A DNA stretch of 64,000 nt from NCBI GenBank assembly GCA_030447585.1, contig JAUJOO010000006.1:1-64000 (forward strand), read 5' to 3'. The position numbers and the translations under genes are program-made. The number at the start of each line of letters is the position of its first letter. Positions within the stretch are counted from its first letter, which is position 1. Source of the DNA: Nocardioidaceae bacterium (GTDB taxonomy: Bacteria; Actinomycetota; Actinomycetes; Propionibacteriales; Nocardioidaceae). Below, piece after piece: positions 1 to 64,000 of the stretch. The notes below the pieces were generated by a model. That model ran no database searches and was not told the DNA's origin. It saw nothing but the letters and a program-made list of their open reading frames with translations.

Positions 1-1
1 A

Positions 2-1330
2 CTGGCCCAGCTGGCCGACCTCCTCACGGGTGACCGCGCAGAAGCCGACCAGGTGGTCGTCGAAGCCTTCCTGGAGATGTACGGCGTCTGGCCAAGTGTC
101 GCCGCGTCTCGAGACCCCCTCGCGACTGCCCGACGACGCCTGGTGGCGACACACCGCCGTACCTCCCGGCGGCGAGCCAGGGCGCAGCGTGAGCCGGCCC
201 TGGACCTTGCCGACGGCGTTGGCGCGCCGCCTGAGCGGCCTCGCCCGGTCGACGCTGTCTGGCAGGCGATGCTCGACCTCGCACCGCGTCAGCGAGCCGT
301 GCTGGTGTTACGACTGTTCGAACAACTTTGCGACCGGGAGATCGCTCGAGCTTTGACCACACCGGAACGCGTTGTCGCTCGCTCTGCCCGCCATGGACTC
401 GAGCAGGTGGGGATGACCGCCGGACTGGTCGTGGAGGATGAGATCTCGGGCCGGCGAAGCCATGGCGCCCTCGACATGGTGGCGGCACAGGTCGCGGCCT
501 GTTTCGAGGAGCATCATCGAGACGCCCCCGATGTCGTGGTCCCGCTGGCAAGAATCCACGCAGGCACCGTAGGTATCCGCCCCCACCGATCCCGAACCCG
601 GCCCCTCGTCTTCGCAGGCGCGGCGTCGGCGCTGGCGCTCGTCGGCGTCCTCGCCGTTCGGGTGTGGCCGGATGAGCCCGTGCCTCAGGGCTCACCGGCA
701 GCCTCGGCTGCAGTGTCGATTCTTCCTGCTGCTCCGCCAGGAACGCGCCTGGTCGGGTACGCCGATGTCGCCGTCGCGGTACCCGACGACTGGGGACACA
801 ATGCCGTCTCCTGCAACGGAGAACCACAAGACAGCGTCATCTACCCTGACGCGGCCGTCACCGAGAGGTGTGCCGTCGACCCCCGAGTCTCCACCGTCGC
901 CTTCACGAACCCGACCTCGGCCGCCATGTACTACAGCAGCATTCACCCGCCGGTTATCGACAGGATCGACGGCGACAAGGTGCTCGGGACGGCGTTGAAC
1001 CGCACGCACGGGGTGTACGAGCAGACGGTCGTCGTACCGAGCTCAGGCTTCCTGATGGTGGTGCGATCGCCTCGCCAGTCCGTTGTCCGCGATGTGGTCG
1101 GTTCCGTACGTGTCGTACCCGAAGGTTTCACGGTCGTGCCCGCGTGTGGCGGTCAGCGCCTTGGCGACGCCTTCGCCGCTCTGCTCGCCGCCGGCTTGAA
1201 GCCTGCTGTCAACCGCGTTTCGACGGCGTCGGAGCGGCTCGGACAGCCACCGGTCAAGTACCAAGACGTGGACTCCGGCCAGCTTGTCCCGGTCGGTTCT
1301 GAGGTCGCCCTTTTCGTGCCCAGCTCGTGA
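2..1330 (+). CDS. Sigma-70 (ECF/SigE-like) factor fused to a transmembrane segment and extracytoplasmic domain with PASTA-like C-terminus; 5' end outside window
   Basis: Open frame runs from base 2 (LAQLADLLTGDRAEADQVVVEAFLEMYGVW); region-4-like LDLAPRQRAVLVLRLFEQLCDREIARAL; hydrophobic stretch PLVFAGAASALALVGVLAV; C-term ACGGQRLGDAFAALLAAGLKPAV...GSEVALFVPSS resembles PASTA. Confidence 0.75.
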   Translation: MAQLADLLTGDRAEADQVVVEAFLEMYGVWPSVAASRDPLATARRRLVATHRRTSRRRARAQREPALDLADGVGAPPERPRPVDAVWQAMLDLAPRQRAVLVLRLFEQLCDREIARALTTPERVVARSARHGLEQVGMTAGLVVEDEISGRRSHGALDMVAAQVAACFEEHHRDAPDVVVPLARIHAGTVGIRPHRSRTRPLVFAGAASALALVGVLAVRVWPDEPVPQGSPAASAAVSILPAAPPGTRLVGYADVAVAVPDDWGHNAVSCNGEPQDSVIYPDAAVTERCAVDPRVSTVAFTNPTSAAMYYSSIHPPVIDRIDGDKVLGTALNRTHGVYEQTVVVPSSGFLMVVRSPRQSVVRDVVGSVRVVPEGFTVVPACGGQRLGDAFAALLAAGLKPAVNRVSTASERLGQPPVKYQDVDSGQLVPVGSEVALFVPSS

Positions 1331-1349
1331 AGCGCGGCACCACCTAGTC

Positions 1350-2339
1350 TCATCGGTGCAGGGCCGGGAGGACGTCGCGCCCGAAGACGTCCAGCCACTC
1401 GGTCTGGTTGCGCCCCACATTGTGGAGGTAGAGCTGGCTGATACCGAGGTCGAGGAACCGTTGGATCTCGGCGCGATGGGCATCGGGATCGGAGGAGATC
1501 ACCATCCGGCCCTCGAAGTCTTCAGGACGTACCAGCGCAGCCATCTGCGCGAAGTCGAACGGCGAGCGCACGTCCTGCTTGGCGAACTTCATGCCGCCGT
1601 TCGGCCACTCGGTCATCGCGTTCTCGAGCGCCTCCTCGTCGGTCGGAGCCCAGGACAGGTGCAGCTGCAGCAGCTTCGGCATCGTCGAAGGGTCCTTGCC
1701 GGCAGCCGCTGCGCCCTCGTCGAACTTCGCGAGCACACCAGCGACCTTCTCCGTGGTCGCGCCCGGTGTGATGATCCCGTCGCAGCGGGCGCCCGCCTTC
1801 TTGGCGGTGATCGGGCCCGCCGTGGCGACAAGGATCGGCGGCGGCGGCGAGGGCATCGTCCACATCCGGACAGAGTGCAGCTTGAAGAACTCCCCCGAGT
1901 GCTTGACGTCCTTGCCCGTGAAAAGCTTCTGGATCAGCTCCACCGCCTCGAACATCATCCGGATACGTTCCGGCGCCTCCGGCCAGTAGCCGCCGAACAT
2001 GTGCTCGTTGAGCGCTTCTCCGGAGCCGAGGCCGAGCCACGTGCGACCTGGGTACATGGCTTCCAGCGTCGCGGCCGCCTGCGCCACCACCGCGGGATGA
2101 TGTCGAAAGGTGGGGCAGGTGACCCCCGGGCCAAGATCGCCCGTCGTGCGCTGGCCCACTGCGCTCAGCACATTCCAGACGTACGACGCCTGGCCCTGTT
2201 GCGGCACCCAGGGCTGGAAGTGGTCGGCGGCCATCGTCCCCACGAAGCCGTGCTGCTCGGCGGTCTCGCAGAGCTGGATCATCTCCTGTGGCGCGAACTG
2301 CTCCAGAGCCGCGGCATACCCGATCTTCACATCACTCAT
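1350..2339 (-). CDS. F420-dependent LLM-class oxidoreductase (glucose-6-phosphate dehydrogenase-like)
   Basis: MSDVKIGYAAALEQFAPQEMIQLCETAEQHGFVGTMAADHFQPW; GLGSGEALNEH motif of the LLM/F420 family. Confidence 0.85.
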   Translation of the reverse strand: MSDVKIGYAAALEQFAPQEMIQLCETAEQHGFVGTMAADHFQPWVPQQGQASYVWNVLSAVGQRTTGDLGPGVTCPTFRHHPAVVAQAAATLEAMYPGRTWLGLGSGEALNEHMFGGYWPEAPERIRMMFEAVELIQKLFTGKDVKHSGEFFKLHSVRMWTMPSPPPPILVATAGPITAKKAGARCDGIITPGATTEKVAGVLAKFDEGAAAAGKDPSTMPKLLQLHLSWAPTDEEALENAMTEWPNGGMKFAKQDVRSPFDFAQMAALVRPEDFEGRMVISSDPDAHRAEIQRFLDLGISQLYLHNVGRNQTEWLDVFGRDVLPALHR

Positions 2340-2423
2340 AGGTGCATCCTTGCGCACGGTCGTCGGCAGGCAGGGCCACGAGTGCCGGGAGCGACGCGGT
2401 GTTCGCAGTAGCCTCGAAGCACC

Positions 2424-3311
2424 ATGAGCATCGTCCGCGGCCCGTCGACACGTCGGATCTCACCACCGACCGTCGAGCCGCCCCACGCTGGCGTGGACGG
2501 GCTGGCGGAGTTCATCTCCGAGCACCGCCGCATCTTCGTGCTCACGGGAGCAGGTTGCAGCACAGACTCCGGTATCCCCGACTATCGTGACTCCGACGGA
2601 GGCTGGAAGCGTCAGCAGCCGGTGCAGTTCGCTGCGTTCATGGGCGATGCTCGCGCGAGAGCACGGTACTGGGCTCGCAGCCTGGTGGGATGGCAGAGCT
2701 TCGGGACGGCCAGACCCAACGACGCACACCTCGCTCTTGCGGGCCTCGAGCGCACTGGCAACCTCAGCCTACTGGTGACACAGAACGTCGACGGGCTTCA
2801 CCAGGCGGCCGGCTCTCACCGGGTCATCGACCTCCACGGGCGACTCGATCGGGTTGTTTGCATGACCTGCCGGCAGGTGTCGCCGCGCGCCACGTGGCAA
2901 CAGCTCCTCCTCAGCCGTAACCAGTCCTGGGAAGGCGTGCACGGCCGCATCGCGCCGGACGGTGACGCCGACCTCGACGGGCTGAACTTCGAAGGCTTCG
3001 AGGTGCCTGGCTGCCGAGGCTGTGGCGGGATCGTCAAGCCCGACGTGGTGTTCTTCGGTGAGAACGTGCCGCCCTGGCGGCACGCGCAGGCAACGGCGTC
3101 TCTGGCAACGTCGGGTGCGGTCCTTGTCGTCGGATCCTCCCTCGCCGTGCACTCCGGCTACCGGTACGCCGTGGCGGCGGCTCGGATGGCCAAGCCGGTG
3201 GCGGCAGTCAACCTCGGCCGGACCAGGGCCGACCACCTGCTCCAGTTCAAAGTGTCCGCCGCGGCGGGGACGACGCTGAACGCCGTACGTCGTCGCCTGG
3301 ACCGCGGCTGA
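2424..3311 (+). CDS. Sir2-family NAD-dependent protein deacylase
   Basis: VLTGAGCSTDSGIPDYRD, TQNVDGLHQAAG, CMTC...CRGCGG zinc cysteines, VVGSSLAVHSG. Confidence 0.95.
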   Translation: MSIVRGPSTRRISPPTVEPPHAGVDGLAEFISEHRRIFVLTGAGCSTDSGIPDYRDSDGGWKRQQPVQFAAFMGDARARARYWARSLVGWQSFGTARPNDAHLALAGLERTGNLSLLVTQNVDGLHQAAGSHRVIDLHGRLDRVVCMTCRQVSPRATWQQLLLSRNQSWEGVHGRIAPDGDADLDGLNFEGFEVPGCRGCGGIVKPDVVFFGENVPPWRHAQATASLATSGAVLVVGSSLAVHSGYRYAVAAARMAKPVAAVNLGRTRADHLLQFKVSAAAGTTLNAVRRRLDRG

Positions 3312-3348
3312 GCGCGGAGACGCCTGGCAGCCGGTAGCGTCCGTCTGT

Positions 3349-4164
3349 ATGACAGGCAGGCCCGCCGCCGAGTTTGGTCCGGTAGGTGATGCGGAGGCAC
3401 AGCGTGCCAACCGCGGGGACTGGGACAGGGAGGCCGACGAGTACCAACGCGAGCACGGTGACTTCCTTGGCAACGCAGGCTTCGTCTGGTCGCCTGAGGG
3501 CGTCGACGAAGCTGATGTGCGCTTGCTGGGAGACGTCCGGGGCCGACGCGTCCTGGAGATAGGCTGCGGCGCCGCCCAGTGCTCTCGATGGTTGCGCGCC
3601 GAAGGCGCCTCGTCCATTGGTATCGACCTGTCCTTTCGACAGCTCCAGCACAGCCGACGTCTTGATGACGAGACGGCCATCGTCGTACCAACAGCGTGTG
3701 CGACGGCTACCGGGCTGCCGTTCCCCGACGACTGCTTCGACCTCGCGTGCTCGGCCTTCGGTGCGCTGCCGTTCATCGTCGACGTTGCGGCGGCGCTGGG
3801 CGAGGTCTCGCGAGTACTCGAGCCCGGGGGCCGCTTCGTCTTCTCCGTTACCCATCCCATGCGCCAGGTCGTACCTGACGAGCCGGACGGAGAGCAAAGC
3901 CTCCACATCGTGCGCTCATACTTCGACCGATCCGCGTACGTCGAGCTCGACGACGACGGCGTCGTGTCGTACGTCGAGCCACACCACACCCTCGGCGACT
4001 GGATCGGTGCCATCGCTGCCACCGGGCTGGTCCTGACCTCTCTCCTCGAGCCAGAGTGGCCGGTCGGGCACACCCGCGGCTGGGGAGCCTGGGGTCCAGG
4101 GCGCGGCGCCTACCTGCCCGGTACGGCGATCTTCTCGACGACCCTGCCGACAGTCAGGAGCTGA
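3349..4164 (+). CDS. Class I SAM-dependent methyltransferase
   Basis: VLEIGCGAAQCSRWL motif I, followed by DCFDLACSAFGALPFI. Confidence 0.9.
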   Translation: MTGRPAAEFGPVGDAEAQRANRGDWDREADEYQREHGDFLGNAGFVWSPEGVDEADVRLLGDVRGRRVLEIGCGAAQCSRWLRAEGASSIGIDLSFRQLQHSRRLDDETAIVVPTACATATGLPFPDDCFDLACSAFGALPFIVDVAAALGEVSRVLEPGGRFVFSVTHPMRQVVPDEPDGEQSLHIVRSYFDRSAYVELDDDGVVSYVEPHHTLGDWIGAIAATGLVLTSLLEPEWPVGHTRGWGAWGPGRGAYLPGTAIFSTTLPTVRS

Positions 4165-4191
4165 TCCGCGCTTGCCCGGCAGACTGACCTC

Positions 4192-5397
4192 ATGAGTGCA
4201 GCGGCGCCGGTCCCGGTGCCAAGTCAGGTGCGGGCGACGGGAGTCGTCGCCACCGGGATGATGACGATGAACGTCTTGGCCTATGGTTTCTCGCTGCTGT
4301 GTGCAAGGCTCCTCGGACCCACCCCGTTCGGTGCCATCAGCGCACTTCTCAGCGTTCTGATCGTCGCCAACGTCGGCGCGCTGGCGCTCCAGGCCACGGG
4401 AGCCCGGCGACTGGCCACGTCCAGCCCGGAGCACCGCCACGCCGTCACCCGAGATCTGCTCCGCGACGCCTGGCTTGTCGCCGGCGCCCTCGGGCTCGTC
4501 CTGCTCGCGTTGGCGCCAGTCATTAACCGGCTGTTGCACCTCGACGACTGGGTGGTCGCCTGCCTGCCTGCCTTCGCGGCGGTGCCGTTGACGCTGATGG
4601 GTGCCTACGCCGGCATCCTTCAGGGCGGTCGCCGCTGGGTCCGGCTGTCGGTTGTGTACGCGAGCATGGGGCTGGCCCGACTCGTCGTTGGTGGAGCGGC
4701 CGTCCTCATCGAGCCGACACTGAGGTCCGCCATGGTCGGGGTCGCCGTCGGTGGCATCGCTCCGGCTCTGGTGGGGGCGGCGTACTGCCGTGGCACGGCT
4801 GGCGGCGCACGCGACCACCAACCGGCTCTCCGGGAGCTGTGGAGCAACGGACATGCCCTGCTGGCGTTCTTCGCTTTCACGAACTTCGACGTGCTCCTTG
4901 CCCGCCATCTGTTCGACCAGCACGACGCGGGCATCTACGCAGCCGGGGCCATCCTCGCGAAGGCGGGCCTGTTCCTGCCCACCTTCGTCCTCGTCGTCGC
5001 CTTCCCCACGATGGCCGCCGAACGCAACGGTCGACCCTGGCTCAAGCCGCTGCTCGCCGTCGCGGCACTCGGCCTTGCCGCGGTTCTCGGCACGGCGCTG
5101 CTCCCCGACCTAGCGGTCGCGTTCGCTGGGGGCGGCGAGTACGCCGACCTGACAGACGTGGCCTGGTTGTTCGCGCTCGAGGGGACCCTGTTCGCCTGTC
5201 TGCAGATCCTGGTGTACGACACGATCGCCGCCCAGGCGCACGCCGCCTCGGTCTTGTGGCTGGGGTCAGCAGTCGTGGCCGTGGTTGCAGTGCCGGTCGC
5301 CGACTCGGTGCAGTACCTCGTCAGCATCGTGGCGCTTGTCGCCTTCGGCGCCGCAGTGACCACCACCGTGACGGCTAAGGCGACCGGCTACGACTGA
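4192..5397 (+). CDS. Polysaccharide biosynthesis / MOP-superfamily flippase-like membrane protein
   Basis: About 12 hydrophobic segments; MMTMNVLAYGFSLLCARLLGPTPFGAISALLSVL typical of flippase N-terminus. Confidence 0.75.
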   Translation: MSAAAPVPVPSQVRATGVVATGMMTMNVLAYGFSLLCARLLGPTPFGAISALLSVLIVANVGALALQATGARRLATSSPEHRHAVTRDLLRDAWLVAGALGLVLLALAPVINRLLHLDDWVVACLPAFAAVPLTLMGAYAGILQGGRRWVRLSVVYASMGLARLVVGGAAVLIEPTLRSAMVGVAVGGIAPALVGAAYCRGTAGGARDHQPALRELWSNGHALLAFFAFTNFDVLLARHLFDQHDAGIYAAGAILAKAGLFLPTFVLVVAFPTMAAERNGRPWLKPLLAVAALGLAAVLGTALLPDLAVAFAGGGEYADLTDVAWLFALEGTLFACLQILVYDTIAAQAHAASVLWLGSAVVAVVAVPVADSVQYLVSIVALVAFGAAVTTTVTAKATGYD

Positions 5398-5425
5398 CGT
5401 CGTGCCGGCAGCCGCATCGCTGCTG

Positions 5426-8134
5426 TCAGTGACCGGCCTCATGCCAGGTGCGGCCGATGCCCACCGAGACCTCCAGCGGAACAGCGAGGTCGGCGGCGGC
5501 CGCCATCTCTTGCCGCACGAGGCGCTCGAGAGCGGCGCGCTCTCCCGGTGCCACCTCGAACACCAGCTCGTCGTGGACCTGCAGGAGTGGGCGCGAAGAA
5601 AGTCCCTCGGCGGCCAGAGCGGCGTCTACCCTCAACATCGCTACCTTGATGATGTCGGCGGCGGAGCCCTGGATGGGAGCGTTGAGGGCCATCCGCTCCG
5701 CCATCTCACGGCGCTGGCGGTTGTCACTGGTGAGATCTGGCAGGTAGCGACGCCGACCGAGGAGCGTCTCGGTGAACCCAGTCCGCCGAGCCTCGTCGAC
5801 GACCCCGTGCAGGTAGCTTCGGACGCCGCCGAAGCGCTCGAAGTACTCGTCCATCAGGCCCCGGGCCTCCGCCGGCTCGATGCCTAGCTGCAGAGCGAGG
5901 CCGTACGCCGACAGTCCGTAGGCCAGGCCGTAGTTCATCGCCTTGATCTTGGAACGCTGCGCCTGCGTGACAGCGCCGGCGTCGGCATCGAACACCCGGG
6001 CCGCCATCACGGAGTGGAAGTCCTCCCCGGAGTGGAACGCGTCGATCAACCCGGCGTCCTCGGAGACGTGCGCCATGATGCGCATCTCGATCTGGCTGTA
6101 GTCGGCGGTGAGCAGTGACTCGAAGCCCTCTCCGACCACGAAGGCCTCCCGGATACGGCGACCCTCCTCGGTGCGGATGGGGATGTTCTGCAGGTTCGGC
6201 TCCGTGGACGAGAGCCGCCCTGTCGCCGCGATCAGCTGGTTGAACGTGGTGTGGATCCGGCCGTCGTCGGCAATCGTCTTGAGCAGACCCTCGACTGTCT
6301 GCCGCAGCCTCGTGGCGTCACGGTGGACGAGCAGATGCCGCAGGAAGGGGTGCGCGGTCTTGTGGTACAGCGACTGGAGCGCGTCTGCGTCAGTCGTGTA
6401 ACCGGTCTTTGTCCGCTTGGTCTTCGGCATGCCGAGCTCGTCGAAGAGCACTCCCTGCAGCTGCTTGGGCGACCCGAGGTTGATCTGCTTGCCGATCACG
6501 GCGTACGCCTCGTCCGCCGCCTCCTTGACCCGCGCGGCGAACTGCGCCTCGAGAGAGGTCAGGTAGTCGTCGTCCACCGCGATGCCGTCGCGCTCCATCA
6601 CGGCGAGGACTCCGACGAGTGGAAGCTCCACCTCTGCCAGGAGCCGGGAGCCACCCCGCGCCTCAAGCTCGGTGGACAGGGCGCCGGCCAGCTCCACGAC
6701 GGCATGAGCCCGCTGCATGGACTCGTTCGCGAGCGCCGAGTCCCCCTCCAGGTCGAAGGCCAGCTGGTCGGTCGAGGCAGCCGAACCCTTGAGCTCGCGG
6801 TGCAGGTAGCGCAGCGTCAGGTCGGCGAGGTCGTAGGACCGCTGGTCGGGGTGGGACAGGTATGCCGACAGGGCCGTGTCGGCGGCCAGCCCGCGAAGCT
6901 CCAACCCGCGCGCAGCCAGCATCAGCACCGCCGCCTTCGCGTCGTGCATGACCTTCGGACGAGCGGCGTCAGCTAGCCAGTCGGCCAGTGCACTCTCGTC
7001 CGCCGGACCGATCGTGGTCGTGTCGATCCAGGCTGCCGCCCCGTCCGCGGTCGCCACCGACACCGCCTCGACCTGGCCCGCCCCCAGCCGCCAGCTGCCG
7101 TCGACGTGCACACCGACGGGGGTGTCGCCGGCGGCGTGGGCCTCGAGCCATGCACGTACCTCGTCGACGCCCAGCCGGCTGCCGTCCAGCGCCGCCGCGT
7201 CGCTGATCTTGGGCTCGTCGACGGACAGTGTCTGGAACAACCGGTCACGGAGCACCCGGAACTCGAGGCCGTCGAAGATCTTGTGGACCTCGTCGCGGTC
7301 CCACGGCCGTTGGGCCAGCTCCGGTGGTGTGACGGGAAGGTCGAGATCACACACGAGAGCATTGATCCGACGGTTGCGGATGACGTCGGCCAGATGCACC
7401 CGCAGCGACTCCCCCGCCTTGCCGTGGATCTCGTCGACGTGAGCGACGACCTCGTCGAGCGTCTCATACTGGGAGATCCACTTCGCGGCGGTCTTCGGGC
7501 CCACTCCCGGCACACCGGGAAGGTTGTCACTGGACTCCCCCACCATGGCGGCGAGGTCTGGGTAGTTCTTAGGCGTAACGCCGTACCTGTCCCAGACCGC
7601 CTGCGGGGTCATCCGGGTGAGGTCGGAGACGCCCCTTACGGGGTACAGGACGGTGACGTGGTCCGAGACGAGCTGAAACGTGTCGCGGTCGCCGCTGCAG
7701 ATGAGGACGTCGTAGCCGGCTGCCACGGCCTGGGTGGTGAGAGTCGCGATGACATCGTCTGCCTCGAAGCCGTCCTTCTCCACAGTCACCACGCGCAGCG
7801 CGTCCAGGACCTCCTTGACCAGAGAGACCTGTCCCTTGAACTCGTCGGGGCTCTTCGACCGGTTCGCCTTGTAGTCGGCGTACTCCTCCGAGCGAAACGT
7901 CTGCCGCGACACGTCGAAGGCGACCGCCAGGTGAGTAGGGCTCTCGTCGCGGAGCACGTTGATGAGCATCGAAGTGAACCCGTAGACGGCATTCGTCGGC
8001 TGGCCGGTCGTCGTCGAGAAGTTCTCGACCGGCAGCGCGAAGAACGCCCGGTAGGCCAGCGAATGTCCGTCCAGGAGCAGCAGACGTGGCCGTGCATCGG
8101 TGACGCTGTCGGGTGCCGCGGACGTCGAAGCCAC
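5426..8134 (-). CDS. polA: DNA polymerase I
   Basis: 902 aa; LLLDGHSLAYRAFFALP, DYSQIEMRIMAHVS, QVHDELVFEV motifs. Confidence 0.98.
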   Translation of the reverse strand: MASTSAAPDSVTDARPRLLLLDGHSLAYRAFFALPVENFSTTTGQPTNAVYGFTSMLINVLRDESPTHLAVAFDVSRQTFRSEEYADYKANRSKSPDEFKGQVSLVKEVLDALRVVTVEKDGFEADDVIATLTTQAVAAGYDVLICSGDRDTFQLVSDHVTVLYPVRGVSDLTRMTPQAVWDRYGVTPKNYPDLAAMVGESSDNLPGVPGVGPKTAAKWISQYETLDEVVAHVDEIHGKAGESLRVHLADVIRNRRINALVCDLDLPVTPPELAQRPWDRDEVHKIFDGLEFRVLRDRLFQTLSVDEPKISDAAALDGSRLGVDEVRAWLEAHAAGDTPVGVHVDGSWRLGAGQVEAVSVATADGAAAWIDTTTIGPADESALADWLADAARPKVMHDAKAAVLMLAARGLELRGLAADTALSAYLSHPDQRSYDLADLTLRYLHRELKGSAASTDQLAFDLEGDSALANESMQRAHAVVELAGALSTELEARGGSRLLAEVELPLVGVLAVMERDGIAVDDDYLTSLEAQFAARVKEAADEAYAVIGKQINLGSPKQLQGVLFDELGMPKTKRTKTGYTTDADALQSLYHKTAHPFLRHLLVHRDATRLRQTVEGLLKTIADDGRIHTTFNQLIAATGRLSSTEPNLQNIPIRTEEGRRIREAFVVGEGFESLLTADYSQIEMRIMAHVSEDAGLIDAFHSGEDFHSVMAARVFDADAGAVTQAQRSKIKAMNYGLAYGLSAYGLALQLGIEPAEARGLMDEYFERFGGVRSYLHGVVDEARRTGFTETLLGRRRYLPDLTSDNRQRREMAERMALNAPIQGSAADIIKVAMLRVDAALAAEGLSSRPLLQVHDELVFEVAPGERAALERLVRQEMAAAADLAVPLEVSVGIGRTWHEAGH

Positions 8135-8174
8135 AAGGCGACTCTAGTGGGGGGCGCCGACGGCATTTCGGACA

Positions 8175-8501
8175 GTGCGGCCGGTCATTACGCTTGACGA
8201 TCGACCGTACGCCGTGCAGCACAGCCGAGCGGAGACCACATGGGCCTCGTGCGTGCTGGCCGAAAGCCTCGGATCCATCGGTGCCACCTTGTACGCACAG
8301 CCCGAGCAGGTGGCCGTCGGTGTCGACATCAATGCGACGCATCACCGCGCCGTCTCCGACGGCATCGTGACCGCGGTGGCAACCCCGGTCCACCTTAGGC
8401 GCAGCATCGCCTGCTACGAGATCGTCGTCTCCGATGACCAGGCGCGCCGGGTGTGCACTGCTCGCATCACGTGTCAGTTGATCGAGGCCCAGAAGAGCTG
8501 A
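8175..8501 (+). CDS. PaaI-like hotdog thioesterase, apparently short at the N-terminus
   Basis: VLAESLGSIGATLYAQPEQVAVGVDINATHHRAVSDGIVTAVATP...YEIVVSDDQARRVCTARITCQL; stop codon in frame at 8145 limits upstream extension. Confidence 0.65.
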   Translation: MRPVITLDDRPYAVQHSRAETTWASCVLAESLGSIGATLYAQPEQVAVGVDINATHHRAVSDGIVTAVATPVHLRRSIACYEIVVSDDQARRVCTARITCQLIEAQKS

Positions 8502-9051
8502 GACGCGAACGGCGCATCAACCGCCGCGTTGCGACCACGTTGGTGGCGATCGACTTCGTGGGCGCTGCGTAGAGACGGGCACGCAACCCCGCGACGGTTG
8601 ACGCCCTGACAACAGCGGCTTGGCTCATCCCGAGGCGAGCAAGGAAGCGGTTGGAGTCGCGCGCGGTTGCGGCCACCGTGGCGATAATGTGCCTCGAGTC
8701 CTTCTCCTCGGCCCACTCTGTCGCCGCCGACATGAGCGACGTGCCGACGCCGCGGCGGCGGTGGTCGCTCAGCACATGTAGGTGGCCGACGTGCACGGCG
8801 TCCTCGTCATGGATCGGCGAGATGGCGGCACGACGCAGATGGGCGACGCCGACCACGATGTCGTCGAGGAGGGCGACGATCAACCGCTCGGAAGGATCTG
8901 TGTCGAGTCTCGCGATCGCTCGCTGCGTGTCTTCGGGGGTGGTCGTCAAACACATCCGCTCGGAGGTCTGGCCGAAGCCCTCCCAGATGCCGACCAGGTC
9001 AGGCGCATCCGAGACGACAGCGTCCCGCACGACTACAGATCCGCGAGCCAT
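8467..9051 (-). CDS. GNAT-family N-acetyltransferase
   Basis: HLHVLSDHRRRGVGTSLMSAATEWAEE acetyl-CoA binding motif. Confidence 0.85.
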   Translation of the reverse strand: MARGSVVVRDAVVSDAPDLVGIWEGFGQTSERMCLTTTPEDTQRAIARLDTDPSERLIVALLDDIVVGVAHLRRAAISPIHDEDAVHVGHLHVLSDHRRRGVGTSLMSAATEWAEEKDSRHIIATVAATARDSNRFLARLGMSQAAVVRASTVAGLRARLYAAPTKSIATNVVATRRLMRRSRLSSSGPRSTDT

Positions 9052-9227
9052 GGGCTCCTCCAGTTCTGTTCAGTCCCGCGTGGTCTGTGAGTTCACCCAT
9101 CGCGGCACTCGTTACGATGCACGGACAAAACGGGCCTCGGCTCACCTTACGGGTGCATGCCGTCGGCGGCCAGTCGAGGCCCGACATTCTCAGACTCCTC
9201 CGACGCCTGTTACCGAAAGGAGGTCGC

Positions 9228-9974
9228 GTGTTTCGGGGCTTCGGGACGCTGGTCAACGTCGCAGCCGTCGTGTTGGGGACAGGAATCGGCGTACTGGTCG
9301 GCCATCGGCTGCCGCAACGGACGCGCGACGTGGTGACCGACGCGCTTGGCCTCGTCACGCTCCTCATCGCCGCGACGTCGGTGACCGTCGTGGCAGACAA
9401 GGCCTTGTCGGACGCGGTGGGTGGCTCGGCGCCGGTGCTGATCGTTCTCGGCTCCCTGCTCCTGGGTGGGATCACTGGGTCGTTGTTACGCATCGAACAA
9501 CGGCTCGTCGGCTTCGGCGGCTTTTTGCAGTCCCGCCTCACGCGCGACCGGCCGTCTGTGGAGCGTCGCCGCTTCGTCGAGGGGTTCGTCACGGCCTCGA
9601 TGCTCTTCTGCGTTGGGCCGTTGACGGTCCTCGGATCCTTGTCGGACGGCTTGGGCAACGGTGCCGACCAGCTGGTGCTCAAGTCCGTGCTGGACGGATT
9701 CGCCTCGATCGCGTTCGCTGCCTCCTTCGGCTGGGGGGTTGCAGCCTCGGCATTGGTGGTACTTGCGGTCCAGGGCTCTCTCACCTTGCTGGGTGCGGTG
9801 TTGGGATCCTTTCTGCCTGACGCCCATGTGTCGGCCCTGACCGCCACCGGCGGCCTCTTGCTGGTCGGGGTCGGCCTGCGCCTGCTGCAGCTCAAGCAGG
9901 TGCCGGTCGGGGATCTGCTGCCGGCTTTGGTCGTCGCCCCGCTCCTCACTCAGGCCGTCGTCATGGTGCGCTGA
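9228..9974 (+). CDS. DUF554-family membrane protein
   Basis: GTG start with AAAGGAGG at about 9216; MFRGFGTLVNVAAVVLGTGIGVLVGHRLP...FCVGPLTVLGSLSDGL. Confidence 0.85.
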   Translation: MFRGFGTLVNVAAVVLGTGIGVLVGHRLPQRTRDVVTDALGLVTLLIAATSVTVVADKALSDAVGGSAPVLIVLGSLLLGGITGSLLRIEQRLVGFGGFLQSRLTRDRPSVERRRFVEGFVTASMLFCVGPLTVLGSLSDGLGNGADQLVLKSVLDGFASIAFAASFGWGVAASALVVLAVQGSLTLLGAVLGSFLPDAHVSALTATGGLLLVGVGLRLLQLKQVPVGDLLPALVVAPLLTQAVVMVR

Positions 9975-10115
9975 GGTAGCCTCTGCGCAGCGAAGTCCGG
10001 TACGACGACGGCTAAGTCGGTATGCTCCGCCCAGGAGACGCCCTTCTGGCGGACGCGATACAGTCCGGCTCTGGACGTCCCCTCAGACCTCGGCAGACAG
10101 CGACAGGAGCCACCG

Positions 10116-11501
10116 GTGCGAGTCCGCGTTACCGCCGTTTCTGCACTGTTTCTTGGCGTGCTCATCGCGATCCTCGTAGGCGGTGCGGCTCAGGCTGGCG
10201 GCGTCCGCGCGGCCTCCGGCAACCCCGCCGACCTGACGGAGGCTGCGGCACCGAAGTGTCCACGTGAGAAGATCGCGTCGAAGGATGACGTCATCCAGAT
10301 CGTCGGCCAGCTCAGTGACACTCGCACGGATCCGTGCACGCCGGTCAGTGGTGTCAAGATCTCCGTGGAGGACGCCGAAAATGGAGAAGTCATCGGTGAG
10401 GCCACGACGGGTGAGGACGGCACCTTCGTCGTTCCTCTCCCGGGCGCGGCTATCGACAACCTCGGGAGAACCGTCACCGTCAAGATCGACGAGGGCTCGC
10501 TCCCAAAGGGCTCCGTCCTGACAGACCCGTCGGACGTCGAGAACACGAAGAGGATCGTCATCGAGGGCAACATCAGCTTCACCTTCCCGATCGGGCCGGA
10601 CCCCAGCCCGCCGACCCCGGTGTGGCAGCGCGTGATCCAGCTTCTTGTCACTGGCCTGATCTTCAGCTCCATGCTGGCTCTCGGCGCGCTCGGTTTGTCG
10701 ATGATCTTCGGCACCACCGGACTGACGAACTTTGCGCACGGCGAGCTTGTCACCTTCGGGGCCCTGGTCGCTTTCGCCTTCGACGCCGGCGTCGGCCTCC
10801 CGGTGCTCGTGGCAGGCGTTCTCGCGGTGGTCGTCTCAGGTGCGTTCGGCTACGCGCAGGACGCTGCGCTCTGGCGACCGCTGCGCCGCCGGGGAACGGG
10901 CCTGATCGCGATGATGATCGTGACGATTGGCCTGTCGATCTTCCTTCGCAGCCTCTACCAGTACTTCGCCGGGAGTGACAACCACAACTACTCGCAGTAC
11001 GCGACAGTCGAGCCGTTCTCCGTCGGACCCGTCGACGTGACACCGAAGGAGCTGCTCGTCACGCTGCTGGCGGTGGTGGTGCTGGTTGCCGTAACGCAAG
11101 CACTTCAGCGGACCCGGATGGGCAAGGCGACGCGAGCAGTCGCGGACAACCCGGCACTCGCTTCGGCCTCCGGCATCAACGTCGAGCGGGTGATCTCCGT
11201 GGTCTGGATCGGTGGCACTGCCCTCGCCGGACTGTCGGGTTTCCTGCTCGGAATGACGCAGGGCTTCGACTTCCAGCTGGGTTTCAAGATCCTGCTGCTG
11301 ATCTTCGCCGCGGTGATCCTCGGCGGTCTAGGTACGATCTGGGGAGCCATCGTCGGAAGTGTCGTGGTGGGTGTGTTCATCGAGCTTTCGACGCTGGTCA
11401 TCCCGTCAGAGCTCAAGTTCGCCGGTGCTCTGGCGGTGCTCATCGTCGTGATGTTGTTTCGACCACAAGGCATGCTGGGCCGCGCCGAGCGCGTCGGCTG
11501 A
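10116..11501 (+). CDS. livH: Branched-chain amino acid ABC transporter permease (LivH) with N-terminal signal-peptide-like and extracytoplasmic beta-sandwich-like domain
   Basis: C-terminal permease FSSMLALGALGLSMIFGTTGLTNFAHGELVTFGALVAF; N-term DTRTDPCTPVSGVKISVEDAENGEVIGEATTGEDGTFVVPLPG. Confidence 0.9.
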   Translation: MRVRVTAVSALFLGVLIAILVGGAAQAGGVRAASGNPADLTEAAAPKCPREKIASKDDVIQIVGQLSDTRTDPCTPVSGVKISVEDAENGEVIGEATTGEDGTFVVPLPGAAIDNLGRTVTVKIDEGSLPKGSVLTDPSDVENTKRIVIEGNISFTFPIGPDPSPPTPVWQRVIQLLVTGLIFSSMLALGALGLSMIFGTTGLTNFAHGELVTFGALVAFAFDAGVGLPVLVAGVLAVVVSGAFGYAQDAALWRPLRRRGTGLIAMMIVTIGLSIFLRSLYQYFAGSDNHNYSQYATVEPFSVGPVDVTPKELLVTLLAVVVLVAVTQALQRTRMGKATRAVADNPALASASGINVERVISVVWIGGTALAGLSGFLLGMTQGFDFQLGFKILLLIFAAVILGGLGTIWGAIVGSVVVGVFIELSTLVIPSELKFAGALAVLIVVMLFRPQGMLGRAERVG

Positions 11502-11516
11502 GGTGAGGAGGGTGAC

Positions 11517-12509
11517 GTGGACATCGCGAACCAGCTGACCCTGGCCCTCGAGCAGGCGTTCGGGCCGTCGGCGATCATCATCTGCCTGGCCGCCATCGGT
11601 CTCAACGTCCACTTCGGTTACACCGGCCTGCTGAACTTCGGCCAGGCGGGCTTCATGGCTGTCGCCGGCTACGGCGTCGCTTCCATCGTTTCCACCTGGG
11701 GGTTCAGTTTCTGGTTAGGGCTCCTCGTGGGTCTTGCTCTGACCGTGGTACTGGCGCTGCTGCTGGGAATCCCGACGTTGCGGCTGCGTGCCGACTACCT
11801 CGCGATCGTCACCATTGCCGCGGCGGAGATCATCCGCTTCGTCGTCGGGGCCTCCAGCCTGCGCGGCTACTTCGGCGGGCAGGACGGGCTACAGCAGTAC
11901 ACCGGGAGCTTTTTCGCCCTCAACCCCTACAGTTCACAGATGGGGGGGCTGGGACTGTCGTGGAGCAAAGCCGACTTCTGGATCATGACGGTCGGCTGGG
12001 GTCTCGTGGTGCTCTTCAGCCTGATGATCTTCCTGCTGATGAGGAGCCCTTGGGGCCGTGTGCTCAAAGGCATCCGCGAGGACGAGGATGCCGTCCGCAG
12101 CCTCGGGAAGAACGTCTACGCCTACAAGATGCAGTCGCTGGTCATCGGTGGCGTCATCGGTGGTTTCGCGGGATTCGTCTCGGGCCTCTACCAGTCGGTC
12201 CAACCGACCAACTTCGCCACTGACATCACCTTTTTCGCCTACACCGTTCTGCTGCTGGGAGGTGCCGCTCGTGTCCTGGGGCCGCTCGCGGGTGCAGTGA
12301 TCTTCTGGTTCCTCATCAGCTTCCTCGACAACTTCTTCTCCGCCGCCACCAGCGGAGACAACCCGCTGATCCCAACCGCGCTCATGAGCCACCAGCAGGC
12401 AAGCCTGATGCGGTTCGTCTTCCTGGGGGTGGCTTTGATGCTGTTGATGATCTACCGACCTCAGGGCATTTTCGGAGACAGAAGGGAGCTGGCCATCGAT
12501 GGCCGCTGA
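11517..12509 (+). CDS. livM: Branched-chain amino acid ABC transporter permease
   Basis: GLNVHFGYTGLLNFGQAGFMAVAGYG; position after livH. Confidence 0.93.
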   Translation: MDIANQLTLALEQAFGPSAIIICLAAIGLNVHFGYTGLLNFGQAGFMAVAGYGVASIVSTWGFSFWLGLLVGLALTVVLALLLGIPTLRLRADYLAIVTIAAAEIIRFVVGASSLRGYFGGQDGLQQYTGSFFALNPYSSQMGGLGLSWSKADFWIMTVGWGLVVLFSLMIFLLMRSPWGRVLKGIREDEDAVRSLGKNVYAYKMQSLVIGGVIGGFAGFVSGLYQSVQPTNFATDITFFAYTVLLLGGAARVLGPLAGAVIFWFLISFLDNFFSAATSGDNPLIPTALMSHQQASLMRFVFLGVALMLLMIYRPQGIFGDRRELAIDGR

Positions 12510-13443
12510 CACCCCGACAGCGGCCGAGGACATGTCGACCGTGGCGCGCCAAGGACTGGTCGACGTCGAGCATCAGCCGGGAGCCAAGAAGCCCGACCCG
12601 ATAGTCGTCGCCGACAAGGTCGTCCGAAAGTTCGGCGGTCTTACCGCCGTCGACGTCGAGCATCTGGAGATCCAACGCGGGGTCATCACTGCCTTGATCG
12701 GCCCCAACGGTGCCGGAAAGACCACGTTCTTCAACGTGCTGACGGGTTTCGACCGGCCCGACGACGGGAAATGGTCGTTCGGAGGCAAGGACATCCAGGG
12801 CTTGTCGGCGTACCAGGTGGCACGACTTGGGATGGTCCGCACGTTCCAGCTCACGAAGGTGCTGTCTCGGCTGAGCGTCATCGAGAACATGCTCCTTGGC
12901 GCGACCGGCCAATCAGGGGAGAGCATCTGGCAAGCGATGTTGCGGCCGCTCTGGGGACAGCAGGAGCGCGACAACACCGAGCGTGCCGACGCTCTCCTCA
13001 AGCGGTTCCAGCTCGATGCCAAACGCGAGGACTTCGCCGGCTCGCTGTCAGGAGGCCAGCGCAAGCTGCTCGAGGTGGCGCGATCCCTCATGGTGGAGCC
13101 CGAGCTGGTGATGCTCGACGAACCGATGGCCGGGGTCAACCCGGCGTTGAAGCAGTCGCTGCTGGGACATGTGAAGTCTTTGCGGGAGGACGGGATGACG
13201 GTCTTCTTCGTCGAGCATGACATGGACGTGGTGCGCGACATCTCCGACTGGGTGATCGTGATGGCTCAGGGACGGATCATCTCCGAGGGTCCGCCTGAAG
13301 CTGTGATGTCCGACCAGCGGGTGATCGACGCCTACCTCGGCGCCCACCACGACGCAGCGCTCAGCGTCGAGGACGAAGACGCAATTCTGGCCGCCGCACG
13401 GGAAGAGATCGAGGCCGCAGAGGAGCAGGAAAGTCATGGCTGA
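12499..13443 (+). CDS. livG: Branched-chain amino acid ABC transporter ATP-binding protein
   Basis: LIGPNGAGKTTFFNVLTGF Walker A, LSGGQRKLLEVARSLM signature. Confidence 0.95.
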   Translation: MAADTPTAAEDMSTVARQGLVDVEHQPGAKKPDPIVVADKVVRKFGGLTAVDVEHLEIQRGVITALIGPNGAGKTTFFNVLTGFDRPDDGKWSFGGKDIQGLSAYQVARLGMVRTFQLTKVLSRLSVIENMLLGATGQSGESIWQAMLRPLWGQQERDNTERADALLKRFQLDAKREDFAGSLSGGQRKLLEVARSLMVEPELVMLDEPMAGVNPALKQSLLGHVKSLREDGMTVFFVEHDMDVVRDISDWVIVMAQGRIISEGPPEAVMSDQRVIDAYLGAHHDAALSVEDEDAILAAAREEIEAAEEQESHG

Positions 13444-14206
13444 GGACGATGCGACCCACCGCGACACGCACGTGTCGGTGTCCGACGGGGCGGTGCTTCG
13501 TGCCGACGAGCTCGTCGCCGGCTACCTCCCCGGCGTCAACATCCTCAACGGTGCCGAGGTGTACTGCCAGGAAGGGGAGCTTGTCGGGATCATCGGGCCG
13601 AACGGCGCGGGCAAGTCGACGCTGCTGAAGGCGCTCTTCGGTCTGGTCAAGGTCAGCTCCGGGACGGTGAGGCTGAAGGGCGAGGACGTGACGAACCAGC
13701 GGGCCGATGTGCTCGTGTCGGCTGGCATCGGCTTCGTACCTCAGTCAAACAACGTGTTTCCCTCACTCACCATCGAAGAAAACCTCCAGATGGGCAGCTA
13801 TCAGAAACCGAAGGTCTTCAAGAAGCGGTTCGAGTTCGTCGCGTCCTTGTTCCCTACCCTTGCCGAGCGCCGGCAGCAGCGAGCCGGCTCCCTGTCGGGC
13901 GGCGAGCGGCAGATGGTTGCCATGGGGCGGGCGCTCATGATGGAGCCGTCGGTACTGCTGCTCGACGAGCCTTCAGCGGGCCTCTCGCCCGTCATGCAGG
14001 ACGAGGTCTTCGTGCAGACCCGTCGCATCAACCGCGCGGGAGTCTCGGTGATCATGGTGGAGCAGAACGCGCGACGCTGCCTGCAGATCTGCGACCGTGG
14101 CTACGTGCTCGACCAGGGCCGCAACGCCTACACCGCACGCGGCAAGGACCTGATGAACGACCCCAAGGTGATCGAGCTGTACCTCGGAACCCTCGCGAAG
14201 GCCTGA
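13436..14206 (+). CDS. livF: Branched-chain amino acid ABC transporter ATP-binding protein
   Basis: IIGPNGAGKSTLLKALFGL, LSGGERQMVAMGRALM, LLLDEPSAGLSP. Confidence 0.95.
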   Translation: MAEDDATHRDTHVSVSDGAVLRADELVAGYLPGVNILNGAEVYCQEGELVGIIGPNGAGKSTLLKALFGLVKVSSGTVRLKGEDVTNQRADVLVSAGIGFVPQSNNVFPSLTIEENLQMGSYQKPKVFKKRFEFVASLFPTLAERRQQRAGSLSGGERQMVAMGRALMMEPSVLLLDEPSAGLSPVMQDEVFVQTRRINRAGVSVIMVEQNARRCLQICDRGYVLDQGRNAYTARGKDLMNDPKVIELYLGTLAKA

Positions 14207-14220
14207 CATACAGACCACCC

Positions 14221-14254
14221 GGAAGGGCCCGACCGTCTCTGGTCGAGCCCTTCC
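14221..14254. terminator. Inverted-repeat (probably bidirectional) terminator between livF and convergent livK
   Basis: GGAAGGGCCCGACC-gtctct-GGTCGAGCCCTTCC, 14-bp arms with one mismatch, between two convergent genes. Confidence 0.75.
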
Positions 14255-14274
14255 TGAGGCCTTAGGTTGGACGA

Positions 14275-15579
14275 TCAGATCACGCCGGTGACGTAATCCA
14301 GGTTGGAGAACTTGTTGTCGGGACCGTACTGGAAGATACCAATGGTGGCCTTCGAGGGGCTGCCGGTCTCGTTGAGGTCGACCGGGCCAGAGACACCGTC
14401 GTAGTCGATGTCCTCACCCTGTCCCAACAGGTCAACGCACTCCGAGTACTCGGTGCACTTCGTACCGCCCTCGGAGATCTCGATGAGCTTGGACGCGATC
14501 GGCTTGCCAGCGTCGTCCTGGGCAGCCGTAGCCGCGAGCGCCGACATGATGGTCGCGTCGTAGGACTCAGGACCGTAGGTGAACTCCTCGAGGTCCGGAT
14601 CCACCTTCAGCAGACGTTGCTTGAAGTCGTTGGTCAGCTCCGCTCCCGGGTAGGTCGCCTTGACTGTGTCGAGGGTGCCCCGGTCGAAGTCCCCCGAGTA
14701 GTCGGCGGTGTTGCCGTCCACGAAATAGACCTGGACATCTTGCGGACCGATGCCCTTGGCGATCATCTGCGGGATGATCTTGGTCGTCTCGCTGAAGGCG
14801 ATGAGGACCACCGCGTCGGGGTTGGTGGCAGCGACCTTGTTGACTTCGGCGGTGAAGTTGGAGGCATCGGCCGAGTAGAGCGTCTTCGTGGCGACCGTGG
14901 AGCCACCCTCCTCGATGCCCTTCGCCGTCTGGTCCGCGAGCGCCTCCCCATAGGAGTCCTGGCGGGCCAGGATTGCGACGTTCTTGTGCCCGTCCTCCAC
15001 CACCGTGTTCGCCAGGACGGCACCTTGCAGCACATCCGAGGGCGCGGTGCGGAAGTAGAGACCCTTGTCCTTGTACGTGTCGAAGGCCGTCGACGTGTTC
15101 GCGGGCGAGAAGTGCACGACGCCCGCGTTGATGATCTTGTCGATGACGCTGAGCGACACGCTGGACGATGCTGCTCCGATGATGACGTCGACGTCCTGGT
15201 TGAGCAGCTTGTCCACCGAGGCGGGCGCGATGTTCGGTGTGCCGTCACCCGAGTCAGCCTCGACGTGTTTCACGTCCTCGCCGTTGACCCCGCCGGCGGC
15301 GTTGATGTCTTGGACCGCCATGTCAACGCCTGCGATCTCAGGTGGGCCGAGGAAGGCAAGGTCGCCGGTTGTCGGAAGCAGCGAGCCCACCACGAGCGTC
15401 CCGTCGCCGGTGGGCTCCGGCGCGGCGGACGTCGTTGTGGTCTCCGACCCCGTGGTCGTGTCGGTGGGTGTGTCGGCCGGTTCTGGGGTGGGTTCTTCTT
15501 CTTGGGCGCACGAGCTGAGGACCAGCGCAGCAGTAGCTGCGAGGACCGCGAAGCGCGTGGCAAGCGTTGGGCGAGTCAA
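14275..15579 (-). CDS. livK: Branched-chain amino acid ABC transporter substrate-binding lipoprotein
   Basis: Lipobox-like ALVLSSCAQEEE; LVVGSLLPTTGDLAFLGPPEIAGVDMAVQDINAAGG. Confidence 0.93.
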   Translation of the reverse strand: MTRPTLATRFAVLAATAALVLSSCAQEEEPTPEPADTPTDTTTGSETTTTSAAPEPTGDGTLVVGSLLPTTGDLAFLGPPEIAGVDMAVQDINAAGGVNGEDVKHVEADSGDGTPNIAPASVDKLLNQDVDVIIGAASSSVSLSVIDKIINAGVVHFSPANTSTAFDTYKDKGLYFRTAPSDVLQGAVLANTVVEDGHKNVAILARQDSYGEALADQTAKGIEEGGSTVATKTLYSADASNFTAEVNKVAATNPDAVVLIAFSETTKIIPQMIAKGIGPQDVQVYFVDGNTADYSGDFDRGTLDTVKATYPGAELTNDFKQRLLKVDPDLEEFTYGPESYDATIMSALAATAAQDDAGKPIASKLIEISEGGTKCTEYSECVDLLGQGEDIDYDGVSGPVDLNETGSPSKATIGIFQYGPDNKFSNLDYVTGVI

Positions 15580-15639
15580 TGTGCCCCTCCGTCTTGGGTT
15601 ATGGCCAGCCGAAGGTCGGCGGCGATACGTATGTGCAAC

Positions 15640-15945
15640 TTAGCGCGGAATGTTAGCGGACGTCAGCCCCTTGGCCGAGTCGAGCCTTGCTGTTGTCATT
15701 TCGTGACGTCGAGCCCCTGGCTCACCACGCCTTCGACAGGCCGTGGCGCCGGCGTCTCGGGCACGCTCCACCAGTTCGCGTTGGCTGAACGCGGCGAGTA
15801 TGACGACGGCGGCGAGGCGCTGCTTCGCGATCTGGGCCGCGGCAGAGATCCCGTCGAGCTTGGGCATCCTGACATCGAGCACGGCCAGATCTGGGCGCAG
15901 GTGGTGGACGAGCTCTGCGTCCGTGGTCACACGTGAAGTCTAACG
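15640..15945 (-). pseudogene. Remnant of ANTAR-type response regulator (receiver-domain fragment only)
   Basis: TTDAELVHHLRPDLAVLDVRMPKLDGISAAAQIA...AAFSQRELVERARDAGATA matches receiver domain; no N-terminal acidic pair, no C-terminal ANTAR helix bundle; out-of-frame LSKAW* follows. Confidence 0.8.
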
Positions 15946-15970
15946 ACGCTGTATAGGATGTTGCCCAGTG

Positions 15971-16057
15971 GCCGGGATGGTGGAATCGGCAGACACGATG
16001 GCCTCAAAAGTCATTGTCCGACAGGACGTGCGGGTTCAAGTCCCGCTCCCGGCACCA
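15971..16057 (+). tRNA. tRNA-Leu (anticodon CAA), CCA encoded
   Basis: GCCGGGA/TCCCGGC acceptor pair, anticodon loop CTCAAAA closed by ATGGC/GTCAT, long variable arm, CGGGTTCAAGTCCCG T-arm, terminal ACCA. Confidence 0.96.
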
Positions 16058-16091
16058 TTCTGGCCACCTGTAGCGCCGAGTCGGGCGGTCG

Positions 16092-16337
16092 TCAGTGTTC
16101 GCTCTTGCGTGGCTCCGTCAGCGGCTGGTCGTCCGGTTGGTAGCGGGCCTCGGGATCCTCGTGGTCCTTACGCTCGAACAGATCCCGGTCGGCTTCCTCA
16201 AGGCTCTCCTGCCGGTCGTCGTACCCACCGTCGGCATGCTCAGTGTGCGCCTGAGCGACGATGTTGCCGTGCTCGTCGCTGTCAGGATCCGGGGAGCTGA
16301 CGGCGTGCTCGAGCGGCTCGTTACCTGTACTCGTCAT
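16092..16337 (-). CDS. Small acidic hypothetical protein
   Basis: 81-aa MTSTGNEPLEHAVSSPDPDSDEHGNIVAQAHTEHADGGYDDRQESLEEADRD..., ATG start, acidic composition. Confidence 0.5.
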   Translation of the reverse strand: MTSTGNEPLEHAVSSPDPDSDEHGNIVAQAHTEHADGGYDDRQESLEEADRDLFERKDHEDPEARYQPDDQPLTEPRKSEH

Positions 16338-16377
16338 GCCGAGCGAGTACCCACGGCGCGACCAGGGAAACGCCCAC

Positions 16378-16542
16378 TCACTCGAAGGGCATGGTCGGGT
16401 TGCCCTCGGGCGGAGCGGTCGACGTCGCCTCCGAGTCCTGGTCGTCGTGCTCCGGGTCGACGCCGGTGCCGTCGTCGACACCCTCGTCGGCTTCGTCGTC
16501 AGTAGCGGTTGGGTCAGCGGGTTCGTCGTTCGACGTCGTCAT
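16378..16542 (-). CDS. Small acidic hypothetical protein
   Basis: 54-aa MTTSNDEPADPTATDDEADEGVDDGTGVDPEHDDQDSEATSTAPPEGNPTMPFE. Confidence 0.4.
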   Translation of the reverse strand: MTTSNDEPADPTATDDEADEGVDDGTGVDPEHDDQDSEATSTAPPEGNPTMPFE

Positions 16543-16698
16543 GGGCAGACCGTACACCCGGGCCGCCTGGCTGTACCGCCTGGCTGTAACAGCGAGCGGG
16601 TTGGCGGGTGACACCACCAGAGACCACGTCAGGGTGCCTCGTGCCCCTTCCACGGCGCAGACACCGGCTCGCCGCAAGGACAGCCCATGACCGGCCAC

Positions 16699-18111
16699 TC
16701 ATCCCGAGCAGCGGGCAAGGCTCTTGGGCGGCAGGTAGAGACCGAGCCGCTGCTTGAGGCGTAGCACACGCTCGACCGAGGCGTCGAGCCTGCTCGCCGC
16801 GATCCGGCCGTCCCGAACCGCTGAGACCAGACCGCGCACGACCTCGCGTGGTTGCGGTGGCATGAGCAGCAGGTCGACGCCGGACTGGACGGCACGGACC
16901 GCGATGGCTCGCGAGCTGCCCCAGGAGGTGATTCCGCCCATGTTGAGCGCGTCCGTGATCACCACGCCGTCATACCCGAGATCTTTCCTGATCAACTCTC
17001 GCGTCAGCCGCGGCGAGATCGTGGCCGGTCTCCCGCTCGGGTCGAGCGCGGGAAGGGCCAGGTGTCCGACCATGATGATGTCGACCTGCGTCGCGACGGC
17101 GCCTGCAAAGGGTGGCCGGTCGGTGCGTCGCCACACGGCCCCCGACTTGGTGATCTTTGCAGTCCGCAGGTGGCTGTCGGTGCTTGTCGAGCCGTGTCCC
17201 GGCCAGTGCTTCGACGCGGCCGCGACACCCCGTCGTGGTAGCCGCAGATCTGTGCACGCACCATCCGTGAGACGACGGCAGGGTCGGATGAGAACGCCCG
17301 CGACCCGACCACTCCCGCGGAGCCGACCGTGTTGACGTCGGTGACCGGCGCAAGGTTGACGTTGATCCCGACCTCGACGAGGTCGTGGGCTGTGCTGCGG
17401 GCGGTACGCCGAGCCCACGGCGCGTCACCACCGAAGTCAGTCCCTGCCGGGACGTCGCTCGTGCCCGGCAGCCTTGTGACAGGCCCACCTTCTTGGTCGG
17501 CCATGATCAGGAGGGGCTCACCTGCGGCCCTGGAGGCGCGCTGTGCCGCCGCCGACATGGTACGGATCTGACGTCGGGTGCGGACGTTCTCGGAGAAGTA
17601 GATGAGGCCGCCCGGGTGAAACGAGTCGATCAAGCGGGTCGGTGCCGCCGTGCCGGCGAAAGGCAGCACCAGCAGCGGCGAACGCGGTCGCGCAGAGTCA
17701 TGGCCCGAACCCGTACCCGCACTTGATCCGGGACCGGCTCCCGCTGGGTCGGGTCGGGTACTGACTTCTGCGTGCTTCGTGTGGTGGTGGCCGGGTGTAG
17801 TGGGGGTTGACCCTGGCCGGATGTAGTGGCCGGCGCAGTCGGCGGCGTGTGGTGGCCGGCGCAGTCGGCGTGCTGCGTGTGGTGGCCGGCGCAGTCGGCG
17901 TGCTGCGTGTGGTGGTGGCCGGGGGGGTTGGCCCGCCGGGTGTGGTGGCCGGCGCGGTCGATGACGCGGTCGGCGGCACACCTCGAACGTCTGGCGACGA
18001 CGACGGACGGGGCGGCGTGGACGTCTCCTCCGGCCCTGACAGCGCACACCCGGCACCAAGCGCCAGCGCGAGCGCGGCGGTCGACACGACCCGCACCGGG
18101 TTTGGCAGCAT
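16699..18111 (-). pseudogene. GH3 beta-N-acetylhexosaminidase-like (NagZ-like) lipoprotein gene split over three frames
   Basis: Lipobox LALALGAGCALSG (ORF 17698..18111); MTLRDRV | LLVLPFAGTAAPTRLIDSFHPGGLIYF...LLIMADQEGGPVTRLPG (ORF 17004..18059) | KHWPGHGSTSTDSH...IIMVGHLALPALD...DLGYDGVVITDALNMGGI (ORF 16699..17418). Confidence 0.85.
17820..17960. repeat. Tandem repeat, about 30-bp unit GTGTGGTGGCCGGCGCAGTCGGCGTGCTGC, in the Pro/Ala/Thr linker of the GH3 lipoprotein
   Basis: Two perfect consecutive copies flanked by shorter/degenerate copies. Confidence 0.85.
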
Positions 18112-18168
18112 CAGGAGAGTCTAGGCGCGCCACAGCCAGCGGGCGGCACGCTTCGACGCGTTGCCTGC

Positions 18169-19623
18169 TCAGGCGTTCCGCTGCGAGCGGTAGGCGGGCG
18201 CCACGCCTTTCACTGCGTCCCCCATCCGGTGGATCCGGAGGGCGTTCGTGGACCCCGGGATACCGGGAGGGGAGCCGGCGACGATGACGACCTCCTCTCC
18301 ATCGGTGCACCGGCCGATGTCGAGCAGCGACTTGTCCACCTGCATGACCATTTCGTCGGTATGGTCGACGGTCGCCCCGAGGAACGTCTCGATGCCCCAG
18401 GTCAGTGCCAGCTGCGAGCGCACCACGGGTTCGGGCGTGAAGGCAAGCACGGGGATCTCCGAGCGGTAGCGCGACAACCTGCGAGCCGTGTCGCCCGACT
18501 GGCTGAACGCGACAAGGAACTTGGCGTCTATGCGCTCGGCAACTTCCGCCGCCGCCTTGGCGATGATGCCGCCGCGAGTGCGCGGCTCCCAGTGGATGGC
18601 TGCCATCCGCGCCAGTCCGTGGTCCTCGGTGGAGGCGATGATCCTCGCCATCGTCTCAACGGTCTCGACCGGATACTTTCCCACGCTTGTCTCACCCGAG
18701 AGCATCACCGCGTCGGCCCCGTCGAGGACGGCGTTGGCGACGTCGGAGGCCTCCGCCCGGGTCGGCCGAGGTGACGAGATCATCGACTCGAGCATCTGGG
18801 TGGCGACGACGACCGGCTTGGCGTTGCGGCGTGCGAGCTCGACGAGCCGCTTCTGCAGGAAGGGCACATCCTCGAGTGGCATCTCGACCCCCAGGTCGCC
18901 ACGAGCCACCATGACACCGTCGAAGTCCCGGATGATCTCGTTGATGTGGTCGATGGCCTGCGGCTTCTCGATCTTCGCGATGACGGGGATCCACTCCTTC
19001 TCCTCGTCCATGACGCGGCGTACGTCGACCACGTCGTCGGCGGACCGGACGAACGACAGCGCGACCATGTCCGCCCTCAGGTGCAGCGCCCAGCGCAGGT
19101 CCTCGACGTCCTTCTCACTCATCGCCGGCACGCTGACCGCGACACCGGGAAGGTTGATCCCCTTGTTGTTGCTGAGGGTTCCGCCGACCTCGACGTTGCA
19201 GATGACGTCCGTCTCGCTGACGTGGGTGGCCCGCATCCGCACCTGGCCGTCGTCGATGAGGATCTGGTCGCCAACGGCCACATCACCGGCCAGACCGTCG
19301 TACGTCGTCGAACAGCTCTGTTGCCCACCGGCGATATCGCGGGTCGTGATGGTGAACTCGTCACCGTTCTGAACGCACACCGGGCCTCCGGCGAACCTGC
19401 CGAGCCGGATCTTCGGTCCCTGCAGGTCGACGAGGATTCCGACGGCGTGCCCGCTCTCATCGGACGCCTTGCGCACCATCCGGTAGACCGATTCGTGGTC
19501 CTCGTAGCTGCCGTGGCTGAGGTTCAACCGGGCGACGTTCATACCGGCGTCGACAAGCTGACGGATCTTTCCAAGGGTGGACGTGGCAGGCCCCAGGGTG
19601 CACACGATCTTCGCTCTCCTCAC
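18169..19623 (-). CDS. pyk: Pyruvate kinase
   Basis: MRRAKIVCTLGPATSTLGKIRQLVDAGMNVARLNLSHG; KIEKPQAIDHI; MVARGDLGVEMP. Confidence 0.98.
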   Translation of the reverse strand: MRRAKIVCTLGPATSTLGKIRQLVDAGMNVARLNLSHGSYEDHESVYRMVRKASDESGHAVGILVDLQGPKIRLGRFAGGPVCVQNGDEFTITTRDIAGGQQSCSTTYDGLAGDVAVGDQILIDDGQVRMRATHVSETDVICNVEVGGTLSNNKGINLPGVAVSVPAMSEKDVEDLRWALHLRADMVALSFVRSADDVVDVRRVMDEEKEWIPVIAKIEKPQAIDHINEIIRDFDGVMVARGDLGVEMPLEDVPFLQKRLVELARRNAKPVVVATQMLESMISSPRPTRAEASDVANAVLDGADAVMLSGETSVGKYPVETVETMARIIASTEDHGLARMAAIHWEPRTRGGIIAKAAAEVAERIDAKFLVAFSQSGDTARRLSRYRSEIPVLAFTPEPVVRSQLALTWGIETFLGATVDHTDEMVMQVDKSLLDIGRCTDGEEVVIVAGSPPGIPGSTNALRIHRMGDAVKGVAPAYRSQRNA

Positions 19624-19994
19624 AGCGACGAGCCTACTCAGCCGGTGGTGATGCTGCCGTGCGCTAGACGGCCATCGGGCGAGCAGTCGGTGCGATGGGG
19701 AGCGGGTAGCGCGGTCGGCCCGGTCAAGCCCTGGGGCAGCGGGACAGCTCGCATGGACAGATCTCCCGTCGTCGCGATCGTGGATGGCGGAAAGTGGTTG
19801 ACGCGGGGACGACGTTGGCCCAGCATGTTGCGGCGAAAGTACACCGCCGAGACGTACCGGTCAGTGACTGCCCCACTACTGGAGACGGTATTCTTCAGCC
19901 TCCGGCGTAGTCCGCACGAAGTTCTGAGATGCTCGGGACCGCGTAGGCTTTGCGGCTCGCCAGGGCGAGGCCAACGGTCGATGGGAGCTTACGG

Positions 19995-20492
19995 ATGACC
20001 GAGCAGAGCTGGAAGCCGCTTTTCCGCACCAGCAACTCGACCGTCACCAAGGCCTTGCAGAGCCCCGCGTTCATCGACTCGCGACGCCGCGCTGGGGCTA
20101 TCATCGGTGACTCCATCGCTCTGCGGATGCTGGCCAACTCTGTCGAGAGCGTCGACCAGACCGATGCACCCCTCTCGGCGGTTGCGGACCGGGTGTCCGC
20201 GGGCGTCCGCTTCCTGCGTGCCCGAGCGGACCGTCTCGACACCGGCGCCACGCTCCGACCCGATCCGGGCGCGCCGGGGGCTGTGCAGGGCACGGACGCG
20301 CGATCTGCGGCCGCCACAGCGGCCCGTGAGCGGCTGCTGGTCGCCGCGCTGGACTACCTGATCACGCCCGTCGACATGGTCCCGGACTTTCACGTCGGAG
20401 GCTACATCGACGATGTGCTCCTGTTGACCTGGGTTTTCGGCGCCGCAGTTCACGAGCTCGAGCCGTTCCTGGACGACGACCTGCACGCCTAG
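19995..20492 (+). CDS. YkvA/DUF1232-family protein
   Basis: AALDYLITPVDMVPDFHVGGYIDDVLLLTWV is the DUF1232 signature. Confidence 0.8.
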   Translation: MTEQSWKPLFRTSNSTVTKALQSPAFIDSRRRAGAIIGDSIALRMLANSVESVDQTDAPLSAVADRVSAGVRFLRARADRLDTGATLRPDPGAPGAVQGTDARSAAATAARERLLVAALDYLITPVDMVPDFHVGGYIDDVLLLTWVFGAAVHELEPFLDDDLHA

Positions 20493-20670
20493 TGCGCCGC
20501 GTGCCGGCGACTCGATACCGGCGATACGGGCGCGAGGCACACGCACGGTGCTCCTGATCACTGGGGAGCGCCCAGGCAGTCGCTCGAACTTGGGAAGATT
20601 CTCTCCGTTTTCTTGTGGACAAGGAAGAACTGCTCGAGGAACTGTCGGTGGTGCGGTCTAGCGTTGAGCT

Positions 20671-22020
20671 ATGTTCGACTTCGACTTCAGCGCTCTGGAC
20701 GCACCCGCCACGTTGGCGACCGCGGCTGAGGCACGTGAAGTGTCGGACCGCGCTGAGGTCGCGGTGCTGCAGTCCGCGGCGCAGTGGGCAGACCTGCACG
20801 GTCACCTCGACGAGGCAGCTTCCGGCCGGTCCTTTCCGGGGACCGAGCGACTGGTGCGCCTCGGCGGTGCCGGCACACCGGCGGTCGCCGAGTTCGCCGC
20901 CGCCGAGCTCGGCGCGGTCCTGGCGATATCGCCGGTGGCCGCAGCAAGGCTGATGCGGACGTGCTCGACCTACGACACCGGCTCCCCCGGCTGTGGAAGC
21001 GAGTACTGGCCGGCGAGGTCAAGCCATGGCTGGCCCGCAAGACCGCGGACACCACACGCCACCTGTCGGTCGAGGTCGCCGACGTCGTCGACCGCCGGGT
21101 CGCGCCTTGGGCGCATGCGGTCTCGTTGGCTCGCCTTGACGCGTTGGTCCACGCCGCGATCATCGCCGCCGACCCCGACGGGGCAGCCGCCGAGGTCGCC
21201 GCCGCCGAGGCGGCCCAAGGAGTCTGGTTGAGCCAGTCAAACGACCACGGCATCAAATCAATCCACATCCGCACCCAGGCGCCCAACGCGATCTGGTTCG
21301 ACGCGTCGATCCAGCGGGTGGCCGACAGCCTCGAGTCGTTCGGTGACAAGTCGAGCCTGGACGTCCGTCGCGCAAGAGCGGTCGGGATCCTCGCCCAGCC
21401 GCAGCAGAGCCCTTGACCTGATCGACCAGACCGTACGCCTCACCGTGGGTGACCCAGGGTCCGTACCGAGGACAGAGCGGGGTAACCGGGGTGTTCGCCC
21501 GGCGGTGAGCGGGGACGCCGCCCGCCCACCGGTAACGCTTTACATGCACCTGAGCCATGACGCCTTCACCCGCGACGACCAAGGAGTCGCCCGCTTCGAA
21601 GGCGAGGGCCCCATCACCGTCGACCAGGTGCGGCGGTGGCTCGGCCACTGCAACGTGACCGTCAAACCGGTGATCGACCTGGCGAACCAGATCCCCGTCG
21701 ACGCCTACGAGGTCCCGGACCGGCTCCGCGAAGCCATGCAGCTTCGCAGCCCCATCGACGTGTTCCCGTTCGCCACCAACGCCGGCCGCAACCGGCAAGC
21801 CGACCACAGCGTTCCCTACGTCAACCCTGGCGACGGCGGACCGCCCGGCCAGACAGCGCTGGAAAACCTCGGGCCCATGGTCGTCTTCCATCACCATCAG
21901 GACGCACGGCCGCTGGCAGGTCAGGCAAGTGTTCAACGGGGTCTTCGTCTGGCGATCACCCCACGGCCGCTACTACCTCGTCGACCACACCGGCACCCAC
22001 CCGGCCCGACGCGCGAGCTG
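20671..22020 (+). pseudogene. DUF222/13E12-type HNH endonuclease-family gene with three frameshifts
   Basis: AAARLM | ADVLDLRHRLPRLWKRVLAGEVKPWLARKTA...GILAQPQQ | ALDLIDQTVRL...VTVKPVIDLANQIPVDAYEVPDRLREA | RTHGRWQVRQVFNGVFVWRSPHGRYYLVDHTGTHPARRAS*; shifts near 20960, 21405, 21880. Confidence 0.9.
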
Positions 22021-22116
22021 ACTCGCGATCGACGTCATCCGCGTTGATCACGTCAGCTCTACAGTCCCCACGGTCCGATTCCGCTCAGGCGTGAGACCCG
22101 TATACCGGTGACGAAG

Positions 22117-22289
22117 TCAGGTTGCCAGCTTCCTCTGCCGGCCGTCCAGATGGGCCGTCACGAGGTCGTCACCATCCAGTCCGCCCAGACGACACTCACC
22201 TGAGGCGAGCCGTCCTCGTTGATCGCCACCATGTGAGCAAGCGGACTGGACTCGGTGAGTCGCCGGGCCTCGGCATTGAGCCGGCTCAT
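22117..22289 (-). pseudogene. Truncated, frameshifted F420-dependent PPOX-class oxidoreductase
   Basis: MSRLNAEARRLTESSPLAHMVAINEDGSPQVSVVWA | GLDGDDLVTAHLDGRQRKLAT*, then stop; C-terminal half absent. Confidence 0.75.
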
Positions 22290-22343
22290 GAGACCTCAAT
22301 GTGCCACAGTCGCAGTGTCACTGGGATTGATTCAGGAGGGCTG

Positions 22344-22988
22344 ATGAGCGTTCGAGACAAGTTCATGGCCGGTCTGGCGAGGCAGCTCGGCAGACCTGAG
22401 GGCCTACGCGGCCGGCTCGTCGCCCTCCGACTCAACAAAGGCAACCGCGGCACGGTGTCGGCAGCAGTCGACGCAACTGGCGTGGGGTCGGGTCAGCGGG
22501 CAGCCGATATCGGGTTCGGTGGCGGAATCGGTCTACAGATCCTGTTGGACCGGGTTGGCAGCGCGGGCCACGTGGACGGCGTCGAGCTGTCGACGACCAT
22601 GCTGAAGGCGGCCGAACGGCGCTACCGCGGCGCATGCGCCGAGGGTCGGCTGGCATTGCACGCCGGCACGCTCGGTGAGCTGCCCTTGGAGGACGAGTCG
22701 CTCGACGGGCTCATCACTGTCAACACCATCTACTTCGTCGAGGACCTGCCCGGCGCCTTCCGCGAGCTTGCTCGGGTGATCACCCCCTCTGGTCGGGCTG
22801 TCGTCGGGATGGCCGACCCGGCAGCCATGGCGGCGATGCCGTTCACGGCCCATGGCTTCCGGCTTCGACCGGTCGACGAGGTCGAACGGTTGCTGCGGGA
22901 GGCTGGACTGACTGATATTCGCCACGAGCGAGTAGGTGACGGTGACGACGCCTACCACCTCCTCATCTCCAGGCATCAAGAGCCGTAA
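22344..22988 (+). CDS. Class I SAM-dependent methyltransferase
   Basis: AADIGFGGGIGLQILLDRV, DGLITVNTIYFVEDL; AGGAGGG upstream of ATG. Confidence 0.88.
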   Translation: MSVRDKFMAGLARQLGRPEGLRGRLVALRLNKGNRGTVSAAVDATGVGSGQRAADIGFGGGIGLQILLDRVGSAGHVDGVELSTTMLKAAERRYRGACAEGRLALHAGTLGELPLEDESLDGLITVNTIYFVEDLPGAFRELARVITPSGRAVVGMADPAAMAAMPFTAHGFRLRPVDEVERLLREAGLTDIRHERVGDGDDAYHLLISRHQEP

Positions 22989-23008
22989 AGCTCAGGTGCT
23001 TCGACGAG

Positions 23009-23107
23009 TCAGCTGCGTGATCGCAGGCGACTCAGTCCTCGATGCGCTCCGGTCCAGCCGCCCTTGTTGGGACTCTTCTGCAAGGTAGCGGTGAACTGTT
23101 CCTCCAT
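23009..23107 (-). pseudogene. N-terminal remnant of a DUF1905-like gene
   Basis: MEEQFTATLQKSPNKGGWT then unrelated residues and stop after 32 aa; AGGAG upstream of ATG. Confidence 0.5.
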
Positions 23108-23136
23108 GATGCTTCTCCTAGGCTGACGCGGTCCTA

Positions 23137-24036
23137 CTAGTCGAAAGCGCGCCGTACCCACGTCAGATGCTTGGCGACGGCGCCGGGATCGTCAGTGGCT
23201 GCCTCGGCGAGCCACGTGAGGGTGAGAACACGGGTCAGCCATTTGAGCTTGGAGCCGAACCGGCCGTCGAGGGCTAGGTCGTAGTGGGCGATGACCTGGT
23301 CGATGAACGCCCGGTCTCCCACACCGATCAGGCCGGCAAAGTCGAGGACCGGATCCCCGATGACTGCGTCGCTGAAGTCGATGACACCGCTCAGCCGACT
23401 GCTCTCGGGATCAACGAGCAGGTGGTCGGGACAGATGTCGTTGTGGATGAATCGGCGTGGCCCGTCCTGCGCTGGTTCGAGTACATCGCCGCTCAGGTAC
23501 GGCTCGGCCAGGGTCAGAAGGCGGCTGTCAAGCAGCGGGCGGACCCTGCTGGCGACGCTCGCAAGACCGCTGGCAAGCACGCTCCAGGGCTCGGGCTCCC
23601 ACCCCAGAGGTGTCGGCGGGACTCGAGTGGCGTCGACGCGGTGCAGCCGGCTCAGCATGCGGCCGACGTCCTTCGCCAGCCCGTCCTGGTCGAGTGACTC
23701 GATCTGGTCGGCGCCCTTACCCCACAGGAGGCGGTAGCCAACGAAGGCGTAAGGGAACGCCGCAGACGGCCGGCCGACATACTCGAACCGGGGCACCATC
23801 GCGCCCAACGCCTCAGCCATCAGCGGCATGATTTGGGTCTCACGAAGCAGCCAGGGAACTCGCTCCGCTCGCTTCGGGAAGCGGAAGACCCAGTTCTCGC
23901 CCAGCATGAACAGCTCGTTGTCCCAGCCGGCGGCCAGTGGCCGCGCCTGTCGGTTCTCAAGAGTGGGGAACTGCTCGCTGACGAGGTCAGAGACCAGCGC
24001 TGCGTCGAGGTACCGATCTGAGGATCCAGGACTCAC
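23137..24036 (-). CDS. Aminoglycoside phosphotransferase (APH)-family kinase
   Basis: RFIHNDICPDHLLVDPESSRLSGVIDFSDAVIGDPVLDFAGL, the APH/HD-x4-N and IDF motifs. Confidence 0.85.
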   Translation of the reverse strand: MSPGSSDRYLDAALVSDLVSEQFPTLENRQARPLAAGWDNELFMLGENWVFRFPKRAERVPWLLRETQIMPLMAEALGAMVPRFEYVGRPSAAFPYAFVGYRLLWGKGADQIESLDQDGLAKDVGRMLSRLHRVDATRVPPTPLGWEPEPWSVLASGLASVASRVRPLLDSRLLTLAEPYLSGDVLEPAQDGPRRFIHNDICPDHLLVDPESSRLSGVIDFSDAVIGDPVLDFAGLIGVGDRAFIDQVIAHYDLALDGRFGSKLKWLTRVLTLTWLAEAATDDPGAVAKHLTWVRRAFD

Positions 24037-24557
24037 GGCCCCGTGCTGCCAAGGCTGTGAATGCCTCGCCTGGCCAGCAGTTCGGTCCTCTTCCAAGCGT
24101 AGGCGACCATCCAGTGGGGGTGGTAGCGGTACATGCGGATATCGTCGCCCCACTCCAGTGGCGAGCTGTCGTAATGGGCGGTCCAGTGGCGGATGGTCTC
24201 TTCCCAGTACGGGTCGGACTCTTGCATCTGCTCCACCCGGCCATGACTGAAGACGGCCAGCTCCTCGTTGTCCACATGGGCGACGCTGACCGCGGGCCGG
24301 GCTTGCATGTGCCGCGCCTTTGCAGCGGTGCCGCTCGTACTGAAGGTCCAGGTGCCGTGCAGGAAGTGGCCGTCCAGCGCGCTGATCCGAGGCTCGGCCC
24401 GAGCCGTGACGGTGGCGACGCTGACCACCTTCATCCCGGTCAGCAGCGCACGAGGTCGCGCGCGGACAAGGTGCGGTCGTCGTTGATGATGCCGCGAAGG
24501 TGGTCGGTCGTCCAACAGCCTCTGCAGGGCGGCTATCTCGTCGGCGGTCTCCAGCAT
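24033..24557 (-). CDS. Pyridoxamine 5'-phosphate oxidase-family protein with two apparently compensating frameshifts near the N-terminus
   Basis: TGMKVVSVATVTARAEPRISALDGHFLHGTWTFSTSGTAAKARHMQARPAVSVAHVDNEELAVFSHGR; alternate frame reads DHLRGIINDDRTLSARDLV. Confidence 0.7.
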   Translation of the reverse strand: MLETADEIAALQRLLDDRPPSRHHQRRPHLVRARPRALLTGMKVVSVATVTARAEPRISALDGHFLHGTWTFSTSGTAAKARHMQARPAVSVAHVDNEELAVFSHGRVEQMQESDPYWEETIRHWTAHYDSSPLEWGDDIRMYRYHPHWMVAYAWKRTELLARRGIHSLGSTGP

Positions 24558-24601
24558 GGCACCCACGCTACGAAGGCTGTCTTGATCGTTCTTGCCTAGG
24601 C

Positions 24602-25675
24602 TCAGCCGAGGCTTTCGCCGACCAGATCACCGATGAGGTAGGTCAGCGCTGCGGCCACTCCGCCGAGCACCAGCTGGCGGATGCCTCCGTACCACCAGGC
24701 GCGAGTCGTGACAGAGACTGTCGCCCCGTCGGCGAAGAGTGCCACCAAGGCTCACGATGAGCGCGGGCCACAGAGCGTCAGCGCCGAGGAGATAGGGCAC
24801 GACCGGCAGGGCGGCCCCGACGGCGAACGACCAGACGGACTGCTGCCACGACTGATCGTTCTTGTCCGGGTCGACGCCGAGGCTCCTCACGGGCGTGCCG
24901 ACCAGAGCCGGGGATCTTTGTACAGCCTCACCAGCCTGGTTGAGCCGCCGTTGGTTGGCGAGGTCGCGGTCAATGCCCCGGTCGACGTACATCTGGGCGA
25001 GCCTCGGCCTGCTCTGCCTGTGGCTTCGGCCAAGCTCTCGCCGAGCTCGATCTCGATCTCCTTCGCCGTGTACTCCGAGCCTGGCTGGCAACCTCCGTAC
25101 TCCAGGCGCGAGTCGTCATCGAGACGTCGCCCCGAAGGCGAAGTGCCGGCCAGGCTGACGATGAGCGAGGACAGAGCGTCAGCGCCGAGGAGATAGGGCA
25201 CGACCGGCAGTGCCGCCGACGGCGAACGACACGAACGCAGACTGCTGACGACTGGCGACGGCAGTTGTCCGGGTCGACGCCAGACGGGCGTGCACCTTCA
25301 CGGCAAGCCGAAGGTCGTGCCGGCCGCCACCTGGCCGCGAGGTGACAATGCCCCGGTCGACGTACATGTGGGCGAGCTCGGCCTGCTCTGCCTGCTGCTC
25401 GGCCAAGATCTCGCGCTGCTCGATCTCGATCTCCTTCGCCGTGAGCCTGGCTATTGTCGCAGCCATCGAGAACGGCGCCGGCGGCCAGCCCGGCCAGCCC
25501 TACGAGTCTGTGTCCTGGTGCCCGCCCTGGGTGCCGCCGACCACACCGGCAATGAGCGCGAAGTTGGACACCAGACCGTCCATGGCACCGAAGCCGGTGT
25601 GTCAACCAGCCACCGGTTTGGGGTGTTCGTGGTCGTCCAGGTGGATCGTTCGCAAGACGCAGGAGCTCAGCCATG
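24602..25675 (-). pseudogene. VIT1/CCC1-family (Fe/Mn transporter) gene, multiply frameshifted and carrying an internal tandem duplication
   Basis: GFGAMDGLVSNFALIAGVVGGTQGGHQD (frame-corrected at about 25500-25600), AKEIEIEQREILAEQQAEQAELAHMYVDRG, VPYLLGADALWPALIVSL, AAALTYLIGDLVGESLG*. Confidence 0.88.
24673..25447. repeat. Diverged direct tandem duplication (copy A about 24673-25082, copy B about 25083-25447) inside the VIT pseudogene
   Basis: Shared blocks: cagagcgtcagcgccgaggagatagggcacgaccggcag (24771 and 25172), gtccgggtcgacgcc, atgccccggtcgacgtacat (24974 and 25349), ctcgatctcgatctccttcgccgtg (25046 and 25419). Confidence 0.9.
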
Positions 25676-25785
25676 AGGGCATTGTCGGAGCTTCGGCCGA
25701 CGACGGGACCCAGGTCTGCCTAAGTCTGTTGAGCTGGGCGCTGCGGTGGAACCGACGTTTCCAACCGGACGCCGGGTCTGAACAG

Positions 25786-26745
25786 CTAGGTCTGGGACTC
25801 AGCTGTGGACGCCGCCTCGGGAGAGGTGTCGACATCGTCGGGGGATGCACTCGTCGGCTCTGCGTCGTCCCCGGCCTTGTCGGTGTCCTCGGAGGAGACG
25901 GTGTCCGGGCCGTCTCGGTCGGGCAGTGGCTCCACATCGGTTTCTCGGCCGGGGTGGCGACGACCGACGATCACGAAGTATGCCGCCGCTGCCATGAAGA
26001 CGATGGCGCTGGTCCAGATGTTGAGCCTGACGCCGAAGAAGTGGTTCGCGTCGTCGATGCGTAGATACTCGATCCAGGCCCGCCCGAGTGTGTAGGCCAT
26101 GACATAGAGGGCGAACGCGCGACCGTAACCGAGCTTCAGCCGCCGATCGAGGTAGATGACGATGCCGGCCACTCCGAGGTCCCACAGGGACTCGTACAGG
26201 AACGTGGGATGGAATGTCGGCTGGTCCACGAACTCCGAGGGGCGAAGCTCACGGTCGATTTTGAGGCCCCACGGCAGTGACGTCGGCTTGCCGTACAGCT
26301 CCTGGTTGAAGTAGTTGCCCCACCGGCCAAGCCCTTGGGCGATCACGATGCCCGGCGCGAGGGCGTCGGCGAAAGCACGGAACTTGATGTGTCGACGCCG
26401 GCAGCCGATCCAGGCGCCTAGTGCACCCAGGGCGATCGCGCCCCAGATCCCGAGACCGCCCCGCCAGATGTACAGGGCAGTGACGGGATCCTTACCCTCA
26501 CCGAAGTAGAGCTGAGGGTCGGTGAGCACGTGGTACAGCCGTCCGCCGACCAGTCCGAAGGGGACCATCCAGACAGCCACGTCGCCGACCGTGCCGGGCC
26601 GTCCGCCTCGTGCGACCCACCGTCGATCGCCGAGCCACACCGCCACGACGATGCCGAGGATGATGCACAGGGCGTACCCCCGGATAGGCAGCGGCCCGAG
26701 GTACCAGACGCCGTTGCTTGGGCTGGGGATGGAGGCTAAGAACAT
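25786..26745 (-). CDS. lgt: Prolipoprotein diacylglyceryl transferase
   Basis: LGPLPIRGYALCIILGIVVAVWLG; GRWGNYFNQELYGKPT; acidic C-terminal tail. Confidence 0.95.
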   Translation of the reverse strand: MFLASIPSPSNGVWYLGPLPIRGYALCIILGIVVAVWLGDRRWVARGGRPGTVGDVAVWMVPFGLVGGRLYHVLTDPQLYFGEGKDPVTALYIWRGGLGIWGAIALGALGAWIGCRRRHIKFRAFADALAPGIVIAQGLGRWGNYFNQELYGKPTSLPWGLKIDRELRPSEFVDQPTFHPTFLYESLWDLGVAGIVIYLDRRLKLGYGRAFALYVMAYTLGRAWIEYLRIDDANHFFGVRLNIWTSAIVFMAAAAYFVIVGRRHPGRETDVEPLPDRDGPDTVSSEDTDKAGDDAEPTSASPDDVDTSPEAASTAESQT

Positions 26746-26782
26746 TGCTGGAGCAACCTACCCTGCCGCCGCCCGACGAGAC

Positions 26783-27442
26783 TCACGACGCGAGGTCGAC
26801 GATGTCTGCGGCCATGTCCGCCGGTGGCGTCCCCTGAGTCCAGATCACCGGAGCGGAGTCCGCACGGAAGCCGATGACCTGGGCACTGTGCCCGACGTCG
26901 TAGCCCCCGCTCGGAAGCTTGTGCTTGCCCTCGATGGCGACGCCCATGCGGGCGGCCGCCGTCTCGATCAAGTCGAGGTCCCCCGTCAGCCCCACGAAAT
27001 CGCTGCCGTATCGGTCGAGATAGCTTCGCAGCACAGCCGGCGTGTCTCTTGCCGGGTCGGTGGTGATGAACACCATCTGCGTCTCGCTACGGACATCCTC
27101 GGGCAGCTGCAACAGCGCCTGCGTCACGTCGCTCATGACGAGCAGACAGACATCGGGGCAGTGCGTGTAGCCGAAGAATACGATCGTGACGGGGTAGGCG
27201 GTGTCGGTGACCAGGTTGAAGTCACGACCGTTGGTCGCTGTCAGGGTCACGTCTGGCATCACGTACGGCGTCGCCGGTTCCGCGCCCCTGAACGTGTCGT
27301 TCCGGGTCACGTTCGAGATCACCACGCCGCCAGGATTGTCAGGCTCGGGCGCAGCGGTGTCGCTGGCGCCGCATGCTGTTGCGATTCCGGCAAGTGCAAG
27401 GCACGCGAAGCCTGACAGGACTCGGACGTTGATCGGGGTCAT
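26783..27442 (-). CDS. SCO1/SenC-family protein (lipoprotein)
   Basis: VIFFGYTHCPDVCLLVMSDV copper-site motif; ALAGIATACGAS lipobox. Confidence 0.92.
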   Translation of the reverse strand: MTPINVRVLSGFACLALAGIATACGASDTAAPEPDNPGGVVISNVTRNDTFRGAEPATPYVMPDVTLTATNGRDFNLVTDTAYPVTIVFFGYTHCPDVCLLVMSDVTQALLQLPEDVRSETQMVFITTDPARDTPAVLRSYLDRYGSDFVGLTGDLDLIETAAARMGVAIEGKHKLPSGGYDVGHSAQVIGFRADSAPVIWTQGTPPADMAADIVDLAS

Positions 27443-27450
27443 TTGAGAAC

Positions 27451-28278
27451 TCAACTCCGGGCCGGCCCACGAAGTTCCCCGCGACGTTCCCCACGGACGG
27501 CGCCGGCCAGCTCACTGGTCAGCGACGTCACTGACATGACCGCTGCTGCGAGGTCTGTGGCGTCGAGGACGGCGCGAACCAGTGCGCTGCCCACGATGAC
27601 GGCGTCGGCGTACGCTGCCACCTCCGCCGCCTGGACACCAGTGGAGACACCGAGGCCCACCCCGACCGGTAGGTCGGTGACTTCGCGGGTGCGCCGCACC
27701 AGCTCGGGTGCCGCGCTGCTGGTGCTGGCCCGAGCACCTGTCACACCCATCACCGCGGTCGCGTAGACGAACCCCCGGCAGTGGCGAGCCGTCAGCTGGA
27801 GGCGCTCAGGTCCCGTGGACGGGGCGACCAGGAACACCTTGTCGAGACTCCGACTATCCGCCGCGGCGATCCACTCGGCGGCCTCGTCCGGGATCAGGTC
27901 GGGAGTGATCAGCCCAGCCCCACCGGCAGCGGCGAGGTGGGCGGCGAACCGCTCGACCCCGTACCGCTCAACCGGGTTCCAGTAGGTCATCACCAGCGTC
28001 GGGACATGCTCGGCGGCGGACTCCACGACCCGGAAGACGTCGGTGGTCCGGGACCCCGCCGCCAGGGCCGTCTCGGCAGCAGCCTGGACGGTGGGTCCGT
28101 CCATCACCGGGTCGGAGTAGGGCAGCCCGACCTCGACGACATCGGCGCCCCCGTCGACGAGGGCGCCCATCAGCGCGATCGACCCGTCGACGGTGGGGAA
28201 ACCGGCAGGGAGGTAGCCGACCAGGGCGGCCCGGCCTTGGGACCGGGCCGCACGAATCGCCGGGCCGACCGATGTCAC
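27451..28278 (-). CDS. trpA: Tryptophan synthase alpha chain
   Basis: [24 protein letters not shown]. Confidence 0.97.
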
Positions 28279-29519
28279 GAAGGGTCCTCCACCGCGTCCT
28301 CGACGACGTCTTCGACGATGTCGCTCACGTTCACGAGGTCGAACCAGGTGGCGGCGGTGACCATGTCCTTATCCCCGCGGCCGGACAGACACACCAGCAA
28401 CGTGGCGTCAGGTCCCAGCTCCTGCGCCACGTCATAGGCCCCGGCGAGGGCGTGCGCGCTCTCGATCGCCGCAATGATGCCTTCCGTCTTGGCGAGCTCG
28501 ACCATGGCCTGCATTGCCTGCGCGTCGGTGATCGGGCGGTACGACGCCCGGCCGGTCTCCGCCAGCCAGGCATGTTCGGGACCGACCCCGGGGTAGTCCA
28601 GCCCGGCCGATATCGAGTGCGACTCGACTGTCTGCCCGTCCGCGTCCTGCAGCAGGAACGACCGGGTGCCATGCAGAATGCCCACCTCACCGGCCGAGAT
28701 CGTCGCGGCGTGGCGGCCCGTGTCCAGCCCGTCACCGCCTGCCTCGAAGCCGTATAGACGGACATCGGGATCGTCGATGAACGCAGCGAAAAGGCCGATC
28801 GCATTCGAGCCGCCGCCGACGCAGGCGAGTGCCGCGTCAGGAAGTCGTCCCAGCAGGTCCAGCGACTGCGATCGTGCCTCGTCGCCGATACCACGGGTGA
28901 AGTCGCGCACCATCGCGGGGAACGGGTGGGCACCGGCTGCCGTTCCGAGCAGGTAGTGGGTCGACTCGACGTTGGCCACCCAGTCGCGGAGGGCCTCGTT
29001 GATGGCGTCCTTGAGCGTCCGGCTGCCAGTCGTCACAGGAACGACCTCGGCGCCCAGCATCTTCATCCTGGCGACGTTGAGGGCCTGGCGCTCGGTGTCG
29101 ACCTCCCCCATGTAGACGACGCACTCAAGGCCGAAGTACGCGCACGCCGTCGCTGTCGCGACTCCGTGCTGGCCGGCTCCGGTTTCGGCGATCACCCGCT
29201 TCTTGCCCATCCGCTGGGTCAGCAGTGCCTGGCCGAGGACATTGCGGATCTTGTGGGCTCCGGTGTGGTTGAGGTCCTCGCGCTTGAGCAGGACCCGCGC
29301 CCCCACCGCCTCCGAGAAGCGGTCGGCGTCGTACAGCAGGCTCGGCAGCCCGGCGTACTCGGACATCAACCGGCGCAACCGGCCGGTGAACACCTCGTCG
29401 GCCATCGCCTCACGCCAGTACCGCTCCAGCTCGTCGAGAGGGGCGATCAGTGCCTCCGGCATGAACCGGCCACCGAACCGGCCGAAATGCCCGGTCGCGT
29501 CCGGCAACAAATCCGTCAT
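28275..29519 (-). CDS. trpB: Tryptophan synthase beta chain
   Basis: [34 protein letters not shown]. Confidence 0.98.
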
Positions 29520-29536
29520 CTGCGACTTCTTTCGCG

Positions 29537-30343
29537 TCAGTGTCGCTGCTTGAGTGCGGGGTGGGCGCCTGCGGCGACCAGGTCCGCGACGGCGGTCCGG
29601 GGGCCCTTGCCGGTGACGAGTGTCTCTCCGACCAGGACGGCATCGGCCCCTGCGCGACCGTACTCGAGGACGTCGTGAGGCCCGCGGACCCCAGACTCGG
29701 CGACCCTGACGACGCTGTCAGGAAGCATCGGCGCGATCCGGACGAACGTGTCGCGGTCAACGTGGAGCGTCTTGAGGTTGCGTGCGTTGATGCCGACCAG
29801 GTCGGCCCCCGCGTCAAGCGCCCGCCTTGCTTCGTCCTCGGAGTGCACCTCCACGAGCGGGGTGAGCCCGATCGAGCGGGCACGGTCGATCAGGCCGCAC
29901 AGCTGGTTGTCGTCGAGGGCAGCCACGATGAGCAGGGCCAGATCCGCCCCCGCCGCCCTGGCCTCCCACAGCTGGTACGACGTCACGATGAAGTCTTTGC
30001 GAAGCACAGGTACGTCGACTGCGGCGCGGACCGCGCAGAGGTCCTCGAGGCTGCCCGCGAACCGGCGCCGCTCGGTGAGGACACTGATCGTGGCGGCCCC
30101 CCCTCGGGCGTAGTCGAGTGCCAAGGCAGCGGGGTCGCGGATGGTGGCAAGAGGCCCCTTGCTGGGGCTCGACCGCTTCACCTCGGCGATCACCGACACT
30201 CCAGGCGCCCGATAGCCCGGCAGAGGGTCGAGGGCCGGGACCTGTCGCGCGGCGGCTGCTTTGAGCTCGTCGAGGCTCACGCTCGCCTGACGGACGGCGA
30301 GGTCATCACGAACACCGGCGATGATCTCCTCGAGGACCGACAT
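29537..30343 (-). CDS. trpC: Indole-3-glycerol phosphate synthase
   Basis: [34 protein letters not shown]. Confidence 0.97.
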
Positions 30344-30345
30344 GC

Positions 30346-30534
30346 CTAGCGCGCGCCCATTCCCATGGCCTGCATGACCTTGCCGACGATTCCCGACACC
30401 AGCACCAACGCAACCCCCACCCAAAAGACCGTCCAGTTGTCTACGACCAGCCCCACGGAGCCGACTGTGAACCCGATCAGGCACGTGACAACCGCTGCCC
30501 ACGCCGCAGGGGTGGATCCGTGGTTAGCGGCCAT
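30346..30534 (-). CDS. HGxxPAAW-type small membrane protein
   Basis: [40 protein letters not shown]. Confidence 0.85.
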
Positions 30535-30591
30535 GGAGCGCGTTCCTCTCGTAGGCGGTGGTGGGTCGCCACCCATTGTGACTGGTAGCGG

Positions 30592-31230
30592 TCACGGTGT
30601 CTGAGTCGGGTCGCGGCCCTGGTCGATCTCACGCCAGAGGTCGGCCTCGGTCAGGTCAGGATCGGTACCTGCCCGACCGTGTGGTGACGTCGGTGTGGCA
30701 GGAGCGTCGTACTCCTCCCCCAGGTGGGCCCACCGTCCCCCGAGCCCCACGACCGCGGCACCGGCTACGGCGCACCCGACCGAGGAGAGCAGGACGAGCC
30801 AGCGCCACCCGCTGCTGCCGGTGGAGTAGTCACCTCCACTCCACCCCTTGTTCGCGAGGCGCTCCTGGAGTGCTGCGTCTACGCCGGGCGGATGGATGGC
30901 GGAGACCGCGACGGCGACCGAACCCAGCACGATGAGCCAACCAAGACCGCGGCGCACCCGGCCACGCGTGGCGATGACCGCGCCGAAGGCAGCAAGAAGC
31001 ACGACTCCGAGCGCGCCGGCGAGCGGCACGAGAGTAGCGCCACTGACATCTACCCCGAGCGCAGGCAGGCCGGGCTGGCTGGCCGCCGCCGACGCCCAAG
31101 GTCGCGCGACGCCTACGGTCACACCGACGGCGCTCAGCAGTCCGACCAGCATCGTAGGTGCGTAACCAGGTGCATGCGGCCGGCGCCGAGGCCTGGTTGC
31201 GACCGGCCCCACGCGAGCTCCTTCGCGCAT
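30592..31230 (-). CDS. Trp biosynthesis-associated membrane protein
   Basis: Four TM segments; RPWASAAASQPGLPALGVDVSGATLVPLAGALGVVLLA; location between his and trp genes. Confidence 0.85.
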   Translation of the reverse strand: MREGARVGPVATRPRRRPHAPGYAPTMLVGLLSAVGVTVGVARPWASAAASQPGLPALGVDVSGATLVPLAGALGVVLLAAFGAVIATRGRVRRGLGWLIVLGSVAVAVSAIHPPGVDAALQERLANKGWSGGDYSTGSSGWRWLVLLSSVGCAVAGAAVVGLGGRWAHLGEEYDAPATPTSPHGRAGTDPDLTEADLWREIDQGRDPTQTP

Positions 31231-31234
31231 GTCC

Positions 31235-31648
31235 TCAGCCTTCGCGGGGGGCGCGTCGCGGCGGCGTCAGCGGGCCGGTGCCGTCGTCGAAGCATGTCGC
31301 GGTGCCGGTGTGGCAGGCCGGTCCCACCTGGTCGACCAGCACGAGAACGGTGTCGTTGTCGCAGTCGAGTCGCAGCTCGCGCACATGCTGGGCGTTCCCG
31401 GAGGTCTCGCCTTTGACCCAGTGGGTCTCGCGGCTCCTGCTCCAGTACGTCGCACGACCGCTGTCGAGGGTTCGGCGGAGGGCGTCGCGATCCATCCAGG
31501 CCAGCATCAGGACCTGGCGGGTCGTGACTTCCTGGACGACGGCGGGGATCAACCCCTGGTCGTTGTACCGCACCTTGCCGAGGGAGGTGGCGTCAAGCAC
31601 TCTGGGCGCAAACTCGGGCACGCCGCCATTGTCTCGCACGATCGTCAC
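31235..31648 (-). CDS. hisI: Phosphoribosyl-AMP cyclohydrolase
   Basis: [40 protein letters not shown]. Confidence 0.97.
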
Positions 31649-32406
31649 CTGACCGGATGGCCGGCCTCGGCCAAGGCGGCCTTTACCGCCGAGACCGACA
31701 AGCGCCCGTCGTGGAAGACACTGGCGGCCAACACCGCGTCCGCTCCAGCCTCGACCGCCGGGGCGAAGTCTGCGGCCTCTCCGGCTCCGCCGCTCGCAAT
31801 CACCGGGACCGTCACGACAGAGCGGACGGCGGCGATCAGCTCGAGGTCGAACCCCTGTTGTGTGCCGTCGGCGTCCATTGCGTTGAGCAGGATCTCACCG
31901 GCCCCGAGCTCAGCTCCGCGTCTCGCCCAGTCCAGTGCGTCGACCCCGGTACTGCGGCTACCGCCGTGGGTGGTCACCTCGAATCCAGACGCCATATCGC
32001 CCGCCCGGCGCGCGTCGACGCTGAGCACGAGCACCTGTCTGCCGAAGCGGTGGGCGATCTCGGCGATCACCTCGGGACGCTCCAGTGCGCCGGTGTTGAT
32101 GGCTGCCTTGTCCGCGCCCGCCCGCAGCAACGTGTCGACGTCGGCCGCCCCACGCACCCCTCCTCCGACCGTCAGCGGGATGAAGACCTGCTCCGCGGTA
32201 CGCCGGACCACGTCGAGGACGGCGGCGCGCAGCTCCTTGGAGGCGGTGACGTCGAGGAACGTCAGCTCGTCGGCGCCCTCGGCGTCGTACCGGCGTGCCA
32301 TCTCAACGGGGTCGCCGACATCGCGCAGACCCTCGAAGTTGACACCCTTGACCACGCGTCCCTGGTCGACATCGAGGCAGGGGATGACCCGGATCGCTAC
32401 GGTCAC
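31645..32406 (-). CDS. hisF: Imidazole glycerol phosphate synthase subunit HisF
   Basis: [24 protein letters not shown]. Confidence 0.98.
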
Positions 32407-33203
32407 CGGGGAGCCTCAGGGGCCGGGGCCGACGGCTGCGGCTGCCGTTTGGTGACGGCCGACGCCGCTGCCGGGCCGTCCACCGCCACCGCCTCGAGCG
32501 CCTCCTCGAGGCGAAAGGCGCCGGTGTAGAGGGCTGTGCCGATGATCGCCCCCTCAACTCCTGATTCCACCAGCGTTGCGATCGCCCGTACGTCATCCAG
32601 TGTGGAGATGCCACCGGAAGCGACCACCGGGGCCTGTGCATGCCGGCAGACCTCGGCAAGGAGGTCGAGGTTGGGGCCTTGCAACATGCCGTCCTTGTTG
32701 ACGTCGGTCACGACGTAGCGTGAGCAGCCGTCTGCTTCGAGGCGCGCCAGGACGTCGTACAGGTCGCCGCCCTCCCGGGTCCAGCCGCGAGCTGCCAAGC
32801 TTGTGCCGCGCACGTCCAGCCCGATCGCCACCCGGTCGCCGTACTCCTTGATCGCGCGGCCACACCAGCCGGGTCTCTCGAGTGCCGCGGTACCGATGAC
32901 GACTCGGCGACACCCAGTCTCGAGAGCCGCGGCAAGACTCTCGTCGTCGCGGATGCCTCCCGACATCTCCACGTCGATGTCCAGCAAGCGCACGATCTTG
33001 GCAAGCAGCTCTCGGTTCTGGCCGCGCCCGAACGCCGCGTCCAGGTCCACCAGGTGCACCCAGCCGGCCCCCGCTTCCTGCCACCTCAGCGCAGCCCAGA
33101 CGGGGTCGCCGAACACCTGCTCACTGTCGGCAGCCCCTCGCACCAGCTGCACGGCGCGGCCATCGGAGACGTCAACGGCCGGGAGCAGCTCGAGGAAAGT
33201 CAT
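32403..33203 (-). CDS. priA: Bifunctional HisA/TrpF phosphoribosyl isomerase (PriA)
   Basis: [23 protein letters not shown]; actinobacterial HisA/PriA family; no trpF in the cluster. Confidence 0.92.
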
Positions 33204-33284
33204 AGACGACAGCCTAGGAGGCGAGCCCGGTGGGAGGACTCGAGCCTGGGGTTGCCCGGACCACGTGAGCAGACCTCCGGTTCG

Positions 33285-33617
33285 TCAGCGGCTCGGGGTG
33301 AGGACCGCGACCACCGGGAGCGCGAAGAGACTCACCAACAGCACCGCCGATCGCACACCCCAGTCGGGGGTCGAGACCCAGCAGACGAACTGGACGAAGA
33401 AGAACCCGACGGCGAGCAGACCAAGCATCCGGCGCCGCTTGGCGACCAACAGCCCACCAGGCCCCGATCGCGGGCGCCAGGCCGGCACGGCGCGGGCTAC
33501 GACGTCGCGTCGAGTCTGACGCTTCGCGGCAACCTCCGCCTGCCTGGCGCGAAGCCCGGCCGCTCGCTCTGCCTCGGCCTCCCGCTCAGCGCGTCGTCTG
33601 GCTCGTTCTTTGCTCAT
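33285..33617 (-). CDS. Small membrane protein, two TM segments, basic N-terminus
   Basis: [39 protein letters not shown]... then MLGLLAVGFFFVQFVCWVSTPDWGVRSAVLLVSLFALPVVAVL. Confidence 0.8.
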   Translation of the reverse strand: MSKERARRRAEREAEAERAAGLRARQAEVAAKRQTRRDVVARAVPAWRPRSGPGGLLVAKRRRMLGLLAVGFFFVQFVCWVSTPDWGVRSAVLLVSLFALPVVAVLTPSR

Positions 33618-34038
33618 ATGTGGCCTTGCTCAAGAACTCCTCGAAGATGCGCGGCTGGTCCACGCCGTCGAGTGTCCTGTAGGTGCGGCTGGATCCGTCG
33701 TCCCAGGTGATGGTGACCGAGTAGCCCTGCCTGTCGCAGCACTGGTTCTCGGGCAGCGGCGTCATTTCTACCCTGCGCAACGCCGGATCTGAAGCCGCCT
33801 CGAGCACTGCTTGCACGTCCGCCCTGGTGTGGCCCGGCGGTGGCGGCTCGCCGGCTGCGAAGACGAGTCTATATGGCGTCGGCGCTATTCCGCCACCGTG
33901 GCTGACGGTCACAGAGACGGCCTGTGTCGAGTCCTGCGGCCTGTCGCCGGCGCTGTCCGAACGCGGGCCACCGGCGCCACAGCCGGACACGAGCGAGACC
34001 AGCAGGCACGACACAAGAACTTCGGCGAGTTTGCTCAT
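33586..34038 (-). CDS. Uncharacterised lipoprotein (possibly emfourin/protealysin-inhibitor-like fold)
   Basis: Lipobox [16 protein letters not shown] overlap with hisH stop; [22 protein letters not shown]...[26 protein letters not shown]. Confidence 0.75.
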
Positions 34039-34667
34039 AGCTGTTGGACCCAGTTGGCCAGCAGTTTGGTTCCCGCAGCCCCGGACTTTTCCGGATGGAA
34101 CTGAGTAGCCCACAGTGGGCCGTTCTCCACCGCCGCCACGAAAGGGTCGTGCTCGTGACGGCTCCACGAGACCAGTGGCGCTCGGGTGCGACCGTCGGTC
34201 ACCAGCTCCCAGCGTCTCACCGCGTACGAGTGCACGAAATAGAAGCGCTCGTTCTCGACGCCCTCGAACATGCGGGACCCGGTCGGTGTCTCAACGGTGT
34301 TCCATCCGATGTGTGGCAGCGTAGACGCCGAGAGCCCCTCCACCCTGCCGGGCCACTCGCCGCACCCGGAGGACGCCACCCCGTGCTCCACCCCGTGCTC
34401 GAAAAGCACCTGGTGCCCGACACAGATACCCAGGACGGGCCGCCCCCCAGACAGCCTGCGGCCGATGAGCTCAGGTCCGCGCCGAGCCCGGAGCCCCTCC
34501 ATGCAGGCGGCGAAAGCCCCCACACCGGGGACGACGAGCCCAGCGGCGTCCAAGGAGGTGTCGTAGTCGGAGGTCACCTCGACGAGGGCGCCCGCGTGTG
34601 TCAGCGCCCGCTCGGCCGAGCGAAGATTTCCCGAGCCATAGTCGAACAACACCACACGAGGGGTCAC
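34035..34667 (-). CDS. hisH: Imidazole glycerol phosphate synthase subunit HisH
   Basis: [34 protein letters not shown]. Confidence 0.97.
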
Positions 34668-35266
34668 AGGCTGCCCTTGGTGCTGGGCACCGCCGTCTCC
34701 CGCGGATCGAGCTCGATGGCGCCACGCAGGGCTCGCGCCAGCGCCTTGAACTGCGCCTCGACCAGATGGTGCGGGTCTCGACCGGACAGCACCCGCACGT
34801 GCACAGCGATCACCGCGTGCGACGCAAGGGACTCCAGCACGTGCCGAGTCAACGACCCGGAGTACGCCGGTGTGCCGATGGCGGCATACGCCTGCGCGTC
34901 GGGCTCGCCCACGTGGACACAGTAGGGCCGGCCGGAGACGTCCACCGCGCACTGCACAAGCGCCTCGTCGAGGGGGACCAGGGAATCCCCGAACCGTCGG
35001 ATCCCCACCTTGTCACCGAGCGCCTCCCGCAGCGCGCGTCCGAGGGTGATCGCCACGTCCTCGACGCTGTGATGGGCGTCGACCTCGACGTCGCCGGCCG
35101 CCTGTACGGTGAGGTCGATCAGGGAGTGCCTGGCCAACGCCGTCAGCATGTGGTCGAAGAACGGCACCCCGGTGGCGACGTCGGCACGACCGGACCCGTC
35201 GAGGTCAACCTCGACCACCACCTTGGACTCCGACGTCCTGCGCTCAATCCTCGCCGTACGAGGCAT
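34664..35266 (-). CDS. hisB: Imidazoleglycerol-phosphate dehydratase
   Basis: [34 protein letters not shown]. Confidence 0.98.
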
Positions 35267-36356
35267 CAGCGGTCTCCTCCTGCAACACGTCGACGAGTGC
35301 GTCTCGGAACACCATCATCTCCTGTGGGGTGCCGATGGAGACACGCAACCACCCATCGGGACCGGTTTCACGGACAAGCACCCCTCGGTCGAGCAGGTGC
35401 TGCCATACCAGGTGACGGTCTGCGAATACCCCGAACAGCACGAAGTTGGCATCGGAGTCGGGAACGTGCAGCCCGGACTCGCGCAGCCATTCGGTGGTCT
35501 TGTCCCGCTCGGATCGCAGCTTGTCAACGCGGCTCATCATCTCGTCGCGGTAGGCCAGTGCCACCCGGGCAACAGCCTGCGTGACGCTGGACAGGTGGTA
35601 GGGCAGGCGCACGACGCGCAGCGCGTCGACAAACTCTGCGCTGGCGGCAAGGTAGCCGACGCGCGCGCCGGCCAGAGCGAACGCCTTGGACATCGTCCTG
35701 GTCACCGCAAGGTGGTGGCAGTCGGCGAGCAGGCTCAACGCGGACGGTGTGCCGGCCCGGCGGAACTCGGCGTAGGCCTCGTCCACGACAACGATGCCGG
35801 GCGCCGCGTCGCAGATCATCTGAATCGTCTGGAGCCCAACCGCCGTACCTGTCGGGTTGTTCGGTGAGGCGACGACGACGATGCCCGGCTGGTGCTGGTC
35901 GATGGCAGCCAGGGCGGCGTCGATATCCACCGTGAAGTCAGCCTTGCGCCCGACATCGACGTAGTGCGTCACCGTGGTGCGCGCGTACTCGGAGTACATC
36001 GAGTAGGTCGGCCCGAACGTCAGCATGCTTCGGCCTGGCCCGCCGAACGCGTGCAACACCTGTTGCATGACCTCGTTCGACCCGTTGGCCGCCCATACAT
36101 GCTCAGTCGAAAGGCCATGCCCGAGGTAAGCCGCTAGGTCGGTGCGGAGCCCGAGCGCGTCCCGGTCGGGATAGCGGTTCAGCGAGCCGGCCGCGGTGAA
36201 CGTCGCCTCAGAGATCGCCCGCGCCACCTGCCTGGACGGGGGGTAGGGGTTCTCGTTGACGTTGAGGCGGACGGGCACATCCAGCTGTGGCGCACCGTAG
36301 GGCTGCACGTCTTTCAGCTCTGGGCGAAGCGGGAGCACCTGGTCGGCCGCCCTCAT
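35244..36356 (-). CDS. hisC: Histidinol-phosphate aminotransferase
   Basis: [32 protein letters not shown]-lysine motif. Confidence 0.97.
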
Positions 36357-37672
36357 CGGTCCAGCCGTGCCCGCACGGCATCGCCGTGCGCCGGCAGATC
36401 CTCCGCCTCCGACAGGGTGAGCACGTGCCCTGCCACCGCACCGAGAGCATCCCGGGAGTAGTCCACGACCTGCACGGTCCGCAGAAAGCTGCGCACGGAC
36501 AGCCCCGACGCGTGGCAGGCACAGCCAGCGGTCGGCAGCACGTGGTTGGAACCGGCGCAGTAGTCGCCGAGTGACACCGGGGCGAAGGGGCCGACGAACA
36601 CGGCCCCGGCGTTGCGGATGCGCATGGCGCGGACAGCCGCGTCGACGGTGTGGATCTCTAGGTGTTCGGGCGCGTAGGCGTTGACAACATCCTCTCCCTG
36701 GTCCAGGTCGTCGACGAGCACGATCGCCGACTGAGACCCGTCCAGCGAAGCAGTGACTCGCTCGACGTGCTTGGTCGAGAGGACCTGCCTGTCCAGCTCT
36801 GCCTTGACCGCATCCGCCAGCGCCAGCGAGTCCGTCACCAGGACCGCCGCTGCCAGTACGTCATGCTCCGCCTGGCTGATCAGGTCGCCGGCGACGAAGG
36901 CAGGGTCGGCACTGTCGTCGGCAAGGATGGCGATCTCGGTCGGGCCGGCCTCTGCGTCGATGCCGACGACTCCGCGCAGCAGCCGTTTGGCCGCCACGCC
37001 GTAGATGTTCGCCGGTCCTGTCACGAGGTCGACGGGGTCGCAGTCGCCGTCCTCGTGCCGGTACCCATAGGCGAACATCGCCACAGCACCTGCGCCCCCG
37101 GCGGCGTACACCTCGTCAACTCCAAGCAGTGCGCACGCCGCCAGCACCAGCGGGTGTGGCAGCCCCGCGTGGTCACGCTGCGCCGGGCTCGCCAGCGCCA
37201 GGGAGCGGACTCCTGCGACCTGTGCCGGTACGACGTTCATGAGCACCGATGAGATCAGCGGCGCCTTGGCGGCGGGAACGTACAGCCCCACCCGGTCGAC
37301 GGGCACGTGGCGTTGGGTGACCGTTGCACCGGGCGAGATCTCGGTGACGGTCTGCGTTGGCAGCTCCTCCTCGCTCGTCCGTCGTAACCGGCTGATCGCC
37401 TCCTCGAGGCTGCACCGCAGATCGGGGTCGAGCTGGAGCAGGGCTGAGCGCAGTGCCTGTGCCGGCACGCGGATCCGCTCGACCGTGACGCCGTCGTACG
37501 ACGCCGCCTGACGGACCAGCTCGACGTGCCCCTGCTCGCGAACCGCCTCACAGATCGGTCGCACCTGCTCCATGGCGGCGGCAACGTCAAAGTCGGCGCG
37601 CGGCAGCAATGGCGCGTATTCGACGCGGGCTCTGTCGGCGCCGAGTTCGCGCACATCGATCTGGCGGATCAT
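36353..37672 (-). CDS. hisD: Histidinol dehydrogenase
   Basis: [51 protein letters not shown]. Confidence 0.97.
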
Positions 37673-37773
37673 GGATAGCAGTCTAGGAGCGCGACCCACA
37701 CCGCGACCGAGCCGCCTCACTCACGCGTCACCTCGCTCACTTGCCGGCGTCGCGTCGATGTTAGGTTCGCAGC

Positions 37774-38454
37774 GTGAGTGAGCCGCTGCCGCTCTTTCCC
37801 CTGAACACGGTGCTGTTCCCGGGGATCGTGATGCCACTGCACATCTTCGAGGACCGCTACCGGCTGCTCGTGCGTGACCTGATAGCGCTTCCGCCGGACG
37901 AGGCGAGAGAGTTCGGCGTGGTGGCGATCAAGGTCGGCTTCGAGGTGGGTGCGCACGGCGTGCACACGATCCAGCGCACCGGCTGCGCCGCTCTCGTCAC
38001 GGAGGTGACGGCGAACCGCGACGGCACGTTCGAGATCATCGTGATAGGGCGGCGCCGCTTCCATGTCGAGAACCTCGACCGCTCACAGGAGTATCTGCGA
38101 GCAGACGTCGAGTGGCTGTCCGACACAGCCGGTGGAGGCTCGTCCTCGGCCGCGACACGAGCCGCGGACACCGCCCGTTCGCTTTTCGATGCCTATCGTC
38201 GTACCGTCGCGGAGCTGACCGGGGAGGACGTGCTCGAAGGTGACGCTCCGACAGACCCGGTAGACCTCTCCTACACGTTGGCGGCTGCCCTCGTCATGAC
38301 GTTGGCGGACCGTCAGGCGATGCTCGAGTCGCCGGACGTGGTCAGCAGGCTACGGCTCGGGACCCGCTTCATGCGCTCCGAGATCCGCGCCATGGCCGCC
38401 GTCGCATCGCTGCCGGCGGCGTCCATCGCGCGGACCCGGTGGTCGCCGAACTGA
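37774..38454 (+). CDS. LON peptidase substrate-binding domain protein
   Basis: LPLFPLNTVLFPGIVMPLHIFEDRYRLLVRDL. Confidence 0.93.
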   Translation: MSEPLPLFPLNTVLFPGIVMPLHIFEDRYRLLVRDLIALPPDEAREFGVVAIKVGFEVGAHGVHTIQRTGCAALVTEVTANRDGTFEIIVIGRRRFHVENLDRSQEYLRADVEWLSDTAGGGSSSAATRAADTARSLFDAYRRTVAELTGEDVLEGDAPTDPVDLSYTLAAALVMTLADRQAMLESPDVVSRLRLGTRFMRSEIRAMAAVASLPAASIARTRWSPN

Positions 38455-38463
38455 GCTGTCTTG

Positions 38464-40358
38464 CTAGTCGTTGACCGACAGTCGCACCTGGGTCACCGCG
38501 TAGTCGCCTTCGACCCCCGCGGTGATCCCGAACGCCTGGATCGGCGTGATGTTCTCGATCACCTCGGGGGGAGTGCCGTCATCTTCCAGCGCCTGCACGA
38601 CCTGCTCCTCGACGGAGTCGAAGTTGAAGAACATGACGAACTCCTGGCTCGCGGCGTCTTCGGTGACCGACTGGAAGGCCGCACTGTCGCCGAGAGTTCC
38701 GTCCTCCGACATCTTGTTCGCGTAGTCGTCGTTCGTGGCGACGACGATCCCGTCGTCAAGGTCCTTCCTCACGAGCGGCAGCTCTGCGCCGGTCTCCTCC
38801 TGGACGAGTGATATGACCTTGTCGTAGACGGCGTTCAGCTCGGCCGGATCGTTGGTGAGGCGCATCCCTATATTGAGCAGGCTAGGGTCGTCCAGCCCCT
38901 CGGGGGTAAGCCCCTCCGCGTCCATCGCCAACATGATGTTGTCACCGAGGACGGTCGCCAGGTCTTCGGGCAGGCTCAGACCCGTCTCGGCCTCGAACTG
39001 GGCGATCTGTGACTCGAAGTCGACGCCTTGGCTCTTGCCGGCGTCGATGAGCTGCTGCCAGCCTTCGTCGATCCGCGCCTCGCCGCCGCTCTGCGACGCG
39101 GCAAACGCCGTGCTCTCGGGGAGGTCGACGATCTTGTTGTCGCCAGCCTCGATGTCGGTCTGGTCGCCGAAGACGCTCGCCACCACCTCGACGCTGTCGC
39201 TCTCGAAGCGGAATGTTGCCGACGCACGCTGGTAGGAGTTGAGGAGGAAGTCCAGGTCACCAGTCGCGAACTGGGGCGGGGCGAAGAGCCGAACCGAGTC
39301 CTTGATGTCGACCCACATGGTGGCGAACCCCAACCCGCCAAGCGAGTCGAGGTCTGACTTGAAGTTGTCGTCGTCGGCCAGCGAGCCCTCGGCCACGCTG
39401 TCGGCGTACTCGTCCGCCAAAGACTGGGTCTCAGCGACCAGCGCGTAGTCGCCGCTGAACGCGACCCCGGAGTCGCTGTTCCCCTCGTCACACGCGGCCA
39501 GTTTCTCCAGCCCATCCTTGGCGGCACCCTCGTCAGTGACCTCCAGGGCGAACAACGGCTCTGGCTCCTCGGCCCCTTCCTCGCTGGATGGCATGCCAGC
39601 GACGGCGAACTTGTATCCCAGCCAGGGTTTGATGTCCTCGTCGAAGCTGAGCTCACAGCCACCCTCCTCCGTCGCCTCTTCGAACAAGGACTCGCGAACG
39701 TCCGACTCGGCGTCCGTGACGTCCACATTCTCCTTGAAGGCCGGGAAGTGGTTGAGGAACTGCACCGCCCGCACCTTCTGCTCGGCGGAGGGGTCGAGGT
39801 CGACACCGATGTAGAACAACGCTTCGGCGGGCACAGCCTCGGCGGCCGCCGGATCGGAGCTGAACGTGTTGAACGGGTCGAGCTTGTAGACCGCGAACGC
39901 GCCTCCGGCGAGCAACACGGCCACCACGAGACCGATGATCAACGCCTTGGCGCCGTGACCTTTCGCCGGCCGCTGCTGGTATGACGGCTCGCCCGAGCCG
40001 TAGCCACCGGGACCGTACTGACCCGGACCGCCGGACCACCCGGACCGTACTGACCCGGACCACCCGGACCGTACTGACCCGGACCACCCGGACCGTACCC
40101 GGACCACCCGGACCGTACTGACCCGGACCACCCGGACCGTACTGACCCGGACCACCGGGACCACCTGACCCGGACCATACGGACCAGTACTGACCGGACC
40201 GCCGGACCGTACTGACCCGGACCACCCGGACCGTGACCCTGACCCCGGACCACCTGGACCGTACTGACCGTACTGACCCGGACCATACGGGCCAGGGCCT
40301 CCCGGACCGGGACCTGCTGGCCCGTAGCCACCGCCGGAGGAGGAGTGTGATCGGACAT
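38464..40358 (-). CDS. DUF3352-type membrane-anchored protein; Gly/Pro/Tyr-rich repeat N-terminus with apparent frame breaks
   Basis: MSDHTP start at 40358; TM KALIIGLVVAVLLAGGAFAVYKL; PAEALFYIGVDLDPSAEQKVRAVQFL; ORF to 38464. GPGQYGPGG repeats fall in different frames. Confidence 0.75.
40005..40315. repeat. Tandem repeat array, 24-bp-class units (CCCGGACCACCCGGACCGTACTGA) encoding GPGQYGPGG on the minus strand
   Basis: At least six near-identical copies, with irregular copies of non-multiple-of-3 length. Confidence 0.9.
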
Positions 40359-40396
40359 GCTGTGGACCCCTAGGTCAGGAAACGTCAGAGTTGAGG

Positions 40397-40987
40397 TTAC
40401 TCCACGCGAGGCGACGGCGAGCCAATCGGACGTTTCGGCCACCCGGATACGCCGGCCAAGGCGCCGATCATTCCGCCCACCGGCCAGCCGAGGTAGGCGG
40501 TCATCGTGTCGAGCTCGACGCCGAAAGTTATGATGTCGCCCACCTCGGCCGCCTTGAACTGGGCCTCTGGATCCGCATCGAACAGACGGTGGCCGAACCA
40601 GTGCGTGAGCAGGCTGCCCACGACACTCATCACAAGAATGGCGAGAACCGTCACGACACCGTGCCGGTAACCTCGCCAAGCCACCACCAGCCCCGAGACA
40701 ATCCCGAACGCCAGTGTGACGACGATGAACCAAAGGGTTATTCCGGCCGCCCTGTCGTAGTAGGACGGGTCGAAGGCAAGCCCGTCGGCAGTCACCTTTG
40801 CCGTCGGTGGGTGAGCGACCGCGACCCAGACCCAGCCGGCGGCCAGCGCGAGCAGGGCGCCGGCGACAGCGCATGCCACCACCAAGACGATCTTCGCCGC
40901 TACCGAGCTTGTCTGCGGCTCAGGCGCAGGTGGGTACGCCGCACCAGGCCACGGCGTCAGAGCATCAGGCACCCCGGGGAAGGTCAC
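40397..40987 (-). CDS. DUF2567-like integral membrane protein
   Basis: Four TM segments; VAAKIVLVVACAVAGALLALAAGWVWVAVAHPP. Confidence 0.65.
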   Translation of the reverse strand: MTFPGVPDALTPWPGAAYPPAPEPQTSSVAAKIVLVVACAVAGALLALAAGWVWVAVAHPPTAKVTADGLAFDPSYYDRAAGITLWFIVVTLAFGIVSGLVVAWRGYRHGVVTVLAILVMSVVGSLLTHWFGHRLFDADPEAQFKAAEVGDIITFGVELDTMTAYLGWPVGGMIGALAGVSGWPKRPIGSPSPRVE

Positions 40988-41045
40988 CGGTTGATCCTAC
41001 GGGCGCGCAGGGCGGCGCTTCGCTGAGCCGTTGCACGACAACGGC

Positions 41046-44000
41046 TCAGCGACCCGAGAGGCAGGCCGGTCCCAGCAGCGCCTTGAGGTCCGCCATCAGC
41101 GCGGCGGACGGGTTGACGCGCAGCCCCTGGTCCAGCCGCATCAGCATGGTGCGCCCGGCCGACTGCAGCTGTAGGTGGACCTCGGCGACTCCCGGATGGG
41201 TGGAAAGCACATCCTTGAGCTGGTCGACTACCGGCGGCGTGACCCGCACCGCGGGCAGGGAGATCACGATCGGTCCGGTCAGAGCGTTCCTGCTGAGGTC
41301 CGGCGCCGAGATCTCGACTGCCGTGAGCTGGAGCGCCTCGTCGCGACCACGGCCCACCTTGCCGACGATGGCGATGACTGAGTCCTCGATGAGCAGAGTC
41401 GAGGATGCCTGGTAGTGGCCAGGAAAGACGATCACCTCGACGGCGCCTTCGAGATCCTCGACGGTGACGACGGCGTACAGCTCTCCCCGCTTCGTCGTCT
41501 TGCGCACCACCGACGTGATGAGACCCGCAATGCTCACCAGGCTGCCGTCGGATCGGTCCTCGCCGGTGACGAGTGAGCCGATGGTGACGTCACTGATCTG
41601 CGCAAGCAGGTGCTCCAGACCGTTCAGGGGATGGTCGGAGACGTAGAGGCCGAGCATGTCGCGCTCGTAGGCGAGCAGGGACCGCTTGTCCCACTCCTGG
41701 AGGTCGGGGACGCGCAAGGACACCGCCGAGAATGCGTCGTCGTCCACGAGGTCGCCGAAAAGAGAGTCCTGCCCGATCGCCTCGTTGCGTTTCAGGTCCA
41801 GATACTGGTCAGCGGCGTCCTCGTGGATCGTGACGAGCCCGCGCCGGGTGTGACCAAGTGAGTCGAAGGCGCCTGCCTTGCACAGCGACTCGAGGACCCG
41901 CTTGTTGCAGACGGGCACCGGCACCTTGGCCATGAAGTCTGCGAAGTCCTTGAACCTTCCCGAGTCTTCTCGCGCGCCGATCAACCCGGCCACCACGTTG
42001 CTTCCGACGTTGCGGATGGCGGTCAGCCCGAAGCGGATATCGGTGCCGACGGGAGTGAAGTTGGCATCGGACTCGTTCACATCGGGTGGCAATACCTTGA
42101 TTCCCATCCGCCGGCACTCGTTGAGGTAGACCGCGGACTTGTCCTTGTCGTCGCGGACGCTGGTGAGCAGGGCAGCCATGTACTCGGCGGGGAAGTTGGC
42201 TTTGAGATAGCTCGTCCAGTACGACACCAGGCCATAGCCCGCAGTGTGGGACTTGTTGAACCCGTAGTCGCAGAACGGGAGAAGCGTGTCCCACAGCGCC
42301 TTGATCGCACCTTTCGAGAACCCGTTGGTGAGCATGCCGGCGGAGAACCGTTCGTACTCCATCTCGAGGACGTCGCGCTTCTTCTTGCCCATCGCGCGTC
42401 GAAGCAGATCCGCCTGGCCGAGCGAGTAGCCCGCGACCTGGCGTGCGATGGCCTGCACCTGCTCCTGGTAGACGATGAGGCCGTACGTCTCGTCGAGGAT
42501 GTCGGCAAGTGGTCCCGCCAGCTCGGCGTGGATCGGCGTCACCGGTTTGCGTCCGTTCTTGCGGTCGGCATAGTCGATATGGGCGTTCGCCGCCATCGGC
42601 CCGGGACGGTAGAGCGCAAGCACCGCCGAGATGTCTTCGAATGCCGTCGGCTTCATCCGCCGCAGCAGTGACCGCATCGGGCCGCCGTCGAGCTGGAACA
42701 CCCCGAGCGTGTCGCCGCGCGCGAGCAGAGCGTAGGCCTCGGGGTCGCTCAGGTCGCGGGCGTTGAGGTCGAGCTCGAGATCGCGGTTGCGTTTGATGTT
42801 GGCGAGCGAGTCGTCGATCACGGTCAGGTTGCGTAGCCCGAGGAAGTCCATCTTGAGCAGCCCGAGCGCCTCGCACGTCGGGTAGTCGAACTGCGTGATG
42901 ACGGCGCCGTCCTGCTCGCGCCGCATGATGGGAATGTTGTCGAGCAGTGGCTCGCTGGACATGATCATCGCGCAGGCATGGACCCCCCACTGGCGCTTGA
43001 GCCCCTCGAGGCCACGCGCCGTGTCGACGATCTTGCGCACCTCCTGGTCGCCGTCGTACAGGGCCCGGAACTCGCTCGCCTCCGCGTAGCGCTTGTGCGC
43101 AGGGTTGAAGATGTCGTTGACGGGGATGTCCTTGCCCATCACCGAAGCCGGCATGGCCTTGGTGATCCGCTCGCCCATCGCGAAGGGGTAGCCCAGCACC
43201 CGTGAGGAGTCCTTGACCGCTTGCTTCGCCTTGATCGTGCCGAACGTCACGACCTGCGCGACCCGGTCCTCGCCGTACCTCTCGTTGACGTACCGAATCA
43301 CCTCGCCGCGCCGGCGCTCGTCGAAGTCGATGTCGATGTCGGGCATCTCGAGACGCTCGGGATTAAGGAACCGTTCGAAGAGCAGGCCGTGGACCAGAGG
43401 GTCGAGCTCGGTGATGCCCATGGCGTAGGCAACCAGCGAACCGGTCGCTGAACCTCGCCCAGGGCCGACCCGGATGCCCTGCGACTTCGCCCAGCCGATG
43501 CAGTCGGCAGTAACGAGGAAGTAGCCCGGGAAGCCCATCTGCAAGATGACACCGACCTCGAAGTCAGCGCGCTCACGCACCGCAGCCGAGATCCCGTCGG
43601 GGAAACGGCGAGACAGCCCCCCCTCGACCTGTTTGACGAACCAGGTGTCTTCGGTCTCGCCGTCGGGAACCTGGAAGTGCGGCATCAGGTTGCGGCCCTC
43701 GGCGAACGTGGACTCGCAACGCTCGGCTATGAGCAAGGTGTTGTCGCACGCCTCGGGGAAGTCCCGCCACAGCTCGCGCATCTCGGCCGGAGACTTGAGG
43801 TAGTAGCCGTCGCCGTCGAGCTTGAACCGGTTAGCGTCGTTCATGGTCGACCCCGTCTGCACGCACCACAGGGCCTCGTTGCTCACCGAGTCCTCGCGCT
43901 TGGTGTAGTGCAGGTCGTTGGTGGCCACGAGCGGAAGGCTCAGCTCCCTGGCCAGCCGCAGCAGGTCGTCGCGGACGCGGCTCTCGATGCCGAGGCCGTG

Positions 44001-44570
44001 ATCCATCATCTCGACGAAGTAGCTGCCGGTGCCGAAGAGGTCGCGATACCACGAAGCCGACTCACGGGCCTCGTCGTACCTGCCGAGGCGAAGCAGTGTC
44101 TGGACCTCGCCCGACGGGCAGCCGGTGGTCGCGATGATGCCCGAGCTGTGCCGCTCGAGCAGTTCGCGGTCCATCCGCGGCTTGTAGAAATGGCCCTCGA
44201 GCGAGGCCAACGACGACAGCCTGAACAGGTTCTGCATACCCTGCGTGCTCTCAGCCAGCAAGGTGATGTGGGTGTAGGCGCCGCCGCCCGAGACGTCGTC
44301 CCCCCCACCGTTGCCCCACTGGACCCGGCGTCGCTCGAACCGGCTAGTCCCAGGGGTGAGGTAGGCCTCCACTCCGATGATCGGCTTGACTCCGCGGGCC
44401 CTCGCTGCCCGGTAGAACTCGAAGGCACCGAACATGTTGCCGTGGTCGGTGATGGCCAGCGCCGGCATCTCGAGCCGAGCCGTCTCGTCGAGAAGCTGGC
44501 CCACCCGTGCGGACCCGTCGAGCATCGAGTACTCGGTGTGCGCGTGCAGGTGGACGAACGACGAGGACAT
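41046..44570 (-). CDS. dnaE: DNA polymerase III alpha subunit
   Basis: 1174 aa; FVHLHAHTEYSMLDG PHP domain; PDIDIDFDERRR catalytic motif. Confidence 0.98.
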   Translation of the reverse strand: MSSSFVHLHAHTEYSMLDGSARVGQLLDETARLEMPALAITDHGNMFGAFEFYRAARARGVKPIIGVEAYLTPGTSRFERRRVQWGNGGGDDVSGGGAYTHITLLAESTQGMQNLFRLSSLASLEGHFYKPRMDRELLERHSSGIIATTGCPSGEVQTLLRLGRYDEARESASWYRDLFGTGSYFVEMMDHGLGIESRVRDDLLRLARELSLPLVATNDLHYTKREDSVSNEALWCVQTGSTMNDANRFKLDGDGYYLKSPAEMRELWRDFPEACDNTLLIAERCESTFAEGRNLMPHFQVPDGETEDTWFVKQVEGGLSRRFPDGISAAVRERADFEVGVILQMGFPGYFLVTADCIGWAKSQGIRVGPGRGSATGSLVAYAMGITELDPLVHGLLFERFLNPERLEMPDIDIDFDERRRGEVIRYVNERYGEDRVAQVVTFGTIKAKQAVKDSSRVLGYPFAMGERITKAMPASVMGKDIPVNDIFNPAHKRYAEASEFRALYDGDQEVRKIVDTARGLEGLKRQWGVHACAMIMSSEPLLDNIPIMRREQDGAVITQFDYPTCEALGLLKMDFLGLRNLTVIDDSLANIKRNRDLELDLNARDLSDPEAYALLARGDTLGVFQLDGGPMRSLLRRMKPTAFEDISAVLALYRPGPMAANAHIDYADRKNGRKPVTPIHAELAGPLADILDETYGLIVYQEQVQAIARQVAGYSLGQADLLRRAMGKKKRDVLEMEYERFSAGMLTNGFSKGAIKALWDTLLPFCDYGFNKSHTAGYGLVSYWTSYLKANFPAEYMAALLTSVRDDKDKSAVYLNECRRMGIKVLPPDVNESDANFTPVGTDIRFGLTAIRNVGSNVVAGLIGAREDSGRFKDFADFMAKVPVPVCNKRVLESLCKAGAFDSLGHTRRGLVTIHEDAADQYLDLKRNEAIGQDSLFGDLVDDDAFSAVSLRVPDLQEWDKRSLLAYERDMLGLYVSDHPLNGLEHLLAQISDVTIGSLVTGEDRSDGSLVSIAGLITSVVRKTTKRGELYAVVTVEDLEGAVEVIVFPGHYQASSTLLIEDSVIAIVGKVGRGRDEALQLTAVEISAPDLSRNALTGPIVISLPAVRVTPPVVDQLKDVLSTHPGVAEVHLQLQSAGRTMLMRLDQGLRVNPSAALMADLKALLGPACLSGR

Positions 44571-44764
44571 CAGGGGGGCAGCCTCCTAGCCTGAGTCGGG
44601 ACCCTGGTATCCGGGCATGGCGAACACACCTGGATGGCGGCTTGCGGCCACCTGCTTGGGGAAGAGACCACAGCGTACTTTGCTCCACGATGGCTTTGCC
44701 GACCGACACTCGGGCGTGATGCGATTGCGTGCCGCGTACGCGTCAGCTGCGACAGCGCATAGTG

Positions 44765-45702
44765 TCAGTCCGCACCGCGGATGACCTCGAGTGCCGCGAC
44801 GAGGTCGTCGGCGTACGGCGACTCGAACTCCACCCACTCCCGGGTCTCCGGATGTGTGAACCCCAACCGCACAGCGTGTAGCCACTGGCGGCTGAGTGCG
44901 ACCCGGGTGGCCAGCACCGGATCTGCGCCGTAGGTGAGGTCACCGACGCAGGGGTGGTGCAACGCGCTCAGGTGGACTCGGATCTGGTGAGTGCGGCCGG
45001 TCTCCAGCTTGATCTCCAGCAACGACGCGAAACGATGCGCCTCCAACGTGTCGTAGTGGGTGACGCTGTGCCGGCCACCCTGGCCGACAGTGAACTTGTA
45101 GTCGTGCTTGACGTGTCTCACGATCGGGGCGTCGATCGTGCCGTGCAAGGGGTCGAGATGACCCTGGACCAGCGCATGGTAGGTCTTGTCGACGGACCTG
45201 CTCCGGAAGGCGCTCTTGAGGCCGGCGTACGCGAACTCGGACTTGGCGACCACCATCAGCCCGCTGGTGCCGACGTCGAGCCGCTGCACTATGCCCTGGC
45301 GCTCAGGCACTCCTGACGTCGCAACCCGGTATCCCGCCCCCGCGAGATGACCGAGCACGGTTGGCCCCGTCCAACCGACGCTGGGATGGGCGGCCACACC
45401 GACGGGCTTGTCTACGACCACGAGGGCATCATCGTCGTGAACGATGCGGACTCCCTCGACGACCTCGCTGCGGACATGCGCCGCTTGGACCGGAGGAGGG
45501 ATGGTCACCTCGAGGAAGGCGCCCTCCTCCACCCGATAGGACTTGGCCGGGGGTTTCCGTCGACCCTCACATCGCCCGCGGCAACCAGCTCGGCGGCCTT
45601 GGTGCGCGACAGGCCGAAGAGGCGTGCGAGGGCCGCGTCGACGCGTTCGCCGGCAAGACCGCTCGGCACGTGGAGCACCTTGCGGCCGGCCGGCTCAGTC
45701 AT
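44765..45702 (-). CDS. RluA/RluD-family pseudouridine synthase (S4 domain + catalytic domain), disrupted by a 1-nt frameshift
   Basis: S4 part [35 protein letters not shown] (other frame) then [14 protein letters not shown]...[43 protein letters not shown]. Confidence 0.85.
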
Positions 45703-46324
45703 CAGCGCGCTTCTCCCCGGTCTCGTGGGCATCCGACGCGTCAGGCTCTCTCTGACGTCCCGGCTCGGTGGCCCGGAGATGCTTCTCTTCGCGAGTTCCG
45801 TCCAGACGGACTCCAGAAAGGCTGAGACCGATGAAGAGGACGGCAGCGACGCTGATCGCCGAGTCGGCCACGTTGAAGACAGGCCAGTGCGGTAGCTCGA
45901 TGAAGTCGACGACGTGCCCACGAAACGGTGCAGGCGCGCGCACGAGCCTGTCGGTGACGTTGCCCAACGCTCCGCCGAGCAGCAAGCCGAGGGCGACGGC
46001 CCACCAGGTGTTCCCCAGCCGGCTGGCAAGGGTCAGGCACACGGCGATGACGACGAGGGCTATTACCGTCAGTGCGATCGTGTAACCGGTGCCGACGCTG
46101 AAGGCGGCGCCGGGGTTGTGCGTCAGGCGCAGCTGCAGGAGGTCGCCAACCACCTCATGCGGGCGGCCGTTCGACAGTGCCCGCTCGGCCCACCACTTGG
46201 AGGCCTGGTCGAGCAGGTAGACGATCGAGGCGACCGCGACCCACACTCTCAGGCGCGACCTGCGCGGTGGCGGGTCGCCTGCCGTCGTCGCGTCGATCAG
46301 CGGCGTTCCTCGCGTTGTTTGCAT
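45695..46324 (-). CDS. lspA: Lipoprotein signal peptidase
   Basis: LLDQASKWWAERAL; LTHNPGAAFSVGTG; FNVADSAISVAAVL. Confidence 0.95.
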   Translation of the reverse strand: MQTTRGTPLIDATTAGDPPPRRSRLRVWVAVASIVYLLDQASKWWAERALSNGRPHEVVGDLLQLRLTHNPGAAFSVGTGYTIALTVIALVVIAVCLTLASRLGNTWWAVALGLLLGGALGNVTDRLVRAPAPFRGHVVDFIELPHWPVFNVADSAISVAAVLFIGLSLSGVRLDGTREEKHLRATEPGRQREPDASDAHETGEKRADD

Positions 46325-47083
46325 TCCATGCACAGTGTCGCACGGGGAAATGCCTGCAGGCGCATCTTCCCGATCGGCTGACCACACGACTCGCAGACCC
46401 CGTAGTCACCTTGGTCGATGCGGGCGAGAGCGGCCTCGACCAGCTCGAGGTTGTCTCGAGCGTTCTTGGCCATGCTCATCTCGTGGTCGCGCTCGAACGT
46501 GTTCGAACCGACGTCAGCCTGGTCGTTGCCCGCGCCCTCGCCGCCGCCGCGCAGTAGGTGGTTGATGTCAGCCTCTGTGGCCGCGATCTCGGCCAGCAGC
46601 CGGCTCCGGTCGTGCTCGAGAGTGGCCCGGACATCCTTGATCTCCGCGGCGGTCCAGGGCTTCTCGTCAGCTCGGACGGCGAGACCACCGGCCAGGCCGT
46701 TCGCGCCCGCACCCTTAGCCTCACTCGACGCCGACGGTTTCGTGGCTGCCGGCTTCTTGCTTGCCGACTTCTTGGCTGCTTGCTTCTTGGCTGCTTGCTT
46801 CTCCGCTTCTGGTTTCGTCGCGCTGACGTTGGCCGGAGCCGTCTTCTTCGCCGCAGTCTTCTTCTTGGCCGGAGCCGCCGCCGCAGACGCGGCCTTCTTG
46901 GCCGAAGCCGTCTTCTTCGCGGCAGGCGCGGCCCCCTTGGCCGGTGACTTCTTCTGTGGCGCCTCGTCTGCTGTGCCTCGTCGATGCCGCCGTCGTCGCG
47001 CTCGACGACGCACTCCCGCGCCCGGTGGCCTTCGCGACCGCCTGCTTCACTGCGCTGACCGCAGCTGATGTGTTGGCAGCCAT
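46297..47083 (-). CDS. DksA/TraR-type C4 zinc-finger protein with Lys/Ala-rich N-terminal region, apparent 1-nt frameshift
   Basis: C-term DQGDYGVCESCGQPIGKMRLQAFPRATLCMECKQREERR; N-term MAANTSAAVSAVKQAV in another frame with CAGGAGAGG RBS. Confidence 0.82.
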
Positions 47084-47224
47084 GGTGGCCTCTCCTGACT
47101 GTGGGCGTCCCCCGGATTCGGTGCGGAGAGGATAAGCGGTTATTGCCTCCGCTTCAAATAGCCATGCCGTCGACCGGCCGCCCGTCGGCGTTATCAGTGT
47201 GTGGGACGGCACGCCGATCGCCTA

Positions 47225-47456
47225 GGATGCTCATCGTCGCGCGACGTTGATGGGGCTATCACCTCGGAGTTGCCGGAAGAACGGTCAGCACTGGCGCACC
47301 AGCACTGGCTCACTAGAACCGGCTGCGGCATACCACGAGCGGGTCGTTGTGCGTCTTGGGCGATGACCAAGGAGGGTGGTACCGCGGAGCCGCCGTACCC
47401 GGACGGCTTCGTCCCTTCGCCACAGTTGCGCTGAGGCGCAGTGACGAAGGAGGAGA
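47225..47456 (+). promoter_or_regulatory. T-box riboswitch leader of ileS (actinobacterial translational type)
   Basis: AGGGTGGTACCGCGG at 47373-47387; ATC specifier candidate in GGGGCTATCACCTCGG (about 47251-47266); CTTCGTC (47407-47413) complementary to GACGAAG (47443-47449) abutting the AAGGAGGAG SD. Confidence 0.92.
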
Positions 47457-47460
47457 AGGC

Positions 47461-50400
47461 ATGGCCGGCGAGTATCCCGCTTTCCCTGCGCAGGTCGACC
47501 TGCCGGAGATGGAGCACGAGATCCTCGAGCTCTGGCGGGAGCAGAAGACGTTCGAGGCGTCGCTTGCTCAGCGCGTGGACGCGCCGCGGTGGACGTTCTA
47601 CGAGGGTCCACCAACAGCCAACGGGCAGCCAGGTGTGCACAGCATCGAGGCGCGGGTCTTCAAGGACGTGTTTCCCCGCTTCAAGACCATGCGGGGTTTC
47701 CGCGTCGACCGCAAGGCCGGCTGGGACTGCCAAGGGCTGCACGTCGAGGTCGGGGTGGAGAAGGAGCTCGGGCTTTCCGGCAAGCAAGAGATCGAGAGGT
47801 TCGGGATCGCCGAGTTCAACGCCAAGTGCCGTGAGTCGGTGCAGCGGGCGACCGCCGAGTGGGAAGCGATGACGGAGCGGATGGGCTACTGGGTCGACCT
47901 CGCCCAGGCCTACCGCACGATGGACGCGTCATACATCGAGAGCGTCTGGTGGGCTCTCAAGCAGACCTACGACGCGGGCCTGCTCTACGAGGCGCACCGC
48001 ATCTCGCCGTACTGTCCGCGGTGCGAGACCGCCTTGTCCGATCACGAGCTCGGCCAACCTGGTGTCTATGAGACGGTCCTCGACCCGTCTGTCTACGTCC
48101 GCGTCCCGTTGACGTCAGGACCACTGGCGGGCCGGGCTTCGCTGTTGGTGTGGACGACGACGCCGTGGACGCTCGTGTCCAACACTGCGGTCGCAGTCAA
48201 CCCTGACGTCACGTATGTCGTCGCGACCGACGGAGCCGAGCGGCTGGTGATCGCCGAGCCTCTGCTCGAGACCGTGCTCGGCGAGGGGTGGACGGTCGAG
48301 TCCCGGCTGGAGGGACGACAGATGGAGCGTTGGCACTATGCCCGCCCGCTCGACCTGGTCGACTTCCCGGCGCGGGACGAGGAGCAGGGCGGGACCGGCG
48401 CGCACTTCGTCGTACTCGGTGACTACGTCACCACCGACGACGGGTCCGGGCTCGTCCATCAGTCACCCGCCTTCGGCGCCGACGACATGGCGGTGTGCAT
48501 GGCCTACGGCCTTCCGGTCGTCAACCCCATCCGTCTGGACGGGCACTTCGAGGATTCCGTCAGGCTCGTCGGAGGACAGTTCTTCAAGCACGCCGACACC
48601 GACCTGGTCAAGGAGTTGGACAAGCGGGGGTTGCTGTTCCGGCACGAGGTGTACGAGCACTCCTACCCGCACTGCTGGCGGTGCCACACCCCTCTCATGT
48701 ACTACGCCCTGCTCGCCTGGTACATCCGCACCACGGCCGTCAAGGATGCGCTGCTCGCTGAGAACGAGAAGACCAACTGGTACCCGGACACGATCAAGCA
48801 CGGCCGCTACGGGGACTGGCTGAACAACAACGTGGACTGGGCGCTGTCGCGGACGCGCTACTGGGGTACGCCCCTGCCGATCTGGCGGTGCGGCCAGGGG
48901 CACCTCACCTGCGTCGGCTCCCTCGCCGAGCTCAGCGAGCTGGCCGGTGACGACCTCAGCGACCTCGACCCGCACCGGCCGTACGTCGACGACGTCGAGA
49001 TCGTCTGCTCCCAGTGCGAGCAGGCCGGGAGACGGGTGAGCGAGGTCATCGACGCCTGGTACGACTCCGGCTCGATGCCGTTCGCCCAGTGGGGCTACCC
49101 CTACTTGCCTGGGTCCGAGCACGAGTTCGAGAACGCCTATCCAGCTCAGTTCATCAGCGAGGCGATCGACCAGACCCGCGGCTGGTTCTACTCTCTGATG
49201 GCCGTCGGGACGATCGTGTTCGGACGGTCGTCGTACCAGAACGTCGTCTGCCTTGGGCTGCTGCTGGCCGAGGACGGACGCAAGATGTCCAAGCACCTCG
49301 GAAACATCCTCGAGCCCATGCCGTTGATGGACGAGAGCGGGGCCGACGCGGTGCGCTGGTTCATGGCCGCCTCGGGATCGCCGTGGGCGGCCCGTCGCGT
49401 CGGCCGGGCCACCTTGCAGGAGATCGTCCGCAAAGTGCTGCTGACCTACTGGAACACGGCTTCCTTCCATGCCCTCTACGCCCGGACGAACGGCTGGACC
49501 CCGACGGACGAGGCGCCGCCGGTACGCGAACGGCCGGTGCTGGACCGCTGGCTGGTCTCGCGTCGCAACGGTCTCGTCCGCGACGTGACAGCGGCGTTGG
49601 AGGCCTTCGACACACAGCGCGGCGGTGCTCTCCTGGCCGACTTCATCGACGACCTCTCGAACTGGTACGTCCGTCGCTCCAGGCGTCGGTTCTGGGACGG
49701 CGACGACGCCGCCCTCGCGACGCTGCACGAGACGCTCGAGCTACTCACCCGGCTGCTCGCTCCGCTGACGCCCTTCGTGACCGAGCGGGTGTGGCAAGAC
49801 ATCGTGCGCTCCGTGGACGACTCGGCTGCTCCCTCCGTGCACCTTGCGTCCTGGCCCGGCTACGACGAGGAGCTGGTCGACGCGGAGCTCGAACAGGGGA
49901 TGGCCCTGGCGCGCAGGTTTGTCGAGCTCGGCCGGTCCGCGCGGGCCGAGGCGAAGGTGCGAACGCGCCAACCGCTGCGCCGCGCCCTGGTGCCGTCGAC
50001 GGCGTTGGCGCTGCTCTCGGATGAGTTGCGATCCCAGGTCGCGGCGGAGCTCAACGTCGAGACGGTGGAATCGTTCGGTTCGGCTGGTGACCTCGTCGAC
50101 CACACCGCGAAGGGAAACTTCCGCAGCCTCGGGCGACGGTTCGGAAAGCGGACGCCTGAGGTCGCGGCAGCGATCGCCTCGGCCGACGCGTCAGCTCTGG
50201 CGCTGTCGCTCGGTACCACCGGCGCGGCGACGGTCGACGTCGACGGCGGCGTTGAGGTGACGGTAGAGGATGTGATCATCTCGGAGCGACCACGTGCAGG
50301 GTGGTCGGTCGTCAACGAGCACGGGGAGACCATCGCGCTCGACCTGCACCTGAGTCCCGAGCTCGAACGCGCAGGTGTGGCTCGAGAGATCATCAGGCTG

Positions 50401-50616
50401 GTGCAGGAGGCACGCAAGTCCCAGGGCCTTGAGGTCTCGGACCGCATCCGGCTTTGTTGGTACGGCGGTCCGCGCGTCAGCGACGCGATGCGGGCACATC
50501 GAGACCTGGTAGCTCAGGAGGTGCTCGCGACGGAGGTCAGCGGGGCGGCAGAGGGCGACCCGAACTGGCACCGCGACGAGGATCTCGACTTCTCGTTCTC
50601 GCTGCGGAAGGTCTAG
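47461..50616 (+). CDS. ileS: Isoleucyl-tRNA synthetase
   Basis: 1052 aa from ATG 47461; FYEGPPTANGQPGVHS, DGRKMSKHLGN KMSKS motif. Confidence 0.98.
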   Translation: MAGEYPAFPAQVDLPEMEHEILELWREQKTFEASLAQRVDAPRWTFYEGPPTANGQPGVHSIEARVFKDVFPRFKTMRGFRVDRKAGWDCQGLHVEVGVEKELGLSGKQEIERFGIAEFNAKCRESVQRATAEWEAMTERMGYWVDLAQAYRTMDASYIESVWWALKQTYDAGLLYEAHRISPYCPRCETALSDHELGQPGVYETVLDPSVYVRVPLTSGPLAGRASLLVWTTTPWTLVSNTAVAVNPDVTYVVATDGAERLVIAEPLLETVLGEGWTVESRLEGRQMERWHYARPLDLVDFPARDEEQGGTGAHFVVLGDYVTTDDGSGLVHQSPAFGADDMAVCMAYGLPVVNPIRLDGHFEDSVRLVGGQFFKHADTDLVKELDKRGLLFRHEVYEHSYPHCWRCHTPLMYYALLAWYIRTTAVKDALLAENEKTNWYPDTIKHGRYGDWLNNNVDWALSRTRYWGTPLPIWRCGQGHLTCVGSLAELSELAGDDLSDLDPHRPYVDDVEIVCSQCEQAGRRVSEVIDAWYDSGSMPFAQWGYPYLPGSEHEFENAYPAQFISEAIDQTRGWFYSLMAVGTIVFGRSSYQNVVCLGLLLAEDGRKMSKHLGNILEPMPLMDESGADAVRWFMAASGSPWAARRVGRATLQEIVRKVLLTYWNTASFHALYARTNGWTPTDEAPPVRERPVLDRWLVSRRNGLVRDVTAALEAFDTQRGGALLADFIDDLSNWYVRRSRRRFWDGDDAALATLHETLELLTRLLAPLTPFVTERVWQDIVRSVDDSAAPSVHLASWPGYDEELVDAELEQGMALARRFVELGRSARAEAKVRTRQPLRRALVPSTALALLSDELRSQVAAELNVETVESFGSAGDLVDHTAKGNFRSLGRRFGKRTPEVAAAIASADASALALSLGTTGAATVDVDGGVEVTVEDVIISERPRAGWSVVNEHGETIALDLHLSPELERAGVAREIIRLVQEARKSQGLEVSDRIRLCWYGGPRVSDAMRAHRDLVAQEVLATEVSGAAEGDPNWHRDEDLDFSFSLRKV

Positions 50617-50631
50617 TCCAAGCTGGGTAAG

Positions 50632-51351
50632 TCAGTTTTGGTGCTGCTGGTCCTCGCCGAGGAGCTCACGCAGCCGGCGGGGAGTCTCACCATCGGCGGA
50701 CGGGGTATGTGGTGCGTCAGGATCGCCTTCGCCGTCGAGCGCCTTGAGCTGGCTCTGGAAGTAGCCGCGCAGCCGGCTGCGGTACTCGCGCTCGAAGGCG
50801 CGCAGGTCCTCGAGCTCACGGGCAAGGTTTTCTCTGTCTCGCTCCAGCTCACCGAACAACTGTTGCCGGCGCTCACTCGTCTCGGCGTCGAGCTTCTCCG
50901 CGCGGGTGCGGGCGTCGAGCTCGAGACGTTCAGCCTTTGCCTTGGCGTCGGCCTGCAGCCGTTCCGCCTTGGTTCGCGCCTCGCCAAGGATCCGGTCGGA
51001 GTCGTTCTGCGCCTCGTTGACGAGCTGGTCGGCGTTCTGCGCCGCGATCTCCAGCAGCCGAGCCGCCGCAGTGGACGCCTCGGGAACCGTCTTCACGGGT
51101 GGTAGCGGGGCGACCGCTGGTGCGGTCTGCTCCGGCGTCCAAGGCGGCTCCTGCTGGGCAGGCGGGGCCGCCACCGGTGCAGTCGATGCTGCCGTCAGCT
51201 TCGTGCGGAGATCATCGTTCTCCTGACGAAGGCGGGTGAGCTCGACCTCCACCTCGTCGAGAAATTGGTCCACCTCCCCCATGTCGTACCCCTCCCGCAG
51301 TCGAACGGGTGTAAACGTCTTCTTGTGGACGTCTTCGGGCGTCAACGGCAT
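50632..51351 (-). CDS. divIVA: DivIVA/Wag31-like protein
   Basis: MPLTPEDVHKKTFTPVRLREGYDMGEVDQFLDEVEVEL; coiled coil. Confidence 0.93.
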   Translation of the reverse strand: MPLTPEDVHKKTFTPVRLREGYDMGEVDQFLDEVEVELTRLRQENDDLRTKLTAASTAPVAAPPAQQEPPWTPEQTAPAVAPLPPVKTVPEASTAAARLLEIAAQNADQLVNEAQNDSDRILGEARTKAERLQADAKAKAERLELDARTRAEKLDAETSERRQQLFGELERDRENLARELEDLRAFEREYRSRLRGYFQSQLKALDGEGDPDAPHTPSADGETPRRLRELLGEDQQHQN

Positions 51352-51447
51352 GAGTTCACCTCAGCTAGCTCAATGGATCTGGACGTGGCTGCCAACGCTA
51401 CTCCGTCTGCCCTACCTGTGCGAAAGCGACATCGAGACGTCGGCTCC

Positions 51448-51738
51448 TCAGAGCAGGATTCGGCGGTTCAGAGCCTGCAAGACGTAGCAGATCAGGAGCA
51501 CGAACAGCAAAGACAGGTCGAGGGTCGCGCCACCGATCCGAAGCGGTGGGATGAAACGGCGAAGCAGCCGGATGGGTGGGTCTGTCGCGGTGAAGATGAT
51601 TTCCAAGGCGACGACAGACACTCCTTGCGGGGTCCAGGACCGGGCGAACATCTGTACCCAGTTGACCACGATGCGCGCCAGGAGGAGCAGGATGTAGAAC
51701 CAGAGGCCAAGCTCGATGACGAAGCCGAGAACGCGCAC
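51448..51738 (-). CDS. YggT-family membrane protein
   Basis: IVVNWVQMFARSWTPQGVSVVALEIIFTATDPPIRLLRRFIPPLRIGG. Confidence 0.93.
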   Translation of the reverse strand: MRVLGFVIELGLWFYILLLLARIVVNWVQMFARSWTPQGVSVVALEIIFTATDPPIRLLRRFIPPLRIGGATLDLSLLFVLLICYVLQALNRRILL

Positions 51739-51781
51739 GAGTGAAGCCTAGTGGCGGCCTGCAAACGCACTCTGGCTGAAG

Positions 51782-52264
51782 CTAGCTCTGGTTGAAGAAG
51801 CCGCCTTCGGCGATGCGCTGCTTGTCCTCCGCCGTGACCGAGACGTTGGCAGGCGAGAGCAGGAAGACCTTGCTGGTCACGCGTTCAATCGAGCCGCGGG
51901 TGGCGAAGACGAGTCCGGCCGAGAAGTCGACCAGGCGCTTGGCGTCGCTGTCATCCATCTCGGAGAGGTTCATGATGACCGGGATGCCGTCGCGGAAGTG
52001 CTCGCCGATGGTACGAGCCTCGTTGTAGTTGCGGGGGTGCAGCGTGGTGATGCGCGACAGCTCTGCGACCGACTGGGCGGGCCGCCGACGCTCCGACAGT
52101 GACGCCACCGAAGCGGAGCGTTCCTGCGGCGTCGCTGCGAGTGGGCGCGCCGTCGAGGCAGGTTGTTGCGTCGCTTCGTCGTCGGCGTAGTAGTCGTCCT
52201 CGTAGCGGTCGGTGTCTTCGAGCAGGCCCAGGTACACCCCGACCTTGCGCATTCCACTCGCCAT
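51782..52264 (-). CDS. sepF: Cell division protein SepF
   Basis: [55 protein letters not shown]. Confidence 0.95.
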
Positions 52265-52345
52265 GACCTCGTAGCCTCCGCCTCGTCCGATACTGCCGCG
52301 ATGTTGACATGCGACCCGGTCGTCATCCGGCCGTCGCGGCCGACA

Positions 52346-53053
52346 TTACCCGAGCGAGGGCCGTGGGCCGAGCACCGCGCTCCCGACACGCACGTGTGTC
52401 GCACCGGCCTTGACAGCCGTTTCGTAGTCGCCGCTCATCCCGGCCGAAACCGCTGCTGCAACGGGGTGTCTGGCCACCAGCTCACGGCTCGACTGCAGCA
52501 GCCGTTGGTACGCCGCTGCCGCGTCACCACCTGCAGGTGCCACGCCCATGACGCCGGCGAGACGAAGCAGCCCGCAGTCCACGATCGCATCGGCGATCTC
52601 GGGGACAGCTGCCGGGGGTGCACCGCCCCTGCCACTCCGGGTCTGCGGAGGGTCGAGGCTGACCTGGATGAAGCAGTCGACGGCTCGGTCAGCGCGGTGG
52701 GCGCCGCTGTTGAGTCGCTGCACGACACGCAGGGAGTCCACGGCGTGAACCACGGCGGCGTACTCGGCGATGCGGGCGGCCTTGTTGGACTGGACCTGGC
52801 CGACGAAGTGCCACCGCAGCTCGAGGTCGGCGAGTGCCGCCACCTTCTCCTTCGCCTCTTGATGCCTGTTCTCACCGAAGTCGCGGACGCCTAGGCCGTA
52901 CAGCGTGCGCAGGTCGCTCACCGGGAAGGTCTTCGTCACCACAATGATGGTCACGGTCGAGCCGGCCCGACCGCTCGCGGAGGCAGCGGCGTCGACTCGC
53001 CCACGCACCGCTGTGAGCGCCGACCGGAGCGCCTCCCGCCGCTCGTCACTCAT
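52346..53053 (-). CDS. YggS-family pyridoxal phosphate-binding protein
   Basis: VVTKTFPVSDLRTLYGLGVRDFGENRHQEAKEK; WHFVGQVQSNKA. Confidence 0.94.
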   Translation of the reverse strand: MSDERREALRSALTAVRGRVDAAASASGRAGSTVTIIVVTKTFPVSDLRTLYGLGVRDFGENRHQEAKEKVAALADLELRWHFVGQVQSNKAARIAEYAAVVHAVDSLRVVQRLNSGAHRADRAVDCFIQVSLDPPQTRSGRGGAPPAAVPEIADAIVDCGLLRLAGVMGVAPAGGDAAAAYQRLLQSSRELVARHPVAAAVSAGMSGDYETAVKAGATHVRVGSAVLGPRPSLG

Positions 53054-53783
53054 CGGTGACCGGTCTGCGCACCACGAGCCCGGCGAAACGTCCCGACCGG
53101 TCACCGTCGCGGCGGTGGGAGTAGAGGTCGGGTGACTCGACGGTGCAGCGACTGTGGTCGCGGACGGCGCAGCCGGCTCTCTCCAGCTGGGACCGCACAC
53201 CCGCGCCGATGTCGAGGGACGGCGACCCCCAGGTGGTGCAGGCGTAGGAGGTCGGTACGACGGCGGCGACCTCATCGCGCATCGGTGCAGGCACCTCGTA
53301 GCATCCGCCGCAGACATGCGGCCCCACCCAGGCCTCGACCGAGGCAGCCCCCAACTCACGCATCGTTGCGACGGTTGCGGGCACCACGCCCGCGGCCAGA
53401 CCGCCGCGCCCCACGTGTGCGACTGCGACTACCCCGGTTCCGACGTCTGCGAACACCACCGGCGCGCAGTCACCGACCCGAACCATCAGCGCAACGTCCG
53501 CTACCGCCGTGACGAGGGCGTCGCAGGAGCCGGTCGCCAGCCCGATGCTGTCAACGACGCGGACATCGGCGCCATGCACCTGGCGCATGCCGGCGAATCC
53601 GGCGACGCCGAAAGCGTCGGCCACCAGGGCAAGGTTGGACTCCAGCTCATCGCCTCGGTCCCCGCGGAACCTGCTGAGGTCCAAGGTGTCGAACGGAGGC
53701 AGGCTCACACCACCTAGCCGGTCGGTGAAGGCGATATCGATGACAGCAGAGGCAGATCTGATGCTGTCGCGGCTCGCGAACAC
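53046..53783 (-). CDS. pgeF: Multicopper polyphenol oxidase/PgeF (YfiH) family protein
   Basis: MRQVHGADVRVVDS; VRVGDCAPVVFAD; VAHVGRGGLAAGVV. Confidence 0.92.
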   Translation of the reverse strand: MFASRDSIRSASAVIDIAFTDRLGGVSLPPFDTLDLSRFRGDRGDELESNLALVADAFGVAGFAGMRQVHGADVRVVDSIGLATGSCDALVTAVADVALMVRVGDCAPVVFADVGTGVVAVAHVGRGGLAAGVVPATVATMRELGAASVEAWVGPHVCGGCYEVPAPMRDEVAAVVPTSYACTTWGSPSLDIGAGVRSQLERAGCAVRDHSRCTVESPDLYSHRRDGDRSGRFAGLVVRRPVTDE

Positions 53784-53786
53784 CGA

Positions 53787-54968
53787 CTACTTGAGGAAGT
53801 CGGGAACGTCGAGGTCCTCGTTGTCATCGAACGGGATCGGCCTTGGCTGCTTCGCTGAAGGGGAGGGCGGCTTAGCCGCCTCAGCCCTGGCTGCGGCCGC
53901 TGGCGCCGAGGTCGCCGTGCTGGCGTTGGCTGCCGCCGGAGCCGGTGTCCGAGGTGCGGCAGCCGGTGCCGGAGCGCCTTCTCTGCGCAGCGCGGGCTGG
54001 CTCTGGTCTCGCCGCTTCGGCATACCGCCGTCGAACCCGGCGGCGATGACGGTGACCCGGACCTCGTCCCCGAGAGCGTCGTCGATGACGGCACCGAAGA
54101 TGATGTTGGCCTCGGCGTGTGCGGCCTGGGCGACCAGCGCTGCCGCCTCGTTGATCTCGAACAAGCCGAGGTCGGAGCCGCCGGAGATCGACAGGAGGAC
54201 TCCATGAGCGCCGTCGATGGAGGCCTCCAGCAACGGGCTCGACACCGCCATCTCGGCGGCGGTCACCGCCCGGTCGTCTCCGTTGGCACGACCGATGCCC
54301 ATCAGCGCCGAGCCGGCGTTGGACATCACCGCTTTCACGTCGGCGAAGTCGAGGTTGATGAGACCCGGGGTCGTGATGAGGTCGGTGATGCCGGAGACGC
54401 CCTGCAAGAGCACCTGGTCGGCCTGCTTGAAGGCGTCGAGGACGCTCACGGTCCGGTCGGAGATCGACAGCAGCCGGTCGTTGGGGATGACGATGAGCGT
54501 GTCGACTTCCTCGCGGAGGGCGGCGATCCCCTCCTCGGCCTGGTTGGCGCGGCGGCGGCCCTCGAACGCGAACGGCCGCGTCACCACGCCGATGGTCAAG
54601 GCGCCGAGGGAGCGAGCGACCCGTGCCACCACGGGGGCCCCGCCGGTACCGGTACCACCACCTTCACCGGCAGTGACGAAGACCATGTCGGCGCCTTTGA
54701 GCACCTCCTCGATCTCCTCGCTGTGGTCGTCCGCAGCCTGCCCCCCCACCAGCGGGTCGGCACCTGCGCCGAGCCCGCGGGTCAGCTCTCGACCGATGTC
54801 GAGCTTGACGTCCGCATCGCTCATCAGCAACGCCTGCGCATCGGTGTTGATGGCGATGAACTCCACGCCCCGGAGTCCGACCTCGATCATCCGGTTCACG
54901 GCGTTGACTCCCCCGCCGCCGATGCCTACGACCTTGATAACCGCCAGATAGTTCTGCGGTGCTGCCAC
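53787..54968 (-). CDS. ftsZ: Cell division protein FtsZ
   Basis: [40 protein letters not shown]-terminal [13 protein letters not shown]. Confidence 0.99.
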
Positions 54969-55055
54969 GACGAACGCCTCTCGATGGGATTGACCTGTGC
55001 CCGACGACGTGCTGGGTGTTGCTGCGGTTGGGGAAGCCGCTGCAGAGATGCAAGG

Positions 55056-55078
55056 GTAAGCCTCAAGTTGAGGGTTAC
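55056..55078. promoter_or_regulatory. 23-bp near-perfect palindrome upstream of ftsZ
   Basis: GTAAGCCTCAA-G-TTGAGGGTTAC, 11-bp arms with one mismatch, 88 bp upstream of the ftsZ GTG. Confidence 0.6.
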
Positions 55079-55152
55079 GCTGTATCAACCTCGGCGTTGG
55101 ATTCAACCTAGGTCACCGCAGCCGCCGACGGCAACCGACACGCCCAGCGATC

Positions 55153-55887
55153 TCATCTGCGGAGCCGGGCCACAGTGGTCGGCTGTTCGGGGACGCTGAC
55201 GTCGTATACCGCAGCAGGGCGCTGGAGCAGGAGGCTGAGCACCTGCACCTTACGGTGAGACTCTCCCGCGTTGCCCCACACGACTTGCCTGCCACCTCTC
55301 AACACCAGTGTGATGGAGTCGATCGACGAGGCCCGGACACGCGTCATCTGCGCCCGGATCTCGGCCGGCAAAGACGTGACAACCGCCGCAACCTCGCGCA
55401 GCTCAGCCGGCTCATTCTCCCCCTGGAACTCGACAACGGCAAGTGAGCGGTGACGCACCCCCGACTTGCGGTACAGCACCCCCTCGGCGTCGAAGACCCA
55501 CCACTCACCGGCACGACGAATGGTGGCGACCGGGCGGCGCTCGACGACGGTGACGCTGACCGTGTGCGGCCAGGACCGGTGGACTTCGACGCTCGCAACG
55601 GCGGGGATGGCCGACACCTTGCGGTCCACGGCGGTGAGGTCGATGCGGACAAGCGGCGTACCGACCTGGACATCCGCGGCGGCGATGACGTCCTGCGCCG
55701 GTACCGTGCGAGTGCCGGCCACCTCCACCTCGGCGGCGGCCAACCAGGACGAGAAGAACACGACCCAACCCGCGAACGCCGCAGCGCCAAGGATCACAAC
55801 CCAGAGCAGCGTCGGTCGCAGCGTCTCGAGTCGTCGCTGCCACTGGCGCCGTACGAAGCGTGACGAGCTGTCCAGCTCACCTCTCAT
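55153..55887 (-). CDS. ftsQ: Cell division protein FtsQ
   Basis: POTRA-like AEVEVAGTRTVPAQDVIAAADVQVGTPLVRIDL; between murC and ftsZ. Confidence 0.93.
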   Translation of the reverse strand: MRGELDSSSRFVRRQWQRRLETLRPTLLWVVILGAAAFAGWVVFFSSWLAAAEVEVAGTRTVPAQDVIAAADVQVGTPLVRIDLTAVDRKVSAIPAVASVEVHRSWPHTVSVTVVERRPVATIRRAGEWWVFDAEGVLYRKSGVRHRSLAVVEFQGENEPAELREVAAVVTSLPAEIRAQMTRVRASSIDSITLVLRGGRQVVWGNAGESHRKVQVLSLLLQRPAAVYDVSVPEQPTTVARLRR

Positions 55888-57311
55888 GACCGTTGCTCCT
55901 TTCGGGCCTCGAGCAGGTCGATCACCAGCGGGGCGACCGACGTCACATCACCGGCTCCAAGGGTGATCACGACATCGCCGGGCGCTGCCCGCCGCACCAC
56001 TTCGGGAGCGGCAGCCGACCACTGCGGCACGAACGACACACGCTCCGCAGGCAGCGGCACAGCCGCCGCCACCAGCGCGCCGGTCACGGCGGGATCCGGG
56101 TCCTCTCTGGAGGCGTAGACGTCCATCACCACGACATCGTCGGCGGCTGACAGCGCCTCCCCCATCTGCTGAGCGAAGACCTTGGTACGGCTGTACAGAT
56201 GTGGCTGGAAGCACACGACAAGCCGTCCGCTCCCCGCGAGCGCGCGAGCCGCCTCGAGGTCGGCGGCGATCTCGACGGGGTGGTGGGCGTAGCTGTCGTA
56301 GACGGCGACACCGTCGTGCGAGCCCTTCGCCTCCATTCGGCGACCTGAGCCGACGAACGTCTCGAGGCCGGCTGCCAGCGGGGCGAAGTCGAATCCGAGC
56401 TCGAGACCGGCCGTGAGGGCAGCGAGCGCATCGACGACGTAGTGGCGGCCCGGAACCTGCAGCCTTATCGTGCCGACGAAGCTGTCTCGTCGTCGGACCC
56501 CGAACGACGACCTGGCGCCGTCGAACCGCACGTCCACCGCCTGCACGTCGCAGCCGCCGCCGAGGCCCACACCTATCACCGCCATCTCCTGTCGACGGGC
56601 CTGCTGGAGGAGATCGGCGGCTCCTGGGTCGTCGACACAGCTCACCAGGAAGCCCCCTGGCTGGATCCTGGTCAGGAACTCCGTGAAGACGGCGGCATAG
56701 GCCTCGCGAGACCCGAAGTAGTCGAGGTGGTCGACGTCGATGTTCGTGACCACCGCGCCCACCGGTGTGTAGGCAAGGATCGCGGCGTCGCTCTCGTCAC
56801 CCTCGGCCACGAAGATGTCGCCGCTACCGGCGGCGGCGTTGAGACCGGATGCGGTCAGAGTAGACCCGATGGCGTACGACGGCTCGGCGCCTGCGGCCAG
56901 CAGTGCGGTGGTGAGCATCGACGTCGTCGTGGTCTTGCCGTGCGTCCCGGTGACGACGACACTGCGCCGCCCGATCATCACCGACTGGACGGCAGCCGCC
57001 CGCGGCCACAGCCGGAGCCCGAGCGCTCGTGCGCGCACCACCTCGGGGTTGTCCTCGCGCACCGCAGTGGACACAACGACCGTGTCCGCATCCTCGACGT
57101 GGCGTGCGTCGTGTCCGACCCAGCATCTGACGCCGAGGGACCGGAGCGCGCTGAGGGCGGCGGAGTCCGCCTGGTCGCTCCCCGAGACCGAGATACCTCG
57201 GGCAGCCATGATCCGGGCCAGCCCCGACAGCGCGGCGCCACCGATGCCGACGAAGTGCACGCGGCCGAGATCTTCCGCCGCAACGACCGGGTCGGGCACC
57301 TCGACCCTCAT
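55884..57311 (-). CDS. murC: UDP-N-acetylmuramate--L-alanine ligase
   Basis: VHFVGIGGAALSGLARIMAARG; VTGTHGKTTTTSML. Confidence 0.98.
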   Translation of the reverse strand: MRVEVPDPVVAAEDLGRVHFVGIGGAALSGLARIMAARGISVSGSDQADSAALSALRSLGVRCWVGHDARHVEDADTVVVSTAVREDNPEVVRARALGLRLWPRAAAVQSVMIGRRSVVVTGTHGKTTTTSMLTTALLAAGAEPSYAIGSTLTASGLNAAAGSGDIFVAEGDESDAAILAYTPVGAVVTNIDVDHLDYFGSREAYAAVFTEFLTRIQPGGFLVSCVDDPGAADLLQQARRQEMAVIGVGLGGGCDVQAVDVRFDGARSSFGVRRRDSFVGTIRLQVPGRHYVVDALAALTAGLELGFDFAPLAAGLETFVGSGRRMEAKGSHDGVAVYDSYAHHPVEIAADLEAARALAGSGRLVVCFQPHLYSRTKVFAQQMGEALSAADDVVVMDVYASREDPDPAVTGALVAAAVPLPAERVSFVPQWSAAAPEVVRRAAPGDVVITLGAGDVTSVAPLVIDLLEARKEQRS

Positions 57312-58396
57312 CGACCAGCCGCCTCGATGACCAGGTCGGCCAGCCGTTCGTCGGCGTCTCGCCGAATGAGGCCCCCCGCCGCCTCGCTCATCTGCTGCAG
57401 GCGGGCCGGGTCCGACAACAGTGGAGGGACCGTCCGCCGTACCCAGTCAGGAGTGAAGTCGGCATCTGCGACAAGCAAGCCGCCACCGGCCTCGACCACC
57501 GCCATCGCGTTCAGCGCCTGCTCCCCGTTACCGATGGGCAGCGGCACGAACACCGCCGGCAGCCCGATGGCCGCGGCCTCCGTCACGGAGTTGGCGCCGG
57601 CCCTTCCGACCATGGCGTCGGCTGCGGCGTAGGCGAGCTCCATCCGGTCCACGAACGACACGACGACGTACGGCGGCCGCGTGGATGCGTCTCTGCCCAG
57701 CGGAACGTCACCCCTGGGTCCTTTCACGTGCAGAACCTGGATTCCCGCCACCGCCAGGTCCTCGGCCGCCGCCGCCATGGAGTGGTTGATGCGCCGCGCT
57801 CCCTGGCTCCCCCCGGTGACGAGCAGCGTCGGCAGATCCTGGTCCAGCCCGAAGTGGTCGCGTGCGAGCGCCCGCATCTCAGCCCGGTCGAGCGTCGAGA
57901 TCGCGCGGCGGATCGGCAGCCCGATGAAGCGGCCGTGCGGCAGCGCGGTGTTGGGGAACGACGTTGCCACCAGGTTCGTGCAGAACCGAGCACCGAAGCG
58001 GTTGGCGATCCCAGGCAAGGCATTCCCCTCGTGGATCAGCAGCGGCACCTTCAACCTGCGTGCCACCACGTAGGCAGGCATGGAGACATACCCGCCGAAC
58101 CCGACAATGACATCGGGGTGGATGCGCTCGACGACGGCCCGGGTCGAGACGACTGCGCCGCGGAGGCGGGCGGGCACGCGGGCGAGGTCGAGCGAGATCT
58201 TCCTGGGCAGCGGAACCGGAGGGATCAGCTCGAGGCGGTACCCCGCCGCCGGTATCACACGCGCTTCGGGGCCGCGTTCGGTGCCGAGGCAGGTGATCTC
58301 GACGTCAGGCATCTTGCGCCGCAAGGCGTCGGCGGTGGCAATGAGCGGCGACGTGTGTCCGGCGGAGCCGCCACCGGCGAGCAGGACTCTGATCAC
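57308..58396 (-). CDS. murG: UDP-GlcNAc--undecaprenyl-PP-MurNAc-pentapeptide transferase
   Basis: VLLAGGGSAGHTSPLIATADAL; VTGGSQGARRINH; GRAGANSVTEAAAIGLPAVFVPLP. Confidence 0.98.
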   Translation of the reverse strand: MIRVLLAGGGSAGHTSPLIATADALRRKMPDVEITCLGTERGPEARVIPAAGYRLELIPPVPLPRKISLDLARVPARLRGAVVSTRAVVERIHPDVIVGFGGYVSMPAYVVARRLKVPLLIHEGNALPGIANRFGARFCTNLVATSFPNTALPHGRFIGLPIRRAISTLDRAEMRALARDHFGLDQDLPTLLVTGGSQGARRINHSMAAAAEDLAVAGIQVLHVKGPRGDVPLGRDASTRPPYVVVSFVDRMELAYAAADAMVGRAGANSVTEAAAIGLPAVFVPLPIGNGEQALNAMAVVEAGGGLLVADADFTPDWVRRTVPPLLSDPARLQQMSEAAGGLIRRDADERLADLVIEAAGR

Positions 58397-58409
58397 AAGC
58401 CGGCCGCAG

Positions 58410-59675
58410 TCACGCCCGGGCTCTGGTCCGGGGAGCACGACGACGCGTTCGCAACGCGGCTTGGGCGCCCGGTTCGTGGCGCGCGAACGACATCAGCAGA
58501 CCGAGGGCGACAAGGGTCGGCACCAGGGCCGAGCCGCCGTACGAGATCAGCGGCAGGGGGATACCGATGACGGGCAGCAGGCCAAGGACCATTCCGATGT
58601 TGATGAGCGCCTGGGACAACAGCCACACGACGATGCCTGCCGACGCGTAGCGGACAAAGGGATCCTTGGAACGGGCGGCGATGCGGATGCCGGCGTAGGC
58701 GAGGGTCGCGAAGAGCGCGAGCACCACCAGGGTGCCGAAGAGGCCGAACTCCTCGCCGATGATCGCGAAGATGTAGTCGGTGTGCGCCTCCGGCAGCCCA
58801 CCCCACTTCTGGCTGCTGGCGCCTATCCCTCGGCCCCAGAGACCACCGGTCGCCAGCGCGAAGAAACCGTGGCTGGCCTGCCACCCGTTAGCGCCGTACT
58901 CCGAGATCGGGTCCACGAAGCTGGTGAGGCGGGCGACCCGCTCCTGCTTGGTCGTCGCGAGCGCGAACACAGTGACGAGGACAACGAGAAGGGCTCCGCC
59001 GAACAGCCGGGCCGGCGCGCCGACGACCCACAACATGCCCAACACGATCGCAAACAGGACAAGGGCAGTCCCGAGGTCGCTCTGACCGATGACGAGTCCG
59101 ACGATCACCGCGGAGACCGGCATCATCGGCACGATCAGATGTCGCCACTCCCGCAGCAGCCTGCCCTTGCGGGCATAGACGTCTGCCAGCCACAAGACGA
59201 GGGCAAGCTTCGCGAGCTCAGAAGGCTGTAGCTGAAACGGCCCGCCGAAAGAGATCCAGTTGCGGTTCCCGTTGACCAGCACACCGAAACCTGGGAGGTA
59301 GGTCATGAAGATCAGCCCGGCGGACACGAGAAGCGCCGGCCAGGACAAGGCCCTGATGAGGCGTTGAGGTAGGCGGGAGGTGACCCAGGCGATAGGCCCC
59401 GCGATTCCCACCCACATCGCTTGGCGGGCGAAGATCGCGTACGGGTTGTCGTACTCGCGCAAGGACAAGACGCTCGACGCGCTGAGCACCATCAGCAGTC
59501 CCAGGCAGAGGAGCAGCCCGGTCACGCCGACAACGATGTGGTACGACGTCAGTGGCCGGTCCAGGGTGCGCTTGAGGGCGTCGGCGAGGCTGTCGCCGGA
59601 CGGCTTACGCGCCTTGGCTGCCGCGCCGGTGGTGGTCGCCACGTCTGCCCTTCTCGTGTCCGTTGCCAAACCCAC
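58410..59675 (-). CDS. ftsW: Peptidoglycan glycosyltransferase FtsW
   Basis: SEDS fold; HTDYIFAIIGEEFGLFG; GLLPVIGIPLPLISYGGS. Confidence 0.97.
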   Translation of the reverse strand: MGLATDTRRADVATTTGAAAKARKPSGDSLADALKRTLDRPLTSYHIVVGVTGLLLCLGLLMVLSASSVLSLREYDNPYAIFARQAMWVGIAGPIAWVTSRLPQRLIRALSWPALLVSAGLIFMTYLPGFGVLVNGNRNWISFGGPFQLQPSELAKLALVLWLADVYARKGRLLREWRHLIVPMMPVSAVIVGLVIGQSDLGTALVLFAIVLGMLWVVGAPARLFGGALLVVLVTVFALATTKQERVARLTSFVDPISEYGANGWQASHGFFALATGGLWGRGIGASSQKWGGLPEAHTDYIFAIIGEEFGLFGTLVVLALFATLAYAGIRIAARSKDPFVRYASAGIVVWLLSQALINIGMVLGLLPVIGIPLPLISYGGSALVPTLVALGLLMSFARHEPGAQAALRTRRRAPRTRARA

Positions 59676-59684
59676 TCCGGGCCG

Positions 59685-61148
59685 TCAGCGTCCGCGAAGC
59701 GTCTGCACGGCAGCTGCGAAGGCGTCTCCGCGGGCCGCGTAGTCAGCGAACAGGTCCTGTGACGCGCAGGCTGGTGCCAGCAGCACCGTGTCACCCGGTC
59801 GGGCGAGCGACGCCGCCGCTTCGACCACGCGTTCCATCACGCCAGTGTCGGTGTCGGACACCTCGATCACCGGGACATCTGGCGCGTGTCGCGAAAGGGC
59901 GGCCGCGATCAGGCCTCGGTCGGTGCCGAGCAGCACGGCGCCGCGCAGCCGGCTCGACGACAACTTGACGAGCTCGTCGAACGTGGCCCCCTTGGCCAGG
60001 CCACCGGCCACCCACACGACCGGGTCGAACGACTGCAACGAGGCGAGCGCCGCGTGGGGGTTGGTGGCCTTGGAGTCGTCGACGTACCGAACGCCGTGGA
60101 AGTCGCCCACCGCTGCGATCCGGTGGCTGTCCAGCTGGAAACCCTGAAGTCCCCGTCGTACGGCGCCAGGCGCCACGCCGAAAGAGCGGGCAAGAGCCGC
60201 GGCTGCCAAGGCGTTGGCAACGTTGTGCGGCGCCCCGCCGCTGGGGACGTCGGCCACCCTGGCCAGCTCGGCCGCGTTGCGGTCACGCCCGGCGATGAAG
60301 GCCCGGTCGGCGATCACTTCGTCGACAAGCCCCACCATCCCCACGGAGGGGATGCCCAGTGTGAAGCCGATGGCGCGGCAGCCGTCGACCACCTCGGCTT
60401 CCTCCACCAGCCGGCGTGTCAGCGGCTCGTCGACGTTGTAGACGGCTGAGACCTGGCAGTTGTTGTAGATCTTCGCCTTGGCCGCCGTGTAGCTCTCGAC
60501 GTCACCGTGCCAGGAGAGATGGTCGGGCGCCACGTTGAGGACGGCGGACGAGTGCGCCGACAAGGAGCTCAGCCAGTGCAGCTGGTAGGACGAGAGCTCG
60601 ACCGCTACGACGTCGAAGGGCTCGGGGTCCATCACCACCTCGCAAAGAGGTAGGCCGACGTTGCCGGCAGCGACCGCACGCAGCCCGTCCCCACGAAGCA
60701 TCGACTCCAGCATCTGCACCGTTGTCGTCTTGCCGTTGGTTCCGGTGATGCACAACCAGGGAGCCGGACGCTCGGGGTCGCGTAGTCGCCACGCGAGCTC
60801 CACTTCGCCCCAGACCGCCAGGCCGCGGCGCTGAGCCTCCTGCGGCAGCGGTGCCCCGGGGGGTATGCCGGGCGACATCACGACCAGGTCGACGTCGTCG
60901 GGGAGGTCGTCCACCGGATCCCCGCCGAGGCGCACGTCGACACCCACGATCTCCAGCAGGGCCGCCTTGTCGCTGGAGCCCGCGTCGGTGGAGTCGGCGA
61001 CGACGGTGACCCTGGCGCCGAAGTGCTGAAGCGCGTCGGCCGCCGCGAAGCCCGACACTCCGAGACCCGCTACCGCCACCCTCAGCTCGTGCCATGGCGA
61101 ACGACGGTCCGCGGAGGGCAGCCAGGAGGTATCCCGAGCCGAGGTCAT
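59685..61148 (-). CDS. murD: UDP-N-acetylmuramoylalanine--D-glutamate ligase
   Basis: ITGTNGKTTTVQMLESML; NVAPDHLSWHG; YVDDSKATNPHAA. Confidence 0.98.
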   Translation of the reverse strand: MTSARDTSWLPSADRRSPWHELRVAVAGLGVSGFAAADALQHFGARVTVVADSTDAGSSDKAALLEIVGVDVRLGGDPVDDLPDDVDLVVMSPGIPPGAPLPQEAQRRGLAVWGEVELAWRLRDPERPAPWLCITGTNGKTTTVQMLESMLRGDGLRAVAAGNVGLPLCEVVMDPEPFDVVAVELSSYQLHWLSSLSAHSSAVLNVAPDHLSWHGDVESYTAAKAKIYNNCQVSAVYNVDEPLTRRLVEEAEVVDGCRAIGFTLGIPSVGMVGLVDEVIADRAFIAGRDRNAAELARVADVPSGGAPHNVANALAAAALARSFGVAPGAVRRGLQGFQLDSHRIAAVGDFHGVRYVDDSKATNPHAALASLQSFDPVVWVAGGLAKGATFDELVKLSSSRLRGAVLLGTDRGLIAAALSRHAPDVPVIEVSDTDTGVMERVVEAAASLARPGDTVLLAPACASQDLFADYAARGDAFAAAVQTLRGR

Positions 61149-61152
61149 CCGT

Positions 61153-62214
61153 TCAGACCCCCAGCACCCATTGCGCGTAGAAGAGTCCGAGACCAGTGGC
61201 CACGCAGATGCCGCAGATGATCCAGAACCTGATCACGATGGTCACCTCTGCCCACCCGAGCAGCTCGAAGTGGTGATGCAACGGTGTCATCCGGAAGAGG
61301 CGTTTGCCCTTGGTGAGCTTGAAGAAACCCACCTGCAAGATGACGGAGAGCGTGATGAGGGCGAACAGCCCGCCCAGGACGATGAGCAGCAGCTCGGTAC
61401 GCGTCATAATGGCGAGACCGGCCATGGCGCCGCCGAGAGACAGCGAGCCGGTGTCTCCCATGAAGATGTTGGCCGGTGGTGCGTTCCACCACAAGAATCC
61501 GAAGCATGCGCCGGTGATCGCTGCGGCGACGACCGCGAGGTCGAGCGGGTCCCGGACCTCGTAGCACTGACCTCCTGGCGTGATCTCACAGAACTGGTTG
61601 TTCTGCCAGATGCCCACCAAGGTGTAGGCGGCGAACACCATCACGCAGCTGCCGGTCGCCAGACCGTCGAGACCGTCACTCAGGTTCACGGCGTTGCTGG
61701 TCCCGGCGATCATGATCAGCACCCACAGGATCACCAGGATCGTCGGGAGCTCCCAGTTGAACGCCCGGATGAACGAGATCGCCGGCGCAGCCGGCGCGTT
61801 CCCGCGGTCGTCGGGGAACTGCAGGCTCAGCCAGCCGAAAGCGACCGCGATGACGATCTGACCGCCGAACTTGGCCTTGCTGCGAAGGCCCAGGCTGCGC
61901 TGCTTCACGATCTTGATGTAGTCGTCGACGAAGCCGACCACACCAAGTCCGACAAGGAGGAACAGCAAGACCAGCGCCGACGCCGACGGGGCGTCTTTTG
62001 TGAGCAGCTTGGCGGAGAAGTATCCGAACAAGGTGGCGAGGATGACGACGAGGCCGCCCATCGTCGGAGTCCCGCGCTTGGTGTGGTGTGAGGTCGGCCC
62101 GTCGTCTCTGATGAGCTGGCCATATCCCTGCTTGGACAGCACGGCGATGGCCCACCGGGTCCCCAGTAGTGTCCCGATCAGGCTGAGTCCTCCCGCGAGC
62201 AGGAGCGCTCTCAT
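61153..62214 (-). CDS. mraY: Phospho-N-acetylmuramoyl-pentapeptide transferase
   Basis: HHTKRGTPTMGGL; LSDGLDGLATG; RMTPLHHHFELLGW. Confidence 0.98.
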   Translation of the reverse strand: MRALLLAGGLSLIGTLLGTRWAIAVLSKQGYGQLIRDDGPTSHHTKRGTPTMGGLVVILATLFGYFSAKLLTKDAPSASALVLLFLLVGLGVVGFVDDYIKIVKQRSLGLRSKAKFGGQIVIAVAFGWLSLQFPDDRGNAPAAPAISFIRAFNWELPTILVILWVLIMIAGTSNAVNLSDGLDGLATGSCVMVFAAYTLVGIWQNNQFCEITPGGQCYEVRDPLDLAVVAAAITGACFGFLWWNAPPANIFMGDTGSLSLGGAMAGLAIMTRTELLLIVLGGLFALITLSVILQVGFFKLTKGKRLFRMTPLHHHFELLGWAEVTIVIRFWIICGICVATGLGLFYAQWVLGV

Positions 62215-63632
62215 GCGTCCGCCTTCGTCGAGGTTTCGATGGCTGGTCCGTTCGTCAGCGCCAAGGCCACCTGTTCAAGTCCTACCGCACGCGATGCTTT
62301 CACGAGCACGACGTCGCCGGCTTGCAAGGCGCCCCGCAGGAAGTCGATCGCCGACTGTGCGTCAGTGACCGGAACCAGCTCAGCTGCCCCACGGCTCTCC
62401 TCGGCGGCGCCAGCCTGTACGGGACGGGCCCCGTCGCCGACGGTGACGATCGAGGAGACACCGAGACGCACGGCGAGCCGGCCGATCTCTTCGTGCTCAG
62501 CCGAACTGACCTCCCCCAGCTCTCGCATCTCTCCCAGCACCGCGAACGTCCGGGAGCTCGGTCCGTGTCGATGTCCAAGCTCGGCCAGCGTCTCCAGAGC
62601 TGCCCGAGTGCTGTCCGGGTTGGCGTTGTAGGCGTCGTTGATCACCGTCACGCCGGCATCGGTGGTAGCCACCTCCATCCGCCACCTCGACCGGCTGGTC
62701 GCCGCTTCCAGAGCTCGTACCACGCTGCCGAACGGAACGCCGATCGACGTGGCAAGAGCAATCACCGCTGCTGCGTTGCACGCCTGATGCCTCCCGAAGT
62801 GCGAAAGTCGGACCCGGCCGCCGTCGTCGCCGACCGTGACGTCGAACCCGACTCGCCCCGCGTCGTCCGCGCGGACGTCACCGATCCGTACGTCAGCGTG
62901 TGCAGACTCGCCGAACGTGACCACAGCTGCGCGCGTGCGGCCTGCCATGGCGCTGACCCGCCGGTCGTCGGCATTCAGTACGGCGACACCGCCCGGGGGC
63001 AGAGCCTCGACCAGCTCCGCCTTCGCGACCGCGATGTCGTCTCTGGAGCCGAACTCGCCCACGTGTGCCATGCCGACGTTGAGCACGATCGCCGCCTGCG
63101 GAGGCGACACCGATGTCAGATATCTGATGTGGCCGTGTCCCCTGGCGCCCATCTCGACGACGAGGAAGCGGGTGGCGTCGGTGGCGGCCAGCGCCGTCAG
63201 GGGCACTCCGATCTCGTTGTTGAACGACTCGGCAGGCGCAACGGTGTCACCGGCCGCTTCGAGCACCTGCGCGAGCATGTCCTTGGTACTTGTCTTGCCC
63301 TGGGAACCTGTGATCGCGATGACGTGGAGCGACGGCAGGGCATCCACCACGTGGCGCGACAGCCGGCCCAAGGCCTGCACGGAGTCCTCGACCACGACCG
63401 CGGGTACTCCCACCGGACGCTCCGCGAGTGCCGCCGAGGCACCTGCCGCAACCGCGGCTGCAGCGTAGTCGTGCCCGTCGACATGCTCGCCGGCCACGGC
63501 GACGAACAGCCCGTCGGACACGCTGTGGCGAGAGTCCACGAACGCGGGGCCGATGACGCGTTCCTCGCCGGTGGCGTCGTGCACTGTTCCGCCGACGATC
63601 ACGGCAACGTCACGCAGCGTCAGGGGTATCAC
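62211..63632 (-). CDS. murF: UDP-N-acetylmuramoyl-tripeptide--D-alanyl-D-alanine ligase
   Basis: AITGSQGKTSTKDMLAQVL; NDAYNANPDSTRAALETL. Confidence 0.98.
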   Translation of the reverse strand: MIPLTLRDVAVIVGGTVHDATGEERVIGPAFVDSRHSVSDGLFVAVAGEHVDGHDYAAAAVAAGASAALAERPVGVPAVVVEDSVQALGRLSRHVVDALPSLHVIAITGSQGKTSTKDMLAQVLEAAGDTVAPAESFNNEIGVPLTALAATDATRFLVVEMGARGHGHIRYLTSVSPPQAAIVLNVGMAHVGEFGSRDDIAVAKAELVEALPPGGVAVLNADDRRVSAMAGRTRAAVVTFGESAHADVRIGDVRADDAGRVGFDVTVGDDGGRVRLSHFGRHQACNAAAVIALATSIGVPFGSVVRALEAATSRSRWRMEVATTDAGVTVINDAYNANPDSTRAALETLAELGHRHGPSSRTFAVLGEMRELGEVSSAEHEEIGRLAVRLGVSSIVTVGDGARPVQAGAAEESRGAAELVPVTDAQSAIDFLRGALQAGDVVLVKASRAVGLEQVALALTNGPAIETSTKADA

Positions 63633-64000
63633 GGCCTACCAGCGTTCCTGGTGAGCTCCTCGAGCACCGCCGTAGCGACGGCTCGGTCGTCGAACGGATA
63701 GACCGAACCGGCGATCTCCTGCCCGGTCTCCGAACCCTTACCGGCAACCACGACGGTGTCGTGGGGGGTCGCCTCTCGCAACGCGATGGCGATCGCTTGT
63801 TCACGGTCCGCGATCTCGTACACGACCGCACCGTCCTTCACCGTTTCAGCACCGGCGATGATCTGAGCGCGGATTAGACCCGGGTCCTCTGATCGCGGGT
63901 TGTCGTCGGTTACGACCAGCACGTCGGCGAGTGAAGCGGCGACCTGTCCCATCAGCGGCCGCTTGCCGGCGTCCCGGTTCCCGCCCGCCCCCAGCACTAT
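63629..64000 (-). CDS. murE: UDP-N-acetylmuramoyl-tripeptide synthetase MurE, C-terminal part (5' end outside window)
   Basis: GAGGNRDAGKRPLMGQVAASLADVLVVTDDNPRSEDP; VVAGKGSETGQE. Confidence 0.96.
   Translation of the reverse strand: MVLGAGGNRDAGKRPLMGQVAASLADVLVVTDDNPRSEDPGLIRAQIIAGAETVKDGAVVYEIADREQAIAIALREATPHDTVVVAGKGSETGQEIAGSVYPFDDRAVATAVLEELTRNAGRP

Follow-up and report, generated by a model that had tools for sequence, protein, structure and literature searches.

Under-collapsed copies that arise from read errors have been described as 'homotype' false duplications, a type that is defined by very low read depth and of which an N gap between the copies is a common characteristic (PMC9516828). 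The damaged VIT/CCC1 transporter gene described here lies in the first 64,000 nucleotides of contig JAUJOO010000006.1 from a Nocardioidaceae bacterium, hereafter the window. It resembles such duplications in its adjacent copies of what appears to be one locus, in its many read-type errors, and in the unmerged overlaps found elsewhere in the assembly. It differs in that no N separates the copies, and in that it belongs to a bacterial metagenome draft and not to a vertebrate genome. With a bacterial pseudogene that carries an internal tandem duplication the locus shares frameshifts and a partial head-to-tail repeat, yet here there is no excess of substitutions, the damage enters the neighbouring gene, and housekeeping genes are frameshifted as well. 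Compared with the VIT/CCC1 family (PF01988), three pieces match, identity to the intact orthologue of a congener is 70–72%, and the position after lgt is the usual one, whereas indels disrupt the frame throughout and residues 86–223 occur twice.

The three pieces lie on the minus strand and match PF01988 above the curated cut-off. Together with the identity to the VIT protein of the congener (G001), these matches confirm the VIT/CCC1 assignment made in the first-pass annotation. In the direction of the gene, a single frameshifted N-terminal part (25451–25685, minus strand, residues ~3–81), as placed by frameshift-aware alignment whose breaks in residues 1–27, a poorly conserved stretch, should not be relied on, is followed by two consecutive copies of residues ~86–223. 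The first of these, copy B (25091–25450, minus strand), is rich in deletions; the second, copy A (24673–25098, minus strand), leads into a single, clean C-terminal end (24605–24672, minus strand, residues ~224–249) defined by the same frameshift-aware alignment. Both copies were delimited from repeat families and from local and frameshift-aware alignment. Aligned to G001 VIT, the locus thus contains two spellings, one of residues 3–223 (25685–25091) and one of residues 86–249 (25098–24605), which overlap by ~410 nt. Nine repeat families (D1–D9) recur at spacings of ~399–407 and ~373–375. The two copies align locally with a score of 350, far above chance (maximum 31 in 200 shuffles). Between them, an alignment of 423 columns contains 24 gap events as well as 37 substitutions, with private indels in each copy. 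The head-to-tail double copy, the separate indels of the copies and the single N-terminal part before them had all been proposed from the letters alone, and all are present, with boundaries near those first given. A short similarity (about GGAGTAC-GG) is found at the ends of the repeat unit, and the region with the invariant GEYTS motif is lost through a 21-nt deletion at 25461.

A gene freed from selection gathers substitutions alongside indels. The damaged VIT retains no single open frame of ~240–250 residues; its frameshift-aware alignment to G001 requires ~28 frame changes across both spellings and 10 in-frame indels. The aligned codons nevertheless show 70% and 72% amino acid identity to the G001 protein in the two spellings, the same level as the intact neighbours (Lgt 73%, SCO1 71%, TrpA 75%) and as pairs of intact VIT orthologues (70–71%). 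An intact VIT core was also damaged artificially, in a simulation that allows for the choice of the best frame by a frameshift-aware aligner. The observed score of 429 and identity of 72.3% correspond to simulated indels with no substitutions (436 ± 20 and 69.7 ± 1.9%), while 2, 5 or 10 substitutions per indel lower the identity to 61.8, 52.6 and 43.3%, respectively. Mutational decay would place the identity at about 43–53%. Similarly, the ratio of gaps to substitutions between the copies (24:37) contrasts with 19–24:159–172 in orthologue pairs (p from 1e-6 to 2e-5). The substitution excess expected of a pseudogene produced by mutational decay is absent, and the fossil reading fails because identity equals that of intact genes despite ~28 frameshifts. 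The many differences between the copies had been taken as a sign against an assembly problem; this argument is reversed, since indels without matching substitutions are the pattern of uncorrected reads.

The noise is not confined to VIT. A gene of the PNPOx family (PF01243; 24033–24566, minus strand) has a clean 3' part and a 5' part (24443–24566) that lies within the damaged patch. An intact paralogue is present in the same genome (scaffold C4, 77797–78326; 81% identical). Below position 24443, the 400 columns that align the PNPOx gene with this paralogue contain 63 substitutions and 2 gaps; above it, 158 columns contain 20 and 6, respectively (p = 0.006). This excess of gaps places the start of the noise within PNPOx. 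Judged from these counts and from the VIT alignment, the patch of dense short indels (24443–25685, not assigned to a strand) takes in the PNPOx 5' part, the spacer and almost the whole VIT gene, and ends before lgt (25786–26745, minus strand), which is intact with no frameshifts in frameshift-aware alignment. In a pseudogene the damage would be confined to the unused gene, but here it reaches PNPOx, and rho and rluD contain frame breaks too.

The genome is a scaffolded 3.1-Mb draft in 55 contigs, 88.6% complete, and its assembly features were sampled in 488 kb of its scaffolds. Intrinsic frame segmentation had too high a background for counting frameshifts and was used only to place breaks; it led to the N runs. 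Sixteen N runs are exactly 100 long, and six of these are flanked on both sides by an exact 55-nt repeat (C17 at 75984–76083, 118126–118225 and 139462–139561; C12 at 40811 and 84348; C16 at 39047). These repeats across gaps are overlapping ends that were joined without merging, and they suggest de Bruijn assembly at k = 55. Membership of the AVDCRST soil-crust set was considered and dropped, as nothing connects the genome to it and MEGAHIT was the only assembler of that study. Three joins consist of a single N (C4 at 76199, 79310 and 85724). The first splits atpA in mid-gene, and a genome search for the F1-ATPase nucleotide-binding domain returned only half a domain and one further match that coincides with rho. 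Between the first and second joins lies a 3.1-kb piece with the intact PNPOx paralogue, and in a tandem pair of 1306 bp (98.9% identity) the third join sits where the first copy ends. A plasmid search gave one match only, which was weak and partial.

Single-base frame breaks occur in rho, where the site is a run of six G, in coxS and in an ABC transporter gene, and likewise in three genes of the window. Of these, rluD is broken at 45554 beside a run of five C, with both sides 76–83% identical, and GH3 (16708–18000) and DUF222 (20671–22018) carry frameshifts; all three keep undiminished identity to the genome G014. The frameshifts in GH3, DUF222 and rluD are probably sequence errors. When the comparison with G014 was made in both directions, frame breaks appeared in 15 against 3 genes unfiltered and in 9 against 2 after coding filtering, several of the breaks on both sides being artefacts of ORF choice. 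Many breaks (murD, hisB, a trp-operon protein and antisense ORFs) were judged to be artefacts of overlapping ORFs and were left uncounted. Two further repeats in the window are no VIT-like cases: the noisy tandem repeat at 17767–17960 is the low-complexity linker of GH3, and that at 39995–40333 is a low-complexity linker of a DUF3352 protein. The latter is rich in Gly, Pro and Tyr, lies at the N-terminus of the protein and is partly out of frame.

Taken together, the indel-only damage, its crossing of a gene border, and the unmerged overlaps and frameshifts elsewhere in the assembly argue for an artefact and not a fossil; the apparent VIT fossil with its half-duplication is very probably a product of assembly and no real feature. 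Like its relatives, the organism most likely has a single normal VIT beside lgt, and a scaffold patch of ~1.2 kb (about 24443–25685) would have been written from uncorrected, indel-rich sequence, the noise presumably stemming from single-molecule reads or gap filling. Two overlapping noisy versions, one reaching from the N-terminus as far as residue ~223, the other from residue ~86 as far as the C-terminus, were very probably set end to end without merging, their errors hiding the overlap. Concatenation in place of merging would explain why the ~410-nt overlap appears twice, each time with its own errors. The patch works like a homotype false duplication, with error-rich, complementary and under-merged copies of a locus that the relatives suggest to be single-copy; with no N between the copies, it is not filed as a strict member of that type. 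Two observations stand against an artefact. No N occurs at 24400–25700, while the visible joins elsewhere on the scaffold have N, and the 37 substitutions between the copies are somewhat many for read noise alone, although alignment next to gaps inflates this count. As for the first-pass remark that a simple assembly collapse was unlikely, collapse is indeed not what is seen; the fault would nonetheless lie in the assembly, as a failure to merge.

The duplicated unit alone (residues 86–223) would look alike after a real tandem duplication. A recent, inactivating partial duplication of residues ~86–223 in the only VIT, overlaid with sequence errors as the repeat got in the way of assembly or polishing, is the best placed of the alternatives and still improbable. 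Assembly and polishing do fail at tandem repeats, and the similarity at the unit ends would fit such an event, but the two spellings jointly cover residues 3–249 exactly as two overlapping fragments would, other unmerged overlaps exist in the same assembly, and the noise reaches past the repeat into PNPOx. Even less credit is due to the history first suggested, a genuine pseudogene in which a partial tandem duplication (residues ~86–223), or the fusion of two tandem VIT genes by deletion, came before the decay of both copies. That the copies are clearly related while each has differences of its own would fit it, and PF01988 has no match in 4 of 40 relatives; against this, identity has stayed at the level of intact genes, the damage extends into PNPOx, and none of the relatives' lgt loci showed a tandem VIT pair. 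With the overlaps and housekeeping frameshifts elsewhere, this history is not supported. That the gene encodes a functional variant whose internal repeat is read by programmed frameshifting is scarcely credible: the seeming preservation of the amino acid sequence between indels is its only point, whereas dozens of frame changes would have to be read through, conserved segments are lost (the GEYTS region at 25461), and no relative with an internally repeated VIT was found. The locus serves as a warning only, namely that indel-rich patches in metagenome drafts can mimic fossil genes and internal duplications; indels without substitutions, compared against intact neighbours, provide a simple discriminating test. 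GH3, DUF222, rluD and rho, which also look like pseudogenes in this assembly, should not be taken as gene loss.

A PF01988 search found no other VIT in this genome. The VIT frame is intact in G001, G002 and G004, and in related genomes, from within the genus and from the family, VIT lies downstream of lgt, a conserved place in which lgt is the upstream neighbour. Of 80 named lgt loci from Nocardioidaceae and Streptomycetaceae (including Streptomyces), the nearest of which are from Nocardioidaceae metagenome-assembled genomes, 24 have VIT downstream of lgt at a distance of at most 4 kb; the linkage of the two genes across these loci (L080–L159) is possibly worth a look. On the side away from lgt, pyruvate kinase adjoins VIT in G004 and G014. 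Pyruvate kinase is located at 18184–19623 in the window, and the stretch at 20000–24600 places DUF222, a methyltransferase, an APH-type kinase and PNPOx between it and VIT, genes that G004 and G014 lack at this position.
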